From Halosolutus gelatinilyticus (GTDB lineage Archaea; Halobacteriota; Halobacteria; Halobacteriales; Natrialbaceae): a DNA stretch of 64,000 nt. The translations under genes and the position numbers were made by a program. Positions 1 to 64,000 of this stretch are shown here, piece after piece. Location: positions 248,001 to 312,000 of the forward strand of contig NZ_CP095491.1 in assembly GCF_023028105.1 (NCBI RefSeq), read 5' to 3'. Position 1 is the first letter of the stretch; the number at the start of each line of letters is the position of its first letter. The notes beneath the pieces were generated by a model. That model did no database searches, was not told the DNA's origin, and saw only the letters and a list, made by a program, of their open reading frames with translations.

Positions 1-472
1 GCTTCGCGTAGTACGACCCCATCGCCTCGCCGAAGACCTTGCTCACGCCGTAATAGGTGTCCGGATTCGGCGGGTCATCGGGGCGGACCACGTCTGGTTT
101 GCCGACCGTCGACTCCGGGCGGATCGGGGAGACGGCGTTGTCCATGTTGACCGCGTGGTTCGAACTCGCGAAGACGACGCGCTCCAGATCGTTCTCGACG
201 GCCGCCTCGTAGGCGTTGTAGACGCCGTCGACGTTCGGCCCCTCGATCGTGTCCCACTCGGCCCGCGGATCGGGGTTGGCAGCGAGGTGGATCAGCACGT
301 CCTGGTCGCCGAGCGCGTCGACGAACTCGTCTCGATCGGCGACCTCGAGCGGCGTCGTGTCCAGATCTTCCGACTCGCTGTGCGAGAAGAGCGTCAGGTC
401 GTCGTCCGGAAACGCCTCGATCGCCTCCCGCCCGACCCGGCCCGACGCACCGGTGATCGCGATGTCGGTCAT
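1..472 (-). CDS. NAD-dependent epimerase/dehydratase (extended SDR), 3' end cut by window
   Basis: The N-terminal 157 residues are present; the C-terminus lies outside the window. The start reads MTDIAITGASGRVGREAI, a Rossmann GxxGxxG nucleotide-binding loop. Later come the stretch VVFASSNHAVN and the catalytic motif YYGVSKVFGE (YxxxK). This arrangement matches extended SDR enzymes of the UDP-glucose 4-epimerase/uronate dehydrogenase type. The FASSNHAV motif is also shared with haloarchaeal NAD-dependent glucose-6-phosphate dehydrogenase (Azf), so a sugar or sugar-phosphate dehydrogenase is a reasonable guess. The exact substrate cannot be decided from this fragment. Confidence 0.85.
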   Translation of the reverse strand, partial: MTDIAITGASGRVGREAIEAFPDDDLTLFSHSESEDLDTTPLEVADRDEFVDALGDQDVLIHLAANPDPRAEWDTIEGPNVDGVYNAYEAAVENDLERVVFASSNHAVNMDNAVSPIRPESTVGKPDVVRPDDPPNPDTYYGVSKVFGEAMGSYYAK

Positions 473-541
473 ACGGGACGGACGCCGACCGGCGTGAAAT
501 AGGTCGGGCCGGCGCGTTCTGGCACGGATTGGATCCGATCC

Positions 542-1555
542 CTACGGTTCGACGACGAGCTTCCCGACGCTCTCGCGCTCTCGCATCGCCGCGAACGCGT
601 TCCCGGTCTCCGCCAGGGGGTATGTCTCGTCGATCGCCGGGTCGAGGTCGCCGGCGGCGACGAGGTCGACGAGTCGCCGGAGGTCGTCCTGGGTCCCCAT
701 CGTCGAGCCGACGATCCGCTTGTGTCCCAGGAACAGATCCGGGACGTCGATCGACGACGCGTTCCCCGCGGTTCGCCCGCAGACGACCATCGTCCCGCCG
801 CGGCGCAGCGCGTCCTGACCGAGGGCGGTGTACTCGCCGCCGAGGTGATTGATCACGGCATCGGCCGGGCCAAGGTCCGCGAGGCTATCGCGGATCTCGT
901 CGGGATCGGTCGACTGGATCCCGTGATCGAGTCCGAGATCGCGGACCCGATCGAGTTTCGCCGCCGACGAGGAGGTGCCGACGGTTCGGGCGCCGACGAT
1001 CGACGCGAGCTGGACGGTCGCGACGCCGACGCCACCGGTCGCGCCCGGGACGAAGACGAGATCGCCGGCGCCGACGTCAGCCCGCCGGAGCATGTGGAAG
1101 GCGGTCAGATACGCCGTCGGAAGCGCTGCCGCGGCGGTCGCGGAGACGCCCGCCGGGCGTTCGAGGAGGCGATCGGCCCGGACGGTCGCGGCCTCGGCGA
1201 GGCCGCCGTGGTACAGCGAGAACTCCTCGCACAGGTTCTCCGGGCCCTCCCTGCAGAACCGGCACGTTCCGCAGGTCTCGTTCGGGCAGAGGACGACCTC
1301 GTCCCCGGGGTCGATTTCCGAGACGTCGTCGCCGACCTCGCGGACGACGCCGGCGACGTCCAGCCCCGTGACGAACGGCAGGTCGGCGGCGTCGACCATC
1401 GCGGAGTCGCCCTCGAGGATCCACAGGTCGTGGCGGTTGATCGCGCAGGCTTCGACGTCGACGACGGCCTCGCCGGGACCGGGGTCGGGGGCCGGCCGAT
1501 CGATCACGCTGACTCCGTCCGGGCCGATCAACTCGGTGAAGGCTGCGGCGCGCAT
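542..1555 (-). CDS. Zinc-dependent alcohol dehydrogenase (MDR family)
   Basis: This 337-residue protein is a medium-chain dehydrogenase/reductase. I chose the internal ATG (MRAAAFTEL) because family members begin there and the 20 codons before it look non-coding. The catalytic-domain Cys-Ala-Ile-Asn-Arg-His-Asp motif comes first. Four clustered cysteines (CPNETCGTCRFCREGPENLC with its flanks) form the structural zinc site. The NAD(P)-binding loop is GATGGVGVATVQLA near residue 150. Quinone oxidoreductases lack the structural zinc site, so an alcohol dehydrogenase-type enzyme is favoured. Substrate unknown. It lies on the same strand as the SDR gene, 69 bases away. Confidence 0.88.
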   Translation of the reverse strand: MRAAAFTELIGPDGVSVIDRPAPDPGPGEAVVDVEACAINRHDLWILEGDSAMVDAADLPFVTGLDVAGVVREVGDDVSEIDPGDEVVLCPNETCGTCRFCREGPENLCEEFSLYHGGLAEAATVRADRLLERPAGVSATAAAALPTAYLTAFHMLRRADVGAGDLVFVPGATGGVGVATVQLASIVGARTVGTSSSAAKLDRVRDLGLDHGIQSTDPDEIRDSLADLGPADAVINHLGGEYTALGQDALRRGGTMVVCGRTAGNASSIDVPDLFLGHKRIVGSTMGTQDDLRRLVDLVAAGDLDPAIDETYPLAETGNAFAAMRERESVGKLVVEP

Positions 1556-1781
1556 CGAGTTCCGAGTCGGCCGCGACGGCAAAGACCCTAGGGGAGGCGG
1601 CACTCGCCGTCGCACCGGCTCTCGTCTCGCATCGATCGCCGTTACCGCGCATCGATGCTCGGTATGATCGTTCCTCGTTTTGCTGTGGTCGCGCGTACGC
1701 GAGGAAGTCGCCGAACTCGTCGAACCGATCGCGCCGCGTGATCGGCCGTCGTCGAACGCGTCGGTTCCGGCGGCCGACGTC

Positions 1782-3071
1782 CTACTCCGGATTCGGCGAC
1801 GGAAGCGCGCGAAGGCGTCGTGGCGGAACGAAGTAGTTCGCCCTATTGCGCACCGTCATGTACTGGAGGATGCCGTTGTTCGTCCGGGCGCCGACGGCCC
1901 CGTCGGTGAGATCGCTGCCGGTCATCGCCTCGCGCGTCGCGACGAAGTCGGCGATCGATCGCTGGTGGGCGAGAAAGTGCAGGCCGGCCTGATCGTCGTC
2001 GGTCGAGTTGAAGTCCCGCCGGAGGATGATGGGATCGCCGTCCTCGCGGGCGCGGCCGGCCTTCTGGGCGTGGCCGACGATGCCGCTCGTTCGGGCGTCC
2101 TCTTCGGCCCGATCGATGCAGTCCTCGACGCCGCTGGCGTTCCCGAGGTTGTGACCGGCGCCCTCGACGCGATTCTCCGCGGCGTGGGCCGGGCAGAACA
2201 TTTTGGCCACGCGCTGCTCGCGGCTGTCCTGTTCGTACCACTGGTCTAAGTGCAGGTGGATCTTCGAGAGGTGGGTCGTCGTCCCGCCCGCGAACGGGCC
2301 GTCCTCGATCGTGACGCGGTCCTCGCTGGCCTGGTTGCGCTTGAAGCCGGACTTGAACCCCATGAACAGCGGCGCGTCCTCGGGGACGGGTTCGGAGTTC
2401 GGAATCCCCCGGATGCCCTCCTGGTTCTTCGCCGGGAGGCCGTCGCCGATAAAGCCCGTCCGGCGGTCGGCGACCTCGAAAACGTCCTCGAACGTTCCCT
2501 CGACCCCGATGCCGTTCACCTCGTCGAGCTCGCCGGTCAGCGCCTCCTCCGCGCTCAGGACGACGTGGCCGCGGTCGCTGGCGAGGTGGACGAGCGCGTC
2601 GAACCCGTCGAGCTCCGGGTCCTCGATCGGCGTCAGGGCTTCCGGTTCCGGAAGGTCGACCGACTCGGGAAGGGCGTCGTCGAACCGGTCGAAGTAGGCG
2701 GGGCCGTACCCGATCGTCAGCACGAGGCCGTCGTTGCCGTATCGGTACGCCCGCTCGACGCTCGCCAGCGCGTCCTCGAGCCGGGTACGTTCCTCGCCCG
2801 AGGGGCCGTCGCCGACGTATTCGAGGCCGAGCAGGAGGTGGTGTTCCGGCGGCGTGACGTTCCCGTGATCGTCGGCCGCCAGGTACTCGTTCCAGGCGTG
2901 CTGACGGTCTGGTCGCTCCTCGGGAGCGAGGTCGGCCTGCGGCACGTCAGCGTCTTCGCGCCCCATACAGGCGGCGAGCGCGCTCGCGCCGCCGATCGCG
3001 ACCGCGGTTCGGACGAACGCTCGACGGGAGAGGCCGCGGGCCACGCCGGGAGGGGAACCGGACCCTGTCAT
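1782..3071 (-). CDS. Tat-exported DyP-peroxidase-like lipoprotein
   Basis: The 429-residue protein starts with a twin-arginine signal (LSRRAFVRTA), a hydrophobic stretch and a lipobox ending ALAAC, so it should be a Tat-exported membrane-anchored lipoprotein. The mature part resembles dye-decolourising peroxidases: an LGLEYVG/LTIGYGPAYFDRF segment, a GFKSG segment near residue 240, and a C-terminal part with GHAQKAGRAREDG, LRRDFN and AGLHFLAHQRSIADF. In typical DyP enzymes the GFKSG position reads GxxDG with a catalytic aspartate; here it is serine, so peroxidase activity is doubtful. The histidine in GHAQKAG may be the haem ligand. The start at 3071 is set by the Tat signal; upstream codons in frame run antisense through the next gene. 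Confidence 0.72.
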   Translation of the reverse strand: MTGSGSPPGVARGLSRRAFVRTAVAIGGASALAACMGREDADVPQADLAPEERPDRQHAWNEYLAADDHGNVTPPEHHLLLGLEYVGDGPSGEERTRLEDALASVERAYRYGNDGLVLTIGYGPAYFDRFDDALPESVDLPEPEALTPIEDPELDGFDALVHLASDRGHVVLSAEEALTGELDEVNGIGVEGTFEDVFEVADRRTGFIGDGLPAKNQEGIRGIPNSEPVPEDAPLFMGFKSGFKRNQASEDRVTIEDGPFAGGTTTHLSKIHLHLDQWYEQDSREQRVAKMFCPAHAAENRVEGAGHNLGNASGVEDCIDRAEEDARTSGIVGHAQKAGRAREDGDPIILRRDFNSTDDDQAGLHFLAHQRSIADFVATREAMTGSDLTDGAVGARTNNGILQYMTVRNRANYFVPPRRLRALPSPNPE

Positions 3072-3182
3072 AGTCACTCCTCGGAACCGAGCGACAAAGG
3101 GGGTTTTGGTGTCACCGGCAACCCGATCCGCCGGCCCGCGCAACCGACACACCCATCTCCGCGGGCGGTGTACGCTGCTAGC

Positions 3183-3629
3183 ATGGATCAGGCAGAAGTG
3201 TTCGAAGAGATCGACGCCCCGCCAGAGGTGGTCTGGGACGTGCTCCTCGAGTTCGACCAGTACCCGTCGTGGAACCCGTTCATCCGATCGATCGAGGGCG
3301 ACGCCGTCGAAGGCGAACGACTTCGGGTTCGGATCGATCCCCCGGAGTCGCGGCCGGTGACGTTCGAACCCGAGGTTATCGCCGTCGAGGAGGGACGACG
3401 ACTCGTCTGGCAGGGCCGACTCGGCGTCCCGTTCGCCTTCGACGGCTACCACGAGTTCCACCTCGAACCGATCGACGACGGCGAACGGACGCGGTTGCTC
3501 CACCGGGAGACCGTCCGGGGCGCGCTCGTCCCGCTCCTGTTCGACAGGAACGAGACCGGACGCGGGTTTCGGGCGATGAACGAGGCGATCAAGGCGCGCG
3601 CCGAGGGGCGGGTGAACGCGCCGGCGTGA
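3183..3629 (+). CDS. SRPBCC (START/Bet v1-fold) protein, copy 1
   Basis: This 148-residue protein is a polyketide-cyclase/dehydrase-type SRPBCC domain. Motifs are IDAPPEVVWDVLLEF, YPSWNPFI and GRRLVWQGRLG, followed by the C-terminal helix RGFRAMNEAIKARAEGR. These proteins bind hydrophobic ligands in a deep pocket; no ligand can be assigned here. It is followed 73 bases later by a clear paralogue of nearly the same length, so the pair arose by tandem duplication. It is transcribed divergently from the DyP-like gene. Confidence 0.88.
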   Translation: MDQAEVFEEIDAPPEVVWDVLLEFDQYPSWNPFIRSIEGDAVEGERLRVRIDPPESRPVTFEPEVIAVEEGRRLVWQGRLGVPFAFDGYHEFHLEPIDDGERTRLLHRETVRGALVPLLFDRNETGRGFRAMNEAIKARAEGRVNAPA

Positions 3630-3702
3630 CGGTCCCGATCGGATCGAGATCCGTCCTCCCGCTAGCGGCAGTCTCATCCCTTCGAGACGCCTCCTATCGG
3701 TG

Positions 3703-4140
3703 ATGACCGAACTCGTCGCGTCGATCTCGATCGACGCACCGCCGGCCGTGGTCTGGTCCGTCCTGTCCGATTTCGACGCCTACCCGTCGTGGAACCCGTT
3801 CATCCCGACGATAGAAGGAGACGCCATCACCGGCACTCGACTCCGCGTTCGGATCGAACCGCCGGACTCGCGCGCGGCGACGCTCCGACCGCGGGTGCTC
3901 GAAGCGACTCCCGGCCGACGGCTGGTCTGGCTCGGTCGACTCGGACTTCCGGGGTTGTTCGACGGCAAACACGCGTTCGAACTCGAAGCTCTCCCAGACG
4001 ATCGGACGCGGTTCACCCAGCGCGAGACGTTCCACGGCCTCCTCGTCGGTCTGCTGCTCGACGAGTCGAACGTCCGCCGAGGGTTCGAGGCGATGAACGA
4101 GGCGATAAAAACCCGCGCGGAGGCGCGCGTCGTGGCCTGA
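3703..4140 (+). CDS. SRPBCC (START/Bet v1-fold) protein, copy 2
   Basis: This 145-residue protein is the paralogue of the gene just upstream. It shares IDAPPAVVWSVL, YPSWNPFI, IEGDAITGTRLRVRI, GRRLVWLGRLG and the final helix GFEAMNEAIKTRAEAR. A GTG codon directly before the ATG is an alternative start, but the ATG at 3703 places the N-terminus as in copy 1. Sequence differences are concentrated in the middle of the domain around the predicted ligand pocket, which may mean altered ligand preference. That is an inference only. Confidence 0.88.
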   Translation: MTELVASISIDAPPAVVWSVLSDFDAYPSWNPFIPTIEGDAITGTRLRVRIEPPDSRAATLRPRVLEATPGRRLVWLGRLGLPGLFDGKHAFELEALPDDRTRFTQRETFHGLLVGLLLDESNVRRGFEAMNEAIKTRAEARVVA

Positions 4141-4212
4141 CGGCGTTCGAACCGCGGCAAACGGGAATCGCCGGCGAAGCGATCGCCCGCGGAAACGCGA
4201 TCGCTCTCGGGA

Positions 4213-4887
4213 CTACGACTCCGTGGCGGGGCCGGCCAGATCGGGGATCGCCGCGAGGGTCTCGATCTCGTGGGTCGGCCTCGCGGCCGTCCACTCCTCG
4301 TACCCGACCGCGTGATCGCGCCAGATGTACGCCGAGTCGATGCCCGCGGCGTCGGCGGCTTCGACGTCCACCCAGGTGTCGCCCACGTACAGCGGGTTCG
4401 TCGCGCCGAGTTCCTCCAGCGCGAGTTCGAGGTAGTACGGGGTCGGTTTCTTCCGATCGATGCCCTCGATCGTCGGCTCGCGGCCGTACCAGGGGTTGAA
4501 TCCGTTCAGGTCGAAGTAATCGAGAATGTTCCCGATCGTCTCGTGCTGGTTGTTGCTGACGATCGCCTTCGCCGTCTCGAGGGCGTCAACGACGTCGACG
4601 TCGTCGTAGAGTCGCTTCCGACCCGCCCGGATCTCCTCGAGCTGGGCGTCGATCGCCGCGCGCTCGCGGGCGATCCAGAGGTCCTGCGGGTCGACGCCGT
4701 GCTCGTCGGCGGTGCGGTGCAGCGAGTCGACGGTCGGTCCCAGCAGCGTCTCGACGTGGTCGTCCGCCGGATCGGTGACGCCGACCTCCTCGAACGCGGC
4801 TCGACCCGCTTCGATCAGCGCGTCGCGGTCCGTCGGTGTCGTCAGCACGCCGTCGTTGTCGAAGACGATCGCATCGTAGTCCGTCAT
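4213..4887 (-). CDS. HAD-superfamily hydrolase
   Basis: This 224-residue protein shows all HAD motifs: motif I DAIVFDNDGVLT near the N-terminus, motif II SNNQ around residue 110, the motif III lysine in KKPTPYYLELALEELG, and motif IV YVGDTWVDVEAA. The helical cap between motifs I and II places it in subfamily I with phosphoglycolate-phosphatase-like enzymes. It probably hydrolyses a small phosphorylated metabolite. The motif I nucleophile is the first Asp of DNDG. Substrate unknown. Confidence 0.9.
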   Translation of the reverse strand: MTDYDAIVFDNDGVLTTPTDRDALIEAGRAAFEEVGVTDPADDHVETLLGPTVDSLHRTADEHGVDPQDLWIARERAAIDAQLEEIRAGRKRLYDDVDVVDALETAKAIVSNNQHETIGNILDYFDLNGFNPWYGREPTIEGIDRKKPTPYYLELALEELGATNPLYVGDTWVDVEAADAAGIDSAYIWRDHAVGYEEWTAARPTHEIETLAAIPDLAGPATES

Positions 4888-5045
4888 ACCGAGTGCGCGA
4901 CGCTAGGACGCGAGACGGTATCGTCGTTGTGTTCTCGCGCGATCGGCCGGAGGTTGAAGTACCGAAAGGCGGCCAGTGCCGGCGATGCATCACGACAGGG
5001 TGCGGCCCGAACCGACCACCGAACCGTCCGACGGGGGCCGAACCG

Positions 5046-5585
5046 ATGGGACATAGAGCGCTCGTCGCCTACCGGCGGCCGGACCACCTCTACGATCTCA
5101 GATACAGCCACTGGGGCGCGAACGATCTCTCCCTCGCGACGTCGATCACGGCCGAAACCCCGCTGGCGGACGGCGCCGTCGCGGCCGACCTGCTGGCGGA
5201 CGCGATCGCTCGCGATCGGATCCTCGCCGACTACCTCGACCCCTGCGTTCACGAGGCGCTGTACGTGGTCGACCCCGCGGACGACTACGCGATCGCCACC
5301 TACCGCGTCTGCTGGCTCGAGTGGGGCGACGGCCACGACGGCGGCCGCGGCGCGATCGTCGACGTCGCGCCCGGCAGCGCGGACCGCGATCTCCGGACGT
5401 GGTTTCGCGCGACCAAGACCGTCCTGGGAGACGTCGTCGAGATGGGGGGCCTCTCCAGGCGCGCCGCGCTGGCGTACCTCGAAGCGCGCGTCTGCGAGGA
5501 TCAGGGCGGAACGGTGTACACCTACGATGGGTCGATCGGCGCGGACGAGCCTCGGCCCGATCACTGGCGAGAAAGCGGCGGGTGA
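5046..5585 (+). CDS. Conserved haloarchaeal protein (DUF6735-like)
   Basis: This 179-residue protein begins MGHRALVAYRRPDHLYDLRY and has the conserved-looking segments SHWGANDL, HEALYVVD and TYRVCWLEWGD. It resembles a haloarchaea-specific uncharacterised family (DUF6735, named from memory). There is no signal peptide or membrane segment, so it should be cytoplasmic. It is convergent with the MutS-like gene, with a gap of only about 20 bases. Function unknown. Confidence 0.8.
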   Translation: MGHRALVAYRRPDHLYDLRYSHWGANDLSLATSITAETPLADGAVAADLLADAIARDRILADYLDPCVHEALYVVDPADDYAIATYRVCWLEWGDGHDGGRGAIVDVAPGSADRDLRTWFRATKTVLGDVVEMGGLSRRAALAYLEARVCEDQGGTVYTYDGSIGADEPRPDHWRESGG

Positions 5586-5606
5586 TCGGTCGACCGGGTT
5601 CGGATG

Positions 5607-7454
5607 TCACTCGCTCCAGCGGGCGTCCGCCAGCGTCCGCTGGACGACGTCGTTGCCGACGGCCTCCGCGAGGGTCTCGAAGCCGGCGCGTTCGGCTCGA
5701 TCGGACGCGTTCGCGACCAGCCGCGAGACGATGAACTCCGGCGTCGATCGACCCACCGTGTCGAACCGCGGCTGGTAGTCGACCAGGAGTTCGAGGTCGG
5801 GGTTCAGCCCCTCGGCGAAGATGCCGTCCACCCGCGCCTCGGGCGGCAGGGGTTCCAGATCGTCCGCGAGGTGGGTGACGAACACGCCCAGCGCGTCCCG
5901 GTCGACCGACAGCGTCACGAGGCCGTGCAGCAGGTCGGCCGCGCTCCCCGGCTCCGTGATGGCCTCGAACTCGTCGACGAGCATCAGGGTACGCCCGCCG
6001 GTCGACAGCGGCGGCACGATCGATCGCAGCGTCGACTCGAGGACGCCGGCGTTGAAACTCGCGTGGCGGCGGTGGAAGACGAGCGAATCGACGGGCGTCA
6101 CCTCAGCCCGATCGGCCGGCACGGGGAGCCCCATCGCGGCGAGCAGGACGACCTGACACAGCGTCTCGAGCAGCGTCGTCTTCCCGCCGCTGTTCGCGCC
6201 GGTCAACACCGCGACGTGCTCCTCGCCCGGCGGCGCCTCGATGCTCTCCGGGACGTTCGTGACGCCGTGATCGCCGAGGCCGTAGGTGATCGGCTGCACC
6301 GACTCGTCCTCGCGATCGCCTCCGGCTCGCGCTGCGGTGCCGTCCTCGCGGTCGTCTCTGACTCTCGCTGCGGTGCCGTCCTCCCGCGTCACGAGCGTGA
6401 GGTTGCGGGCGTTGACGACCGAGACGGCCGCCTCGTCCCCCTCGACGAACGCCGGTCGCGTACAGCCGTACGCGAGCGCGAACCGGGCGAGCGACAGGTG
6501 GAGCGCGATGTCGTCGACGGCCGCGATCGCCTGCTCGACGGCCTCGCTGCTCTCCGCCAGCGTCTCCTCGAACTCGCTCGCCACGGTCTCCTCGCGCTCG
6601 TCGATCGCGTCGGTCAGATCGGAGCGGAGCGTTCGGAGCGTCCCGCCGACGAAGTCGGTCGCGTCGGCCGCGTCGGTCGGCATCGCCTCGCGCACCTGGT
6701 CGATCGTCGCGTCAGTCGCTCCCAGGAGGTGATCCTCGAACGCCTCGCGGAACTGCCCGACGTCGCGAACGCCGTCCGAGCGCAGGTCCTCGATCAGTTC
6801 GAGCGCGTTCGCGTCCATGTCCTCGATGGCGCCGAGCGCGTCTCGCAGTCGGTCGAGTTCCTCGTCAGCATCCTCACGAACCCGGCCCCGCTCGCCGTCG
6901 AGCGCAGCGAGCGCGGCCGCGGCCTCGGCGAGGCGCTCGCGCTCGAGTTCCGCGATCGCTTCGAAGGGGCCGGAGTCGACGCCCGCATCGAGGAGTGCGA
7001 GCGCGGCCTCGACGGCGGCGTGGTCGCTGCCGTCGCGCTCATCGTAGCGCTCGTAGGCGTCGAGGACGGCCTCACGATCGGCATCGTCGAGGGCCGCCCA
7101 GGCGTCGCGCGCGGCGAGGACGTCGTCGAGACGAGCCGCCATCGCCGCGCGGTTCGTGAGCGGCGTGAGTACGCGGATCCGATCGGCCGCTCGCTGCGTC
7201 ACGGCGTGGTCCACGGCCAGGTCGAGCAGTTCCTTGTACGCCGATCGGGCGTCGCTCGTCGCCAGGATATCCATCCCCTCGCCGCCGGTCGCCCGGCGCA
7301 GGATGCGCGTCGCCCGGCCGCGGGGGAGCCCCGCGTCCGCGAGCGCGCGAACGTCACCGCTCTCGATCGCCTCGATCGCCCGCTCTCGACCGAGTTCCTC
7401 GATCAGCGTCGCTCGCGTCTTCGGACCGACCCCCCAGTACTCCTCGAGTCGCAT
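5607..7454 (-). CDS. MutS-family ATPase with N-terminal helix-hairpin-helix (MutS5/MutS2-like)
   Basis: The 615-residue protein begins with a helix-hairpin-helix segment (YWGVGPKTRATLIEELG). A long helical lever/clamp-like region follows. The C-terminal MutS ATPase domain has Walker A GANSGGKTTLLE near residue 417 and Walker B TLMLVDEFEAI near residue 490. The mismatch-recognition and connector domains of canonical MutS1 are absent, so it belongs with the MutS5/MutS2-like archaeal group. Those proteins are linked to recombination control or to still undefined repair rather than classical mismatch repair. A 36-base tandem duplication encoding repeated REDGTAAR units lies before the ATPase domain and looks like a flexible insert. 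Confidence 0.85.
   Translation of the reverse strand: MRLEEYWGVGPKTRATLIEELGRERAIEAIESGDVRALADAGLPRGRATRILRRATGGEGMDILATSDARSAYKELLDLAVDHAVTQRAADRIRVLTPLTNRAAMAARLDDVLAARDAWAALDDADREAVLDAYERYDERDGSDHAAVEAALALLDAGVDSGPFEAIAELERERLAEAAAALAALDGERGRVREDADEELDRLRDALGAIEDMDANALELIEDLRSDGVRDVGQFREAFEDHLLGATDATIDQVREAMPTDAADATDFVGGTLRTLRSDLTDAIDEREETVASEFEETLAESSEAVEQAIAAVDDIALHLSLARFALAYGCTRPAFVEGDEAAVSVVNARNLTLVTREDGTAARVRDDREDGTAARAGGDREDESVQPITYGLGDHGVTNVPESIEAPPGEEHVAVLTGANSGGKTTLLETLCQVVLLAAMGLPVPADRAEVTPVDSLVFHRRHASFNAGVLESTLRSIVPPLSTGGRTLMLVDEFEAITEPGSAADLLHGLVTLSVDRDALGVFVTHLADDLEPLPPEARVDGIFAEGLNPDLELLVDYQPRFDTVGRSTPEFIVSRLVANASDRAERAGFETLAEAVGNDVVQRTLADARWSE
6330..6383 (-). repeat. 36-bp period tandem repeat inside the MutS-like gene
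   Basis: An 18-base block (cgctgcggtgccgtcctc on the + strand) occurs at 6330-6347 and again at 6366-6383, a spacing of exactly 36 bases. The translated product has two REDGTAAR units, TREDGTAARVRD and DREDGTAARAGG, followed by a partial DREDESV. The period is a multiple of three, so the reading frame is kept. It lies in a linker and not in the ATPase motifs. Confidence 0.85.
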
Positions 7455-7586
7455 ACCCGTAGGTTCGAGCGAACCGCCTTCAACGCTCTGCCCGCCGTCG
7501 CGACCGGACGCGTCCGATGAACGAGAGAAAACTGTCAGGCTGTTGTAAACGGCAGCGCTTTTTCGTCGCGTCTCGAACGCGACCGT

Positions 7587-8477
7587 ATGTCAACGGACGG
7601 CACTCGCTCCGCGATCGACCGCGATCGGCGCTCGTTTCGCTACTACCGCAACGCCGTCGAGCGCCACTGGGATCCCCACGAGATCGACCTCGAACCCGAT
7701 CGCGAGGCGATTTCCGACGCGCCGCCGGTCGCGTTCGACGGCCTGCGCGAGACCCTGGCCCTATTCGGTGCGGGCGAGGAGGCCGTTACGGAAGACCTCT
7801 CGCCGCTCGCGGTCGTCCTCGGTGACGTCGCCGACCAGCAGTTCGTCACGACGCAACTGTACGAGGAGGCCAAACACGCCGACTTCTTCGATCGGTACTG
7901 GCGCACCGTGATCAACCCGGAAGAAGAGCGGCGCGAACTCGAGCGGTCCTCGCCGGGCGACGATCGGTGGTTCTCCGAGCCCTACGACGAACTGTTCGAG
8001 CGCAACGACGCTGCGATGCACCGACTGCTCGTCGACGACACGCCCGAAAACCGCGCGATCGCGTACTGCCACTACCACATGGCGATCGAGGGCATCCTCG
8101 CTCAGACGGGCTACTACGGCGTCCAATCGAACTTCAGCGGCGACTACGAGGAGCTACCGAAGCTGCCGGGGCTCGTCGAGGGCTTCTCGAAGATCCGCAG
8201 CGACGAGGGCCGTCACGTCGGCTTCGGCATGTGGAAGCTCAAGACGCTGGTGCGCGACGAGGGCGTCGACCCGCAACTCGTCGAGGAGACCGTCGGCGAA
8301 CTGGCGATGCTCGTCCAGCGGATCGTCGGCGGCGCCTCGGAGGACGACGCGACCGGCCTCGACGAGGCCGAACTGGTGAGCTACGCCGCCGAGAAGCACG
8401 CCCAGCGGACGGAACAGATCACCGACGCCACCGCGGAGATGCCCGACGTCGACGAACTCGTGAAACTGGACGGGTAG
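7587..8477 (+). CDS. Ribonucleotide-reductase R2-like di-metal protein
   Basis: This 296-residue protein has the ferritin-like four-helix pattern of class I RNR small subunits. The metal ligands are visible as YEEAKHADFF (ExxH) near residue 95, YHMAIEGILAQTGYY and SDEGRHVGFG (ExxH) further on. No large subunit is next to it, and the length and the GYYG motif resemble the R2-like ligand-binding oxidase (R2lox) group. It could therefore be an oxidase and not a radical-generating RNR subunit. The TATA-like string gctttttcg lies about 30 bases before the ATG. The call as R2-fold is firm; the choice between RNR beta and R2lox is not. Confidence 0.8.
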   Translation: MSTDGTRSAIDRDRRSFRYYRNAVERHWDPHEIDLEPDREAISDAPPVAFDGLRETLALFGAGEEAVTEDLSPLAVVLGDVADQQFVTTQLYEEAKHADFFDRYWRTVINPEEERRELERSSPGDDRWFSEPYDELFERNDAAMHRLLVDDTPENRAIAYCHYHMAIEGILAQTGYYGVQSNFSGDYEELPKLPGLVEGFSKIRSDEGRHVGFGMWKLKTLVRDEGVDPQLVEETVGELAMLVQRIVGGASEDDATGLDEAELVSYAAEKHAQRTEQITDATAEMPDVDELVKLDG

Positions 8478-8717
8478 CGCAGATTCGACACGACCAGCCC
8501 GATCACCACGTTCGTGCCGATCCGATCGCGGTAACGATCGGTCGGTCGATCGACGCCCGGTCGATCGCCCTCGAATTGGCCGCTACCGACCGGAACGGAA
8601 CGACGATCGCGATTCGACGCCGCCGGAGTCGATCGCCTTCGGGCGACTGGCCGGTGGTGCGCACGAACGTGCACAAAAATCGGCGTCGAACGCCGCCGGG
8701 GAAGCACAAACACGGGG

Positions 8718-8726
8718 ATTTTTATC
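8718..8726 (+). promoter_or_regulatory. TATA box of purF
   Basis: The AT-rich string tttttatcg is centred about 28 bases before the purF ATG at 8750, the normal archaeal TATA distance for a leaderless or nearly leaderless transcript. It stands out in a GC-rich 272-base intergenic stretch in which I see no gene. Confidence 0.6.
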
Positions 8727-8749
8727 GACTCGGCGCCCTACGGACGACC

Positions 8750-10261
8750 ATGACTGAAGCGCGGGGCGAGACTCCCCGGCGAACAGGGATGACCGAAAAG
8801 TGCGGCGTCGTCGGCGTCTCACTGGGCGGTCGCGACGCGGCACGGCCGTTGTACTACGCGCTCTACGCACTCCAGCACCGCGGCCAGGAGTCGGCGGGGA
8901 TCGTCACCCACGACGGGTTCCAGCAACACAGCCACGTCGAGATGGGGCTCGTGGGGGACGTCTTTGACGAGGACGACCTCGACGTGCTCAACGGATCGTC
9001 GGGAATCGGCCACACCCGCTATCCCACCGCGGGGTCGGTCGACTCCTGTTGTGCGCAGCCGTTCTCCGTCTCGTTCAAGAGCGGGTCGCTCGGCCTGAGC
9101 CACAACGGCAACCTCATCAACGCCGACGAAATCCGCGAGGAACTCGCGGCCGTCGGCCACGCCTTCACCAGCGACGGCGACACCGAGGTCATCGCCCACG
9201 ACCTCGCGCGCAACCTGCTCGAGGAGGACCTCGTGCGCGCGGTCAAGCGTACCATGCAGCGGATCCACGGCTCGTACTCGCTGACGATCAGCCACGACGA
9301 CACCGTCCTCGGCGTCCGCGACCCGCAAGGGAACCGACCGCTCTGTATCGGGAAGCTCGACGACGGCTACATGATCGCCTCCGAGTCGGCGGCGATCGAC
9401 ACGCTGGACGGCGAACTCGTCCGCGACGTCCGACCCGGCGAACTGGTCGTCCTTCAGGAGGACGGCCAGGGCTTTGACTCCTACCAGTTGATCGAGGAGG
9501 AGCATACGGCCCACTGCTTCTTCGAACACGTCTACTTCGCCCGGCCGGACAGCGTCATCGACGGCACGCTCGTCTACGAGGCCCGACGGGAACTGGGACG
9601 CAAGCTCTGGGAGGAAAGCGGCGTCGAAACCGACGTCGTGATGCCCGTCCCCGACTCCGGGCGCGCGTTCGCCTCCGGCTACGCCGACGCCGCGAGCGAG
9701 ACGACGGCCGACGGCGAACCCCGCGACCGGGACGACGACGGCGTGGAGTTCGCCGAGGGGCTGATGAAAAATCGGTACGTCGGTCGTACCTTCATCATGC
9801 CGACCCAGGACGAGCGCGAGCGCGCGGTCCGATTGAAGCTGAACCCGATCAAATCGACGATCGAGGGCAAGACCGTCACCGTCATCGACGACTCGATCGT
9901 CCGCGGGACCACCTCGACGCAGCTGGTCCAGCTGCTCAAGGACTGTGGCGCTGAGGAGGTTCACGTCCGGATCGGCGCGCCGTCGATCGTCGCCCCCTGT
10001 TACATGGGCATCAACATGGCGACCCGCGGGGAACTGATCGCGTCGGACAAGACGACCGCGGAGATCCGCGACGCGATCGACGCCGACAGCCTCGCGTACC
10101 TCTCGACTGACGCCGTCGCCGACGTCTTAGAGAAGGAGCGCATCGACCTCTGTCTCGGCTGCGTGACCGGCGAGTACCCCTACGACATCGACGGCGAGGA
10201 GACCGATCGGGACGTGAGCCGGCCCGACCTCGGGAGCCGAACCCTCCCGGCGGACGACTGA
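8750..10261 (+). CDS. purF: Amidophosphoribosyltransferase
   Basis: This 503-residue enzyme makes phosphoribosylamine from PRPP and glutamine, the first committed step of purine synthesis. The N-terminal Ntn glutaminase domain carries the nucleophile at Cys18 (TEKCGVVGVSLGG), preceded by a propeptide to be removed. The PRPP-binding loop VTVIDDSIVRGTTS is near residue 378. Cysteines in TAHCFFEHVYFARPD, APCYMGINM and CLGCVTGEYP match the four [4Fe-4S] ligands of the Bacillus-type enzyme, so it is probably the iron-sulfur form. The start at 8750 fits the TATA box; an in-frame ATG at 8789 would give a shorter propeptide. Confidence 0.97.
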   Translation: MTEARGETPRRTGMTEKCGVVGVSLGGRDAARPLYYALYALQHRGQESAGIVTHDGFQQHSHVEMGLVGDVFDEDDLDVLNGSSGIGHTRYPTAGSVDSCCAQPFSVSFKSGSLGLSHNGNLINADEIREELAAVGHAFTSDGDTEVIAHDLARNLLEEDLVRAVKRTMQRIHGSYSLTISHDDTVLGVRDPQGNRPLCIGKLDDGYMIASESAAIDTLDGELVRDVRPGELVVLQEDGQGFDSYQLIEEEHTAHCFFEHVYFARPDSVIDGTLVYEARRELGRKLWEESGVETDVVMPVPDSGRAFASGYADAASETTADGEPRDRDDDGVEFAEGLMKNRYVGRTFIMPTQDERERAVRLKLNPIKSTIEGKTVTVIDDSIVRGTTSTQLVQLLKDCGAEEVHVRIGAPSIVAPCYMGINMATRGELIASDKTTAEIRDAIDADSLAYLSTDAVADVLEKERIDLCLGCVTGEYPYDIDGEETDRDVSRPDLGSRTLPADD

Positions 10262-10288
10262 TACCGAGCCATCGTCGGAGCCCGGGTG

Positions 10289-10897
10289 CTACCAGAGTCC
10301 GGGGATCAGCCGGTACGGCGTTCGATTTTCGTATTCGACGTAGCCCTCGCCCAGCGTTTCGCGAAGCGCGCGCTCCTCGACCCTGATTCGGTATCCGTAC
10401 CCGCTCAGTCCGGCGACGACGAGGACGAGGAGGCTCAGCCAGTTGCCGATCGCGACACCGAGCCCGAGCAGCGAGAGCAGCGCCCCCGTGTACGAGGGGT
10501 GGCGAACCCAGCGATAGGGGCCCGAATCGACCACCTCGTCGTCTCCGTCGACCGTAACGACGAGCGAGAAGGCCTCGTCGAGCGTCCACACGGCATACTG
10601 GCGGACCCCGACACCGACGAGGATCACCGCGAGGCCGATCCAGAAGGGGCTCGTCGAGTACGGGAATCGCACCGACGGCGCGAGCGTCGCGGCGCTGGCC
10701 GCGACGAGAACGCCCCCGACGACGGCCAGTCCGATCGCGCGCTTCGAGCCACGATCCTGGTTCGTGTCGGCCGCGTCCCGATATCGCAGGGCGAGCGACC
10801 AGTCCGAGAGGATCCAGATTCCGACCGCGATCAGAAAGGCAGGCATCGACGGGACCCCCGGATCCGTCTGGAGAAGCAGGGCCGATCGTTCGTTCAC
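10289..10897 (-). CDS. Isoprenylcysteine carboxyl methyltransferase-like membrane protein
   Basis: The 202-residue protein has about five membrane segments and ends with the ICMT/PEMT-type signature: GPYRWVRHPSYTG around residue 135 and EERALRETLGEGYVEY near the C-terminus. These bind S-adenosylmethionine and methylate a lipid or prenylated substrate at the membrane. Archaeal members have no proven substrate. The start drawn is a GTG (MNERSALLL); a TATA-like ATTTATTACC lies only about 15 bases before it, so the real start could be the later ATG at 10846. Confidence 0.82.
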   Translation of the reverse strand: MNERSALLLQTDPGVPSMPAFLIAVGIWILSDWSLALRYRDAADTNQDRGSKRAIGLAVVGGVLVAASAATLAPSVRFPYSTSPFWIGLAVILVGVGVRQYAVWTLDEAFSLVVTVDGDDEVVDSGPYRWVRHPSYTGALLSLLGLGVAIGNWLSLLVLVVAGLSGYGYRIRVEERALRETLGEGYVEYENRTPYRLIPGLW

Positions 10898-10957
10898 GCG
10901 GTAATAAATGATCTGAATTTGCCACCTTCGACGAATTCGGTCCGAATGCGATCGACG

Positions 10958-11521
10958 TCAGTACGCGACGTGCAACAGCGCGTAGACGACGATCCCCAGC
11001 GAGAACGAGATTAGCCACAGGCTCGCGGCGATCCGGCCGACGCGGGCGTGGTTCGTCCGGACGAGTTCGTCGATCGGGTACGCGGCGGCGAGCAACAGCG
11101 CGTAGTACACCAGCGGAATGCAGACGATCGCCAGCAGGATGTGGATCGCGAGCACTGGCAGGTAGACGAACTGGTAGACCGCATCGGGGCCGGGAAACGG
11201 CTGCGGGCCGCCGGTCGCAACCAGCCGGTAGAGGTAGAGGGCAAGAAACGTCGCGAACAGGCCGAATGAGGCGACCATCGATTTGCGGTGTCTGTCGATC
11301 CGTCCGTGACGGATCGCCCGCCAGCCGATCACGATCGTGGCGATCGCCGTCGCGCTGATCGCGACGTTGACGTGGGGGATCAGGTCGAGGACCCACTCGG
11401 GCGCGATCGGCACGGTCGATGACGGAATCCGGCCGCCCGCCGCGGCGAAGACGATCGCGAGCGAGACGATACTCAGGATCGCAGCGAACGGACGGACCCG
11501 GTCTCGCGAAACGTACTCCAT
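10958..11521 (-). CDS. DUF420 membrane protein
   Basis: The 187-residue protein has about five predicted membrane helices. Conserved-looking polar positions include HVNVAISATA, GPDAVYQFVYLPVLAIHILLA-type histidines and NHARVGRIAASLWLISF. The pattern matches DUF420, a family often found near cytochrome oxidase assembly genes, but no such genes are nearby here. It faces the same way as the ICMT-like gene, 60 bases away, and may share a transcript. Function unknown. Confidence 0.8.
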   Translation of the reverse strand: MEYVSRDRVRPFAAILSIVSLAIVFAAAGGRIPSSTVPIAPEWVLDLIPHVNVAISATAIATIVIGWRAIRHGRIDRHRKSMVASFGLFATFLALYLYRLVATGGPQPFPGPDAVYQFVYLPVLAIHILLAIVCIPLVYYALLLAAAYPIDELVRTNHARVGRIAASLWLISFSLGIVVYALLHVAY

Positions 11522-11630
11522 ACGTCGTCGTTAGCGCCGGATCGGAAAGCGATTACTGTCTCGGAGCGATCCGCTCTCGGGCGGGGCGTCGACGGCCGGC
11601 GGACGGCGGCGAATCGGTTCGCAGCATCGA

Positions 11631-11996
11631 TCACGTAACATCCGGGAGGAACGATCCGAAGCCGACGAGCAGCGCCGGTGAGACCGTCTTTCCCACGTCG
11701 ACGTCGTGGATCCCGGCCGTCCCCGCTACGAGGATGTAGACGCTTCAGGCGACCGTCACGAGCAGGATGACGAACGATGCAGGGCCGACCGACTGTTGGA
11801 CGGCCTCGAGTTGCCGCTGGAGCGTTGCGGGGTCCGAGCCGTCGAAGGACCACGTGGCGATTTCGCGACGCGCGGCGAGGTAGGAGAGCGACATCGTCAC
11901 GAGTTCGGGCGCGTACGCCCACCCCGGGGCGGTAATCGGTGTGGTTCGATCCGCGCGACCGTCGATCGAGTCGATCGCTCCGCGCGGCGGATCCAC
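11631..11996 (-). pseudogene. Decayed Yip1-like membrane protein gene (5'-truncated, in-frame stop)
   Basis: Read on the minus strand, the sequence gives GWAYAPELVTMSLSYLAARR, then a DGSDPATLQRQLEA stretch and VGPASFVILLVTVA, then TGA. It continues in the same frame as SVYILVAGTAGIHDVDVGK and VSPALLVGFGSFLPDVT to the true stop at 11631-11633. This matches the C-terminal half of haloarchaeal Yip1-type membrane proteins, where a tryptophan usually sits at the stop (TGG to TGA). The N-terminal membrane half is missing; sequence before GWAYAPE is unrelated. It lies on the 3' side of tRNA-Leu. I call it a relic, not a functional gene. Confidence 0.65.
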
Positions 11997-12139
11997 GGTC
12001 GAGAACGGCGATGCCGCCGCTCATCGACGGATCGACCCGGAGTTCCGGGTTCGAGACCGGCCGCTGTTCGGAAGTAGCGTCGAAAGGAATTGTGCGTGGG
12101 TGATGTCCACGAAGGGAAATCACCTGCATCGTCTCGCTC

Positions 12140-12178
12140 GGCGGCGGAGCCGCCTCGCGTTTTGCGGGCGAAGCCCGC
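12140..12178. repeat. Two adjacent perfect micro-hairpins downstream of tRNA-Leu
   Basis: Two perfect stem-loops lie between the tRNA and the pseudogene. One is GGCGGC-GGA-GCCGCC at 12140-12154 and the other GCGGGC-GAA-GCCCGC at 12164-12178, each a 6-bp stem with a 3-base loop. They sit just past the 3' end of the tRNA on its strand and could act in termination or 3' processing. Similar units occur after spt5 and inside the DUF302 gene. Confidence 0.75.
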
Positions 12179-12186
12179 GTTTGCGA

Positions 12187-12271
<85 letters not shown>

Positions 12272-12330
12272 TCGCGTGCGTTTTTGTCGTCGGCTTCTCG
12301 CCGACTGCAACTGAACGTGGGTGGTGCCCC

Positions 12331-12340
12331 CTTAAATACA
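12331..12340 (-). promoter_or_regulatory. Probable TATA box of tRNA-Leu
   Basis: The string cttaaataca (TGTATTTAAG on the transcribed strand) is the only AT-rich island upstream of the tRNA. It lies about 60 bases before the mature 5' end, which implies a 5' leader of about 30-35 bases. That leader contains a small stem-loop, GTCGGC-GAGAA-GCCGAC. The remainder of the stretch between the tRNA and the MBF1 gene holds no recognisable gene. Confidence 0.5.
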
Positions 12341-12545
12341 TCACGATCTCACTCGATTCTGCGTGGTCGTACCAACGCACACGCTGCCGATTTCGACGGC
12401 TGTTCGGTGCGACGACTCGCGCCGCCTTCGGTCCCGATCGGTGGCCGGGCGAACACGGTCGGCTCCGCTGAGCCCGCGTCTGCGCGGACGTCTCACGGCT
12501 CCGTCCAAGCGGAGATTTGAAATGCGGCAGTTGCCAAAGTCTACC

Positions 12546-13094
12546 ATGGCTAAATATTCGACCGGTTCGTCCGCCGGCGGCGGCGGGACGAACTGCGAAC
12601 TCTGTGGTGCCGAAAGCAACTCGCTCCGGCGCGCGGAAGTCGCCGGCGCCGAGCTCGAGGTCTGCCCCGATTGCGCGCCCCACGACGACAGTCGAAAGCG
12701 GCGACAGCAACGGCGCGGCTCGCAGGGGTCGCAGGGCTCTCAGGGCTCGAGCACGGGGTCCGACGGCTCTCGAGACGAACAGAGCCGAAAGAAGAAGGCC
12801 GCCCGGAACGTCGCGAAGGCGAACCCAGTCTGGGACGGCGACTCGGAACACTGGGAGAAAGAAGGAACCAACTACGACGATGACCCCCTGCCGTATCTCG
12901 TCTCCGACTACGGTCAAGCCCTCGTCGAAGCCCGTCAGGAGGCCGCCCTCCAGCGCGAGGAGCTCGCCGAGGAACTCGGCGCCCGCGAGAAGGACATCCT
13001 CGCCGTAGAACAGGGCCGCGCGACGCAGGCCGGCATCGGCGGCGGCCTGATCGACGCGCTCGAAGACCGCCTCGACGTCCGACTCGCCGAATAA
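12546..13094 (+). CDS. Multiprotein bridging factor 1-type transcription factor
   Basis: The 182-residue protein has an N-terminal zinc ribbon (CELCGAESNSL ... CPDCA). A low-complexity linker with three GSQ units follows. The C-terminal part is a Cro/XRE helix-turn-helix (ARQEAALQREELAEELGA ... DILAVEQGRA). This order is diagnostic for archaeal MBF1, which is proposed to link TBP to regulators. Unlike eukaryotic MBF1, archaeal members carry the zinc ribbon. It is monocistronic and next to a tRNA gene. Confidence 0.92.
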   Translation: MAKYSTGSSAGGGGTNCELCGAESNSLRRAEVAGAELEVCPDCAPHDDSRKRRQQRRGSQGSQGSQGSSTGSDGSRDEQSRKKKAARNVAKANPVWDGDSEHWEKEGTNYDDDPLPYLVSDYGQALVEARQEAALQREELAEELGAREKDILAVEQGRATQAGIGGGLIDALEDRLDVRLAE

Positions 13095-13199
13095 CGATCG
13101 GTTCCGATCGGGCGCGACGGGGGTCGAGCGCGCGAAACGGCGATCGATCGCGGTCTATCGGCGAGCAGACTTTTGGTACCGCGTCACGGAGTACGACCG

Positions 13200-14450
13200 A
13201 TGAGCGGGCAACGGGCGGCGGCGGAGCCGTACACCACGCGATTCGAGACGGAAGTGACGTCCATCGACGGCCGACAGGTCTGGCTCGAGACGAGCTACTT
13301 CTACGGCGAGAGCGGCGGCCAGCCGGCCGACCGCGGAACCATCGGCGACGTCGCGGTCGAAGGCGTCCGGTACGCCGACGGTGAGCAGGTGCACGTCTTA
13401 GCCGCGGAGCCGTCGTTCGCGACTGGTCAGCGCGTGCTGTGTTCGATCGACTGGTCGTTCCGGATGTACTGCATGCGCGCCCACACCGCCAGCCACGTCC
13501 TCTACGGCGCTGGCAGACGCCTCCTCGACGACCTCGGCTACGGCGGGTTCGACATCAGCGACGAGAAGGTTCGGGTCGACCTGGAGACAAGCACGCCGAT
13601 CGACGACGAGACGCTGATCGAACTGAACGAACTGGTCAACCGGGCCGTCTGGGAGTCTCGCCCCGTTTCGTGGGAGGACGTTCCCGTCGCGGAGGCGCGC
13701 GAACGCGACGGGATCGCGTTCAACGAGGCGACCGAGGAGGGCGCGTTCCGGAAGGGGCGTGTCCGGATCGTCACGATCGGAAGTGGAGACGACAACGGAA
13801 ACGGCGGTCGCCCGAACGGGGCAGTCAACGGCAGCGCGGGCGAGCCGTGGGACGTCGCGGCCTGCGGTGGGACCCACGTCCGGAACACGCGCGAAATCGG
13901 CCCCGTGACGGTCCTCGACCGATCGAACCCCGGTGAGGGGGTGACGCGCGTCGAACTCGCCGTCGGGCCGCGGGCGATCGGTCGGCGCACGGTCGAGAAG
14001 CGGACCGCCTACGGCGCGAAGCGCGCGCTGGGCGTCGCCGTCGAAGACGTCCCCGACGAACTCGATCGGCTCGCCGACGAGCGCGACGGCCTCGCGCGAG
14101 AGGTCCGGACGCTTCGACGGGAACTCGTCGAGACGCGCCTCGCCGGGGAGACGCCGTTCGATCGCGGCGGGTGCGAGTGGATCGCGACGACGGTCGAGGA
14201 CGTCGACTCGAACGAGGCCAGCGAGGTCGCGAGGGAAGTGGTCGGCGAGGTCGCCGATGTCGTTGTGCTCGTCGGCGCCGGCGACTCCCCGTACGCGGTC
14301 GTCGCGACGAACGGATCGGTGTCCGCGGCAGCGGTGGTCACGGACGTGACCGACCAGTTCGGCGGCGGCGGCGGTGGCTCGGAACGGGTGGCACAGGCGG
14401 GCGGCTTCGACGCCGCGCCCGACGAGGTGCTCTCAGCGGTGAACCCGTAA
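13200..14450 (+). CDS. AlaX-like alanyl-tRNA editing protein with DHHA1 domain
   Basis: The 416-residue protein carries the AlaRS editing fold. Zinc-binding motifs HTASH near residue 100 and CGGTH near residue 222 hydrolyse Ser- or Gly-mischarged tRNA-Ala. The N-terminal ESGGQPADRGTIG motif is typical of this domain. The C-terminus has a DHHA1-like region ending QFGGGGGGSERVAQAGG, as in AlaX-L proteins. A glycine/asparagine-rich insert (DDNGNGGRPNG) separates the two zinc motifs and looks like a surface loop. The ATG at 13200 directly precedes the conserved region, and a TATA-like gacttttgg lies about 30 bases before it. Confidence 0.92.
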   Translation: MSGQRAAAEPYTTRFETEVTSIDGRQVWLETSYFYGESGGQPADRGTIGDVAVEGVRYADGEQVHVLAAEPSFATGQRVLCSIDWSFRMYCMRAHTASHVLYGAGRRLLDDLGYGGFDISDEKVRVDLETSTPIDDETLIELNELVNRAVWESRPVSWEDVPVAEARERDGIAFNEATEEGAFRKGRVRIVTIGSGDDNGNGGRPNGAVNGSAGEPWDVAACGGTHVRNTREIGPVTVLDRSNPGEGVTRVELAVGPRAIGRRTVEKRTAYGAKRALGVAVEDVPDELDRLADERDGLAREVRTLRRELVETRLAGETPFDRGGCEWIATTVEDVDSNEASEVAREVVGEVADVVVLVGAGDSPYAVVATNGSVSAAAVVTDVTDQFGGGGGGSERVAQAGGFDAAPDEVLSAVNP

Positions 14451-14583
14451 CGCCGATCGCGGAGCCGCGGGCTCGGAATTTGTCGTTCTCCCGCTGATGC
14501 AGAGCCCCCGGAGCGGGCTCGCTCGACGCGTGACCGAAGCGATCGGGCGGAAAGATTATTTCGATCGTCGAACACGTTCGCAC

Positions 14584-14784
14584 ATGGAGTCCCGAGCAGC
14601 CCGGCGGTTTCTGCACACAACGCTGATGCTGTCCGTACTCGCGGTGATGGCCGCGACGATCGCGGCTCCGCCCGATCCGTTCACGATGCTCTCGTACGCC
14701 GTTCCGCTGGTGGTGCTCGCACCCGTCGCCTCGTACCTGCTCACGTTTCGGGGCTGGTTCGCCGCGATCGACGCCGGAGAGTAA
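14584..14784 (+). CDS. Small haloarchaeal membrane protein
   Basis: The 66-residue protein has two predicted membrane helices (TTLMLSVLAVMAATIAA and LSYAVPLVVLAPVASYLL) joined by a short PPDPF loop. An AT-rich aagattatttc lies about 30 bases before the ATG, which supports transcription from here. Size, topology and position argue for a genuine small gene, but no function can be assigned. Confidence 0.7.
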   Translation: MESRAARRFLHTTLMLSVLAVMAATIAAPPDPFTMLSYAVPLVVLAPVASYLLTFRGWFAAIDAGE

Positions 14785-14994
14785 GCCGAACCGAGTACGA
14801 TACGTACGAGACCGGAGACTGAACGGCCTAGTTTCGGCGCAGCCAGTCGATCGGCATTCTCCGGGGGGCCGGCGCGAGTCGGCCCCGCGAACACTTGATT
14901 CGGATGTCGATCGGGCGGCGGTCCGGTTCGGCGCGGAGTCGCCGTAGTGGGAATCTTTAACGATGGTCGGAAATTCGTGATATACTAGATATTC

Positions 14995-16056
14995 ATGGAT
15001 GTGGACGACCTCGCCGGGCTCCTCGAGGGGTTCGGTCTCTCGGCCAAGGAAATCGATACCTATCTCGCGATCCTCGAACACGGCGAATCGAAGGCCAGTG
15101 CGATCGCCGACGCGGCGGACGTTTCGAAGCGGTACGTCTACAGCATCAGTGAGGGGCTCGAAAAGCGAGGGTTCGTCCAGGTCGACGATCACGCCGTCCC
15201 GACGGTAATCCGGCCCGTCGATCCGGAGACCGTCGTCGAGAAACTCACGGACAGCGTCGAGCGGATTGAGCCGGAACTCCGATCGCGGTACACGACCACC
15301 GATCGCACCGGCGAGCAGTTCGAAGTGATCAAATCGCGGCAGACGGTCCTGAAACGGATCGAGACGCTGCTCTCGAACGCTCGGACCGAGGTGTTGCTCT
15401 CGGTGCCAGCGGACGTGCTCCCCCGCGTTCGGTCGACACTCAAAGAAACGGTGGACCGCGGCGTGCTCGTTCTCCTCCTGCTCGGGGGCACCGAGACGCG
15501 GAGCCAGGACGTCGCGTCTCTCTCCGGAATCGCGAGCGCCGTCCGAACCTGGGAGGCGCTCGTCCCGACGATGCTGACCGTCGATCGGCACCACGGCCTG
15601 CTCGCACCCGGCCAGATGCTCGCGAGTTCGACGAGCGACACCAGGGCGGTCTCGATCTCCCAGGAGCAACTCGCGCCCGTGCTCGCGGGGTCGTTCCTCG
15701 CGAACTACTGGCCGATGGCCGAAGAGCGGTACGTCAAAGCCCCCGGCGAGTTACCGCAGACGTACGAGGGGTTCCGACACGCCGTCTTCCAGATCGCCCT
15801 TCACCGGTCCGGCGGCGCCCGGCTCGAGGCGACCGTCACCGGTTCGCCGCTCGTCGAGGACGACGAGCCCGCGACGCTCACCGGCGAAATCGTCGACGTC
15901 CACCAGAGCCTCGTCCGTCCCGTGACCTCGACGCACCCGATCGAGAACGCCTTCTCGATCGAGATCGACGGCGATCGGTATGCCGTCGGCGGGAGCGGCG
16001 CGTTCCTCGAGGACTTCGGAGCCGAGTCGATCACCGTTCGCCGACTCGACGAGTGA
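14995..16056 (+). CDS. trmB: TrmB-family sugar-responsive transcriptional regulator
   Basis: The 353-residue protein has an N-terminal winged helix (residues about 5-75; GLSAKEIDTYLAILEHGESK ... YSISEGLEKRGFV), a short coiled linker and a C-terminal sugar-binding-type domain. Length and layout match Halobacterium/Haloferax TrmB, which controls the switch between glycolysis and gluconeogenesis in response to glucose. The next metabolic genes on the same strand are glucose dehydrogenase and gluconate dehydratase. Both have candidate TACT-N7-GAGTA-like boxes in their promoters. The ttcatgg start lies after a ctttaac TATA candidate. Confidence 0.88.
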   Translation: MDVDDLAGLLEGFGLSAKEIDTYLAILEHGESKASAIADAADVSKRYVYSISEGLEKRGFVQVDDHAVPTVIRPVDPETVVEKLTDSVERIEPELRSRYTTTDRTGEQFEVIKSRQTVLKRIETLLSNARTEVLLSVPADVLPRVRSTLKETVDRGVLVLLLLGGTETRSQDVASLSGIASAVRTWEALVPTMLTVDRHHGLLAPGQMLASSTSDTRAVSISQEQLAPVLAGSFLANYWPMAEERYVKAPGELPQTYEGFRHAVFQIALHRSGGARLEATVTGSPLVEDDEPATLTGEIVDVHQSLVRPVTSTHPIENAFSIEIDGDRYAVGGSGAFLEDFGAESITVRRLDE

Positions 16057-16062
16057 CGGCGG

Positions 16063-18315
16063 TCACTCCGCGGTTTCGGCGCTGGACCCCGACTCGTCTG
16101 CGTCGCCGGCCGCGGATCCCGACTCGGCGCCGTCCGTTCCGTCCGATCCCGACTCCGAACCGCCGGACGCCGCAGCGTCAGAATCCGATTCGTCCGACTC
16201 CGAACCGTTCGAGCCCGAGCCGTCGGAAGTAGAATCGGCCCCACTGGCTCCGTCTCCGTCGGTACGCTCTCCGTCAGAATCGCCCTCGTCGGAACTGGCG
16301 CCGTCGGAGTCACCTCCGTCGGAATCGTCGCCGCCAGAATCGCCCTCGTCAGAACCGTCACCGGACGAATCGTCTCTCTCGGCGGCGTCCCTTTCGGATT
16401 CGTCCGGTTCGAGCACCGAGACCACGACGCTGGTCGAGTCGTCCGGCGTGCTCGCCGTGACGAGGACGTCGCCGACGTCTTCCGCCGTCGTCGAGTACGT
16501 CAGGGTGACCGCGCCGGTCCGACCGGCGGCGATCGAAACCGACTCACTGTCGACGCTCTCCCGATCGCCGATATCCAACCGGACGTCCGTTTCGCCAGCG
16601 CTCCCGCCGACGATCTCGATCTCGACCGTCACGTCGATCGAGTCGCCGGCGGTGACTTCGTCGGCCGTCTCGACGCTCGAAATTTCGAACGACGGTTCGG
16701 GCGCGTCGGCGGCGTACGCGATCGTCTCGGCCGCGAGTTCGTCGCCGGTCTCCGCCGCCAGAACGCGCACTTCGATCGAGGTGTCGTCCGCGACCGGTGG
16801 ATCGAGTTCGATCTCGGCCGGTTCGACGATCTCCCTGGCGTCAAACGCGTCGGTTTCGATCTTCGCACCGCCGTACTCCGCCTCGACGGAGAATTCGACG
16901 TCGGCCGTCGCGCGCTCGACGAGCAGGGTCTCGCCGTCGCCCTTCTGGTCGGCGACGGCCAGTTCCGCGCTCGGCTCCGCATCGTCGTCTTCCGTTCCGA
17001 TCACTTCGACCGCCACCTCGTCGGCGGCGTCCTCGGTCTCGACTCGGGCAGGGAACGTCTGCGTTCGTCGGACCACAGCCGTCGCAAACTCCAGTAGGAT
17101 CGATTCGCTCGCGCCGCTCTCGACGGTCACCGATCGACTGTCGACCAGTTCCGGGTCGTGGCCGACGACGAGGTCGACCTCTCGCTCGAGGGCGGACGCG
17201 GTGCCGTTTTCGAGTTCGGCGGTCACTTCGAGGACGGCGCCGGTGTCGACCGGGTCGTTCGTCTCTACGATCGTCACGTCGACCTCGCCGTCGGGGTCGT
17301 CGACGACCGACTCGATTATCCACGGGGATTCGGACGTCACGGCCCCGTTCTCGTCGATCACCCAGGTGACGATCGGGCAGCCGTGACAGTGGTGATCGAG
17401 CTCCAGGGTCGCGGTGTCCTTGGAGCCGCTCACCTCGCTTTCTCCGAGCACGGCGTCCGCGTGTCCGAGCCACCAGACGACTCGATCGAGGCCCCCGTCC
17501 GGATGGGCCATCTCCAGCGCGAGTTCGATCGGCTCGCCGCGGACCGCCTCGATCGCCTCCTCGCTCGGCTCGCGGCCCGCGACGACCGGCCCTTGGGTCC
17601 CGGACTCCGTCACGCGGACCGTCCACGTCGCGCGGTACGTTTCGTCCTCGCCGCCGATGGCCGCGGCCACCTCGTAGGTGCCCGTCGACTCGAACGACGT
17701 CCGCCAGTGATCCGCGCCCCGGTGGCCGTAGTACGCGCTATACCAGGGACCTATCGACTGTCCGTCGAACTCACCGTCGACGAACCACCGCGTTCCGCCG
17801 CCGTACTCGCCGAGCACCTCGGATTCGACTTCGAACAGTACCGACGTTCCGGGCTGCACCGTTAGCTCCCTGTCGGGGCTCGTCTGGGCCGGATCGAGGT
17901 CCGGAATCGCGAGCACGTCGACGGTTCGCTCGGCCGCGTCGTCCTCGGTTTCGAACCGCACCGTTACGGCGTCGTCGCGGCCGGTCGGAACGGTGTAGAA
18001 CGAGAAGTCGTCGAGGACTTTCGTCTCGCCGGGATCGATCGTCGTCCTGACGGTCGATCGCTGCTCGCCGTCGAAGAAGCACTCGATGTCCGGCCGAATC
18101 GCCGCGGAGCCCCTGTTTTCGACTTCGATCGCGACCTCGAGCAGCGCTCCGGCGTCGACCGGTGCGTTCGTCTCGACGATCCGTACGGCGACGGTATCGT
18201 CGTCCTGAAAGACGGCGGTCGTTTTCTCCGCGAGATGCCGTCTGATCGACGCGACGGCGCCCGTGATCGTCGCTGCGACGCTCCCCCCGGCGAGGAGATA
18301 CCCCCGTCTCCGCAT
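16063..18315 (-). CDS. Large secreted CARDB-type repeat protein with acidic Ser/Asp/Gly tail
   Basis: The 750-residue protein starts with MRRRGYLLAGGSVAATI, a signal-like hydrophobic segment. The exterior part has at least two CARDB/APHP-type beta-sandwich units that begin with VRIVETNAPVDAGALLEV and VTIVETNDPVDTGAVLEV, and further Ig-like units. The last roughly 105 residues are almost only Ser, Asp, Gly, Glu and Ala, a probable extended surface stalk. No C-terminal membrane anchor or PGF motif is seen, so it may be secreted or held by the N-terminal helix. The internal ATG was chosen over one five codons upstream. It sits convergent to trmB, six bases away. Confidence 0.8.
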   Translation of the reverse strand: MRRRGYLLAGGSVAATITGAVASIRRHLAEKTTAVFQDDDTVAVRIVETNAPVDAGALLEVAIEVENRGSAAIRPDIECFFDGEQRSTVRTTIDPGETKVLDDFSFYTVPTGRDDAVTVRFETEDDAAERTVDVLAIPDLDPAQTSPDRELTVQPGTSVLFEVESEVLGEYGGGTRWFVDGEFDGQSIGPWYSAYYGHRGADHWRTSFESTGTYEVAAAIGGEDETYRATWTVRVTESGTQGPVVAGREPSEEAIEAVRGEPIELALEMAHPDGGLDRVVWWLGHADAVLGESEVSGSKDTATLELDHHCHGCPIVTWVIDENGAVTSESPWIIESVVDDPDGEVDVTIVETNDPVDTGAVLEVTAELENGTASALEREVDLVVGHDPELVDSRSVTVESGASESILLEFATAVVRRTQTFPARVETEDAADEVAVEVIGTEDDDAEPSAELAVADQKGDGETLLVERATADVEFSVEAEYGGAKIETDAFDAREIVEPAEIELDPPVADDTSIEVRVLAAETGDELAAETIAYAADAPEPSFEISSVETADEVTAGDSIDVTVEIEIVGGSAGETDVRLDIGDRESVDSESVSIAAGRTGAVTLTYSTTAEDVGDVLVTASTPDDSTSVVVSVLEPDESERDAAERDDSSGDGSDEGDSGGDDSDGGDSDGASSDEGDSDGERTDGDGASGADSTSDGSGSNGSESDESDSDAAASGGSESGSDGTDGAESGSAAGDADESGSSAETAE

Positions 18316-18553
18316 GACGCGTGCTATCACGTCCTCCCCCTAATATCGCTGTCACGATCGCGCTGAAAGACGAGAATCCTGAACTGTCGTGTGGGAATGA
18401 CGATCGAGCGGAGCCGACGGTCGACGGAGATCCCGGTCGTGCGAGGTCGAACGCGCGTCGGGGAGCCGAATCGCCGGACCGTTTCCGTCCGAGGCGCGGA
18501 GATCAGGCGGGAGCGGCCCCGCGTCGGCGACCATCGCACACTGTTCGAATGTT

Positions 18554-18580
18554 TACTACGTATTGGATAAATCTTTTAGC
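18554..18580 (+). promoter_or_regulatory. Promoter of gdh with candidate TrmB box
   Basis: TACT-ACGTATT-GGATA at 18554-18569 resembles the reported TrmB consensus TACT-N7-GAGTA, with two mismatches in the second half. A TATA-like ttttagc follows at 18574-18580, about 26-29 bases before the gdh ATG. The box therefore lies directly upstream of TATA. In Halobacterium this position has been associated with activation, but the match is imperfect. Confidence 0.4.
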
Positions 18581-18602
18581 ATCGGCCCGCCATGCTAGAG
18601 GT

Positions 18603-19670
18603 ATGAAAGCAATCGCAGTCGAACCGGGAGCTGGAACACCCGACCTCGTCGAGATACCCCGACCCGAACCCGGGCCGGGCGAGGCGCTCGTCCGGACGCT
18701 CCGCGTGGGCGTCGACGGAACGGACCACGAAGTCATCGCGGGCCACCACGGCGGTCTTCCCGACGGCGAAGACCGGTTGATCCTCGGCCACGAGGCCGTT
18801 GGCGTCGTCGAAGACCCGAACGGGACCGACCTCGAGCAAGGACAGTGCGTCGTTCCCACCGTCCGACGGGCGCCGAACGGGACCAACGAGTACTTCGAAC
18901 GGGGCGAACCCGACATGGCTCCCGAAGGCGAGTACGTCGAGCGCGGTATCGTCGGCGACCACGGCTTCATGGCCGAGTATTTCACCAGCCCGGCCGAGTT
19001 TCTCGTCTCCGTTCCCGACGACCTCGCCGCGCTCGGATTCCTCGTCGAGCCGATCAGCATCAGCGAGAAAGCCATCGACCACGCCGCCGCCTCCCGATCG
19101 GCCTTCGAGTGGTCGCCCGAGTCGGCGCTCGTCCTCGGCAACGGCTCGCTCGGCCTGCTGACGCTCGCGATGTTCGAGGACGTCCTCGAGATCGATCGAA
19201 CCTACTGTTTGGGGCGGCGCGACCGGCCCGATCCGTCGATCGACATCATCGAGTCGCTCGGTGCGACGTACGTCGACTCCCGGGAGACGCCGGTCTCCGA
19301 GATTCCCGACGAGTACGAGGCCGTCGACGTCGTCTACGAGGCGACGGGGTACGCGAAACACGCCTTCGAAACGATCGAGGCGCTCGCGCCGAACGGCGTC
19401 GGCGTCCTGCTGGGCGTTCCGGGACCCTGGGAGTTCGACGTCGACGGCGGGCGGCTCCACCGAGAGCTGGTGCTCCACAACAAGGCGCTCCTCGGCACGG
19501 TGAACTCCCACCGCGGCCACTTCGAGGCCGCCGTCGATACGCTCAGTCAACTTCCGCGCTCGTTCACCGACGATCTGGTCACCGGAGTGTACGGGCTCGA
19601 CGAGTTCGAGACCGCCTTCGAAACCGACGACGACGTCATCAAGACCGCGATCGAGTTCGCGTCGGCCTGA
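18603..19670 (+). CDS. gdh: Glucose 1-dehydrogenase, zinc-dependent MDR type
   Basis: The 355-residue protein matches the Haloferax mediterranei glucose dehydrogenase pattern. Zinc ligands are at the expected numbers: Asp38 (VGVDGTDHE), His63-Glu64 (LGHEAVGVV) and a glutamate at 149 (FLVEPISISEKA). It oxidises beta-D-glucose with NAD(P) to gluconolactone, the first step of the semi-phosphorylative Entner-Doudoroff route. The NAD(P) site is ALVLGNGSLGLLTL near residue 180. Gluconate dehydratase follows about 120 bases downstream with its own promoter. TrmB, encoded upstream, is the probable regulator. Confidence 0.95.
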   Translation: MKAIAVEPGAGTPDLVEIPRPEPGPGEALVRTLRVGVDGTDHEVIAGHHGGLPDGEDRLILGHEAVGVVEDPNGTDLEQGQCVVPTVRRAPNGTNEYFERGEPDMAPEGEYVERGIVGDHGFMAEYFTSPAEFLVSVPDDLAALGFLVEPISISEKAIDHAAASRSAFEWSPESALVLGNGSLGLLTLAMFEDVLEIDRTYCLGRRDRPDPSIDIIESLGATYVDSRETPVSEIPDEYEAVDVVYEATGYAKHAFETIEALAPNGVGVLLGVPGPWEFDVDGGRLHRELVLHNKALLGTVNSHRGHFEAAVDTLSQLPRSFTDDLVTGVYGLDEFETAFETDDDVIKTAIEFASA

Positions 19671-19760
19671 GCCGACCCACCTGGGGTTTATATTTTCGAG
19701 ACGTGTAGGGCCACTGATCGCCGTTTTCGCCCCGTCGTTGGCCGTCGAGATAGAAACTAT

Positions 19761-19776
19761 TACCAGCTTTCGAGTA
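19761..19776 (+). promoter_or_regulatory. Candidate TrmB operator before gluconate dehydratase
   Basis: TACC-AGCTTTC-GAGTA fits the TrmB consensus TACT-N7-GAGTA with a single mismatch and the correct 7-base spacer. It lies 13-28 bases before the ATG at 19789 and overlaps or follows the TATA-like aactatta. In that position bound protein would block transcription initiation, fitting repression of sugar breakdown without glucose. Confidence 0.55.
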
Positions 19777-19788
19777 ACTATTTGGGCC

Positions 19789-21027
19789 ATGGGAGTCGAT
19801 TATTCGCAACTGCACGACCCGAACGCGGAGTACACCATGCGGGACCTCTCCGCGGACACGATGGGAGTTACGGCCAAACGAGGCGGCGGCCGCGACGCCG
19901 AGATCACGGACGTCCAGACGACGATGGTCGACGGGAACTTCCCGTGGACGCTCGTCCGCGTCTACACCGACGCCGGCATCGTCGGCACCGGCGAGGCCTA
20001 CTGGGGCGCGGGGGTTCCCGAACTGATCGAGCGGATGAAACCGTTCGTTATCGGAGAGAACCCGCTCGACATCGATCGCCTCTACGAGCACCTGATCCAG
20101 AAGATGTCCGGCGAGGGGAGCATCGAGGGCGTCACCGTCACCGCCATCTCGGGCATCGAGATCGCCCTGCACGACCTCGCGGGCAAGATCCTCGACGTGC
20201 CGGCCTACCAGCTGCTCGGCGGCAAGTACCGCGACCGCATGCGCGTCTACTGCGACTGCCACACCGAGGAGGAGGCCGATCCCGAGGCCTGCGCCGACGA
20301 GGCCGAGCGCGTCGTCGAGGAGCTCGGCTACGACGCGCTGAAGTTCGACCTCGACGTCCCCTCGGGCTTCGAGAAGGACCGCGCGAACCGCCACCTCCGC
20401 CCCGGCGAGATCCGCCACAAGGCTGAGATCGTCGAGAAGGTCACCGAGCGCGTCAAGGACCGCGCCGACGTCGCCTTCGACTGCCACTGGACGTTCTCCG
20501 GCGGCAGCGCGAAGCGCCTCGCCGCCGCGATCGAGGACTACGACGTCTGGTGGCTCGAAGACCCCGTCCCGCCGGAGAATCTCGAAGTCCAGGAGGAAGT
20601 GACGAAGTCGACGACGACGCCGATCACCGTCGGCGAGAACCGCTACCGCGTCACCGAGGAGCGGCGCCTGATCGAGAACCAGGCGGTCGACATCATCGCG
20701 CCGGACTTGCCCAAGGTCGGCGGCATGCGCGAGACCCGCAAGATCGCCGACGTCGCCAACCAGTACTACGTGCCGGTGGCGATGCACAACGTCTCCTCGC
20801 CGGTCGCGACGGTCGCAAGCGCCCACGTGGGCGCGGCGATTCCGAACTCGCTGGCCGTCGAGTACCACAGCTACGAACTGGGCTGGTGGGAGGACTTAGT
20901 CGAGGAGGACGTCATCGAAGACGGGTACATCGAGATCCCCGAGGAACCCGGACTCGGCCTCACGCTCGACCTCGACGCCGTCGAAGAGCACATGGTCGAC
21001 GGCGACGACCTCTTCGACGAAGCCTGA
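19789..21027 (+). CDS. gad: D-gluconate dehydratase (enolase superfamily)
   Basis: The 412-residue enzyme belongs to the mandelate racemase/enolase superfamily. Visible active-site parts are KFDLDVPSG (KxD base), metal ligands in AFDCHWTFS, WLEDPVPPEN and VGENRYR, and the histidine in VAMHNVSSP. Haloarchaeal members next to glucose dehydrogenase convert gluconate to 2-keto-3-deoxygluconate in the semi-phosphorylative Entner-Doudoroff pathway. Galactonate or another aldonate remains possible as a substrate. The ATG at 19789 follows a TrmB-like box. KDG kinase and aldolase are not in this window. Confidence 0.88.
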   Translation: MGVDYSQLHDPNAEYTMRDLSADTMGVTAKRGGGRDAEITDVQTTMVDGNFPWTLVRVYTDAGIVGTGEAYWGAGVPELIERMKPFVIGENPLDIDRLYEHLIQKMSGEGSIEGVTVTAISGIEIALHDLAGKILDVPAYQLLGGKYRDRMRVYCDCHTEEEADPEACADEAERVVEELGYDALKFDLDVPSGFEKDRANRHLRPGEIRHKAEIVEKVTERVKDRADVAFDCHWTFSGGSAKRLAAAIEDYDVWWLEDPVPPENLEVQEEVTKSTTTPITVGENRYRVTEERRLIENQAVDIIAPDLPKVGGMRETRKIADVANQYYVPVAMHNVSSPVATVASAHVGAAIPNSLAVEYHSYELGWWEDLVEEDVIEDGYIEIPEEPGLGLTLDLDAVEEHMVDGDDLFDEA

Positions 21028-21247
21028 TCGACCGCTCGATCGAGCCCGCCCTACCGAGGGCGATCGACGACGCGCCGGGACGATCTCTACTTCTCCTCTC
21101 GGACTCGAACCGGGTGAGCAACCGCGTCGATCGTCGACGCGGCGGTTGCGGGACGGCCGGCAGCCGATCTCGCTTCCACCCCTCTCGGCGGGTTCGGGGC
21201 GATTCGCCGGTGAATGTTTTATTGGGGTCGTCGGGGTGAGTCTCAGC

Positions 21248-22381
21248 GTGACCCGAGACACACTCGGACGGCGCGGGGTACTCCGCGCGTTCGGCGGGAT
21301 CGGTAGTGCGCTCGTGACCGGCAGTTCCGCGGCAGCTGTCGGGGCCGCTCAGCGGGAAGCGGACCGGACCGCTGCGACGCGACGAGTCCAGGATCAGCAA
21401 GACGGCGCAGAAGGCGAAGGAGGGAGGGAGTACACGGCGGTCTACGAGGAGGCCATCGACGACGTCGTCCTCATAAGAGTGTTCGGTGGCGGCCCCCAGT
21501 CCCCCGGCGGACTCGGATCGGGATTCGTGATCGACGCGGACGAGGGATACTTGGTAACCAACAATCACGTCGTCAGCGGCGCGAGCGAAGTCGAAGTTCA
21601 GTTTCGCGACGAACAGTGGCGGACGGCCTCGATCGTCGGCACGGACATCCACAGCGACCTCGCCGTGCTCTCGGTCGACGACCTCCCGGACATCGTCGAC
21701 GGCCTCTCGTTCGCCGACGACGGTCCGGTGATCGGAGAGGAGGTGGTCGCGCTGGGGAACCCGCTCGGACTCGACGCGTCGATCTCCCAGGGGATCGTCA
21801 GCGGCGTCGATCGCTCGCTTCCGAGTCCGACCGGCTTCTCGATCCCGGCGGCGATCCAGACCGATGCGCCCGTCAATCCGGGCAATAGCGGCGGGCCGTT
21901 GGTCGACCTCGACGGGAACGTCCTCGGCGTCGTCTTCGCCGGCGCCGGCCAGGCGATCGGGTTCGCCATCTCCGCGGCGCTCGCCGAGCGCGTCGTTCCG
22001 TCGCTGATCGAGAACGGCGAGTACGAACACGCGTACATGGGCGTCGGAGTCCTGCCTGTCGGGCCGCTGGTCGCCGAGGTAAACGACCTCGAGCGCCCGC
22101 GGGGCGTGCTCGTCACCGAAGTCGTTCCGGATTCTCCCGCCGATGGCGTGCTCGAACCGGCCGACGGCGAGGAGGTCGTCGACGGCCAACCCGTCCCGAC
22201 CGGCGGCGACGTGATCATCAGCATCGGCGATCACGAGATCTCGAATCAGGATCGGCTGTCGTCGGTCCTCGCACTCGAAACCTCGCCCGGGGAGACCATC
22301 GACGTCGAGGTCATCCGGGACGGCGAGCGCCGGACGGTCGAACTCACTCTCGAAGCCCGACCGGAGACCGAACTGCCGTAG
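21248..22381 (+). CDS. HtrA/DegP-like trypsin-fold serine protease with PDZ domain
   Basis: The 377-residue protein begins at a GTG with VTRDTLGRRGVLRAFGGIG, a twin-arginine-like export signal, so it acts outside the cell. The trypsin-type triad is visible: His in NNHVVSG, Asp in HSDLAVLS and Ser in NPGNSGGPL. One PDZ domain follows (YMGVGVLPVGPL to the C-terminus) for recognition of unfolded proteins. A second GTG at 21236 would add four residues. HtrA proteins degrade or refold damaged envelope proteins. The upstream 220 bases contain no other gene. Confidence 0.92.
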   Translation: MTRDTLGRRGVLRAFGGIGSALVTGSSAAAVGAAQREADRTAATRRVQDQQDGAEGEGGREYTAVYEEAIDDVVLIRVFGGGPQSPGGLGSGFVIDADEGYLVTNNHVVSGASEVEVQFRDEQWRTASIVGTDIHSDLAVLSVDDLPDIVDGLSFADDGPVIGEEVVALGNPLGLDASISQGIVSGVDRSLPSPTGFSIPAAIQTDAPVNPGNSGGPLVDLDGNVLGVVFAGAGQAIGFAISAALAERVVPSLIENGEYEHAYMGVGVLPVGPLVAEVNDLERPRGVLVTEVVPDSPADGVLEPADGEEVVDGQPVPTGGDVIISIGDHEISNQDRLSSVLALETSPGETIDVEVIRDGERRTVELTLEARPETELP

Positions 22382-22462
22382 TCGCGATCGACCGCGCCGC
22401 GGGGCCGCCACTCGTTCGCAGGACCCGGCCCCTCGTCGCTGATCTCCACCCTCGCCGCCGAC

Positions 22463-22672
22463 TCACTCCGCGCGTTCGTTCAGGTCCTCCTCTGCATCTT
22501 CGAGGTCGTCTATCTCTTCTTCGTCCTCGCGGGGTGCGTTCTGGGTTCCGAGGTTGTCGTCGCCGTCGTCGACCTCGTCGGGATCCCGATCGATGCGCTC
22601 GAGTTCGTCCTCGATTTCGGCTTCTCGTTCCGCCTCGTACTCGTCGGCTCTGTCGGTATCGTCTTCGGCCAT
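22463..22672 (-). CDS. Small highly acidic protein
   Basis: The 69-residue protein is almost half Asp and Glu, with no cysteine, membrane segment or recognised domain; it is probably largely helical or disordered. The ORF is complete with an ATG start and lies convergent to the protease gene. Such short acidic proteins are common in haloarchaea and have no known role. Composition alone could mimic a gene, so confidence is moderate. Confidence 0.6.
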   Translation of the reverse strand: MAEDDTDRADEYEAEREAEIEDELERIDRDPDEVDDGDDNLGTQNAPREDEEEIDDLEDAEEDLNERAE

Positions 22673-22791
22673 GACGGCCGGAGTTCGTCGTCGAGGGGTT
22701 TGTCGGGCGGGCCGTCGAGTGCAACGTCGCCGGCGATCGATCGGCGGAGACGAAAGACAGATAAAAGACCCTCCGTTGTAAAAGGGTAGAT

Positions 22792-22965
22792 ATGGACGTT
22801 CCGTACGACCTCACCTCGTACGTTCGGGTGTTGAAAATGGCGACGACACCCACGACCGAGGAGTTCCTCCAGGTGTCGAAGATCGCCGGCGCAGGGATCG
22901 TACTCGTCGGCTTCATCGGGTTCCTCATCGGCGCCGTCATGCTGTATCTCCCCGGTGGTGCCTGA
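22792..22965 (+). CDS. secE: Protein translocase subunit SecE (Sec61 gamma)
   Basis: The 57-residue protein reads [20 protein letters not shown] at the N-terminus, the conserved amphipathic helix, then [14 protein letters not shown] and a single C-terminal membrane helix. This is the archaeal SecE/Sec61 gamma pattern; it clamps the SecY channel. Its TGA overlaps the ATG of spt5 (TGATG), a conserved archaeal gene pair that implies coupled translation. A TATA-like gataaaaga is centred about 29 bases before the ATG. Confidence 0.95.
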
Positions 22966-23402
22966 TGGGCATCTACGCAGTCAAGACCACGGCCAGCCAG
23001 GAGCGCACCGTCGCCGATATGATCATCAATCGCGAGGAGTCGGAGATCCACGCCGCGCTCGCCCCCGACTCGCTGACCTCCTACGTGATGGTCGAAGCGG
23101 ACGGCAACGCCGTCCTCGAGCGCGTCCTCGAGGACATCCCGCACGCGCGGAGCATCGTCCCCGGCCAGTCCGACATCTCCGAGGTCGAGCACTTCCTCTC
23201 GCCGAAGCCGGACGTCGAGGGGATCGCCGAGGGCGACATCGTGGAGCTCATCGCTGGCCCGTTCAAAGGCGAGAAGGCGCAGGTTCAGCGCATCGACGAG
23301 GGCAAGGATCAGGTGACGGTCGAACTGTACGAGGCGACGGTTCCGATTCCGGTGACGGTGCGAGGCGATCAGATTCGCGTGCTCGATTCCGACGAGCGAT
23401 AG
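22965..23402 (+). CDS. spt5: Transcription elongation factor Spt5 (NusG)
   Basis: The 145-residue protein has an NGN domain (residues about 1-85; [20 protein letters not shown]) and a C-terminal KOW motif ([19 protein letters not shown]). It binds the RNA polymerase clamp with Spt4 and raises processivity. Length equals archaeal Spt5. It is translationally coupled to secE by a 1-base overlap of stop and start codons. Confidence 0.97.
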
Positions 23403-23453
23403 CGAGTCGGTTCACTCGGCGCTCGCTACCCCTGCCGAGGTCGTTTTGACCCG

Positions 23454-23519
23454 AATTTTTCGAGAAGCGACAGCCTCGCGAAGCGAGGGGACTCGAGGCG
23501 CAACGCGCCCGCAAAGCGG
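23454..23519 (+). terminator. T-tract and triple micro-hairpin cluster after spt5
   Basis: About 50 bases past the spt5 stop is a run of five T residues (aattttt), the simplest archaeal termination signal. It is followed by three consecutive perfect hairpins: CCTCGC-GAA-GCGAGG at 23474-23488, GGCGC-AAC-GCGCC at 23497-23509 and CCGC-AAA-GCGG at 23509-23519. Loops are three bases each. The T-tract may end the secE-spt5 transcript; the hairpin cluster resembles the one beside tRNA-Leu. Confidence 0.55.
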
Positions 23520-23589
23520 TTCGTATCCGTAGCCGCACGACTCCCTCGATGAGCCCCGTTCCCCGTTCGGGTCCGCCGATCGAAACGGA

Positions 23590-23877
23590 CTACCGCTTCA
23601 GTTCGTTCGCGATCGCCTGCAGGTCGGCGACCTCGTTGATCTCGTCGAGGAGTTCCTCGCGCTCTCGCACCGCTTCGGAGCTGGCACCGTAGGCGCGGAC
23701 GTATTCGGCACGACTGTGTTCGGTGAAGGTGTGGCGGATCGCGAGGTAGCCGTCCGGAACGATGGTTCCGCAGACTTTGCACTCGCGGCGTTCGTGTTCG
23801 GTCGCCTGATGGACCACCGCCGACTCGACGTCCTCGAACACCGAACCGCAGCCGCCGATGCCACATTGCCAGGCCAT
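23590..23877 (-). CDS. Small zinc-finger protein (DUF7565-like)
   Basis: The 95-residue protein contains C2H2-like zinc ligands: CGIGGCGSVFEDVESAVVHQ followed by H and then CKVCGTIVPDGYLAIRHTFT with HS. The C-terminal third is charged and helical. It belongs to the many haloarchaeal zinc mini-proteins; the family name DUF7565 is from memory. A nucleic-acid or protein-binding role is likely but unproven. It is monocistronic and convergent with spt5. Confidence 0.8.
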   Translation of the reverse strand: MAWQCGIGGCGSVFEDVESAVVHQATEHERRECKVCGTIVPDGYLAIRHTFTEHSRAEYVRAYGASSEAVREREELLDEINEVADLQAIANELKR

Positions 23878-24239
23878 TCTCTCGGTAGTCGACGGGCTGA
23901 CCTCTTGGTCTTTTCGTCGTTTCAGTGGTCAGTGATGACACGCGACTGATACCGCTTCGTCGGCCCGAATTCACACCTGCAGCTCGGCTGCGAGCACTCG
24001 ATCGAAACGGCCGTCCGGCGCCGAGAGCGTCCGTTAGATCGCTCGACAGACGATTTCCGTCCCGTCGTATTCGTTCTTCAAGTACGACGCAGAGACGTCC
24101 GGATCGCTGACCGTCCGGAGTCGGCTTCGATCGCCCCGACGATGGGTTCGACCGATTCGTCGGAACCGAGCGCCGGATTGCGATCGTCCGATCGCGGACG
24201 GCCGCCGAATCAGAATCCATAACTCGGTACTCTCGAAAG
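23878..24239. other. Intergenic region with a possible gene relic on the minus strand
   Basis: No intact gene is seen in these 362 bases. On the minus strand two frames look protein-like: GSDESVEPIVGAIEADSG in one and VSDPDVSASYLKNEYDGTE ending CRAI-stop at 24034 in another. Joining them would need a frameshift near 24095, so this may be the 3' end of a decayed gene. I do not recognise the family. The last 30 bases carry a ccataactc TATA candidate for the next gene. Confidence 0.3.
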
Positions 24240-25016
24240 ATGACGATACTCGTGAGTGATGGAGGGGAGTTTCGAGTCGACTGTCACGTGAAGGTGCTCG
24301 ACGACCGGATCGTCGAACGCGCGAAGCGTGCCGGGCTCGACGCGATCGTCTACGCACCGCACTTTACACGCCTGCCCGAGATCCGCGAGCGCGCGGCGGC
24401 CTACTCGAGCGACGACCTGTTGGTCGTTCCCGCCCGGGAGGTGTTCACCGGGCCGTGGAGCGATCGAAAACACGTCCTCGCACTCGGACTCGACGATCCC
24501 ATCCCGGACTTCATCTCGCTGGAGGCGGCGATGGCCGAGTTCGAGCGCCAGGGCGCGACGGTCCTCGCGCCGCACCCGGAGTTCGCTAACGTGAGCCTCA
24601 CCGAGGCGGACCTCCACCGGTACGCGGACGCGATCGACGCGATCGAGATCTTCAACCCGAAACACCTGCCGATACACAATCGCCGCGCCCGCGAGATCGC
24701 CGATCGACTGTCGGCGCCGCCGTTTACGTCGTCGTACGCGCACCTCCCGAGTTCGATCGGGGCCGCCTACACGGCGTTCGAGGAGCGGTTCGAAACCGAA
24801 GCCGACCTCGTGGAGGCCCTGACCGACGGCGTCCCTCGCCGCGTCGTCTACAAGAACGGCTGGCGACGGGTCCGGACGACGGCGGCCGAACTCGCCCACC
24901 TCGGCTACGAGAACACCTGGCAGAAGGTCGATCGGTTCTTTCTCTCGGGGATGGAGGCGACCCACCCCCAGCACATCGCCTACGACGGCCGGTTCGACGA
25001 CGCGGGCGTCTACTGA
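24240..25016 (+). CDS. PHP-family metal-dependent phosphoesterase-like protein
   Basis: The 258-residue protein has a PHP fold: RVDCHVKVLDD near residue 12 in place of the usual HxH motif, DAIVYAPHFTRLPE, an APHPEF motif around residue 118, and EIFNPKHLPIHNRRA. Several metal ligands are retained (histidines in APH and APHP), while the first HxH reads CHV, so activity may be altered. PHP proteins hydrolyse phosphate esters or small nucleic acids. It is not in an operon. Function is not determined by context. Confidence 0.8.
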   Translation: MTILVSDGGEFRVDCHVKVLDDRIVERAKRAGLDAIVYAPHFTRLPEIRERAAAYSSDDLLVVPAREVFTGPWSDRKHVLALGLDDPIPDFISLEAAMAEFERQGATVLAPHPEFANVSLTEADLHRYADAIDAIEIFNPKHLPIHNRRAREIADRLSAPPFTSSYAHLPSSIGAAYTAFEERFETEADLVEALTDGVPRRVVYKNGWRRVRTTAAELAHLGYENTWQKVDRFFLSGMEATHPQHIAYDGRFDDAGVY

Positions 25017-25034
25017 GTTCGGCGGTGCGATCGG

Positions 25035-25190
25035 CTACTGATCCTCCAGCGCGTCCGCGATGCGTTCGAGTTGTAACCCGACGTAGCACAGCGCCTGCGT
25101 CTGCATGATTGCGGGGTCGTCGCTCCACTCGTTGGTGATGTACGCCGCCTGTTTGCCGGCCTCGTCGAGGCGATCGGTATCCTCTGGCAT
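25035..25190 (-). CDS. Small haloarchaeal protein, 51 residues
   Basis: The protein starts MPEDTDRLDEAGKQAAYITN, then EWSDDPAIMQTQALCYVG and LQLERIADALEDQ. It looks like two amphipathic helices. Codon use is typical, and it sits as the last gene after the Mut7-C gene on the same strand, 64 bases downstream, so it may share that transcript. No known domain; conserved position would be needed to prove it. Confidence 0.6.
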   Translation of the reverse strand: MPEDTDRLDEAGKQAAYITNEWSDDPAIMQTQALCYVGLQLERIADALEDQ

Positions 25191-25254
25191 GTCTCTGTCA
25201 TCACCGTCGATACGGAAGACGTTCCGGTCGGATCATGCCGATAGTGTCCGGTCG

Positions 25255-25716
25255 TCACCGGTTCGAGCCGTCGTCGATTCGAGACAGCGTTCGCGCCACG
25301 CGATCCCAGTGACTCCCGCGCCAGAAGTGCTGGCCGCACTCGATACACCGCCAGACGTCGATCGACGCGGAGTCCGGCGCGTACTCGGGCGTCGGTGCGG
25401 TCTCTGGAACCCGATCGAGCGGGCCGTTACAGCGACCGCAGAACTCGGGTTCGGTCGCCAGCGCGAGGTCGATTCCCGCGTCCGCGAGTTCTCGAAGTTG
25501 CCCCTCAACCTCGCGGGATTCGAGCAGGATTGCGTCGTCGGGCCGGCCCGCGAGTTCGACGTCGCGGGTGATCACCACCCGGCCCTCGTCGCGGGCGACC
25601 GCGAGCAGGTCGTCGTCGGCTTCGAGACCCCGATCGCCGGCGTAGACCGTATCGTGACCGCACATCCGCAGGTAGGCGTCGAGGCCGCCGCACATGACGT
25701 CGAGGAGAAGTTGCAT
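25255..25716 (-). CDS. Mut7-C RNase domain protein
   Basis: The 153-residue protein has an N-terminal PIN-like region with LLLDVMCGGLDAYLRMCGHD, RVVITRDVELAGR and acidic residues of a nuclease site. A C-terminal zinc ribbon follows (CGRCNGPLDRVPE ... WRCIECGQHFWRGSHW). This matches the Mut7-C family, which is predicted to cleave RNA. It lies 57 bases downstream of polX on the same strand, in a likely operon with polX and the DUF5788 gene. Confidence 0.88.
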   Translation of the reverse strand: MQLLLDVMCGGLDAYLRMCGHDTVYAGDRGLEADDDLLAVARDEGRVVITRDVELAGRPDDAILLESREVEGQLRELADAGIDLALATEPEFCGRCNGPLDRVPETAPTPEYAPDSASIDVWRCIECGQHFWRGSHWDRVARTLSRIDDGSNR

Positions 25717-25773
25717 GGTGAATCGTGAGCCGATGAGGTGGTCGAAGACGATCGGAGACGGGCGGCGATCGAG

Positions 25774-27525
25774 TCAGTGCAGGAAATCGCGCAACTCGTC
25801 GACCTCCCAGGCGTTGATCACGTCGGCGGGTTCCGCCCAGCCGCGACGCGCCGTGTGGACGCCCCAGCGCATGTACTCAAGCGTCGAGGTCGTGTGCGCG
25901 TCGGTGTCGATCGCGATCGTCGCGCCGGCTTCGATCGCCGCCTTGACGGCGCTGCCCCAGAGGTCGAGTCGGTGCGGGTTGCTGTTGACCTCGAGTGCGG
26001 TCCCCGAGTCGGCGGCGGCCTCGCCGAGCGCGGACGCGTCGAACTCCAGGCCCGATCGCTCGTTGAGCAACCGGCCGCTGGGGTGGCCGAGAACGTCCAC
26101 AGCGGGGTTCTCCACGGCGCGGATCAGTCGCTCGGTCGCTCGATCGGAGCCCTGATCGAGCGCGCTGTGGGGCGAGGCGACGATCACGTCGAGCGCGTCG
26201 ATCACCTCGTCGGAGAGGCCGATCTCCCCAGCGGCGTCGACGTTCGCTTCGATACCGGCGAAGACCTCGATGCCGGCTGCGGCGTCGACCTCGCGGATCG
26301 CCTCGACCTGTTCTAGGATCTGCGTGTCGGAGAGCCCCATACCGCCGACGACGCCCGGCCCCTCCGCGTGATCGGCGATCGCGAGGTAGTCGTAGCCGCG
26401 CGCCTCGGCGGCCTCGACCATCTCGGAGATCGTGTTGTTCCCGTCCGACCAGCCGGTGTGAGCGTGGAGGTCGCCGCGGATGTCGTCCCGGGCGAGCAGG
26501 TCGGGTAACTCGCCGGCCGCCGCGGCGGCGATCTCGCCGGAGTCCGTGCGCAGTTCCGGCGGCATCCACTCGAGGCCCAGCGCCTCGTACATGCCTTTCT
26601 CGGTCTCGCCGGCAACGCGTTCGCCGACGCGCTGGCCGGCTTCGTGGTCCTCGACGCCCGAAACGTCGAAGGCGCCGTACTCGTTCAGCTTCATCCCCCG
26701 ATCGATCGCGTAGTTGCGCAGGGCGACGTTGTGGTCCTTGCCGCCCGTGAAGTACTGGAGCGCGGAGCCGAACTCCGCCGGGACGACCACGCGCAGGTCG
26801 ACTCGGATCTCGCCGATCCGGACGCTCGCCTTCTCCGGTCCCGACTCGATCTCACTGTCGACCGAGTCCCAGTTCACGAACGCGTCGATCACGTCCTCGC
26901 CGGCGTCGGTCGCGGCGAGTACGTCCACGTCGCCGATCGTCTCGCGCCACCGGCGGATCGAGCCTGCCACTTCGCAGCGCTCGACGGCGTCGACCGACTC
27001 GAGGAAGGCGAGCACGTCGTCGGCGAGCGGCCGCGCCTCGCCGAGCAGTTGGCGCTGCCCGACCGATCGGGCGAACTCGAGGTTGTCGAGGATGTTCTGC
27101 TCGGTCTTCGGGCCGAAGCCCGAAACCTCCTGAATCCGTCCCGCTTCGGCGGCTTCCTCCAGATCGTCGAGCGTCTCGACCCCTAGCTCGCGATAGAGCG
27201 TTCCGGCCGTCTTGGGACCGACGCCTTCGATCCGGGTGATGTCCGCGACGTCGATCGGCAGCTCCTCGCGCAGCTCCTCCAGTTCCTCGATCTCGCCGGT
27301 CTCGACGTACTCGGCGACCTTCGAGGCGATCGCGTCGCCGACGCCATCGATCTCCTCGATCGACTCGCGGTCGTCGGCGTCGACGTAGTCGGCGATCGGC
27401 GACGGGTGGGCGCGGATGTTGTCGGCCGCACGGCGGTACGCGCGGGGTTTGTACTCGACGTCGTTCGCCTCCAGCAGGTCGGCGAACTCCTCGAACCGGC
27501 CGGCGATCTCGGCGTTCGTCGCCAT
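25774..27525 (-). CDS. polX: Family X DNA polymerase/3'-5' exonuclease PolX
   Basis: The 583-residue protein has helix-hairpin-helix motifs (residues about 50-140; EIDGVGDAIASKV and IEGVGPKTAGTL), a nucleotidyltransferase core (EVAGSIRRWRETIGDVDVLA near 180, with the DVD metal ligands) and a C-terminal PHP domain beginning DLHAHTGWSDG near 350. It should fill short gaps in base-excision repair, and the PHP domain gives exonuclease or AP-endonuclease activity. Its ATG overlaps the stop of the upstream DUF5788 gene (ATGA), so the two are translationally coupled. Size matches archaeal and Bacillus PolX. Confidence 0.97.
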   Translation of the reverse strand: MATNAEIAGRFEEFADLLEANDVEYKPRAYRRAADNIRAHPSPIADYVDADDRESIEEIDGVGDAIASKVAEYVETGEIEELEELREELPIDVADITRIEGVGPKTAGTLYRELGVETLDDLEEAAEAGRIQEVSGFGPKTEQNILDNLEFARSVGQRQLLGEARPLADDVLAFLESVDAVERCEVAGSIRRWRETIGDVDVLAATDAGEDVIDAFVNWDSVDSEIESGPEKASVRIGEIRVDLRVVVPAEFGSALQYFTGGKDHNVALRNYAIDRGMKLNEYGAFDVSGVEDHEAGQRVGERVAGETEKGMYEALGLEWMPPELRTDSGEIAAAAAGELPDLLARDDIRGDLHAHTGWSDGNNTISEMVEAAEARGYDYLAIADHAEGPGVVGGMGLSDTQILEQVEAIREVDAAAGIEVFAGIEANVDAAGEIGLSDEVIDALDVIVASPHSALDQGSDRATERLIRAVENPAVDVLGHPSGRLLNERSGLEFDASALGEAAADSGTALEVNSNPHRLDLWGSAVKAAIEAGATIAIDTDAHTTSTLEYMRWGVHTARRGWAEPADVINAWEVDELRDFLH

Positions 27526-27965
27526 CAGGGACCCCTCCGCGCGCTCGCGCTGTCGTCGCGGCCCAGCGCCTGCTTCAGGAACGACATCCAGCGTTTGGTG
27601 TCGGCGGCCTGGTTGGCTTTCTGCTCGCGCTCGAGGTCAGTCGGGCCGAGGCTCTGGAGCGCGTTCAGGGCCCGATCGATCCCGATGATGCTCCGGGCGA
27701 GTTCCTCGCCCTCCTCGCGGGTGATGTCGCCCTCCTCGATCAGTTCGAGGCGCTCGAGCCGCTCGCGCCGCAGGTTCCGTTTGGCCTGCTCGACGCGGTC
27801 GCGCTCGCCGGGCGGGACCGTCTCGCGGCGCTTGATCTCGAAGACGAACTGCCGGAGGTCGATCTCCTCCCCCTGCACCGCGATCGTCTTCGGGATGTCC
27901 GCGCCGACGGTCGCGCCCTCGCGATCGACGCGCTCGAGCAGTTGCTTGCGCTCGTACGGTTGCAC
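27525..27965 (-). CDS. DUF5788 protein coupled to polX
   Basis: The 146-residue protein starts at a GTG (read as Met) with QPYERKQLLERVDREGATVG; no ATG is near the conserved start. It is highly charged and helical, with FEIKRRETVPPGERDRVEQA and a central coiled-coil-like run. The pattern matches DUF5788, found only in haloarchaea. The stop codon overlaps the polX start by one base, so a role with PolX in DNA repair is likely by context, not by sequence. The 216 bases upstream hold no gene, only repeated gat-cgg-ttc-type blocks. Confidence 0.75.
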   Translation of the reverse strand: MQPYERKQLLERVDREGATVGADIPKTIAVQGEEIDLRQFVFEIKRRETVPPGERDRVEQAKRNLRRERLERLELIEEGDITREEGEELARSIIGIDRALNALQSLGPTDLEREQKANQAADTKRWMSFLKQALGRDDSASARRGP

Positions 27966-28181
27966 ACCACGAACTGCGGGCCGAATCGTCAAAAAACGTC
28001 CGTCGATTCGGGGATCCGCCCCGTTCCGACGATCGGTTCGGTTCACCCCGCGATCGGTTCGGCTCAGCCGGTCGCTATCGCCCGATTCGTCCCGACGATC
28101 GGCCCGATTCGCCCCGTCGAACCCGGCATCGCCCGGTGTAAACCCCAAATCCCTTAGCTGTGCCATGCATACCCCCATGCA

Positions 28182-29120
28182 ATGGCCACGTGTGACGTGT
28201 GTGGGAAAAACGAAAGCATGCCGTACAACTGTCGGCATTGCGGCGGGACCTACTGCGCGGAGCACCGCCTGCCGGAGAATCACGATTGCTCCGCGCTCAA
28301 TAACTGGAACGACCCCAAGGGCGTCTTCGACAGCGGGTTCGACGATTCCGTGAACGGAGGGAGCACGTCGCGATCGAAGAGTCTCTCGGACAGGCTCCCG
28401 ATCGACACCGGTCCCGGCGGCCCGCTGGGGTACTTCCGCGGGAACATGACGTACACGTTCCTCGCGCTGATGTGGCTCACATTTGGACTCCAAATCATCA
28501 TTGGCTCCATCAATTCGGAGTTAATGCAAACCCTGTTCGTCTTGCGGCCCTACTATCCAGAGTACGTCTGGACGTGGTTTACCTCGATCTTTGCACACGG
28601 CGGCTTCTACCACATCGTCGGAAACAGCATCGTGATATTCTTCTTCGGACCGCTCGTCGAGCGGTACGTCGGGTCGCGAGATTTCGCTATCCTCTTTCTC
28701 GTTAGCGGTGCGCTCGCCGGTCTCGGCCAAATCACCATCCAGATATTACAGGCCAGTACGATAACTCCGTTTACGCCGGGCGTCGTCGGAGCCAGCGGTG
28801 CAGCGCTCGCGATCATGGGCGTACTCACGATCCTGAACCCGAACCTCAAAGTGTACCTATACTTTATTCTCCCCGTTCCGATCTGGGTACTCGCCGGCGG
28901 ATACGCGGTGTTCAGTGTATTCTTCCTCAGCACCGGTGGCGGCGGCAATATTGCTCACGGCGCACACCTGATCGGCCTTGTGATCGGACTGGGCTACGGC
29001 GAGTACGTCAAGCGCACGCAGAACGTCCGCGCCCCGAATCAGTTCCAACTCGGCGGTGGCGGCCCGGGCGGTCCGGGCGGCCCTGGCGGCCCCGGCGGTC
29101 CCGGTCGCGGCCGGTTCTGA
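28182..29120 (+). CDS. Rhomboid intramembrane serine protease with AN1-type zinc finger
   Basis: The 312-residue protein begins with an AN1-like zinc finger (CDVCGKNESMPYNCRHCGG ... CAEHRLPENHDC). Six membrane helices follow. Rhomboid motifs are HGGFYHIVGN near residue 140, the catalytic serine in VGASGAALA near 202, and the catalytic histidine in AHGAHLIGL near 257. It cleaves membrane proteins within the bilayer. The C-terminus is a glycine-proline tail of GGP repeats. The membrane-domain codons are more AT-rich than the flanking genes. A strong hairpin follows the gene. Confidence 0.93.
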   Translation: MATCDVCGKNESMPYNCRHCGGTYCAEHRLPENHDCSALNNWNDPKGVFDSGFDDSVNGGSTSRSKSLSDRLPIDTGPGGPLGYFRGNMTYTFLALMWLTFGLQIIIGSINSELMQTLFVLRPYYPEYVWTWFTSIFAHGGFYHIVGNSIVIFFFGPLVERYVGSRDFAILFLVSGALAGLGQITIQILQASTITPFTPGVVGASGAALAIMGVLTILNPNLKVYLYFILPVPIWVLAGGYAVFSVFFLSTGGGGNIAHGAHLIGLVIGLGYGEYVKRTQNVRAPNQFQLGGGGPGGPGGPGGPGGPGRGRF

Positions 29121-29160
29121 TCCCTTCGATCGGTCCGCTTCTCACACGCCGATCGAGATC

Positions 29161-29227
29161 ACCACGAAAGCCCCGCCCGTACCGTCTGGCGCGTAAGCCA
29201 TCGCGGGTGGGGCTTTCGTGGTGTTTT
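29161..29227 (+). terminator. Long-stem hairpin plus T4 after rhomboid gene
   Basis: The arms accacgaaagccccgcccg (29161-29179) and cgggtggggctttcgtggt (29204-29222) can pair over 19 positions, one of them a G-U wobble. The loop is 24 bases. A TTTT run lies at 29224-29227. This could be a terminator for the rhomboid gene, or the copy of a small palindromic mobile or repeat element, since the stem is far longer than termination needs. Confidence 0.6.
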
Positions 29228-29323
29228 CAGTATCAGATACTCGCTTACGGAAGTCGCTACACTCGAACGCCGATCGGGAGAACCCGGACACTGATTTTCT
29301 CGGGCCTGCTACGCACACCATCG

Positions 29324-30115
29324 ATGGAACCCGTTCGACCGGACCTCGTCCCCGACGCCGGACTCTCGCGCGAGGAGATGGAGGATCTCCAGCGCGAGAT
29401 CGCCGAGACCGCCGTGTTCACCGACGATCACGCGATCGACCCCGATCGCCTCTCGAACCCGCTGGCGTCGGCCGCGAGCGAGGAGGAGCCACCGATCGTG
29501 GTCGGGGTCGACCAGTCGTTCCTGCAAAACGAGGAGGGCGACCAGGACCGCGCGCTCAGCGCCGTCGTCGCGATGCAGGGCGGTGAGGTGATCGAACGCA
29601 CCTACGCGGTGACGCCCCTCGAAATCCCGTACATCCCAGGGCTGCTCTCCTTCCGCGAGGGCCGCCCGATCCTCGCCGCGCTCGAAGCGCTGTCCGTCGA
29701 TCCCGAGCTGCTGCTGTTCGACGGCAGCGGCCGCATCCACTTCCGGCAGGCGGGGATCGCGACGCACATGGGCGTCGTGCTGGACGCGCCGTGTATCGGC
29801 GTCGCCAAGAGCCTCCTCTGCGGCCGGCCGCGATCGACCGTCGAGAACCTGCCGGAAGGCGAACGGGTCGCGATCGAGGCGAACGCGCGGGTCGACGCGC
29901 CGGAAGGAACCCTCCTGGGGTACGCCGTCCAGACCCGCCAGTACGACTCGCCCGATCGGTACATCAACCCGCTCTACGTGAGCCCGGGCCACCGCGTCGG
30001 CCCCGAAGTCGCCGCGGACGTCGCCCTCGCGCTCGCGACGTCGTACAAGCTCCCCGAACCGGTGCGACTCGCCGACAGCTACGCCGACGAAGCGAAGCGG
30101 GACCGCGTCGAGTGA
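29324..30115 (+). CDS. nfi: Endonuclease V
   Basis: The 263-residue enzyme nicks DNA or RNA near deaminated adenine (inosine). Catalytic parts visible are VVGVDQSF near residue 60 and LLFDGSGRIHFRQAGIATH near 140, with the metal-binding aspartates in both. GVAKSLLCGRP and the C-terminal PLYVSPGHRVG are family motifs. The ATG at 29324 was chosen because the codons upstream overlap a palindrome and do not look like EndoV. It forms part of a repair-rich stretch but has its own promoter region. Confidence 0.93.
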   Translation: MEPVRPDLVPDAGLSREEMEDLQREIAETAVFTDDHAIDPDRLSNPLASAASEEEPPIVVGVDQSFLQNEEGDQDRALSAVVAMQGGEVIERTYAVTPLEIPYIPGLLSFREGRPILAALEALSVDPELLLFDGSGRIHFRQAGIATHMGVVLDAPCIGVAKSLLCGRPRSTVENLPEGERVAIEANARVDAPEGTLLGYAVQTRQYDSPDRYINPLYVSPGHRVGPEVAADVALALATSYKLPEPVRLADSYADEAKRDRVE

Positions 30116-30286
30116 GGTCGAGCCGAGCCGAACCGGGGACGCCGGCTTCCGTCCGGCTTTCGAGAGGACGGACGCGGGAACCGACTGTACCTTCTGCGGC
30201 GACGTCGAGGACCGCGATCCGGCGTTCGCGACCGAAGGCGAGTGCGATCGCGGGATCGCCCGCGAATGGACGCCCGCCGGACGAAC

Positions 30287-30757
30287 TCACCACTCCGTCT
30301 TCGTGGCCCCGCCGAGAACCGATCGGCCGTCCGCCCGGTCGCGTTCTCGAGCGACCGCGAGGTACGGCTGGAGCCGGTCGCCGGATTCGGTGAGCGTCAC
30401 GACCCCGCCTCGGGGATCGTAGTCGACGACGCCGTAGTCGGTTAACCGCGGGACCGTAGCGTGGTGGAGTGCGGTGCGAACGCACCGTTTCGCCGCGGGT
30501 GCCGGGCTGGTACCCGCCGGTTCGTCCCCGCTGGCGGCGAGATGTTCGACGGCGTCGTCGATCGCCGCCGTTCCGTCGAGATCGGACAGGACGTAGAGCA
30601 GCCGCCGACTGCGCTCGTCCGAGAGCAGTTCGAAGACGGCGTCGAGTGAAAGCGAGCAGTTCGGCGCTTCGACGTCCGAAGCACGCGTCGATTCGGCAGG
30701 GGTCTCGTCGGTCGGCCAATCTGAGCTCGTCACGGTTGTATTCGTATAGTCTCCCAT
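30287..30757 (-). CDS. Winged-helix DNA-binding protein (DUF7344 type)
   Basis: The 156-residue protein has an N-terminal flexible part, then a winged-helix domain: DAVFELLSDERSRRLLYVLS, an AAIDDAVEHLAAS helix pair and VRTALHHATVPRLTDYGVV with a wing. This is the DUF7344-type layout of haloarchaeal regulators. It probably controls nearby or own transcription. Its start is followed upstream by an AT-rich island (aataataattttta), which may hold the promoter. Confidence 0.85.
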   Translation of the reverse strand: MGDYTNTTVTSSDWPTDETPAESTRASDVEAPNCSLSLDAVFELLSDERSRRLLYVLSDLDGTAAIDDAVEHLAASGDEPAGTSPAPAAKRCVRTALHHATVPRLTDYGVVDYDPRGGVVTLTESGDRLQPYLAVARERDRADGRSVLGGATKTEW

Positions 30758-30901
30758 GAATAATAATTTTTACTGCGTATGTGTACAACGGCCGTTGAAA
30801 CTCGATCGCGCGGATCGACCGCGACGTTCCTGCGATCGTGACCCACCAGCGAGCGCGACAAACCGTCGCTACTTAGGTGTCGCCACACGAACCACTCGCG
30901 C

Positions 30902-31840
30902 ATGGCCATCGCTGAGGACGCCGAGGAAGCAGATACCGACGACGGGGGCCGCGCCGTCGCCGACGATCGCGACCGAACGCGAGCGGAGACGATCGACGAC
31001 GACCGCTACACGCGCAAACGGTGCGTCCTGATCACCGGCTGTTCGTCCGGCATCGGCCGTGCGACCGCCGCGGCGTTTCTCGAGGCGGACTGGCAGGTGT
31101 TCGCGACCGCTCGCAACCCGGACGACATCGCCGATCTCGCCGACGCGGGCTGTACGACGCTCGAACTCGACGTCACGGATCCCGATCAAGTCGCCGCCGT
31201 CGTCGAAGAGACCGTCGACGTCGGCGGGGCGATCGACTGTCTCGTGAACAACGCCGGCTACGCCCAGATGGGACCGATCGAGGACGTCTCCACGGTCGAT
31301 CTGCACCGCCAGTTCGACGTCAACGTCTACGGACCCCACCGGCTGGCCCGCGCCGCGCTGCCGCACATGCGCGCCCAGGGCGAGGGCCGGATCATCAACG
31401 TCTCGAGCGTCGCCGGCCGGATCTCCTTCCCCGGCTCCGGCGCCTATTCCGGCTCGAAACACGCACTCGAGGCGATGAGCGACTCGCTGCGCGCCGAAGT
31501 CGACGAGTTCGGCATCGACGTCGTCCTGATCGAACCCGGCCCCGTCGAGACGAACTTCACGAATCGCGTCGACGAGGAACTCCCCGAGACCGATCGAACG
31601 CCGGCCTACGAGAAACTGTACGAGATCTACGAGGACGCGCAGTTGATCGGGGGCGGCACGGGCGGTCCCTTCGCCTCCGAGCCGGACGACGTCGCGGCGG
31701 CGATCGTCGACGCTGGCACGTGTTCGGAACCGCCGGCGCGCTACCCGGTCGGCCCGCTCGGACAGCTCGGCGTGTACAGCCGGTTCCTGCCCGACCAGCT
31801 GCGCGACGCGGGGTATCGACTCCTCCGGAAACTCGTCTGA
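30902..31840 (+). CDS. Short-chain dehydrogenase/reductase
   Basis: The 312-residue enzyme has TGCSSGIGRAT for cofactor binding near residue 45, NNAGYAQMG, the catalytic serine in INVSSVAG, and YSGSKHAL (YxxxK). It is a classical SDR and oxidises or reduces an alcohol/ketone with NAD(P). The N-terminal 38 residues are an acidic extension with no known role. The substrate cannot be told from sequence. An in-frame ATG later is not likely because the extension has typical codon use. Confidence 0.92.
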   Translation: MAIAEDAEEADTDDGGRAVADDRDRTRAETIDDDRYTRKRCVLITGCSSGIGRATAAAFLEADWQVFATARNPDDIADLADAGCTTLELDVTDPDQVAAVVEETVDVGGAIDCLVNNAGYAQMGPIEDVSTVDLHRQFDVNVYGPHRLARAALPHMRAQGEGRIINVSSVAGRISFPGSGAYSGSKHALEAMSDSLRAEVDEFGIDVVLIEPGPVETNFTNRVDEELPETDRTPAYEKLYEIYEDAQLIGGGTGGPFASEPDDVAAAIVDAGTCSEPPARYPVGPLGQLGVYSRFLPDQLRDAGYRLLRKLV

Positions 31841-31891
31841 GCGGCCCGGAGCCGCCGACGAACCGCGGCCGCGATTCGAGACGGCGATTCG

Positions 31892-31944
31892 GGTCGCGGT
31901 TCGAGATCGCGATTTGAACTTGAGGTCGCGGTTCAAGATCGCGA
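31892..31944. repeat. Short direct repeat of a 21-bp unit
   Basis: The unit ggtcgcggttcgagatcgcga at 31892-31912 recurs at 31924-31944 with one difference (a for g), a spacing of 32 bases. Partly similar blocks (gcgattcgagacggcgattc) precede it. It is in the 183-base gap after the SDR gene. The AT-rich cttattttc beyond it is a promoter candidate for the next gene. Confidence 0.6.
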
Positions 31945-32023
31945 ATCGCGCTCGCGCCGGGCGGATTCCGAAGCGATCTGATTCCGTAGACTTATTTTCA
32001 CTGAGCCGATATTATCAGTATCA

Positions 32024-32584
32024 GTGACGTCCGGATCGTCGAGTGCAGTCGGACTGGCGGACACCATCTCCGCGTACCTCTACGCCGTTCTCGGATGGAC
32101 GTTCGTGGGCACCGGTAGCTTGCTCACCTGGAGCGTTCTCTCCGCGGTGGCTGAGGACGGATTCACCGGAACTCGGGCGCTGTTTACCCTCTTCATGCTC
32201 GGGTTCGCGTTCGTATTCGTCGCGATCGGACTGTTCATCAATCCCGGGGTTCGGCGCCGCCTCGATCGCCGTCACCGGCTGACGCGGTTCGGCCGGGTCC
32301 GGACCGTCGAACGGCGAATGATCCGAACCGACGAGGGCCGTTCGGAACGGTGCGTCGACTGCGGCGACCCGATCGATCGGGGACTGATTCGGCGGTACCG
32401 CGAGGAGTATGCGATCGCGGGGATTCCGATCGTCACGCGGTCGGAGGGTCGTAATCACTACTGCCTCGCGTGTGCGACCAACGAACTGCTGGGCATCGAC
32501 TCGGCGGCCGATCGGCCCGACTCGCGTTCCGATTCCGGCAACGTCGAGCGCCGCGATCGGGTCCGGGACGTCGAGCGAGAATGA
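32024..32584 (+). CDS. Membrane protein with cytoplasmic zinc-ribbon domain
   Basis: The 186-residue protein starts at a GTG with MTSGSSSAVGLADT. Two membrane helices follow (AVLGWTFVGTGSLLTWSVL and LFTLFMLGFAFVFVAIGLF). The soluble part holds CVDCGDPIDRGLIRRY ... NHYCLACATN, a CxxC-CxxC zinc ribbon. The promoter-like cttattttcactg lies about 30 bases upstream. I do not know the function. The C-terminus is charged and probably disordered. Confidence 0.75.
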   Translation: MTSGSSSAVGLADTISAYLYAVLGWTFVGTGSLLTWSVLSAVAEDGFTGTRALFTLFMLGFAFVFVAIGLFINPGVRRRLDRRHRLTRFGRVRTVERRMIRTDEGRSERCVDCGDPIDRGLIRRYREEYAIAGIPIVTRSEGRNHYCLACATNELLGIDSAADRPDSRSDSGNVERRDRVRDVERE

Positions 32585-32680
32585 AACCGATATCGACGAG
32601 GCCGCTCCGACGCGAACCGGCGCGAGAGCGACGACTGTGCTATGGGATCGCAGCGCTCTTTTTGAGGGGATTCGGTTCGC

Positions 32681-32911
32681 TCAATCGGCTGCTGGCGATT
32701 CGCACCGGGCGTTCTCGTCGAGCGCGAACGTCCCGCCGATACACTGGCGGACGTAGCCGTCCTGCTGAAGATCGTAGCAGTGGCGCTCGATGGTGATCGG
32801 GTGCGCGTCGAGCGACGCGGCCAACTCCGAAATCGTCGCCGGCTGAGACTCGGCGAGCACTGCGAGGATCTCGCGGTGAGGGGAGCGGCCCGGTGTGTTC
32901 TTCGATCGCAT
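32681..32911 (-). CDS. Small winged-helix transcriptional regulator
   Basis: The 76-residue protein has a helix-turn-helix: REILAVLAESQPATISELAA followed by SLDAHPITIERHCYDLQQDG and a wing YVRQCIGGTFAL. It is almost only the DNA-binding domain, like other haloarchaeal mini-regulators. The longer in-frame extension upstream lacks coding character, so the ATG at 32911 was chosen. It lies downstream of the ArsA-like gene on the same strand. Confidence 0.78.
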   Translation of the reverse strand: MRSKNTPGRSPHREILAVLAESQPATISELAASLDAHPITIERHCYDLQQDGYVRQCIGGTFALDENARCESPAAD

Positions 32912-33093
32912 GTCGGCCTCGTGAGGACGATGTTCGGGTGTGGATATCAACCGCGCTACCGGTTCCCAGCAACTGGGAGTCGGAACACCGATGGTAATTG
33001 AGAGTTGGTATCCTGGGAGCCGCCGGGCGAGAGCGACGAGCACCGCGAGGCCAGGGATCGGAATCGACCGATCGTCCGCGTCGCCGACGCCGA

Positions 33094-34284
33094 CTACCGA
33101 AGACAGGCCGCCACGACCTCGAGCATCCCCACTCCCCGCACCTCTTCGGCGAAGAGCGGAACCCGACGAACGTCGGTTCCGCGGAAGAGCTCCTGCGCTT
33201 CGGCGAGCGCCTGCTGTTGGACGTCCCACCGCCGCTGGCAGAACTCGCAGTCGCCCAGGTTCGGCTGGAGAAACTCGCCGTCGACGTCGTCGGTAACGTT
33301 CGAGAGCGGCTCCATCACGCGGTTGACGACGACGGTGCCGACCGGGATCTCGAACTCCCGAAGCTGCTGGCGCAGCCGCTTCGACTCGAAGACGCTCATC
33401 TCCTCGGGAACCATGACGATCCGGAAGTCCGTCCGCGCGGGATCGCGCAGGGCCGCCCGGAGGCGTTCGATCCGATCGCGAAGCTCGTTCAGATCGGCGA
33501 GGTCGTCCTCGTCCGTCGGCGGCCCCTGCCCGCCGAACATTCCTTTCATTCCCTCGAGCACGCCGCTGAGCCGCTGGCGGAACTGGAGGAGACGGCCCAT
33601 CATGGTGTCCATCAGTTCGGGAAGTTTGAGCAGCCGAAGGGTGTGTCCTGTCGGCGCCGTGTCGACGACCACCCGATCGAACCGGGGATCGTCCATGTAC
33701 TCGAGCAGAAGCTGCATCGCGGCGGCTTCGTCGGCCCCGGGCATCGCGCCGCCGAGCAGCGACTCCATCGGCGACTCGTCGCCGCCGAGCAGGTCCCCGA
33801 GACCGCCGAGGCCGCCCATCTCGCCCGCGCCACCCTCGTCGCCACCGCCGAAGATCCCGTCGGAACTCCCCTCGGACTCCGCCGCGGGACCGCCGCCGAG
33901 AAAGGCCGCTTCGCCCTCCTCCATCGCGGCCTCCGGATCGATTTCGGCCGCGTAGAGGGGGATATCGTCGCGAATCCGGCCGGGTTCGGACGGGATGTCG
34001 CCCTCGAACGTATCCGAGAGGGAGTGCGCGGGATCCGTCGAGACGACCAGCGTGGGGGTCCCGCCGCGCGCGCTGTCGAGGGCGGTCGCCGCCGCCATCG
34101 TGGTCTTTCCCACGCCGCCTTTTCCGCCGTAGAGCACGTAGTCGGGACCGTCGATCGGCTCGTCCGATGGCTCGACGTCAACGGTTCGGGTCTCCTCCCC
34201 GCCGACGGAATCGGTCGGCGTCACCTCGATCGTGTGATCCTCCTCGGCCTCTTCGTCGGCCGGCTCGACGTCGAGTCCACTCAT
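33094..34284 (-). CDS. ArsA/Get3-family ATPase
   Basis: The 396-residue protein has the deviant P-loop YGGKGGVGKTTMAAA near residue 53 and the family A-loop VVDTAPTGHTLRLLKLPE near 215. A central methionine- and glycine-rich insert (GGLGGLGDLLGGDES) lies in the helical region, where Get3 has its hydrophobic substrate groove. The CxxC in GDCEFCQRRW near residue 352 fits the Get3 zinc motif, so targeting of tail-anchored proteins is likelier than arsenite export. No arsenic-resistance genes are near. The N-terminal 45 residues are an acidic extension. Confidence 0.9.
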   Translation of the reverse strand: MSGLDVEPADEEAEEDHTIEVTPTDSVGGEETRTVDVEPSDEPIDGPDYVLYGGKGGVGKTTMAAATALDSARGGTPTLVVSTDPAHSLSDTFEGDIPSEPGRIRDDIPLYAAEIDPEAAMEEGEAAFLGGGPAAESEGSSDGIFGGGDEGGAGEMGGLGGLGDLLGGDESPMESLLGGAMPGADEAAAMQLLLEYMDDPRFDRVVVDTAPTGHTLRLLKLPELMDTMMGRLLQFRQRLSGVLEGMKGMFGGQGPPTDEDDLADLNELRDRIERLRAALRDPARTDFRIVMVPEEMSVFESKRLRQQLREFEIPVGTVVVNRVMEPLSNVTDDVDGEFLQPNLGDCEFCQRRWDVQQQALAEAQELFRGTDVRRVPLFAEEVRGVGMLEVVAACLR

Positions 34285-34413
34285 ATCGGACCGTTACCCG
34301 TCTGGACACGAGTACTCGTCGGTCCTCGGCGCCCGCGGTCGCCGCGAGCTCGATCGGCGGCGAGTCGTTGCAAGCAGTGTCCCTTCAGTCGTGCCGGGAC
34401 TCTACCGGCGTAC

Positions 34414-34752
34414 ATGCAAACCGTCGTGCACCTCCTCTCGGGGGACGAAACCGAACAGGAAACGGCGCTCGCGATCGCAAGGAACCTTCTGGATGACGAA
34501 ACGAATCGTATTGACGACGTCGCGGTCGTCGTTCAGGCGGACGGGATAGCGGCGATCGACGCGACCGACGGCAACGTGGAGCAGGTTCGAGCGCTGCTGG
34601 ACGACGGCGTCGCGTTCAAGGCCTGCCGGAATACGATGGACATGATGGAGATGGACGAATCCGATCTCGTCGACGGAGTCGAGACCGTTCCGGAGGGCGC
34701 CGTCGAAGTGACGCGACTGCAGTCGGACGGGTACGCGTACCTCCGCCCGTGA
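34414..34752 (+). CDS. DsrE/DsrF-like sulfur-relay family protein
   Basis: The 112-residue protein starts MQTVVHLLSGDETEQETALA and has the DsrE fold pattern, with VAVVVQADGIAAID and a conserved cysteine in FKACRNTMDM. DsrE-like proteins handle sulfane sulfur or act as peroxiredoxin-like small proteins. The cysteine at that position is typical of the family. It is divergent from the ArsA-like gene, so the two share the 129-base gap. Confidence 0.85.
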   Translation: MQTVVHLLSGDETEQETALAIARNLLDDETNRIDDVAVVVQADGIAAIDATDGNVEQVRALLDDGVAFKACRNTMDMMEMDESDLVDGVETVPEGAVEVTRLQSDGYAYLRP

Positions 34753-34771
34753 CGGCCCGGCGGTTGCCGAG

Positions 34772-35872
34772 TTACGAAAAGTAGTCGGCCAGCCGATCGG
34801 CCGCTTCCTCGACGCGCGGCGTGACGAGCGCGAACCGGAGCCAGTCGCGTCGCGAGTCGCCGAACGCCTCGCCGGGCATCCCGGCCACGCCGGCCTCGTC
34901 GATCAGCTTCTCGACGTTCTCCAGGGTGCCCGGGTAGCCGTCGAAGCGCGCCATCACGTAGAACGCGCCCTGGGGCGTGGTGTACTCGGCGCCCGCCGCG
35001 TCGAGCGCGTCGGTGAAGGTCGCGACCCGATCGGCCAGCAGCTCCCGGTTGCGCTCGTAGTAGTCGGGGTCGGTCTCGCGCAAGGCCCGCAGGACGGCGT
35101 ACTGTGAGGGACGGCTGCCCGCGACGTTGACGAGCATGTGGCGGCTCTTTGCGTTCGCGACGAGGTGCGGCGGGAAGACGGCGTAACCGACCCGGAAGCC
35201 GGTGATCGCCAGCGACTTCGAGAACGCGTTGGTGACGATCCGGTGGTCCGAGTCGAACTCCAGCGCGCTCGCGAACTCCCCCGAGAGATCGTAGTGGTCG
35301 TACACCTCGTCGCCGACCAGGATCGCGTCGTACGCCTCGGCGATCGCGACGAGTTCTTCGACCGTCTCCTCGGGGTAAACCGCGCCCGTCGGGTTGTTCG
35401 GCGAGTTAACCACGATCGCGGCCGTCTCCTCGCTCGCGGCCGCCCGCACGTCCGCGGGGTCGAGCTGGCCGCTCTCGTCGGCGGCGACGTACGACTGCGT
35501 GCCGCCGAGCATCGTCGTCTTGCCCGGGTAGTAGGAGTAGACCGGATCCATCAGCAGGATCTCGCGGCCCCGATCGCGCTCGAGCGCTCGCGCCATCGCG
35601 AGGTAATTCGCCTCGCCCGCGCCGTTGGTGACGACGACCTGCTCGACGTCGACCCCGCGCCTGGCGGCGATCTCCTCGCGCAGTTCGAGCAGACCCTCGC
35701 TCGGCGGGTACTGGAACCGATCGGGATCGAAATCGGCGTACTCTCGAAGCCCGTCCCGCAGCGCCTCGGGCGGTTCCCAGTCAGGGTTGCCGCTCACCAT
35801 GTCGACGACGTCGCGATCGGCCCGGGCCGCGTACTGCATCACGTGAAAGAACAGCGGCGTCTCGTACTCCAT
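34772..35872 (-). CDS. Class I/II aminotransferase (PLP-dependent)
   Basis: The 366-residue enzyme begins at MEYETPLFF. Motifs are VSGNPDWEPP, VVTNGAGEANY, NSPNNPTGAVYP, GDEVYDHYD and the Schiff-base lysine in NAFSKSLAITGFRVGY near residue 220. It transfers amino groups between an amino acid and a keto acid. Aspartate- or aromatic-aminotransferase type is likely; the substrate is not resolved. An in-frame extension of 43 codons upstream looks non-coding and was left out. Confidence 0.92.
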   Translation of the reverse strand: MEYETPLFFHVMQYAARADRDVVDMVSGNPDWEPPEALRDGLREYADFDPDRFQYPPSEGLLELREEIAARRGVDVEQVVVTNGAGEANYLAMARALERDRGREILLMDPVYSYYPGKTTMLGGTQSYVAADESGQLDPADVRAAASEETAAIVVNSPNNPTGAVYPEETVEELVAIAEAYDAILVGDEVYDHYDLSGEFASALEFDSDHRIVTNAFSKSLAITGFRVGYAVFPPHLVANAKSRHMLVNVAGSRPSQYAVLRALRETDPDYYERNRELLADRVATFTDALDAAGAEYTTPQGAFYVMARFDGYPGTLENVEKLIDEAGVAGMPGEAFGDSRRDWLRFALVTPRVEEAADRLADYFS

Positions 35873-36003
35873 ACGGGTGCATGAGAGCGCCCGTGCCGTG
35901 GTTCTTTCGTCACGCCACGGTTCCGATACCGACCCGTGACCCTGCGGCGCCGGCGACCGCGTCGAACGCGAACCGTTTTCTTCCCCCGCGAGGAGGAGCA
36001 ACT

Positions 36004-36366
36004 ATGTCGCTCGACGTCGCACCGCGATCCGTGCTCGAATCGTACTACGACTACGTCGACGACGGCGAGACCGAGGCCCTGCTCGAGTTGTTCGCCGACG
36101 ACGTTCGGTACGAACGGCCGGGCCAGGGCACCATTGAGGGTATCGACGAACTGCGCGCGTTCTACGAGCGCAATCGGCCGCTCGAGGATGGGCTCCACGA
36201 GATCGATCGGATGCTCGTCGTCGACGACTGCGCGGCGGTTCGCGGCCGGTTCACCGGCGTACAGGACGGCGAGGAGGTCGAATTCGGCTTCGCGGACCAC
36301 CACGAGTTCGACGACGACGGCCTGATCACCGACCGGTGGTCGTACACCGATCGGGACACCGTCTGA
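36004..36366 (+). CDS. SnoaL/NTF2-like protein
   Basis: The 120-residue protein has the NTF2-like cone fold pattern: SVLESYYDYVDDGETEALLE then LFADDVRYERPGQGTIEG, GIDELRAFYERNRP and HHEFDDDGLITDRWSYTD. These domains serve as steroid-isomerase-like enzymes or as ligand-binding proteins. The cavity ligand cannot be named. The TATA-like string before it is weak (accgttttcttcc). Divergent from the aminotransferase. Confidence 0.85.
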   Translation: MSLDVAPRSVLESYYDYVDDGETEALLELFADDVRYERPGQGTIEGIDELRAFYERNRPLEDGLHEIDRMLVVDDCAAVRGRFTGVQDGEEVEFGFADHHEFDDDGLITDRWSYTDRDTV

Positions 36367-36791
36367 GGGCGATCGTCCTGCAGTCCAGCGGTTCTGCTGA
36401 CGTACTGGTTCCGTCTCGGGATTCCTCGCTTCGTCTTCGTGCGGCGGTGGCGCGCGAACGGCCGCGGGACCGCCGATTCCACCCTACTCGGAACCGCTCG
36501 GCGCACCGATCGGCGCTATACGGCCGCGGCCGGGAGGCTCTCCCGCCTCGGCGAAGAACCGCCGCCTGCGAGGTGGGATCGAGATCGATCGACGACGCCG
36601 GGATCGCCGAAACGGCAGCCGTCGCGGCAGCAGTTCTTCTCGCGGTCAACGGATTCGCGAACTCTCGAGCGAACCCACGGTGGCGGCAGAACGTAGCGCC
36701 GGTCGACTCACAGCCGGTGAAAATTGATTCACAGGTACTGAAAATACTCGGAATCGATTATGCTCGAAATATCTATTGATTCGACGGTACT
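36367..36791. other. Intergenic region, no gene seen
   Basis: No ORF in these 425 bases has a recognisable product or coding character. The last 90 bases become AT-rich (gattatgctcgaaatatctattg), which fits the promoter of the following exported protein. The middle part is rich in cgg/ccg runs and shows no long repeat. Confidence 0.5.
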
Positions 36792-37880
36792 ATGTGGACT
36801 ACGGAGAGCGGCGAAGACGGACTGCTTCATCGGAGATCGTACCTCAAAATAGCCGGCGCTGCAGCGCTGGGAACGGCCCTCACTGGAACGGCGGCGGCTT
36901 CCGATCACGAGACCGTCACCGTCCCCGAGGACGAACGAAAGGTCGTCGAGGTCGGCGATTCCGAACTCCTCGAGAACGTCACGTACGACGTGACGGCCGC
37001 CGGAGCGGGCGTGACGATCGTCGCGAACGGAACCGACTGGACGATCCGAAATATCGCGGTCGACGGCGCAGTCGACATGGGCGATCACACGATCATCGGC
37101 GCAGCCGATACCGGCGGCGGGACGTCGCGCATCGAGAACGTGTGGCTCGGCGACGGGTGCCTACGCGAGAAAGGCGGCGCGACCGGGATCTGGGTCGACC
37201 CGGACCACGAGGGGCGCCTCGAGATCGAACGCGTCAACGTTCAGGAGATGAGCGACAACGGACTCTACTGTTCGGCACCTGGCACCGACTGGGGAAGCGG
37301 CGGAACGGTCGCCGTGCGGGACTGTTACGCGGCGAACAACCGGATCTCGCAGTACCGACTCGCCGAGGGGACCGTCGAAAACTGCGTCGCGTCCGTTACC
37401 GACGATCGAGAGCACCGCCACGGACGGGGCGTCTGGGCGTGGTCGCCGGGCCCCGTGGAAGTGCGAGACTGCCACTTCGACATGAACGGAAACCACTACT
37501 CGTTCGTCGCCGGTGCGAACGACGAGGGAAGTCGAATCGACGTCTTCGATACCGAGTGGGACGACGAGTTCCACGGCGGGTGGCGAACTATCGCCGACGG
37601 GACGGTGAACTTCGAGGGCGGCAACGGTAACGATCCGCGGAACTTCGTTCCCGACGGATGTCCGACGTCGGCCGCAGAAGCGGTCTGCGCCGAGGAGGAA
37701 CCGAAGGATTCCGAAGGCGACGAACCCGAAAGCGAGAGCCCGTCGGTCGACGACTACCGCAACGACGAAACCGGCGCCGTCGAAACCGATGGATTCCGAG
37801 AGGCGCTCGGCGACTGGGAACGCGGAGATATCGGAACGAGCCTCCTGATCGACGTCTTTAGCGCGTGGTTCGGCGGTTAA
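36792..37880 (+). CDS. Tat-exported right-handed beta-helix protein with dockerin-like tail
   Basis: The 362-residue protein has a twin-arginine-like signal (HRRSYLKIAGAAALG) cut after TAAASD. The middle part (residues about 50-270) shows beta-helix coils: NVTYDVTAAGAGVTIVANG, TIRNIAVDGAVDMGDH and RVNVQEMSDNGLYCS, like pectate lyase or glycan-binding folds. A disordered acidic linker leads to VDDYRNDETGAVETDGFREA and ALGDWERGDIGTSLLIDVFS, which resembles a dockerin-type EF-hand-like module. Function may be polysaccharide binding or cleavage, unproven. Catalytic residues are not evident. Confidence 0.82.
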   Translation: MWTTESGEDGLLHRRSYLKIAGAAALGTALTGTAAASDHETVTVPEDERKVVEVGDSELLENVTYDVTAAGAGVTIVANGTDWTIRNIAVDGAVDMGDHTIIGAADTGGGTSRIENVWLGDGCLREKGGATGIWVDPDHEGRLEIERVNVQEMSDNGLYCSAPGTDWGSGGTVAVRDCYAANNRISQYRLAEGTVENCVASVTDDREHRHGRGVWAWSPGPVEVRDCHFDMNGNHYSFVAGANDEGSRIDVFDTEWDDEFHGGWRTIADGTVNFEGGNGNDPRNFVPDGCPTSAAEAVCAEEEPKDSEGDEPESESPSVDDYRNDETGAVETDGFREALGDWERGDIGTSLLIDVFSAWFGG

Positions 37881-38166
37881 CGCGCTTCGACCGGTACTCC
37901 GACCCGGCGCACGGAGCTCGCGGAAAGCGACGTCGGGGTCCGTCCGGGAAGGGTCGGGCTTCGGGTCCGGGCTCGAATCCGAGCGGAATCACCGCGGACG
38001 CCCGCGGATCGCGTCTGGGTCGAGTTCGTTTCGCCGTTCTCGGCCGTCCGCAACCAGTTCGCTCTTCCGCCACCCCGCACCTGCTCGCCCTGAACCGAAC
38101 GGTACGCGCCCACTCCCTCGCGAGCACACCGATCGCTTACAAGCCGACGGCACGTTCCGTACCGGT

Positions 38167-38685
38167 ATGAACGACCGGATCGATCGGGAGCTCCCGATGA
38201 AGGTGGCCGACGCGCTCAGAGATCGCGAGGAATCGCTCGCCGTCGCGGAGTCCTGCACCGGCGGCCTGATCGGCGCGGCGATCACGGCAGTCCCGGGCGC
38301 CAGCGACTACTTCGACTCGGGCCTGACGACCTACGCGTACGACGCCAAACGTCGACACCTGGGTGTCAGTCGAGAAGCGCTGGACGAATACGGGGCCGTC
38401 TCCGAACCCGTCGCGCGCGAGATGGCCCGCGGCGTCAGGGACGTCGCGGACGTCACGTGGGGCGTCTCGGCGACGGGCGTCGCGGGTCCGACGGGCGGCA
38501 CGGACGAAAACCCCGTCGGAACCGTGTACATCGGGGTCGCGTACGCCGGTCCGTGGGGAACCGGAACCTCCGACGCGGCGGTTTCGCGCTGCGAGTTCGA
38601 CGGCGATCGGGCTGTCGTTCGCGCGAAGACCGTGGATCGGGCGCTCTCGGATCTGCTCGCGGCGATCGACGATCGATCCGAGTAG
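38167..38685 (+). CDS. CinA-family nicotinamide-nucleotide amidase
   Basis: The 172-residue protein contains the CinA C-terminal domain alone: SLAVAESCTGGLIGAAITAV near residue 25, SDYFDSGLTTYAYDAKRRHL and VSATGVAGPTGGTDENPVGT. It deamidates nicotinamide mononucleotide to nicotinate mononucleotide in NAD recycling. The catalytic serine is in ESCTGG. The start ATG at 38167 follows a TATA-like cttacaag about 30 bases upstream. The preceding 286 bases (37881-38166) show no gene. Confidence 0.92.
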   Translation: MNDRIDRELPMKVADALRDREESLAVAESCTGGLIGAAITAVPGASDYFDSGLTTYAYDAKRRHLGVSREALDEYGAVSEPVAREMARGVRDVADVTWGVSATGVAGPTGGTDENPVGTVYIGVAYAGPWGTGTSDAAVSRCEFDGDRAVVRAKTVDRALSDLLAAIDDRSE

Positions 38686-38763
38686 TACTCCTCGACGACG
38701 GGTCCGAAACGGAGACAGTCGGGAGAGAAAGGTATTCGGAACTCGACTGTCCAGTAGGACTCG

Positions 38764-39249
38764 ATGAACAAGAAGGGGCACGTTCTCAACGCCGCGTTGC
38801 TGAGCATCGGACTGGGGTACCTGCTCGAACCGGCCGGGAACGCGGAGACGTTCCGGACGATGTTCGCGATCGGCGTCCCGGTCACGCTGGGGGCGCTCTT
38901 TCCCGACGTCGACACGGCGTTCGGAAAACACCGGAAGACGCTGCACAACCTCCCGATCCTCGTCGGTTTCGTCGTCTTCCCCTCCGTATTCGGCAACCTC
39001 GAGTACGTCTGGATCGGCATCCTCACCCACTACGTGCTCGATATCGCGGGCAGCAAACGCGGCATCGCGCTCTTCTACCCCCTGTTGAAGAAGGAGTACG
39101 GCTTGCCGATCGGCGTCCCGGTCAGCAGCAAGCGCGCGGATATCGTCACCGTCGCGGTCACGGTCGGAGAAGTTGCCCTCGTCGCCCTGGTCGTCTACGA
39201 GGTGCCGCAGTGGGGATTCGAACTGGGACGGCAGGCGCTGGGAATCTGA
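38764..39249 (+). CDS. YdjM/DUF457-type membrane-bound metal-dependent hydrolase
   Basis: The 161-residue protein has the N-terminal metal motif MNKKGHVLNAALLSIGLGYL, then GALFPDVDTAFGKHRKTLHN and ILTHYVLDIAGSK, with four membrane helices. Histidines and aspartates in these motifs are family signatures. The family is DUF457-like; enzymatic substrate is unknown. It follows the CinA gene by 78 bases on the same strand. Confidence 0.85.
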   Translation: MNKKGHVLNAALLSIGLGYLLEPAGNAETFRTMFAIGVPVTLGALFPDVDTAFGKHRKTLHNLPILVGFVVFPSVFGNLEYVWIGILTHYVLDIAGSKRGIALFYPLLKKEYGLPIGVPVSSKRADIVTVAVTVGEVALVALVVYEVPQWGFELGRQALGI

Positions 39250-39276
39250 TTCTCGCGGGTCGGCGGCCGCGATCGG

Positions 39277-40008
39277 TTACAGTTCGTAGGCCATCATCAC
39301 GTCGTCGACGTGTTCGCCCTCGATCGTGTAGTGGTTCCTGCGGATCGCTTCGGTGTCCCAGCCGTGGATCGTCAGGAACTCGAGCGCCCGCTCGTTGACG
39401 ACCGGGATGCTGTTGTACACCTTCCGGTAGCCGTTGGCCTCGGCCCACTCGATTCCGCGGTGGAGGAGTTTGCTCCCGATCCCGCGGCCGCGGTAGGCGC
39501 TCGTGACGCCGACGGTCTGCTGGGCGACCTCCTGGACGCGTTCGACCTGCGGGAGATCCAGGTGCGTCCAGCCGACGACATCGCCGTCGACGGTCGCGAC
39601 GAAGAAGACGCGAGATGCGACGCTGTTGTGACGGGTGACCGTGTCCTCGTAGAGCAACTGCTCGGCGATCGTCTCGGCGACGACGTACGTCTCCTCGGCG
39701 GTGACGTCCCGTATCACCTCGATCAGCCCGTCGAAATCGTCGTGGTGGGCCGGCCGGATTACGAACTCGACGCCGTCGATCGCGTACTCCTGGACGGCGC
39801 CGAACTCGAACGCGAGCCGGAGCGTCCCGCCGTCGTCCGCGATGTACCCGTCGGTTTCGAGCGTCTCGAGGTGGGTTTCGAGCTCGTTCGACGGGATCGA
39901 AACGACGTCCATCAGTCTGTGCCGTTTCACCGTTCCGTGCCGTTCGACGTACTCGTAGATGCGCTTGCGTGCGTCGGACGAGAACGTCGGCCGCTCGATC
40001 GCGTCCAT
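39277..40008 (-). CDS. GNAT acetyltransferase fused to an N-terminal winged helix
   Basis: The 243-residue protein begins with a winged-helix part (residues about 8-70; FSSDARKRIYEYVERHGTVK ... SNELETHLETLETDGYI). The GNAT domain follows, with FVIRPAHHDDFDGLIEVIRD, VVGWTHLDLP and the acetyl-CoA loop VTSAYRGRGIGSKLLHRGIE near residue 165. It transfers acetyl to an amine, while the N-terminal domain could bind DNA or the substrate protein. The fusion is clear in one continuous frame. Target unknown. Confidence 0.88.
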   Translation of the reverse strand: MDAIERPTFSSDARKRIYEYVERHGTVKRHRLMDVVSIPSNELETHLETLETDGYIADDGGTLRLAFEFGAVQEYAIDGVEFVIRPAHHDDFDGLIEVIRDVTAEETYVVAETIAEQLLYEDTVTRHNSVASRVFFVATVDGDVVGWTHLDLPQVERVQEVAQQTVGVTSAYRGRGIGSKLLHRGIEWAEANGYRKVYNSIPVVNERALEFLTIHGWDTEAIRRNHYTIEGEHVDDVMMAYEL

Positions 40009-40121
40009 AGCGATCGTACGACGACCGGTCTGTTAGACCTTGGCTATTGCTACCGTTCGACACGTTCGCGTCGATGGAGTCGGAGTCGGAGAACCGGCCC
40101 TCGAATCGGCTCGCGACGCCG

Positions 40122-41075
40122 TCACCGACGGTTCGGCGTCCACTCCTCGCAGGCGTCCATGTCGTCCATCGCCGCCTCGTGACGGGCACAGTACGGCGTC
40201 ATCCCCGAATCTGATCGGACGTACTCGAAGTGGCTGCAGTTGCCGCAGTAGCGATCGGTCGGTCCGGCCGACGTCGAGGCGGAACCGACGGCCTTCGCGT
40301 CAGCACCCTCGGCCGACGCGTCGAGCGGCGATCGGATGTCGGCGGTCGCCGACCCGCCGTCGCTGGTCGCCGCGCCGACGCCCCGCGCCGGGTTGGATCC
40401 GCTCCCGGACGGAGACCGTTCGGCGCTCGGCGACGTCCACCCCCCGCCGCCGTCCGCCGCGTTCGTCTGCGTTTCGACGTCGCCGTCCGGCGTGCCGCCG
40501 AGGAACCCGATCCCGCCGAGGCCGCCCGCCTCATTGGTCTCGTCGTACTCGACGACCGTCTTGTTCTTGCGGGTGACGTTCATCTCGAGCATCCCGCCGG
40601 GGGCGTTTCGGGTCTTGAAGTTGACGACGCCGATGAACAGACAGCAGACGGCCATGAACAGCCCGAGCAGGTAGATCGCGGAGACGTGCAGCGTCAGATC
40701 CTCGCCGTACCCCCGCCAGTGGTATGGATAGGCGTGCCAGAAAAGGGCGACCCCGAGCAGGCAGAGGCTCGCGCTGATCGCGGCCGCCGCTCGCACCCGT
40801 CGCCCGGCGGGGAACACGACGAAGACGCCCATGAGCGCGGCCGGGACGCCGATCCCGGCGAGCACGCCGGCGACGCGGACGGCGGCGTAGTGGTCGCCCA
40901 TCTCCCAGGCGGTGAGTTCGACCACGTACCCCGTGAACGGATCGGTCGTCGGCACGAGGACGGCCACCATCGAGAGCACCGCCCCGAGACAGACGAGCGC
41001 CGTCCCCGCGTACAGCCGTCGGAGGCTCGCCGCCTCCCGCGCGGTCCCGTCGTATACCTCCGTCAGGCTAGTCAT
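40122..41075 (-). CDS. Multi-spanning membrane protein with C-terminal zinc-ribbon (DUF7139-like)
   Basis: The 317-residue protein has about four to five membrane helices (residues about 18-150; TALVCLGAVLSMVAVLVPT, GIGVPAALMGVFVVF). A soluble part follows (KTRNAPGGMLEMNVTRKNKT). A long disordered Gly/Ser/Ala linker leads to a cysteine-rich C-terminus (RYCGNCSHFEYVRS ... YCARHEAAMDDMDACEEW). The start at MTSLTEVYDG was chosen over one nine codons upstream. The family name DUF7139 is from memory. Function unknown. Confidence 0.78.
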   Translation of the reverse strand: MTSLTEVYDGTAREAASLRRLYAGTALVCLGAVLSMVAVLVPTTDPFTGYVVELTAWEMGDHYAAVRVAGVLAGIGVPAALMGVFVVFPAGRRVRAAAAISASLCLLGVALFWHAYPYHWRGYGEDLTLHVSAIYLLGLFMAVCCLFIGVVNFKTRNAPGGMLEMNVTRKNKTVVEYDETNEAGGLGGIGFLGGTPDGDVETQTNAADGGGGWTSPSAERSPSGSGSNPARGVGAATSDGGSATADIRSPLDASAEGADAKAVGSASTSAGPTDRYCGNCSHFEYVRSDSGMTPYCARHEAAMDDMDACEEWTPNRR

Positions 41076-41193
41076 ACGCCCGCCTTCAACCTCCCGACAC
41101 AAAACGGTATGTCAGACACATTTCGTTCGAGAGAGAGGATCGGCGACCCGCGGAAACGAAAGCTTGAATCGCGCCCCTCGAGAACTCCCGGAC

Positions 41194-41478
41194 ATGAGCG
41201 ATGAGGACGACGACGCGCCGGCCGTCTCACTCGGAGAGCAGACCCCGGTCGAGGGTGCGCCGCTGGCCCGCGTCACCTCGCGACTGACGTGGCCGAAGGA
41301 GAAGAGCGAGATCGATCGGCTCGAGGGAGACAGCGTGATCCGAACGCCCGACGGGCCGCGAGAGCTGTCGACGGTCCTCGGCGCGATCGACGAAACGTAC
41401 TTCCAGCGCCACCAGGAGTTCGAACGCCACGTCCGCGACGTCGTCGGCACCGGGCCGATTCCGACCGCGGACGAGTAA
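41194..41478 (+). CDS. DUF5789 protein
   Basis: The 94-residue protein contains ARVTSRLTWPKEKSEIDRLE and VIRTPDGPRELSTVLGAIDE, the typical DUF5789 pattern, and ends with a helix rich in H, F and E. DUF5789 proteins are small haloarchaeal proteins of unknown role. The next gene starts six bases after its stop, so both are likely on one transcript. Confidence 0.8.
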   Translation: MSDEDDDAPAVSLGEQTPVEGAPLARVTSRLTWPKEKSEIDRLEGDSVIRTPDGPRELSTVLGAIDETYFQRHQEFERHVRDVVGTGPIPTADE

Positions 41479-41484
41479 CGAGCA

Positions 41485-42183
41485 GTGTCCACCGAAGCGG
41501 ATCGGACGCCGCTCGACTGGGCTCGTGCCCAGTTCGATCGCCTCTCCTGGGTCCAGAAGTCGCTACTGACCGGAGCGGTCCTGACGGTGCTGTGGATGCA
41601 CCTCGTTCCGTCGGATCTCGGGCACCGGGCGATCGTCGACAGTACGCTCCTGATCGGGGGACCGCTCGCGCTCGGCCTCTCGCACGGGCGGCGCATCGGC
41701 TGGACGATCGACCGCGTCGCGATCCGCAACGCCGTCTTGCTCTCGATGTTCGTCCTCCCCTTCTACCTGGTCGGGTCGACCCTGCCGACCATCCGGACGT
41801 ACTATCCGATGTGGGAGACCTCCGCCGCAATGGGCGACTTTCTCCCCCACGCCGTCAAACTCTTCATGCTGGCGCTGGCCGCCGAGACGTACTACCGGGG
41901 ACTCCTCTGTGTGGGTGTCAGGGAGATCGGCTTCAAGGCCGTGTTCATCAGCCCCGTCGTCTACATGATCCACCACTCCTCGAAGCCGCCGATCGAGTTC
42001 CTCCTGTCGGGGCCGACGGACATCCTCTTCGGCGCGGTGGATTACGAGTCGAACTCGATCCTGCCATCAGTGATCGCCCACGGCGCCGGCCTCGTCCTGC
42101 TCGACTGGCTGGTCCTGCACGACCCGCTGTTCGATCCGCTGCCGTACCTGCGGTATTTCGAGTGGCTGCCGGTTCCGCTGTGA
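41485..42183 (+). CDS. CPBP/ABI-family intramembrane metalloprotease
   Basis: The 232-residue protein starts at a GTG with MSTEADRTPLDWARAQF. It has about seven membrane helices. The CPBP motif ExxxR is in AAETYYRGLLCVGV near residue 135, and the second motif is YMIHHSSKPPIE; a further histidine occurs in IAHGAGLVLLDW. The usual EExxxR has AE in place of EE, so one acidic residue is altered. Such proteins process membrane substrates. It is probably co-transcribed with DUF5789. Confidence 0.85.
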   Translation: MSTEADRTPLDWARAQFDRLSWVQKSLLTGAVLTVLWMHLVPSDLGHRAIVDSTLLIGGPLALGLSHGRRIGWTIDRVAIRNAVLLSMFVLPFYLVGSTLPTIRTYYPMWETSAAMGDFLPHAVKLFMLALAAETYYRGLLCVGVREIGFKAVFISPVVYMIHHSSKPPIEFLLSGPTDILFGAVDYESNSILPSVIAHGAGLVLLDWLVLHDPLFDPLPYLRYFEWLPVPL

Positions 42184-42294
42184 TCGATGCCCGATCGCCA
42201 CGCGAGCAGGCGGACCGAACGGTCGAGAGGTCGCCGCGGTATCGCTGCTGACACCGAGCATCGGTTTCTTCCATGCTGATCCAGTACTGCGGGT

Positions 42295-42387
42295 ATGGAC
42301 GACCGCATCGATGTAGAGTTCGTCGACAACGTTCCGATACAGCCGCACCCGGAACCGGACGAGGATTGGGCGACGATCGCCCGATGA
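42295..42387 (+). other. 30-codon ORF of uncertain status
   Basis: An ATG-started frame reads MDDRIDVEFVDNVPIQPHPE and ten more residues ending in TIAR before TGA. It lies in the 273-base gap between the CPBP gene and the RDD gene. It has haloarchaeal-like acidic composition and could be a mini-protein or the broken start of a larger gene. There is no recognisable domain. Coding potential alone cannot settle it. Confidence 0.25.
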
Positions 42388-42456
42388 TGCTTTCCGGTCG
42401 AGTTGCGCGGAATCCACAGACATATACCGGATTGGTTAGATGGCCGTAATGCGAAT

Positions 42457-42912
42457 GTGTCACGCCAACACAATAATTATGCCGGAGTACTCGAACGCGG
42501 ATTCGCATGGCTTATCGACGGGATCGTGATGTTCGTTCTTGTCCTCATCATGTTGATTTCGCTTTTCGTAATCGGTATCGGAGCGAGCGCCGGAGCCGGC
42601 GGCGGGGCCGGAAGGATGCAGGGAGCAGAGGCCCTAGGCGGGCTGATCGGTCTGGTCTTGGCCGTCGCGTATTACGCCGGGTCGGAGGCCAAGTGGGGAC
42701 AGACGCCCGGAAAGATGCTGGTCGGGATCCGGGTCGTGCGAACCGACGGACGCGACTGCACGGCTGGGGAGGCGGTGCTCCGCAATATCACGAAGATACT
42801 CGGCGGTGCGGCGCTGCTTTCGATCATCGTCGCCATCGTCCTCATTCTGGCGACGGACGAGAATCAGCGACTCGGCGACATCATCGGAGGTACGACGGTC
42901 GTCAAAGCCTAA
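42457..42912 (+). CDS. RDD-family membrane protein
   Basis: The 151-residue protein starts at a GTG (VSRQHNNYAGVLERGFAWLI). RDD motif residues are in RGFAWLIDGIVMFVLV, with membrane helices of LVLIMLISLFVIG type. KWGQTPGKMLVGIRVVRTDG is the second family motif, followed by GDIIGGTTVVKA. It has three membrane helices and a glycine-rich loop. A catata box lies about 35 bases upstream, which supports the GTG at 42457 over the more distal ATG at 42403. It may be an ion or solute carrier, not proven. Confidence 0.83.
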   Translation: MSRQHNNYAGVLERGFAWLIDGIVMFVLVLIMLISLFVIGIGASAGAGGGAGRMQGAEALGGLIGLVLAVAYYAGSEAKWGQTPGKMLVGIRVVRTDGRDCTAGEAVLRNITKILGGAALLSIIVAIVLILATDENQRLGDIIGGTTVVKA

Positions 42913-43032
42913 CGGAACCGAGGCGGCGGTGAACGAGGCGCGATGACAGCGATACGCGGCGATCGATCCGCATCGTCGGATACCGCGCCGCTCCCACCCA
43001 TTGTTATGCGTTCCCCGCGTGATGTACCGCGT

Positions 43033-43542
43033 ATGAGCCTTCCCATCGATCCCGCGGCGATCGATCCGGACGACTACGGCGAGAAGCAGGCCGTCCTCGA
43101 GATGGGCCACGAAGAGGCGATCGAACACGTCCGCGAGGTCTGTCTCGACGTCGGCTTCGGCATCCCCGTCGAGTTCTCGCCTTCGGACCTGCTGAACGAG
43201 AAGGTCGACAGAGAGGCACGACGTGCCTCGAGCAGTCGGACTGCGTCCGACGACGCCGATCGCGACCCCTACTACGTACTCGGCGCGTGCAACCCCGAGA
43301 TCGCGGATCGGGCGCTCGACGAAACCCTGCGTATCGGCGGACTGTTCCCCTGTAACGTGATCGTCTGGGAGGAAGAGCCGGGACGACAGCGGGTCTACCA
43401 CGTCTCGATCATGAATATCGCCCGCCTGTTGGGTATCGCGCCGGACACCGAGGCGTGGGCCGACATCGTCGACACGACCGGCAACCTCACCGCGGAGGCC
43501 TTCGAGCGGTTCGACTCGGTCGAAACTGAGGTCACGGACTGA
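43033..43542 (+). CDS. DUF302 domain protein with palindrome-derived insert
   Basis: The 169-residue protein carries the DUF302 domain: EEAIEHVREVCLDVGFGIPV, YYVLGACNPEIADRALDE, GLFPCNVIVWEE. In usual family members the two halves of this domain are joined by about ten residues. Here an extra RREARRASSSRTAS-type stretch sits between NEKVD and DPYYVLGACN. The extra DNA is two hairpins (43213-43251) and keeps the frame. It may bind small metabolites or haem; the role is not known. The ATG at 43033 begins MSLPIDPAAID, with weaker coding before it. Confidence 0.85.
   Translation: MSLPIDPAAIDPDDYGEKQAVLEMGHEEAIEHVREVCLDVGFGIPVEFSPSDLLNEKVDREARRASSSRTASDDADRDPYYVLGACNPEIADRALDETLRIGGLFPCNVIVWEEEPGRQRVYHVSIMNIARLLGIAPDTEAWADIVDTTGNLTAEAFERFDSVETEVTD
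43213..43251. repeat. In-frame pair of palindromes inside the DUF302 gene
   Basis: GAGGCAC-GAC-GTGCCTC at 43213-43229 is a perfect 7-bp-stem hairpin (8 bp if the inner G-C pair is counted). GTCGGA-CTGCG-TCCGAC at 43235-43251 is a second perfect one. Together they span 39 bases and translate into a low-complexity Arg/Ser/Ala segment absent from the family consensus as I recall it. They appear to be an inserted palindromic element kept in frame. Confidence 0.65.
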
Positions 43543-43675
43543 AGTGCCGTCGCCGATCGGCGAGTACCGGCGAATGAGTGCGCAGTGGTGAGTATAAACG
43601 AGCGACCGACCGGCGATCGAGTATCGGTCAGCGACGACGACCCCGTCTTTTAGGTTCCCGACCACGTACCGGAGC

Positions 43676-44458
43676 GTGGTGACACTCCGCGCGGACTACC
43701 ACGTCCACTCGAACTACTCCGACGGGCGACCGCTCCCGGAGATGCTCGAAGCCGCCGAGCGCGCCGGCCTCGACGCCGTCGGGATCACCGACCACTGCAA
43801 CGTGTCGACCCGATCGGTGCCCGGGCGGGCGAAGCGAGAACACGGGTTCAACCTCGATCTGACCTACGAGCGGCGCCGGGAGGCGATCGAGAGCCTGCGA
43901 GAGCGCTACGACGTCGAGATCTACGACGGCGTCGAACTCGACTACGATCCCCGGGACGAACCCGCGATCGAGTCGTTCATCGAGGAGGCCGGCTTCGACT
44001 ACGTGATCGGCAGCGTTCACGAACTCGAAGACGAGTGCATCTTCAACCGCTCGTACTTCGTCGAGCACTCCGAGAGCGAGCGCCGCGAGCTCGTCGACGG
44101 CTACTATCGCAAGATCGTCGCTCTCCTCGAGTTCGACGCCTTCGACGTGCTCGGCCACGTCGACGCCATCGAGCGAACCCCCGAACTTCGAGGGTACGCG
44201 ACCGACCGCCACTACGAACGGGTCGCGGACGCCCTCGTCGGGTCGACGACGGTCCCGGAGATCAACGCCGGCAAGGTGGGCCTCGAGTACGGCAAGTACC
44301 ACCCGGCTCCGGCCTTTCTCGACGCGCTTCGCGATCGGGGAGTCCGGTTCGTTCCCGGTACCGACTCCCACCGACCCGACGAACTGGTCGAACGGGTTTC
44401 GCTGCTCGACGATCGCTTCTCCGAACTCGGTCTCGATCCCGTTTCGCCCCTCGACTAG
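43676..44458 (+). CDS. PHP-domain phosphatase (histidinol-phosphatase-like)
   Basis: The 260-residue protein has the PHP metal motifs: RADYHVHSNYSDG near residue 7, GITDHCNVS near 37, DGVELDY, YVIGSVHELED, FDVLGHVDAIE and VPGTDSHRPDE. These match the trinuclear metal site of HisK-type histidinol phosphatases. Other his genes are not in the window, so the substrate is open. Two GTG starts are possible (43676 and 43679); both give nearly the same protein. Confidence 0.88.
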   Translation: MVTLRADYHVHSNYSDGRPLPEMLEAAERAGLDAVGITDHCNVSTRSVPGRAKREHGFNLDLTYERRREAIESLRERYDVEIYDGVELDYDPRDEPAIESFIEEAGFDYVIGSVHELEDECIFNRSYFVEHSESERRELVDGYYRKIVALLEFDAFDVLGHVDAIERTPELRGYATDRHYERVADALVGSTTVPEINAGKVGLEYGKYHPAPAFLDALRDRGVRFVPGTDSHRPDELVERVSLLDDRFSELGLDPVSPLD

Positions 44459-44610
44459 CGCAGCATCGACGCCGGTCGGCCGACACTCGACCCCACCGAT
44501 CGCGAAGGCGAATCGAAAGGTGGCGATCGCCCCGGAACGGTTCCGTCGCTCGACGCGCGATCGCTCGCCGAAATGTCAACGTTTACGTACGAGTGGGTCG
44601 ACGTCGGTGC

Positions 44611-45738
44611 ATGGACGTTCGAAGCGCGTTCTTCGCCCTCCTCCTCGTGATTCTCGGCGCGATCACGACCCTGATGATCGCCCCGCTGTTGCAGTACGTG
44701 ATGGCGGCCGCCCTCCTCGCGTTCGTGCTCTACCCCGCTCACAAACGGCTCGAACCGTCGCTTGGCGCGCGCCCGTCGGCGCTCCTCCTCACCACGTTCG
44801 CGATCGTCGCCGCCGTCGTCCCGATACTGTACCTCTCGATCGTCATCCTCCAGACGACGCTCTCGTTTCTGAACGATGTCGACGGTTCGGGAGTGGTCGA
44901 ATCGATCCGGACGGCGGCCCTCGACGCCGGTCTCGGGGAGGAAGCGCTCTCAGCGGTGGAAGAACAGGCCATCACCGAACTCGAAAATCTCCTCTCGAAC
45001 GCCGCCGAAGTCGTGCTCCTGGAGGTCGTCTCCCTGCTGACCGCCAGTATTCGGATGAGTATCGGCCTGCTGGTCCTCGTCTTCGTGCTCTACTATCTGC
45101 TCGTCGACGGGCGAGCGTTCGTCGCCTGGCTCGCCGACGTGGCGCCGCTCGAAGACGAGGTGCGCGATGCGCTGTTCGAAGAAGTCGACGTCGTCACCTG
45201 GGCCGTGATCCGAAGTCACGTCCTCGTGGCGCTGGTCCAGGGCGGACTCGGCGGACTCGGATTTTACCTGCTCGGGCTCCCGAACGCCGCGTTCTGGACC
45301 GTCATCATGGTCGTCGTCTCCTTCCTGCCGGCCGTCGGTATCTGGCTGGTCTGGGGACCCGCGGTCGGCTACCTCGCGTCCGCGGGCGATCACTTCGCGG
45401 GAGTGGCGCTGCTGGTCTACGGCGTCCTCGTGCTCTCCGTCGTCGACAACTACCTGCGTGCGATCTTCGTCGATCGCGGCTCCGGACTCCATCCCGCGGT
45501 CGTGCTGGTCGGCGTCATCGGCGGGATCTACCTGCTCGGAATCATGGGGCTGTTCCTCGGCCCGGTCATCCTGGCCGTGTTCAAAGCCGGCCTCAACGTC
45601 TTCAACCAGACCGAACTGACCAGCGGCGAGCCGCACATCGGGACTGCGCCGGTGCCCGTTTCCGGCGCCGCCGAATCGGCGTCCGTCTCCGACGAACAGC
45701 GGGTCCCGGACGGCGAGAGCGCGCCGTCCGTCGATTGA
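44611..45738 (+). CDS. AI-2E family transporter
   Basis: The 375-residue protein has eight predicted membrane segments in the AI-2E/TqsA arrangement: two N-terminal helices, a long extracytoplasmic segment, and a C-terminal core with PNAAFWTVIMVVVSFLP and VGVIGGIYLLGIMGLFLGP motifs. The C-terminal 50 residues are soluble and Ser/Glu-rich. In archaea these proteins are proposed exporters of small solutes or ions, including Na+/H+ exchange. The ATG at 44611 begins MDVRSAFFALLL; the same frame extends far upstream through non-coding sequence. Confidence 0.88.
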   Translation: MDVRSAFFALLLVILGAITTLMIAPLLQYVMAAALLAFVLYPAHKRLEPSLGARPSALLLTTFAIVAAVVPILYLSIVILQTTLSFLNDVDGSGVVESIRTAALDAGLGEEALSAVEEQAITELENLLSNAAEVVLLEVVSLLTASIRMSIGLLVLVFVLYYLLVDGRAFVAWLADVAPLEDEVRDALFEEVDVVTWAVIRSHVLVALVQGGLGGLGFYLLGLPNAAFWTVIMVVVSFLPAVGIWLVWGPAVGYLASAGDHFAGVALLVYGVLVLSVVDNYLRAIFVDRGSGLHPAVVLVGVIGGIYLLGIMGLFLGPVILAVFKAGLNVFNQTELTSGEPHIGTAPVPVSGAAESASVSDEQRVPDGESAPSVD

Positions 45739-45753
45739 TCGGACGTCGGTCGG

Positions 45754-47190
45754 TTAGTCGGCCGTCTGGACCGTCGCCGATCGGCGAGTCGACGGGATAC
45801 CGACGCCGGTCAGCGCCATCAGGAACAGAACCAGCGGCGAGAGGTACCCGAACAGATAGAACGGCGCGTACTCGAGGGTCGGTACCCCGGTCGCCGACCA
45901 CATGAAGACGCCACCGGCGTGCCACGGGATCAGCGCGCCGGTCGGCGTCCCGGCCGCCTCGACGGCGCGGGAAAGCTGATCGCTGTCGAGGCCGAACTCC
46001 TCGTAGAGGTTCCGCAGCGTCATCCCGGGCAGGACGATGCTCATGTACTGCTGAGCGGTGAGCGCATTGATGAGAACCGCGGAGATGCCGGTTCCGGCGA
46101 CGAGGACGCCCGAACTCGTCACGCCCCGCGAGAGCCGGTGGGCGAGGACGGCGAGGACGCCGGTCTTCTCGAGCAGGCCGCCCAGGACGAGCGCGGCCAC
46201 GACGACCGCGATCGTCCAGGCCGAGCCGGTGAGTCCGCCCGTCTCGAGCAGGTCGTCGACTAGTTCAGAGCCGGTCTCGGGCGTGGTCCCAGACAGGAAG
46301 ACCTCCCACGCGGGAACGAAGGCCGTCCCCTGGACGAGCATCGAGGTGCCGACGCCGGCGAAGACGCCGGCCACGAGCGTCGGCAGGGCGGGATAGCCGC
46401 GGAGCGCGAGGCCGAACGTCACGACGAGCGGAACGAACACTAGCAGCGAGACGTCGTAACTGCCGGCGATCGCGGTCTGGATTTCCGCGATCCGATCGGC
46501 CGGCACCGCGCCGCTGGCTCGGAGCCCGAGCGCGGCGAAGATGGCGACCGCGAGGCCGAACGCGGCGATCGTCCCCGTTCGCATCCGATAGATGTGCTCG
46601 TACAGCGGCGTGTTCGTCACCCCGGCGGCGAGGTTCGTCGTGTCCGACAGCGGCGACTGCTTGTCGCCGGCGTACGCACCCGAGAGGACCGCGCCGACGG
46701 TCATCGCCGCGGGGACGCCGAGCCCCTCGCCGATCCCGACGAAAGCGACCCCGAGCGTTCCGACCGTCGTCCACGAGGAGCCGATGGAGAAGGCGACGAC
46801 GCCCGCGAGGACGGCTGCGACGGGTAGGAACACCGTCGGCGTCAATGTCTCGAGGCCGTAGTACATCATCGCGGGAATCGTACCGGCGTCGACCCACGTC
46901 GCGATGAGCGCGTAGATCGTCAAGAGAATCAGGATCGCCTGCAGTCCCATCAGGAGGGCGTTGGCGACCCCGTCGTAGAGGTCGGTCCACGCGTAGCCGA
47001 GGTAGCGGCCGAACGCGCCGACGAAGACGATGCTCCACAGCAGCGGAGCGTGCGGATCGAGCCCCAGGTAGGCCGACCCGACGCCCAGAAAGACGACGAC
47101 GGCGAGAACCGGCAGGAGCGCGAGCCGTGCCGATGGCCGACGCTCCGGATCCAGATCGTCGATCGTCGTCGGCGTGAAGTCGAGTGTCAT
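45754..47190 (-). CDS. NhaC-family Na+/H+ antiporter
   Basis: The 478-residue protein has about twelve membrane segments. Motifs include FSIGSSWTTVGTLGVAFVG, VGAVLSGAYAGDKQSPLSDT and TNLAAGVTNTPLYEHI, all typical of NhaC. It exports Na+ in exchange for H+, which is important in a salt-in halophile. A TATA-like ATTTTTATG on the coding strand is centred 27 bases before the ATG, so the transcript is leaderless. It is convergent to the AI-2E gene with a 15-base gap. Confidence 0.95.
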   Translation of the reverse strand: MTLDFTPTTIDDLDPERRPSARLALLPVLAVVVFLGVGSAYLGLDPHAPLLWSIVFVGAFGRYLGYAWTDLYDGVANALLMGLQAILILLTIYALIATWVDAGTIPAMMYYGLETLTPTVFLPVAAVLAGVVAFSIGSSWTTVGTLGVAFVGIGEGLGVPAAMTVGAVLSGAYAGDKQSPLSDTTNLAAGVTNTPLYEHIYRMRTGTIAAFGLAVAIFAALGLRASGAVPADRIAEIQTAIAGSYDVSLLVFVPLVVTFGLALRGYPALPTLVAGVFAGVGTSMLVQGTAFVPAWEVFLSGTTPETGSELVDDLLETGGLTGSAWTIAVVVAALVLGGLLEKTGVLAVLAHRLSRGVTSSGVLVAGTGISAVLINALTAQQYMSIVLPGMTLRNLYEEFGLDSDQLSRAVEAAGTPTGALIPWHAGGVFMWSATGVPTLEYAPFYLFGYLSPLVLFLMALTGVGIPSTRRSATVQTAD

Positions 47191-47212
47191 CGACCGAATT
47201 ATGCAGATGGAG

Positions 47213-47221
47213 CATAAAAAT
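47213..47221 (-). promoter_or_regulatory. TATA box of the NhaC gene
   Basis: The string cataaaaat (ATTTTTATG on the transcribed strand) is centred about 27 bases before the start codon at 47190. The surrounding 200 bases are clearly more AT-rich than the genes. Confidence 0.65.
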
Positions 47222-47400
47222 CGAACGGTCCATAACTCAAATGCATGTGATCCGGTGCCGAACGTCGCGTTCACAGGTCGCAAATTCCGCGTGAGAAAAC
47301 TATCACGACTAGCTTGATATTCATCTGGCAGTTGGGTTCGGCCCCATCGCTCGATCTCGTAATCGCCCCTACATCCGTCGACGGCGGTGGTGGCGCGGGC

Positions 47401-47610
47401 GGGTTTTATTCGATTCGGGGCTTCTTCGGCGGCGTGCTGCGCTACTCGGAGGACGGCTTCCTCGAGCGCCTCACGATGAAGTAGATCGCCAAGCGAACGA
47501 TCGAAGAGATACCCGACCCGGACGCCTCGGGGGACGTCGAGTTCTCCGAGTGGCACGTGGTCGACGCCTTCGCCGCCGACGTCGCCACGTTCATTGAATG
47601 GCGTCTCGTC
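47401..47610 (+). pseudogene. Remnant of HemG-like flavodoxin-domain gene with in-frame TAG
   Basis: Reading from 47401 gives GFYSIRGFFGGVLRYSEDGF, then LERLTMK, then TAG at 47482-47484, then IAKRTIEEIPDPDASGDVEF and SEWHVVDAFAADVATF in the same frame. This is the C-terminal pattern of menaquinone-dependent protoporphyrinogen oxidase/flavodoxin-domain proteins, where the stop position is normally a polar residue. No flavodoxin N-terminus is found upstream, so the gene is truncated as well as stopped. Confidence 0.65.
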
Positions 47611-47666
47611 GGTCGTCGCGTCGACGAACGGGGCGGGGTCGGCGGAGTAACCGATCGGGCGGCGCG

Positions 47667-47858
47667 CTACCGATCGTCCTCGACCCGGCCCGCCGAGTCC
47701 TCCTCCTCCTCGAGTTCCGCGAGGAACTGCGTAGCGTCGTGCTGGACGTACCCGGTGAGGACCGCGATGACGAGCACGACGAAGAGCGGAACGCCGACGA
47801 GCAAGGCGAGCACCGCCATCGCAGTGAGAAACTCCGGGCTGACGAACGAGAGCCACAT
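47667..47858 (-). CDS. Small single-pass membrane protein
   Basis: The 63-residue protein has a long hydrophobic stretch (LTAMAVLALLVGVPLFVVLV), enough for one or two helices, and an acidic tail (FLAELEEEEDSAGR). It begins with MWLSFVSPEF. No function is known. It lies next to another small membrane protein of the same strand, 75 bases away. Confidence 0.65.
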   Translation of the reverse strand: MWLSFVSPEFLTAMAVLALLVGVPLFVVLVIAVLTGYVQHDATQFLAELEEEEDSAGRVEDDR

Positions 47859-47933
47859 ACGACTCCGAACGCGTTCGGAGGGCTTAGGTGCCGGGGTTCG
47901 ACGTCGACGCGGTGCTCTCGCCGTACGCGGTTG

Positions 47934-48161
47934 TTAGTTGCGATTTTCCTCTTCGATATACTCGACGCGCCGCTCGAGGGTTGCCACCCGTTGTTCCAGC
48001 GCGGCAACGTCGGTGCCCTTGCTGCGACCGCGCGTGAACGCCCAGATGACGACCGCAATTCCAGCGACTGGGAGCGCAAATAGAAGCATACTGAACAAGA
48101 GAATCAGGAGTTCTGGACCACCGGGTGCACCCGGGACGAACAGCGGAACGAATGGCTCCAT
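47934..48161 (-). CDS. Small membrane protein with C-terminal coiled coil
   Basis: The 75-residue protein has two hydrophobic helices (residues about 12-42), a basic patch AFTRGRSKGTD and a short heptad coiled coil VAALEQRVATLERRVEYIEE. The ATG at 48161 is preceded at about 30 bases by a TATA-like ATAAAATAC on the coding strand, in a distinctly AT-rich promoter. The coiled coil suggests an oligomer. Function unknown. Confidence 0.7.
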   Translation of the reverse strand: MEPFVPLFVPGAPGGPELLILLFSMLLFALPVAGIAVVIWAFTRGRSKGTDVAALEQRVATLERRVEYIEEENRN

Positions 48162-48229
48162 ACTAGTATATTGTTTGACAAATGTATGTATTTTATGGGG
48201 TTGACCCGGGAATTTGCCCTGCGATCGGA

Positions 48230-49531
48230 CTACTGAACGTTCGAAAACGCATCGAGGTTCGACTGGACGCCCGCCGCGAGTTCGGACTTCCGCCGAAGTC
48301 GATCGTACGACACCGGGAGCTGCGGCGTGATCGCCTTCACGGCGCCGTGGAACGTCTCCGACTCGCCGTACTCTCCCTCGAAGGCGTTGCGAACGCTCTC
48401 GCGGACCTGCCAGACGCCGACGGGTGCCCAGTAGTCGTCGCTCACTTCCCGCAGGACGAGACACTTCGCCTGCCGGCCGATCGATTCGAGGTACTCGAGG
48501 ACGCCCAACCGGGCGGCGTAGTACGCGCCGGCGGTCTCCTCGACGTAGCTCGATCGGCCCTCGAACCCCTCCGAGGCGCTCGCCATCCAGGTGTTGCCCC
48601 CGGGATCGGGGTTCCAGATGCTGCCCGGCGCCTTCATCTCGACGAGTTCGAACTCCCAGTTGCCCGGCGCGAGAATCACCCAGTACCGATTGCCCACGTA
48701 CTCGTTGGCCCACACCTGCACCTCGTCGACGCTGGGCGCGTTCCCGATGCGCCCGCGAAGGTACTGGCCGACCGTGTCGTCGACCGCGGTGATCGACCAC
48801 CGCGTCGGGACCAGCCGGCGCTGGTCCGCCTCGCCGAGCGCGCCCGCCGAGAGGATCGAGTTAATGTCGTAGACGTCGAACCCGCGCCGGTAGAGGTAGG
48901 TCATCGCGCCCTGGGCCTGCCAGTCGTCGTCCTCCAGCGTCTTCTTGACGGGGCGAGGCACGTGTGGGTTCTCCCGGAGTTCGGCGTTGCGCGCGTTCGC
49001 CCGCGGGCCGCGCGGCGTGGCGACGTCCGTCCCTGCGTCGAGGCCGAGGTCGGGTTTGTCGTTCAAGCCGATCTCGAGATCGACCGGCCGATCGGCGATC
49101 GCGACCTCGCGCTGGACGCCGACGAACCCGGTCCAGGCGTCGTGGACCGACGGCGCGAGTCGACTGGCGATGCTCGGCGAGTCAACGTTCGCGCGCTTGT
49201 TCGAGTTCAATAGGCCGGTCCGGCGCTGGAGCACGTCGTCGATCGCGTACCCCTTGCGGTACCACTCGCCGTCGGTGACGTAGTCTTCGGCCGCGCCCTC
49301 GTCTCCGACCGGCGAGAGCACCCCGATCGGGATGTCCGGGTAGTTCGATCGTCCGACGAAGATCGAGGGCGCGGTCGATCCGACGAGGGTGTCGCCGCTC
49401 AGGGCGTCGTCGAACCGGCGCTCGAACTCCTCGAGGTGGTCCGTGATCGCGTAGGACTTCTCTTTCGCGAGACGGCGTCGCTCGGCCTCCTCGTCGGGCT
49501 CTAAGTCCTCGATGTAGTCGTCGAGGCGCAT
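48230..49531 (-). CDS. nreA: NreA-family DNA repair protein
   Basis: The 433-residue protein matches the archaeal Nre family: SIFVGRSNYPDIPIGVLSPV, the KRANVDSPSIASRLAPS segment, GPRANARNAEL and WVILAPGNWEFELVEMKAPG. The last residues QSNLDAFS form a PCNA-interacting (PIP-box) motif, as described for haloarchaeal NreA. In Haloferax it acts in repair of mitomycin C damage with PCNA. It is divergent from the EMC3-like gene, 171 bases away. Confidence 0.93.
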   Translation of the reverse strand: MRLDDYIEDLEPDEEAERRRLAKEKSYAITDHLEEFERRFDDALSGDTLVGSTAPSIFVGRSNYPDIPIGVLSPVGDEGAAEDYVTDGEWYRKGYAIDDVLQRRTGLLNSNKRANVDSPSIASRLAPSVHDAWTGFVGVQREVAIADRPVDLEIGLNDKPDLGLDAGTDVATPRGPRANARNAELRENPHVPRPVKKTLEDDDWQAQGAMTYLYRRGFDVYDINSILSAGALGEADQRRLVPTRWSITAVDDTVGQYLRGRIGNAPSVDEVQVWANEYVGNRYWVILAPGNWEFELVEMKAPGSIWNPDPGGNTWMASASEGFEGRSSYVEETAGAYYAARLGVLEYLESIGRQAKCLVLREVSDDYWAPVGVWQVRESVRNAFEGEYGESETFHGAVKAITPQLPVSYDRLRRKSELAAGVQSNLDAFSNVQ

Positions 49532-49702
49532 TCATCGATTGTAGGGGGCGACCGGGTTTGAATGTTGAGTTCGGCGACGCGAGACGCGTTCGGATACGAC
49601 CGGTCGTTACGCGACGCTGGACGGTCAAACGAGAACTCACAGCGATGGGCAGCACCTGAACGAAGGGTTGATGATTTTGTGTCGGGGGAGTTCGACTATC
49701 GA

Positions 49703-50653
49703 ATGCCCATCGAGCAACTGGAAGCACTCCTTACCGATCCATCGATGCAAGAAGCCGTCGCCGTCGTCTTCGATCGGTCGGACGGAGGGTCCAAAGAACT
49801 CGAGTGGAGCGACGTCAGAACGGACCTCTCCGGTCGGCAGTGGGGACGGCTTCTCGACGAAGGAGTCCTCGTCAGTGCAGGCGCCGGATTTGCGATCGCC
49901 GACCCCGAGCAGGTTCGCTCGCACCTGAAAAAGGGCGGTACGTCCGGCGAACCGATCGGTGACGGAGCCGCAGACACAGCGGGACCGTCGAGGGCGGAGA
50001 CGCTATTCGACGACGCGAATTTACCGCCGATGGAGCCCGTACGATGGTCCTCCTTCGACAAGACCGCCGGTGCGGTCGCGTTCCTCCTCTTCATCGGCTA
50101 TTGGAGTACGCGGGTGCGGGGTATCGTCGCGTCGGCCGAGAACGTCCTGCTCGGGCCGGTCACCGATGTCGTCCCGTTTCACGTCGTTATCCTCCTGCTC
50201 GCCATCGGCACCGGCTTCTACTCGACGATGTTACAGTCGCGGCTTACCGACCGCGAGAAACTCCGGCGGTATCAGCGGCGGCTGCGGAAATTAAAGGAGT
50301 ATCAGCAGGCCGCGAAGGAACGCGGGGACGACGAAGCGCTCGAGCGAATCCGAGAGCAGCAGTTGGCTGCCGCCGCCGACCAGCTCGGGATGATGAAGCT
50401 TCGGTTCCGACCGACGGTCTGGACCATGCTGTTGACGATTCCCATATTTCTCTGGCTCCGATGGAAGGTAAACGGTGGCCACCTCGGCGCCGACGAGATC
50501 GGGATGGTCGTGCCGTTGGCAGGTGCCGTCTCGTGGCGACAGCCGCTCGTCGGACCGATTTCCGCGTGGATCGTCTGGTACTTCCTCTGTTCGGTAGCTT
50601 CCCGACAGATCATCCAGAAGGCGCTCGCTATCGGGACCGGAACCTCGTCGTAG
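49703..50653 (+). CDS. DUF106/EMC3-like membrane protein insertase
   Basis: The 316-residue protein has a soluble N-terminal part (MPIEQLEALLTDPSMQEAVA), then membrane helices and a coiled-coil hairpin (RRYQRRLRKLKEYQQAAKER ... QQLAAAADQLGMMKLRFRPT). This is the three-helix plus coiled-coil layout of archaeal DUF106, the YidC/EMC3 homologue that inserts membrane proteins. Codons before 49703 in frame do not look real. A second DUF106-like gene beside secY is usual in haloarchaea, so this may be a paralogue; secY is not in the window. Confidence 0.82.
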   Translation: MPIEQLEALLTDPSMQEAVAVVFDRSDGGSKELEWSDVRTDLSGRQWGRLLDEGVLVSAGAGFAIADPEQVRSHLKKGGTSGEPIGDGAADTAGPSRAETLFDDANLPPMEPVRWSSFDKTAGAVAFLLFIGYWSTRVRGIVASAENVLLGPVTDVVPFHVVILLLAIGTGFYSTMLQSRLTDREKLRRYQRRLRKLKEYQQAAKERGDDEALERIREQQLAAAADQLGMMKLRFRPTVWTMLLTIPIFLWLRWKVNGGHLGADEIGMVVPLAGAVSWRQPLVGPISAWIVWYFLCSVASRQIIQKALAIGTGTSS

Positions 50654-50946
50654 CACCGACGAACCCGTTCTTCTCCGCCCAGCCACCTGCTAACTTCGGG
50701 TCGAGACGGTGATCTCGATTTCGGGTTTGTTATCCTGTTTCGGTCGGGTTATCGACGCGTTTCGGAAGCCGACAGGCTCCCGTGATCGGCGAGTGCGCCC
50801 CGGCTTTCGGGAGCGTCGCGAGTCGACCCGATTCGAGCCGATCGTCCGCCGTACGGCAGGCCGTCTGTTCGGGTCCGTCGGGAGGCTCCGCGAGAGTCGA
50901 CCATCGAAAGAAAATGGTTAAAAGCGGCGGGCGGGAAGGGAGGGGT

Positions 50947-51126
50947 ATGAGTACGTCGGACGACCGAAACACAGGCTCCTGCGTGTCCTGCGGGATCAAC
51001 ATCGCGGGCACGAATGCCGCCGCGTTCAAGTGTCCCGAGTGCGGCCAGCAGATCTTCCGCTGTGCCAAGTGCCGCAAACAGAGCAACCTCTACGAGTGCC
51101 CCGACTGCGGGTTCACCGGTCCCTGA
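50947..51126 (+). CDS. HVO_2753-like zinc-finger mini-protein
   Basis: The 59-residue protein has four CxxC-type knuckles: [40 protein letters not shown] and CPDCGFTGP. This is the pattern of Haloferax HVO_2753, a two-zinc-finger mini-protein linked to swarming and biofilm behaviour. It sits seven bases before EF-1 beta, the same neighbour as in Haloferax. A TATA-like gttaaaag is about 25 bases before the ATG, and a purine-rich gggagggg precedes it. The 293 bases upstream hold no gene. Confidence 0.93.
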
Positions 51127-51132
51127 TCCACT

Positions 51133-51399
51133 ATGGGAAAAGTAGCTGCCAAAGTCAAGGTAATGCCGAACAGCCCCGAAATCGACCTGGACGCGCTCCA
51201 GGAGCGCCTCGAGAGCGCCCTCCCAGAGGGCGCCAAGATCAACGGCGTCGAACGCGAGGAAGTCGCGTTCGGCCTCGTCGCGCTCTACCCGACCGTGATC
51301 GTCCCCGACGGCGCGGGCGGCACGGAGACCGTCGAGGAGAACTTCACCGAGGTCGACGGCGTCGAGAGCGTCGGCGTCGAGAACGTCGGTCGCATCTAA
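51133..51399 (+). CDS. Translation elongation factor 1-beta
   Basis: The 88-residue protein begins [20 protein letters not shown] and has the compact alpha-beta fold of archaeal EF-1 beta, including [20 protein letters not shown]. It exchanges GDP for GTP on EF-1 alpha. It follows the zinc-finger mini-protein by six bases and shares its promoter. Length is standard. Confidence 0.95.
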
Positions 51400-51520
51400 C
51401 GTCGTCGCCTTTTCGGCCGATCGATCGGCAAACCGGCCGGTCGCTTACTCGAATCGTGAGCCGCCGGCTCGGACGCCTCGCATCGACGAGCCGCGGCCCC
51501 TCGCTGATCGGAGATCGGCG

Positions 51521-52195
51521 TCATTCGATCGTCCGCTTCGACTCGGGATCGACGGCTTGCAGGTACTGCTCCAGCAGGGTGGGAAACTCCCGGCCGCGCA
51601 GATACCGCAGGCCGAAGTCCTCCGTCCAGTCGATGATCCCGGTGTCCTCGGTGACGACGCCGGCGTCGAGTTCTCGGGCGAGGATCAGCAGGTCGAAATC
51701 CTCCCGCGAATCGAGGACGCCGGTCCGCATCGCGCCCCGGTACTTGTCCCGGAGGTCGGAGATCACGGCGTCGACCTCGGTCTTGTGCTCGTGGCCCTCG
51801 AGCGGTTCGTCGCCGCTTCGCTCGGCGCGTCGGACCGCCTCCTCCGAGACGCGCAGGCCCCGGTTGACCCGATCGCTCATCTCGTGGACGAAGCTGTAGA
51901 CGACGTTCGCGGGGATCATCACCTCGTACCGATCGGGGTGCTTCCGGATCACCCAGGTGTTGAGCTTCGAGAACACCTCGTCGCCGACGCCGCGATCGGC
52001 GAGCATCGTCGTCAGTTCGTCGTGGATCGTCGGCGGGACGTAACAGGAGATACCGAGATTGAGGCGGGCGTTCGCGATCAGTTCGAGCAGCCTGAGCACG
52101 GCATCCTCGATCGACTCGTCCTCCTGGCGGATCTCCTCGGTGATGAAGACGGACGTATCGAGGACGAACCGCTGTTTGAACGCCTCGCTTCCCAT
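51521..52195 (-). CDS. RNA ligase partner protein (PIN domain)
   Basis: The 224-residue protein starts [20 protein letters not shown], the PIN-domain first aspartate, and has [20 protein letters not shown] with further acidic ligands. This is the RNA ligase partner family (MJ_0950 type), found next to archaeal RNA ligases. PIN domains cleave RNA. The RNA ligase gene is about 660 bases away on the opposite strand, with one unknown gene between. Conserved linkage suggests a shared RNA repair or circularisation job, not proven. Confidence 0.9.
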
Positions 52196-52277
52196 ACCTG
52201 TGGATAGGCACCGCGCCGGGAAATAAGTAGGTCCGGCTACGGCCGGCGATCGGCCGCGACTCCCGACTTCGCGCGGT

Positions 52278-52742
52278 TCAGATATCGAGATCCGATCCCG
52301 GCCCGTCGTCGTCGGCGGTCGGCCCCTCCGCCCCGAGGTCCGCGTGGGAGATCAACTCCGCGCCCGTCGCCGAGAGATCGACGGTCACGTCGCCGGGGAC
52401 GACCTTGCTGATCTCGTCGACGTTGCCGGCCAGTACGGTCAGGATGTCCTGCGGATTGACGTAGATGAGCATGTTTCCGTCCTGTCCCTCCGTGACGAGC
52501 TGGAGGTCGTTCAGAACGACCTGATTGTTCTGGATCGTCGCCGAGACGACGGGCAGCGACTCCGGCTTACCGGGTTCGTCCTCCCGGACTTTCCGGATGT
52601 GGACCGCCTCCAGATCGATGACGTCCTTGTACTCCTTGATCCGCTCCGCGCACTCGACCATGTCGTTGATGAGCTCCGTTCGGCGATCGTTGCCGTGCTC
52701 GCCGTCGAGACAGTGCTGGCAGACGCGGAGTTCGATTTGCAT
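52278..52742 (-). CDS. Uncharacterised protein between RNA ligase and its PIN partner
   Basis: The 154-residue protein starts [20 protein letters not shown], a CxxC-plus-histidine pattern that may bind zinc. [20 protein letters not shown] forms a helix, [20 protein letters not shown] is a beta segment, and [17 protein letters not shown] is conserved-looking. The tail is acidic. I know no family. It is co-directional with the PIN gene, 82 bases upstream of it, and divergent from the RNA ligase; the 117-base gap probably carries both promoters. Confidence 0.7.
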
Positions 52743-52859
52743 ATCGAGACGATTGGGACTCGAGGCCGATGAGAATTCCGTTTCGGGAGCCGACGGGGCG
52801 ATCGCGATCGTCGACGGTCGGGCGGTGATTCTTCTGTCATCGGATCGTAGCCCACTGTG

Positions 52860-53984
52860 ATGAATGGTACCGAGTATCACAGAAAGCTCGGGATCGGGGA
52901 ATCGGCGTTCGACGCCCTGACCGACCACCTCGAGGAACGCTCCTACGACGGGCTCGAGTACCGTCACGTGCCGGACTACCGTCAGGGAGTCGAACGCGGC
53001 ACGGCCCTGATCGCGGGGGAGGTCGTCCGCGGGTTTCCGAAGATTCCGCGCACCCTGGTTCTGGAGACGGGGATTCCGAACCAGTTCGACGGGGAGGAGG
53101 AGATCGCCGTCGAAGAGAAGCTGAACGGGTACAACGTCCGGTTCGCCCGGATCGACGGCGACGTGCTCGCGTTCTCGCGCAGCGGGATGGTCTGCCCGTT
53201 TACGACTCGCATCGCGGACCGGGTCGTCGATCTCGACCCGCTCTTCGACGCCCACCCCGAGGCGACGGTCTGCGGCGAGATGATCGGTCCGGAGAACCCC
53301 TACACGGCGCACGACTACCCCGGCGTCGACTCGATCGCCTTCCGGGCGTTCGACTGGCGCGACCGCAGAACCGGCGAGCCGCTCGCGGTGTCAGCGCGGC
53401 GGGAACGGTACGAGGAGTTCGACGTCCCGCAGACCCAGTTGTTCGGCACCTACGACGTCGCCGACGCGGCCGCGGCGGTCGATCGGATCGTCCGCGGGCT
53501 GGACGCCGAAGATCGGGAGGGCGTCGTGATGAAATCGCCCGACTGCGCTCGGCAGCTGAAGTACACGACGTCCGCTTCGAACCGGGGCGATCTCGCGTAC
53601 GCGTTCTCGCTCCCGTTCGACTACGGCCGGGAGTTCGTGTTCCGCCGGCTCATCCGGGAGGGGTTCCAGACTGTCGAGCGGGGTGAATCGGACCACGAAG
53701 TGCGCGAGCGAGCGCGCGATCTGGGCGAGGCTATCCTGCTCTCGATGCGCGAGAGCATCGAAACCGTCGATGCGGGCGGAACGGTCGGCGAGCGCCACAC
53801 CGTCCGCGCGAGCGAGGAATCGATCGACGTCCTCCTCGAACACCTCCGCGGCCAGGGGCTCCGGATCGAGATCGAAGCCGACCGCCGCGAGGACGGCGAG
53901 CGCGTCGTCACCTTCCGCAAGCGGACGCAGGCGACCAACGACAAGATCCGGAACTACCTCGACGGCCACATCGCCCGGGAGTGA
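52860..53984 (+). CDS. Archaeal ATP-dependent RNA ligase (Rnl3 type)
   Basis: The 374-residue enzyme has the nucleotidyltransferase motif I lysine in VEEKLNGYNVRF near residue 87. VCGEMIGPENPY and VDSIAFRAFDW follow as motifs III/IIIa, EGVVMKSPDC as IV and QLKYTTSASN as V. It closely fits the Pyrococcus/Methanothermobacter homodimeric RNA ligase that circularises RNA. A GTG (52857) precedes the ATG directly. The partner PIN protein is nearby. Confidence 0.93.
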   Translation: MNGTEYHRKLGIGESAFDALTDHLEERSYDGLEYRHVPDYRQGVERGTALIAGEVVRGFPKIPRTLVLETGIPNQFDGEEEIAVEEKLNGYNVRFARIDGDVLAFSRSGMVCPFTTRIADRVVDLDPLFDAHPEATVCGEMIGPENPYTAHDYPGVDSIAFRAFDWRDRRTGEPLAVSARRERYEEFDVPQTQLFGTYDVADAAAAVDRIVRGLDAEDREGVVMKSPDCARQLKYTTSASNRGDLAYAFSLPFDYGREFVFRRLIREGFQTVERGESDHEVRERARDLGEAILLSMRESIETVDAGGTVGERHTVRASEESIDVLLEHLRGQGLRIEIEADRREDGERVVTFRKRTQATNDKIRNYLDGHIARE

Positions 53985-54065
53985 CCGCGAGGCGGGCGAT
54001 CGGCCGAACCCGAGGGCGAAGGTGGCGAGGCTCCGGCCGAGCGCGACCGGGAGTCGATCGCGCCG

Positions 54066-54749
54066 TCAGGTCCGGAGTTCGTCGTAGATCTCGGCGATTC
54101 GATCGTTGTCCCGCGCGACGTAGCCGCCGTGGTAGCACAGCGTGTGTTCGACGTCGAGTTCCGCGAGCCGGCCGACCGAGGCCGTCGCGCGGTCCACGTC
54201 GTGCGTGAACTCCGGTTTCGGACCGGCGAGCGGTTCCGAGCCGTCCGCGACGAGCGCGTCGCCGGCGAGCAACAGACCGCCCTCCGGAAAGGTCAGGGAA
54301 ATGTGGCCCGGGGTGTGACCGGGGGTTTCGACGACTTGCATCGGTCCAGCGAGCGTCGGAATTCGGACGCCGTCGGCGAGTTCGAGATCCACCGAAACCG
54401 GGGCGTACCGATCGCCGTCGCCCTTGATCGGGGCGCGATCGCCCCGCACGAACGGCGCCTCGTCGCGGTGGGTCGCGACGGCCGCGTCGACGCGATCGAG
54501 GACCGCGGCAAGGCCGCCGACGTGGTCGCGGTCGTGGTGGGTGCAGACGATCAGCCAGACGTCGCCGAGCCCGTAGCCGAGGTCCTGCAGGTGGACGTCC
54601 AGCGAGTCCACGGCGGTTTTCGGACCGACGTCGATCAGCACCAGCCCGCGATCGGTCTCGACGACCGCCGGGGTGATCGTCAGTTCGCGACCGCCGTACT
54701 CGACGTCGATCGGGAGGGCGTGCAGGCCCGCCTCGTCTCGTTCGGACAT
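54066..54749 (-). CDS. Metallo-beta-lactamase-fold hydrolase
   Basis: The 227-residue enzyme has the motif CTHHDRDHVGGL (HxxDH) near residue 78, ETPGHTPGHISLTF, GDALVADG and a final YHGG. It is a glyoxalase II/lactonase-like hydrolase binding two metals. The substrate is unknown. It follows the RNA ligase convergently; a role in RNA processing is possible because the MBL fold also includes RNases, but its motifs fit the small-molecule group better. Confidence 0.9.
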   Translation of the reverse strand: MSERDEAGLHALPIDVEYGGRELTITPAVVETDRGLVLIDVGPKTAVDSLDVHLQDLGYGLGDVWLIVCTHHDRDHVGGLAAVLDRVDAAVATHRDEAPFVRGDRAPIKGDGDRYAPVSVDLELADGVRIPTLAGPMQVVETPGHTPGHISLTFPEGGLLLAGDALVADGSEPLAGPKPEFTHDVDRATASVGRLAELDVEHTLCYHGGYVARDNDRIAEIYDELRT

Positions 54750-54808
54750 ACGATGCCGTTCGATCGGGATCCAGAAAGGGGTTCGTAATAGTCGCGAATC
54801 GCGTCGCG

Positions 54809-55993
54809 TTACGAGAGCGCGGCCTCGATCGCGCGGTCGAGGTCCCCGATCAGGTCGTCGACGTGCTCGATGCCGACGCTCGCGCGGATGAGGCTGTCCG
54901 TCAGTCCGGCCTCGGTTCGCTCCTCGCGCGGGATCGCGGCGTGGGTCATCGGCGCGGGTTGTTCGATCAGGCTCTCGACGCCGCCGAGGCTCTCGGCGAG
55001 CGTGAAGACCTCCGTGTTCGAGACGACCGCGCTCGCCTCTTCGAGGCTCGCGTCGAGTTCGAAACTCAGCATCCCGCCGAAGTCGTCCATCTGTTCGCGG
55101 GCGATCTCGTGACCCGGGTGCGATTCGAGTCCGGGATAATAGACCCGATCGACGTCGGGGTGATCGTCGAGCCACGCCGCGATCGCGCTGGCGTTTTCGC
55201 AGTGGCGATCCATGCGGACGGGCAGGGTCTTGGTCCCCCGGAGGACGAGGAAACAGTCGAAGGGACCGGGCGTCGCGCCGACCGAATTCTGGTAGAAGCC
55301 GAACCGTTCGTCCAGGTCCTCGTCGTTGGTCAGTAGGGCGCCGCCGACGACGTCCGAGTGGCCCCCGAGGTACTTGGTCAGCGAGTGCGAGACGATATCG
55401 GCGCCGAGATCGAGGGGCCGCTGGAGGTACGGCGTCGCGAACGTGTTGTCGATCGCACAGAGCGCGTCGTGGTCGTGGGCGATCTCGGCCGCGCCCTCGA
55501 TGTCGACGATCGACATGAGCGGATTGGTGGGGGTCTCGAGCCAGAGCAGTTCCGTCTCCGGTCTGCAGGCCGCCTCGATCGCGTCGAGATCGGTCATGTC
55601 GACGAAAGAGAATTCGACGTCGTAATCCTCGTACACCTGCGTGAAGATGCGATGGGTGCCGCCGTACACGTCGTTGCCCGTCACGACGTGATCGCCCGAT
55701 TGGAGCAGGTTGAGCACGGTGTTGATCGAGGCCATGCCGCTCGCGAACGCCCGGCCATAGTCGGCGTTCTCGAGGCTCGCGAGGTTCGCCTCCAGATCTG
55801 CCCGCGTCGGGTTCCCCGTCCGGGAGTACTCGTACCCGCGGTGATCGCCCGGCGCGTCCTGTTCGTACGTCGAGTTAGCGTGGATCGGCGTCATCAACGC
55901 ACCGGTCTCCTCGTCGGGGTCCTGTCCGGCGTGGATCGATCGGGTCTCGATCCGGTACTCCTGTTCCGCGTCTCGCGATCGCTCGTCGGTCAT
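54809..55993 (-). CDS. Cystathionine gamma-synthase/lyase-type PLP enzyme
   Basis: The 394-residue enzyme has RSIHAGQDPDEETGA at the start, ANSTYEQDAPGDHRGYEYSR, FASGMASINTVLNLLQSGDH and the Schiff-base lysine in SHSLTKYLGGHSDVVGG near residue 205. It belongs to the Cys/Met metabolism PLP family. It makes cystathionine from an activated homoserine and cysteine, or cleaves it. The choice between synthase and lyase is not resolved. The ATG at 55993 was chosen because an extension upstream lacks family similarity. Confidence 0.92.
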   Translation of the reverse strand: MTDERSRDAEQEYRIETRSIHAGQDPDEETGALMTPIHANSTYEQDAPGDHRGYEYSRTGNPTRADLEANLASLENADYGRAFASGMASINTVLNLLQSGDHVVTGNDVYGGTHRIFTQVYEDYDVEFSFVDMTDLDAIEAACRPETELLWLETPTNPLMSIVDIEGAAEIAHDHDALCAIDNTFATPYLQRPLDLGADIVSHSLTKYLGGHSDVVGGALLTNDEDLDERFGFYQNSVGATPGPFDCFLVLRGTKTLPVRMDRHCENASAIAAWLDDHPDVDRVYYPGLESHPGHEIAREQMDDFGGMLSFELDASLEEASAVVSNTEVFTLAESLGGVESLIEQPAPMTHAAIPREERTEAGLTDSLIRASVGIEHVDDLIGDLDRAIEAALS

Positions 55994-56165
55994 ACCGGGA
56001 CCGATGACGTCGACGCAGGTTACGTTTACCTTTCCGTCGCTTCGGAACCGCAACGGGACCGAGGTCGATACGCCGGTGGTTCGCACCAACCCCACACGAT
56101 CGACGGTCCCGCGAGTCCGGAACGTGCGTTTTATAACCATCACCAAGTAAGAGGGGCGTACGACT

Positions 56166-56474
56166 ATGCCGAACTCTAAAGGCCCTCGTCAGGGAACCCG
56201 AAAGAAACTCGCCAACGATCCTCGAGAGCGGGGCACGTCGCCGCCGCAGCGAGCGATTCAGGAGTACGAAAGCGGACAGAAGGTCCACCTGAAGATCGAC
56301 CCCAGCGTGCCGAAAGGCCGCTTCCATCCGCGCTTCGACGGCCACACCGGCGAAGTCGTCGGCAAACAGGGTCGCGCTTTCAAGGTCCGCATCATCGACG
56401 GTGGCAAGGAGAAGACGCTCATCGTCTCCGCGGCCCACCTGCGCGCCCAGGATCAGGACGCGGTCGACCTCTGA
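56166..56474 (+). CDS. rpl21e: Ribosomal protein L21e (eL21)
   Basis: The 102-residue protein has [40 protein letters not shown] and [18 protein letters not shown], the archaeal L21e pattern. It belongs to the large subunit. It heads the conserved cluster with Rpb4 and DUF655, and a TATA-like tttataac lies about 33 bases before the ATG. The next gene starts 13 bases after its stop. Confidence 0.97.
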
Positions 56475-56487
56475 ATACGGGGACGAC

Positions 56488-56844
56488 ATGACGATCTTCA
56501 AAGAGATCGTCGACGAGGAGTTCCTCACGGTTTCGGAAGCGAAGGAACTGCTCGCCGACATCGAAGCCGAACGCGCGCTGGACGAGGATCGCGAGCTGCG
56601 CTACGAGCTCGCGCGGGCGATCGAACACGTCAACCGGTTCGCCATCCTCGAACCCGAGGAGGCACAGGAACTGGTCGACCAGCTCCGGGACATAGAGAAA
56701 GTCGACGAAGCGACGGCGTACAAGATCGCGAACCTCCTGCCGCGCAACCGGGACGAACTCCGATCGGTGTACGCCCAGCAACGGTACTCGCTGTCGGGGG
56801 ACGAACTCGACGAGATTCTTAACGTCGTCGCGCAGTACCGCTGA
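56488..56844 (+). CDS. rpoF: RNA polymerase subunit Rpb4 (RpoF)
   Basis: The 118-residue protein begins MTIFKEIVDEEFLTVSEAKE and has the HRDC-like helical C-terminus VDEATAYKIANLLPRNRDEL. It pairs with RpoE (Rpb7) to form the polymerase stalk. Its position after L21e is conserved in archaea. It is co-transcribed with rpl21e. Confidence 0.95.
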   Translation: MTIFKEIVDEEFLTVSEAKELLADIEAERALDEDRELRYELARAIEHVNRFAILEPEEAQELVDQLRDIEKVDEATAYKIANLLPRNRDELRSVYAQQRYSLSGDELDEILNVVAQYR

Positions 56845-56889
56845 AACCGGGCCGACTCTTTAAGTACGACGTCACCGTATCGACAACTA

Positions 56890-57486
56890 ATGAGCGAAGC
56901 CGACAGCGACGAGACGACCGTTCGACGCGCAGTGGTGTTGGATTACCTCGCCCACGGACTGTCGGACGACGGCCGTCCGCAGTACGAGAAGTCGCCGGCG
57001 GGATACGCGCTGGGTATCGAGGACTTCCGGCTCTACCAGGTCGCGTTCGACGAGAACGAGCGCGTCACGATCGGGACCGAGGTCGTCGTTGAACCCCCGG
57101 AAGAGCGGGAGATCGTCACCGAAGCTCACCGCGTCGAGTACGAGGATCTCTCCTCGGGCGCCCAGTCCGAACTCGAGTACGTCGTCGCCGATCTCGTCGA
57201 AGAAAACGAGGAGCGGTTCGTCGACTTTTACAACGACGCCCAGCCGATCACGCTCCGACTCCACCAGTTGAACCTGTTGCCGGGGATCGGGAAGAAGCTC
57301 CGCAACAGCATCCTCGACGAGCGAAAGCGCAAACCCTTCGAGAGCTTCGAGGAACTCTCCGACCGCGTCTCGGGGCTGCACGATCCCGACGAGATCCTCG
57401 TCGAACGAATCTTAGAGGAGTTGCGCGACGACGACCTCAAGTACCAGACGTTCGTCGGCCGGCGCGAACAGGAGCAGAACCAGTAA
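56890..57486 (+). CDS. DUF655 protein
   Basis: The 198-residue protein has an N-terminal OB-like part (VLDYLAHGLSDDGRPQYEKS) and a C-terminal helix-hairpin-helix segment (LHQLNLLPGIGKKLRNSILD). DUF655 is an archaeal protein usually found between Rpb4 and KsgA and probably binds nucleic acid. A TATA-like ctttaagtac is centred about 28 bases before the ATG, so it has its own promoter within the cluster. Confidence 0.93.
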   Translation: MSEADSDETTVRRAVVLDYLAHGLSDDGRPQYEKSPAGYALGIEDFRLYQVAFDENERVTIGTEVVVEPPEEREIVTEAHRVEYEDLSSGAQSELEYVVADLVEENEERFVDFYNDAQPITLRLHQLNLLPGIGKKLRNSILDERKRKPFESFEELSDRVSGLHDPDEILVERILEELRDDDLKYQTFVGRREQEQNQ

Positions 57487-57645
57487 CTCGATTTCTCGCA
57501 GTCGGCGTCCGTCGCCGGTCCCCGAACCCGTGACGCGGAGAGCGACCGGCTCGGCCAGTCCGTCATCCGTTCTCGGTTCGAACGGCGCGACGACCGTCGA
57601 ATTGCCTCGTCCATTTTTACCGCGGCACCGAGCCGACGCGCGCTT

Positions 57646-58317
57646 TCACACGATCACCGATCGGATCAAATTGGCTTCCGCTCGTCGAAGATGTTCCCCG
57701 ATCGTCCCTCGCGAAAGTCCGAGTTCGTCCGCCAGGTCGCGTTGCGTTGCATCCCGCGGAATGTCGTAGTAGCCCATCGCGATCGCCGTCCGTACGATCT
57801 CCTGCTGGCGGTCGGTTAGGTTCTCCGCCGGATCGTCCATCTCCCGCTGATACTCTCCGACCCGTTCGAGCGTCAGGTCCATTTCGTCGGGGATGCTGGC
57901 GATCATCCGATGGAGGGCGGGCTCCGAACCGAAGAACGTTACTCGCAGCCCGTCGCGGGTCTCCCGCATCGGCCAGTCGATGCTGATCGCCTCGGCGTCG
58001 ATCAGTTCGAGAAGGGTCGTTTGAAGCTCGTCGGGTTCGTAGTGCATGTACGCCAGCCACGTCTCACCACCCGTTACCGTACACGAGAGGATCTCCGGAT
58101 AGTCGGATTCTATCGCCGCGAGTCGATCGGCATCGCCGCTGAACTGTGCGACCCCGACGGCGGTCCCGTCGTTGAGCAGGTTGACGTAATGGATCACTTC
58201 CTGCGTGGCGACCAGTGTTCCGTCGATCCGGATTTCCCTCGGATCGACGTACTCTCCCTCTATCTGCTGGCAGACGTATTCTTCGGTCGGCGTCAGTACG
58301 ACGGTTACGTATCTCAT
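57646..58317 (-). CDS. Bacterio-opsin activator-type HTH-10 regulator
   Basis: The 223-residue protein has an N-terminal bat-type ligand domain (MRYVTVVLTPTEEYVCQQIE ... SIDWPMRETRDGLRVTFFG) and a C-terminal HTH-10 domain (LTDRQQEIVRTAIAMGYYDI ... QRDLADELGLSRGTIGEHLR). It should activate or repress nearby genes. It lies divergent to the ABC exporter; the 394-base gap between them contains a perfect 18-bp palindrome next to the TATA box of this gene. The exporter is the likeliest target. Confidence 0.9.
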   Translation of the reverse strand: MRYVTVVLTPTEEYVCQQIEGEYVDPREIRIDGTLVATQEVIHYVNLLNDGTAVGVAQFSGDADRLAAIESDYPEILSCTVTGGETWLAYMHYEPDELQTTLLELIDAEAISIDWPMRETRDGLRVTFFGSEPALHRMIASIPDEMDLTLERVGEYQREMDDPAENLTDRQQEIVRTAIAMGYYDIPRDATQRDLADELGLSRGTIGEHLRRAEANLIRSVIV

Positions 58318-58420
58318 CGGATTCGGTTTTCGAGCGGCCGGTCGATCGGTCGGTTCCTCGCGTGCGGCGGTGCCGGACGACGAGCGATCGATGCCATCGA
58401 ATGCGAGTAATCGTGCCCGC

Positions 58421-58448
58421 CTGATAAAAACGCCGTGCATGCACGGCG
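58421..58448 (-). promoter_or_regulatory. TATA box and perfect 18-bp palindrome of the HTH-10 gene
   Basis: CGCCGTGCATGCACGGCG at 58431-58448 is a perfect palindrome. It directly abuts ctgataaaaa (TTTTTATCAG on the transcribed minus strand, 58421-58430), a good TATA box. The gene start at 58317 is about 110 bases away, so the leader is about 80 bases. The palindrome is in the usual place for an activator or repressor site. An additional inverted repeat AGTAGG-TACC-CCTACT lies at 58607-58622, on the side of the exporter. Nothing else is seen in the 394-base gap. Confidence 0.65.
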
Positions 58449-58711
58449 CTATTCCCGAGGATGAGCAGCTCCTCTCTCGACGTGATGGTGAAACGAGATT
58501 CCGACGAGAGATGCGATACCGTCCGGACAGCAACCGCCGAACGACCCGCTTTCGGTGCGGTTGTGATCGGGGACGATCGATCGAGGTCGAGCGAGATTCG
58601 ACCACAAGTAGGTACCCCTACTCCGTCTCGGAGCACGATCCGGGTCCGGTCCCGCGCGATCGGAGACGTCGAGACGCCGGGCGCGGGTGCGGCGGGGACG
58701 GAGGTGAGCGT

Positions 58712-59761
58712 ATGAGCGCGTCCGTCGAACCGGGCGAGACGCGGGACGCGCCGTCGAACGCGATCGCGGCGCGGAACGTCGAACTCACGTACTCGGACGG
58801 AACGCAAGCGGTTCGCGGGATCGACCTCGAAATCCCCGAAGGCGAATTCTTCGGGTTTCTGGGGCCGAACGGGGCAGGAAAGACCACCGCCATCAAGACG
58901 CTCGTGACGCTATTACGACCCACCGCCGGCTCGGTGACGGTCAACGGGTTCGACGTCGTCGACGACGCGCGCGCCGTCCGCTCGTCCATCGGCTACATGG
59001 CCCAGGAGACGAGCGTCGATCGCGAACTCACGGCCCGCGAGAACATCCGGTTCGCCTGCGAGACCTACGGCGTCCCCCGGAGCGAGCGGGCCGAGCGGAT
59101 CGACGACCTGTTAGAACTCGTCGATCTCGCGGACGTCGCAGACAAGCGCGCTGGCGACTTCTCCGGCGGGATGCAAAAACGCCTTGACGCGGCGACCGCG
59201 CTGGTTCACGAGCCGCCGCTCGTGTTCCTGGACGAGCCCACGACCGGCCTGGATCCGAAGGCCAGGAATCGCCTCTGGGAGTACTTCCGAGAGATCAACC
59301 GACGAGGGACGACCGTGTTCCTCACGACCCAGTACCTGGCGGAGGCCGACGAGCTCTGCGACCGTCTCTCCGTGATCCAGAACGGGCACATCGTCGCCAC
59401 CGATTCACCGGATGCGCTCAAATCGCAGGTCGGCGGCGACGTCCTCGAGATCACGATCGAGGATTCGACCGCCGACAAGCGGACCGAGGCCGCCCGGATC
59501 GCGCGCGAGTCGGGACTGTTCGCGGACGCGACGATCGAACGCACCGACGATGGCATCGCGATCGCGTCCGAGCGCGCGCGGCGGGCCGGGACTGACCTCC
59601 TCGTCGCGCTTCGGGATGCCGGCTTCACCGTGACGGGATTCGACGTTCGATCGCCGACGCTCGACGACGTCTTCCTCGCGATCACCGGCGAGACGGCGCG
59701 CGAAGGGGCGTCGGAAGCGGAACGGCCGGACGCGTCCGTCCGGACGGAGGTGGGTCGATGA
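58712..59761 (+). CDS. ABC exporter ATP-binding protein (DrrA-like)
   Basis: The 349-residue protein has Walker A GPNGAGKTTAIKTL near residue 50, signature FSGGMQKRLDAATAL, Walker B PPLVFLDEPTTGLDP and the DrrA-type C-terminal PTLDDVFLAITGET. It powers an exporter of the DrrAB type. Its stop overlaps the start of the permease gene by four bases (ATGA), giving equal amounts of both subunits. It is divergent from the HTH-10 regulator. Confidence 0.95.
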   Translation: MSASVEPGETRDAPSNAIAARNVELTYSDGTQAVRGIDLEIPEGEFFGFLGPNGAGKTTAIKTLVTLLRPTAGSVTVNGFDVVDDARAVRSSIGYMAQETSVDRELTARENIRFACETYGVPRSERAERIDDLLELVDLADVADKRAGDFSGGMQKRLDAATALVHEPPLVFLDEPTTGLDPKARNRLWEYFREINRRGTTVFLTTQYLAEADELCDRLSVIQNGHIVATDSPDALKSQVGGDVLEITIEDSTADKRTEAARIARESGLFADATIERTDDGIAIASERARRAGTDLLVALRDAGFTVTGFDVRSPTLDDVFLAITGETAREGASEAERPDASVRTEVGR

Positions 59762-60675
59762 GCACGACCGCGGAACGCGAGCCCGGACGGGAGCGGGAGA
59801 TCGACGGGCGGGCGGTCGGAAACAGCTTTGCTGGCGACGTCTGGGTCACGCTCAAGCGATGGCTGCGGAAGAACCTCCGTAACCCGTTCGTGGTGCTCGA
59901 GGCCCTGCTGACGCCCCTCATCTTTCTCGTATTGTTCACCGAGGTGTTCGGGCAGATCACCGGAGACGCGCTCAGAGACGCGCTCGGAACGGACGTCTCC
60001 TACGTGATCTACCTCACGCCGGCCATCGTCATCCTGTCGGCGATGGAGGCGGCCGGCAACTCCGGGATCGGACTGGTCGACGACATGGAAAGCGGCATGT
60101 TGGAGAAGGTGCTCGTCTCGCCGACCCATCGCGGGGCGATTTTCCTCGGGAAAGCCCTCGCCGACGTTCTCCGGATCGTCGTCCAGACGGGGATGATCCT
60201 CGCACTCGGCTACGCGGTCCTGTGGATCGATACCGGCGGTTCGGTCGGCACGTACGTCGAGACGGGGCTGCCCGGACTAGTCGGCATCTTCGCGATCGCC
60301 GTCGTGTTCTCGCTGTGGTTCGCAGCGTTCTCGAACATCGCCGCGCTCGTGACGCGGGATCACGAGTCGACCGTCATCTGGGCGAACCTGTTGCAGTATC
60401 CCATGTTGTTCCTCTCGAGCGCTTTCTTGCCGATCGAGGTCTTACCGGAGTGGATGCAGGTCCTGGCGACGTACAACCCGGTCACGTACGGCGTCGACGC
60501 CGTTCGCGCGCTGATGCTCGGCCGGGACGTCCTCACCGTGATCGACGTGACGGCGTTCTCCGGCGTCTGGAACACCGTCGTACCGGCGGTAGCCGCCCTC
60601 GGTGCGCTCGGCCTCGCGCTCTGTGGTATCGCCACCGTCCTGTTGTACCGCACTTCGAGTTCGCGAGTCGATTGA
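59758..60675 (+). CDS. ABC-2 type permease
   Basis: The 305-residue protein has six membrane segments in the ABC-2 pattern (FVVLEALLTPLIFLVLFTEV, LTPAIVILSAMEAAGNSGIG, ILALGYAVLWID and others) and the motif LVDDMESGMLEKVLVSPTHR. It is the membrane half of the exporter. The 4-base overlap with the ATPase gene means coupled translation. Substrate unknown; drug or lipid export is typical of the family. Confidence 0.93.
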   Translation: MSTTAEREPGREREIDGRAVGNSFAGDVWVTLKRWLRKNLRNPFVVLEALLTPLIFLVLFTEVFGQITGDALRDALGTDVSYVIYLTPAIVILSAMEAAGNSGIGLVDDMESGMLEKVLVSPTHRGAIFLGKALADVLRIVVQTGMILALGYAVLWIDTGGSVGTYVETGLPGLVGIFAIAVVFSLWFAAFSNIAALVTRDHESTVIWANLLQYPMLFLSSAFLPIEVLPEWMQVLATYNPVTYGVDAVRALMLGRDVLTVIDVTAFSGVWNTVVPAVAALGALGLALCGIATVLLYRTSSSRVD

Positions 60676-60758
60676 GTTACCGAACGAGGTTCGTCAGACC
60701 GGACCTCGCCGGACCGCGAGACGGTGCGTTTACACCCGCCCCGCACGAAGCGCCGGCG

Positions 60759-61595
60759 ATGAGAGATCCAGACGGGCTGATCGCCCGGGCGGGCGTGCGC
60801 GGCGATCCGGACCGCGATCAGCACTTCCTCGTCGACGATCGCGTCCTCGATCGGCTGCCGACCTACTTAGAAGAGATCGACGCCGACGCGAGCCACGTCC
60901 TCGAGATCGGCGGCGGGACGGGCGCGCTGACCGATCGACTGCTCGCGATCGCCGACGAGGTGACCGTGATCGAGCGCGATCGGGACCTCGCGGCCTTCCT
61001 GCGGGAGGAGTTCGCCGACGAGATCGACGCGGGGGAACTGACGGTGATCGAGGGCGACGCCCTCGCGGTCGACCTGCCCGACTTCACGGCGTCGGTGTCG
61101 AACCTCCCCTACGGCGTCTCCAGCGAGATCACCTTTCGGCTGCTCCCCGAGGGCAAGCCGCTCGTGTTGATGTACCAGCAGGAGTTCGCCGAGCGGATGG
61201 TCGCCGAGCCCGGAACCTCCGAGTACGGCCGGCTCTCGGTCTCGACCCAGCACTTCGCCGAACCGGAACTCGTCGAGTCGATCCCGAAGGAGGCCTTCTC
61301 GCCGCCGCCGGCGGTCCGGAGCGCGGTCGTCAGGCTGGTTCCCCGAGACCCCGACTACGAGGTCGGCGACGAGGACTTTTTCCTGCGGTTCGTCAAGGCG
61401 CTGTTCACCCAGCGCCGCAAGACGATCCGGAACGCGATCCGGAACACGGCCCATATCTCGGGGCTCGACGACCCCGACGCCGTCGTCGAGGCCGCCGACG
61501 AGGACCTGCTGGGAAAGCGCGCCGACGCGGTGACGCCCGCGGAGTTCGCCGAACTGGCGCAACTGGCGCTCGACGTCGGGCAACCGATCGAGTAG
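60759..61595 (+). CDS. ksgA: 16S rRNA dimethyladenosine transferase (KsgA/RsmA)
   Basis: The 278-residue protein has the SAM motif DQHFLVDDRVLDRLPTYLEE, LEIGGGTGALTDRLL, and the catalytic NLPY in SVSNLPYGVSSEITF near residue 113. It makes N6,N6-dimethyladenosines in the 3' end of 16S rRNA. In archaea it usually follows DUF655 directly; here two foreign genes separate them. The ATG at 60759 begins MRDPDGLIARAGVRG. Confidence 0.95.
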   Translation: MRDPDGLIARAGVRGDPDRDQHFLVDDRVLDRLPTYLEEIDADASHVLEIGGGTGALTDRLLAIADEVTVIERDRDLAAFLREEFADEIDAGELTVIEGDALAVDLPDFTASVSNLPYGVSSEITFRLLPEGKPLVLMYQQEFAERMVAEPGTSEYGRLSVSTQHFAEPELVESIPKEAFSPPPAVRSAVVRLVPRDPDYEVGDEDFFLRFVKALFTQRRKTIRNAIRNTAHISGLDDPDAVVEAADEDLLGKRADAVTPAEFAELAQLALDVGQPIE

Positions 61596-61785
61596 CCGGG
61601 TTGCCGAATAGCCGGACCGACGTCTGGCGGCCGACCGAGTGACCGGGCCGATCGGCGGAGGATTCGTCTCGGCCGCTCGATCGGTGTAAACCGCGTAAAC
61701 TGACGCGGACGATCCGAATCGACGGGAGCCGACCGACGAATACTCAAGGGTGCACCGACGATACGCCGGCGAGACGAACCGACCT

Positions 61786-62976
61786 ATGTTTGACGCACTG
61801 ACGAGTGACCCGACGGCACTCGACAAACTGGAGACGATCTTCAACACGCTACAACTCAAGCTCGCGGTGACGTTCGCCGCGGTCGGGTTCCTGCTCATCG
61901 TGCTCCTCTCTTACCGACAGCTCCAGGACTGGCTCAACGAGCGAACGCAACCGCTGTACAGCGACATCGTTACGATGACGGTCCTCGTTGGGAGTGGTCT
62001 CCTGAGTCTCAGCGTAACCCTCGGTACGTGGGGACTGACGAGCGATCTGCAAAATATCTCGAGCCAGTTCGGATTCGGCGGCGAGACGATCACACGGGTA
62101 GTCGTCACGTTCATCCTGCTCGTCGCGACGTTCATCGTCACGCGATTCGCCCGCAGGCTCCTGAAGGAACTGCTCGGCTCCGCGGCCGTCGTCACGGACC
62201 ACCAGCGCGAGGTCACCCACCGCATCACGCAGGTGATCATCTGGTCGGTGTCGCTCGTGGTCATCCTCAGCGTCTGGGTCGAGGACTTGAGCGGACTCCT
62301 CGTTGGGGCCGGGTTCCTCGGCATCGTCGTGGGTATGGCCGCGCGCCAGACCCTCGGGACGGTGATCGCCGGCTTCGTCCTCATGTTCGATCGCCCCTTC
62401 GAGATCGGCGACTGGATCGCCGTCGAGGACGACGAGGGGGTCGTCACCGACATCTCGATCGTCAACACGCGGCTCAAGACGTTCGACGGGGAGTACGTGA
62501 TGATCCCCAACGACGTCATCTCGTCGAGCATGGTGACCAACCGATCGAAGCGCGGCCGACTCCGCATCGAGGTCGAGGTCGGCGTCGACTACGCGACCGA
62601 CGTCGAGCGGGCGTCCGACCTCGCGAAGGAAGCGGTGTCCGAGATCGATCGGATCCTCGACGCGCCGTCGCCGCAGGTCGTCGGCAAGGCGTTCGGCGAC
62701 TCGGCGGTGATCCTCGGCGTCCGGTTCTGGATCGACAGGCCGAGCGGGCGACGCCGCTGGCGGGCCCGGACCGAAGCGATCAACGCGATCAAGCGCACCT
62801 TCGAGGACGAGGGGATCAAGATCCCGTACCCGCAGCGCGAACTCTCCGGCCGCGCCGAGACGGGCGGCTTCCAAATCGCGGACGATCGCGCGCGCGGTGC
62901 GACCGACGGGACCCGAGATGCGAGCGACCGGGGCGAGTCGGAAGACCGACGGGTGTCGCCCCCGGAGGGGGAGTAA
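61786..62976 (+). CDS. MscS-family mechanosensitive ion channel
   Basis: The 396-residue protein has N-terminal membrane helices, then the MscS core: VGAGFLGIVVGMAARQTLGT (pore helix) and FVLMFDRPFEIGDWIAVEDD, with a beta domain and a C-terminal mixed domain (FGDSAVILGVRFWID). It opens at high membrane tension to release solutes during osmotic downshock. The C-terminus is charged and disordered. The next gene starts right after its TAA. Confidence 0.93.
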   Translation: MFDALTSDPTALDKLETIFNTLQLKLAVTFAAVGFLLIVLLSYRQLQDWLNERTQPLYSDIVTMTVLVGSGLLSLSVTLGTWGLTSDLQNISSQFGFGGETITRVVVTFILLVATFIVTRFARRLLKELLGSAAVVTDHQREVTHRITQVIIWSVSLVVILSVWVEDLSGLLVGAGFLGIVVGMAARQTLGTVIAGFVLMFDRPFEIGDWIAVEDDEGVVTDISIVNTRLKTFDGEYVMIPNDVISSSMVTNRSKRGRLRIEVEVGVDYATDVERASDLAKEAVSEIDRILDAPSPQVVGKAFGDSAVILGVRFWIDRPSGRRRWRARTEAINAIKRTFEDEGIKIPYPQRELSGRAETGGFQIADDRARGATDGTRDASDRGESEDRRVSPPEGE

Positions 62977-63558
62977 ATGGGACTGCGCGATCGTCGGGGC
63001 GTCGAAACGGACGTCTACCAGCCCGCGGAGGACTCGGAGCTGCTCGCCCGGACGGTTTGCGATCGGCTCTCGGACGCCGACCCCGAGGATCTCGTCCTGG
63101 AAGTCGGCACCGGCTCGGGATACGTCTCGGGACGGATCGCCGAGGAGACCGCCGCCCGCGTGATCGCGTCGGACTTGAATCCGCACGCGGTTCAGCAGGC
63201 CCGGGGCGAGGGTGTCGAGGTGGTTCGGGCGGACCTCGTGACGCCGTTCGCTGACGGCGCCTTCGACGTCGTCGCGTTCAACCCGCCGTACCTGCCGACC
63301 GATCCCGAGAACGAGTGGGACGACTGGATGGAACGCGCCCTCTCGGGCGGCGAGGACGGCCGGGCCGTCATCGATCCGTTCCTCGAAACCGTCGATCGCG
63401 TGCTGGCGCCGGACGGCGTCGTCTACCTGCTCGTCAGCAGCCTCACCGGCGTCGACGACGTGGTCGAGCGTGCTGGCGAGGAGGACTTCAGTGCGGTTGC
63501 CGTCGCCGACGAGTCGTTCCCCTTCGAGACGCTGACGGTGCTCAAATTGTTTCGTTGA
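62977..63558 (+). CDS. HemK2/MTQ2-family protein methyltransferase
   Basis: The 193-residue enzyme has the SAM motif LVLEVGTGSGYVSGRIAEE near residue 40 and the catalytic NPPY in VVAFNPPYLPTDPE near residue 105. It methylates the glutamine of release factor aRF1 (GGQ) in the archaeal/eukaryotic manner, or a related target. Its ATG directly follows the stop of the channel gene, so both are probably one transcript. KsgA-HemK2 neighbourhood is common in archaea. Confidence 0.92.
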   Translation: MGLRDRRGVETDVYQPAEDSELLARTVCDRLSDADPEDLVLEVGTGSGYVSGRIAEETAARVIASDLNPHAVQQARGEGVEVVRADLVTPFADGAFDVVAFNPPYLPTDPENEWDDWMERALSGGEDGRAVIDPFLETVDRVLAPDGVVYLLVSSLTGVDDVVERAGEEDFSAVAVADESFPFETLTVLKLFR

Positions 63559-63689
63559 GTTCGATCCGGTGGAGTGAGATCCGATCGTACGGCCTCCTTC
63601 GGAGCGTGACCGGTTCGATTCCGAACGCGCGTCGGGACGCGCTTGCGGATACCGAAGGTATTTATCAAATCTACTGAAATGGCGAAAGT

Positions 63690-64000
63690 ATGTCTCCGAC
63701 GAGACGGGCCCTCTTGGCGAGCGTCGGTGCCGCGAGCGTCGCGATCGCGGGCTGTTCGGAACTGACCGATCGATCCGTAACGGAACCGGACCCCGACGAC
63801 CCGCCCGAATCGGGCGTCGACGAACTTCCGGATCCGAGTCGGCACGTAAACGGCGCGAACGGCGAGTGGTCGACGTTCGGCTGTAACGCCGCCCACACCC
63901 GGGCGGTCGCCGACGGCGAAGCGCCGGTCGACGGGGTGACCGAACGCTGGCGGGTCGAAGTCGCACAGCTAGCGTACGAGGACCCCGTCGTCGTCAGCGG
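63690..64000 (+). CDS. PQQ-binding-like beta-propeller lipoprotein, N-terminal fragment
   Basis: The first 103 residues are present; the gene continues beyond the window. It starts MSPTRRALLASVGAASVAIA, a twin-arginine-like signal with a lipobox GCSEL. After a disordered acidic linker, NGEWSTFGCNAAHTRAVADG is the start of the haloarchaeal PQQ-propeller lipoproteins. These bind cofactors or act as enzymes outside the cell. TATA-like tttatc lies about 29 bases before the ATG. Confidence 0.83.
   Translation, partial: MSPTRRALLASVGAASVAIAGCSELTDRSVTEPDPDDPPESGVDELPDPSRHVNGANGEWSTFGCNAAHTRAVADGEAPVDGVTERWRVEVAQLAYEDPVVVS

Follow-up and report, generated by a model that had tools for sequence, protein, structure and literature searches.

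In-frame double hairpins in haloarchaeal genes: a DUF302 insertion as a probable copy of a dispersed palindromic element

A DUF302-family gene in the 4.76-Mb genome of a haloarchaeon is interrupted in frame by a 45-nt double hairpin. This is probably a copy of a palindromic element, dispersed and non-autonomous, that belongs to the class Halobacteria. In-frame palindromic insertions were previously described as peculiar to Rickettsia and a small number of organelles and REP-rich bacteria. The archaeal family seen here is class-wide and has entered many genes, often essential ones, among them those for tRNA synthetases and for purine and redox enzymes; nearly all of its copies share one reading frame, and its hairpins are intact against synonymous drift. 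The family explains the recurrent SSSRTxSDD and VEHGSTSSR low-complexity segments of haloarchaeal protein annotation. It also makes two questions testable in culturable organisms: the spread of transposase-free hairpin elements and selection for secondary structure in coding sequence. The initial annotation knew of no such description for haloarchaea, and none of this family was found in a search of open-access papers.

The insertion in the DUF302 gene

The window, the whole 64-kb stretch of DNA that was analysed (G000:C1:248001-312000), carries the host gene and the element listed in Table 1. The gene was matched in 116 of 125 genomes of the family by homologue search, and 23 aligned homologues of 82-90% identity have an ATG start identical to the one at 43033. 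In the nearest orthologues the match spans 462 nt, as against 507 here, and the alignment places the extra 45 nt cleanly between LLNEKV and DADRDPYYVLGACNP, neither of which varies among the 23 homologues. The initial annotation had read this segment as an inserted palindromic element lying in frame between conserved DUF302 parts, and that reading is supported; its 39-base unit at 43213-43251 has to give way to the 45 nt defined against empty homologues (43206-43250 or an equivalent). The placement is ambiguous by 4 nt, with equivalents up to 43210-43254, because CGAC flanks both sides. Both of the perfect hairpins described at the outset are present, the second having a 7-bp stem and a 3-base loop instead of the 6-bp stem and 5-base loop assigned to it. 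A predicted structure of the DUF302 protein (mean pLDDT 57.7) locates the insert in a link of low confidence that joins a helix to a strand, and the overall confidence is too low to say more than this rough location.

Table 1. Coordinates in the window of the DUF302 gene, the inserted element and its parts
Feature	Position	Strand	Basis and remarks
DUF302-family host gene	43033..43542	+	169 aa including the insert, 154 without; Pfam PF03625, E=2.3e-15; homologues use the same ATG
45-nt (15-residue) inserted element	43206..43250	+	Placed against the sites that lack the insert in congeners and in other genera; R1 match 43207-43257, 72 bits
Left junction CGAC, the target's Asp codon, repeated at the right junction	43206..43209	+	Empty site GGT-CGAC-GCC
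Hairpin 1: GAGGCAC GAC GTGCCTC, 7-bp stem, 3-nt loop	43213..43229	+	Sequence; stem covariation; RNA and DNA folding predictions
Linker GAGCA between the hairpins	43230..43234	+	GARCA/GGACA-type linker conserved in the family
Hairpin 2: GTCGGAC TGC GTCCGAC, 7-bp stem, 3-nt loop	43235..43251	+	Sequence, alignment, loop census
Right junction CGAC, second copy of the target's Asp codon	43251..43254	+	Empty site GGT-CGAC-GCC

Homologues were compared, as proposed earlier for a check on the insertion: in 115 other family genomes the best homologue lacks the segment, both by match span and by alignment. The exception is a divergent DUF302 paralogue in three genomes (G025, G093 and G069), which has the element at the same site. 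These copies (L163, L164 and L165) share the unusual AGAGAGG start of the window copy, and their hairpin-2 loop is inverted, reading GCA where the window copy has TGC. Shared descent, recombination and re-use of the site are alternative explanations of this coincidence.

Taken alone, the window sequence is suggestive, and it is the repeat family that gives the segment its significance. Perfect stems of at least 7 bp number 75 in the window against 48.5 ± 6.6 in codon-shuffled controls, an excess apparently driven by CGATCG-rich sequence. Adjacent hairpin pairs are in themselves no rarity here, at 14 entries where the controls average 3.9 and never exceed 8. With other adjacent hairpins and a stem excess in the window, the bare sequence feature is not decisive. 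The other pairs (at 8522, 11332, 48785, 51193 and 61397) were considered as copies of the element and rejected; their sequences are unrelated to it and look CGATCG-rich, and they were taken as chance. The folding energy of the window copy by itself is unremarkable (z of −1.15 as RNA and −1.45 as DNA), and an Rfam 15 search of the window returned nothing at gathering score.

The repeat family, its hosts and its reading frame

The element is dispersed. Searched with the segment by BLAST, the window genome yields three strong non-self matches with E<=6e-8 (84% over 62 nt, 80% over 56 nt and 88% over 41 nt). A covariance model, R1, finds about 18 double-hairpin copies of >=30 bits in the window genome, within genes and, for a few, between them; the GC-rich background reaches about 20 bits. 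The unit is thus far from the single-copy sequence that would have refuted the original reading. Among 13 aligned copies within the genus, 98.4% of stem cells are paired and 28 double changes occur. In the 104-copy alignment, 98.8% of 1350 cells are paired, with 218 double changes compared with 62 in shuffles and 4-15 with a slid partner. The basic unit is 45 nt long, AGC-[stem 1, 3-nt loop, stem 1']-GAGCAG-[stem 2, 3-nt loop, stem 2']-GAC, and its signature consists of hairpin 2 (GYCGGAC-NNN-GTCCGRC) together with the GAGCAG linker, hairpin 1 being the most variable between hosts. An alternative hairpin 2 with tandem G-A mismatches, GTC-GA-GCGGC-GAA-GCCGC-GA-GAC, is also seen in frame inside genes (L070, L072-L076 and L079).

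At E<=1e-8, a threshold to be read as rough, R1 matches 231 of 292 Halobacteria genomes and 64 of 78 genera, and it matches none of about 124 sampled genomes of the phylum outside this class. A scan of 84,980 prokaryote species for the exact hairpin-2/linker pattern returned 49 stretches, every one haloarchaeal (from Natrinema, Natronococcus, Halorubrum, Haloarcula, Halorussus, Halapricum and other genera) and none bacterial. Neither phages nor IMG/VR gave a match that would indicate viral carriage; three hits to the element came from haloarchaeal megaplasmids.

Hosts identified in the window genome by profile searches include ileS, valS, purNH (a PurN-PurH fusion), lpd (dihydrolipoyl dehydrogenase) and genes for nicotinate phosphoribosyltransferase, a periplasmic-binding protein, an HdrA-like iron-sulphur protein, a DUF255 protein, a metallo-beta-lactamase-fold hydrolase and a PCC-domain protein; a further host, trpS (tryptophanyl-tRNA synthetase), was named from its sequence only. 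At L081 (G000:C1:1114402-1114488), the periplasmic-binding-protein gene contains a second, single element-like hairpin (ISEACRASSA) several dozen codons upstream of its element. Alignment of orthologues from relatives yielded occupied and empty alleles at the same site in 17 host genes, with net inserts of 45 nt in most and of 48, 54 or 93 nt in others, all divisible by three. A net insert of 42 nt comes from one alignment with a single empty homologue, and purNH has one larger replacement that is likewise a multiple of three. The larger cases are tandem or multi-hairpin, the 93-nt insert of ileS comprising four hairpins.

Nearly all empty sites have an in-phase Asp codon, and the occupied alleles have GAC at both junctions, so that the junction of the DUF302 insertion recurs in nearly all of the 17 hosts. 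The Asp-codon target could partly reflect the Asp-rich surface loops of halophilic proteins. Within genes the unit encodes a 15-residue Ser/Arg/Asp loop of the DSEARRASSSRTASDD type at linkers or domain borders, as between PurN and PurH, between two Lpd domains and ahead of the anticodon-binding domain of IleS.

The element is found almost exclusively in one orientation and frame. Classified with the gene calls of this analysis and a codon table trained on the window, 97 of the 104 copies lie in genes in the sense direction and phase 0. The remainder comprise one antisense copy, one in a different frame and about five outside coding sequence. A rule that asked only for GAC, on whichever strand, would put 35% of the roughly 99 in-gene copies in sense phase 0. 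In the independent exact-pattern sample 45 of 49 stretches are in the same frame, hairpin 1 being intact in most. Selection after insertion may account for this bias, or else a frame-aware mechanism. The matching GAC codons on either side of the hairpins, together with conserved stems enclosing a loop peptide that is not conserved, would also suit translational bypassing, in which ribosomes would skip the hairpins by leaving the first GAC and landing on the second, as at the byps of Magnusiomyces mitochondria. Bypassing would require neither insert lengths in multiples of three nor the frame that stays open through nearly all in-gene copies, and it is a very improbable explanation.

The copies could instead have formed where they stand, by replication slippage or template switching at existing element-like sequence, giving tandem 45-nt duplications and no movement between loci. 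Tandem 45-nt arrays are found in histidine kinases and elsewhere, loop inversions occur between orthologues (see below), and at the insertion point the empty alleles of purD (L103, L251 and L252) and PolX (L243 and L244) already have the left end of the element, GACAGCGAGGC / GTCAGCGAG. As an account of the whole family, however, local formation is unlikely: near-identical units with at most one mismatch sit in unrelated genes, only GAC or CGAC is common to the unit and the empty site in most hosts, and the linker and hairpin-2 sequence is held in common across the class. The tandem arrays suggest that local duplication contributes alongside dispersal, and part of the family may arise in this way, given the element-like sequence in 'empty' purD and PolX and in the histidine-kinase N-box. 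In many haloarchaeal histidine kinases this conserved N-box (NLFRNSVEHGST) is encoded by a hairpin 1 (GTGGAACACGGTTCCAC; L174, L175, L181-L183 and L185-L187 in G128, G331 and G258) and is often followed by tandem 45-nt units repeating VEHGS. The N-box may be the source of the element or a preferred home for it.

Conservation of pairing and inversion of loops

The stems are maintained at the nucleotide level. Between orthologous copies in 15 host-gene groups, third codon positions differ by 3.1% in the stems against 31.4% in the flanks, and the stem value is below that of the flank in all 15 host genes; third positions of stems so far below those of flanks indicate that pairing itself is kept. 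The loops differ by 19.1% (26.6% for the hairpin-1 loop). That hairpins outlast the silent positions around them means that something acts on the shape of the DNA or RNA itself. Homogenisation between loci was rejected as the cause, as stems are host-specific yet shared across species (for example GAGGAAC in the CBS gene and GCGGGAC in an ALDH gene), and so was recent spread, as the loops have diverged. Most copies entered the sample through a high model score, and such scoring favours perfect stems, a concern answered in part by a length-defined set from one genus retrieved by host gene only: 17 of 17 occupied alleles in four hosts have a detectable unit, stem 1 being partly degraded in one of them (L257).

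These figures bear directly on a protein-level explanation, by which a Ser/Arg/Asp low-complexity module or linker is kept for the sake of the protein, with codon usage producing the palindromes incidentally. The single reading frame of nearly all in-gene copies, the polar, acidic, halophile-like peptide and its placement at linkers are as such a module would have them. A module conserved as peptide would not, however, hold stem third positions about ten times more constant than flanking ones while loops change amino acids freely (EEQSS, EEPRS, EERSS and EELRS at one site) and both sides of a stem change together through amino-acid changes; nor would it account for intergenic copies. We regard this explanation as improbable.

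The best explanation for the conservation of the stems in place is either that unpaired stems are selected against or that repair within the hairpin is biased. Wobble pairs among the 1350 cells (13 G.T against 7 A.C) are too few to separate RNA from DNA as the level at which pairing matters. In several hosts the loop of one orthologue is the exact reverse complement of that of another, in hairpin 2 of the DUF302, HdrA-like and TrxR genes and in hairpin 1 of the CBS and PolX genes. Such reverse complements make up five of the ten orthologue loop pairs that differ at all three bases (P=0.03 against loops drawn from the family pool, a weak test). This is suggestive of flipping of the hairpin or cruciform, which would take place at the DNA level.

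A further reading, which we put forward only tentatively, is that the palindromes are functional in place. The family would have begun as a frame-preserving mobile element directed to Asp codons and would now consist of domesticated 45-nt double hairpins in essential genes across the class, their pairing being under selection in coding sequence. Conceivable roles for the hairpins would include those of DNA-architecture sites and of mRNA structures pacing translation at domain borders.

Relation to known palindromic elements and mode of spread

The closest parallel is with the Rickettsia palindromic elements (RPEs), palindromic repeats that lie in frame in unrelated functional protein genes and leave a foreign peptide there (PMC10969869, PMC3733652). 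The initial annotation compared the DUF302 segment with RPEs, and the comparison is apt for the way in which the element works, as in both cases the in-frame insertion is absent from homologues; membership does not follow, length, host domain and stem maintenance being different and the exact hairpin-2/linker pattern being absent from the bacteria scanned. RPEs are bacterial and about 100-150 bp long, whereas the haloarchaeal element is a class-wide archaeal double hairpin of 45 nt held to one frame and strand. RPEs also lose repeat identity over time (PMC6649704), a decay after insertion that is not seen here, where stems diverge by 2.2% against 31% for flanking third positions. The haloarchaeal element thus works like an RPE and, by its length and lack of decay, is not one.

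Short hairpin units, dimers and clusters, some of them intragenic, with stems that are heterogeneous but complementary, are also characteristic of REPs (PMC3733652), to which RPE-4 and RPE-6 belong as CGTC REPs (PMC3733652). A derivation from REP/RAYT or from IS200/IS605 sequences of the PATE type would assign its movement to a Y1 tyrosine transposase that works on hairpins in single-stranded form. The hairpin dimer with conserved short ends would suit such an enzyme, and the reverse strand begins CGTC-GTCGGAC, a tag-like CGTC beside the stem as in CGTC-tagged REPs (PMC3733652). The fit to these REPs is partial: their stems are 8-9 bp long with A/T in the first two pairs (PMC3733652), whereas those of the element start G/C rich (G-T/C in this hairpin, with a 7-bp stem) and measure 7-8 bp. 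CGTC REPs are themselves without a known dedicated transposase, and GTAG REPs accompany RAYT genes, whereas searches for a REP-type Y1 transposase gene (PF01797) found none in the window genome or in four further genomes with copies (G016, G023, G128 and G140). Movement by a Y1 transposase is accordingly considered unlikely.

Among small transposase-free mobile repeats of haloarchaea, the PATEs of Haloquadratum carry palindromes and relate to IS605 ends, and the mobilisation of SMRs from the same group has been called enigmatic (PMC3119063). SMRs differ in being 80-110 bp long, in having terminal inverted repeats and in targeting other mobile elements, and the descriptions of PATEs, SMRs and MITEs include no 45-nt unit lying in frame within housekeeping genes (PMC3119063). 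Of MITE traits, the element has no terminal inverted repeat across the unit, and the GAC at both junctions could be a duplication of 3-4 nt. The coding palindromes of nematomorph mitochondria resemble it as intragenic inverted repeats that stay perfect (PMC6649704), but they reach 142 bp per arm and form no dispersed family of conserved sequence.

To return to the preferred reading, that of a dispersed non-autonomous element, we propose that a folded single strand or a cruciform is the form in which it is copied to new sites and that joining takes place at short GAC/CGAC homologies, which at an Asp codon would always preserve the frame. Selection would purge copies that are out of this frame or that fall in structured regions of proteins. 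The insertion event was not observed, and no mobilising enzyme was found in this analysis.

About 95% of sampled copies lie in genes, in a sample drawn mostly from the window's own family, whereas REPs are mainly extragenic. The RepRanger survey of archaeal REPs covered intergenic regions only and names no haloarchaeon in its text (PMC12306157). Intergenic arrays of the element predominate only in some genomes. Long arrays in which hairpins alternate with the linkers CGACAGC and TGGCAG are present at several loci in one genus (L170-L173 and L177-L180; G128 and G140), and these arrays share building blocks with the units found in coding sequence.
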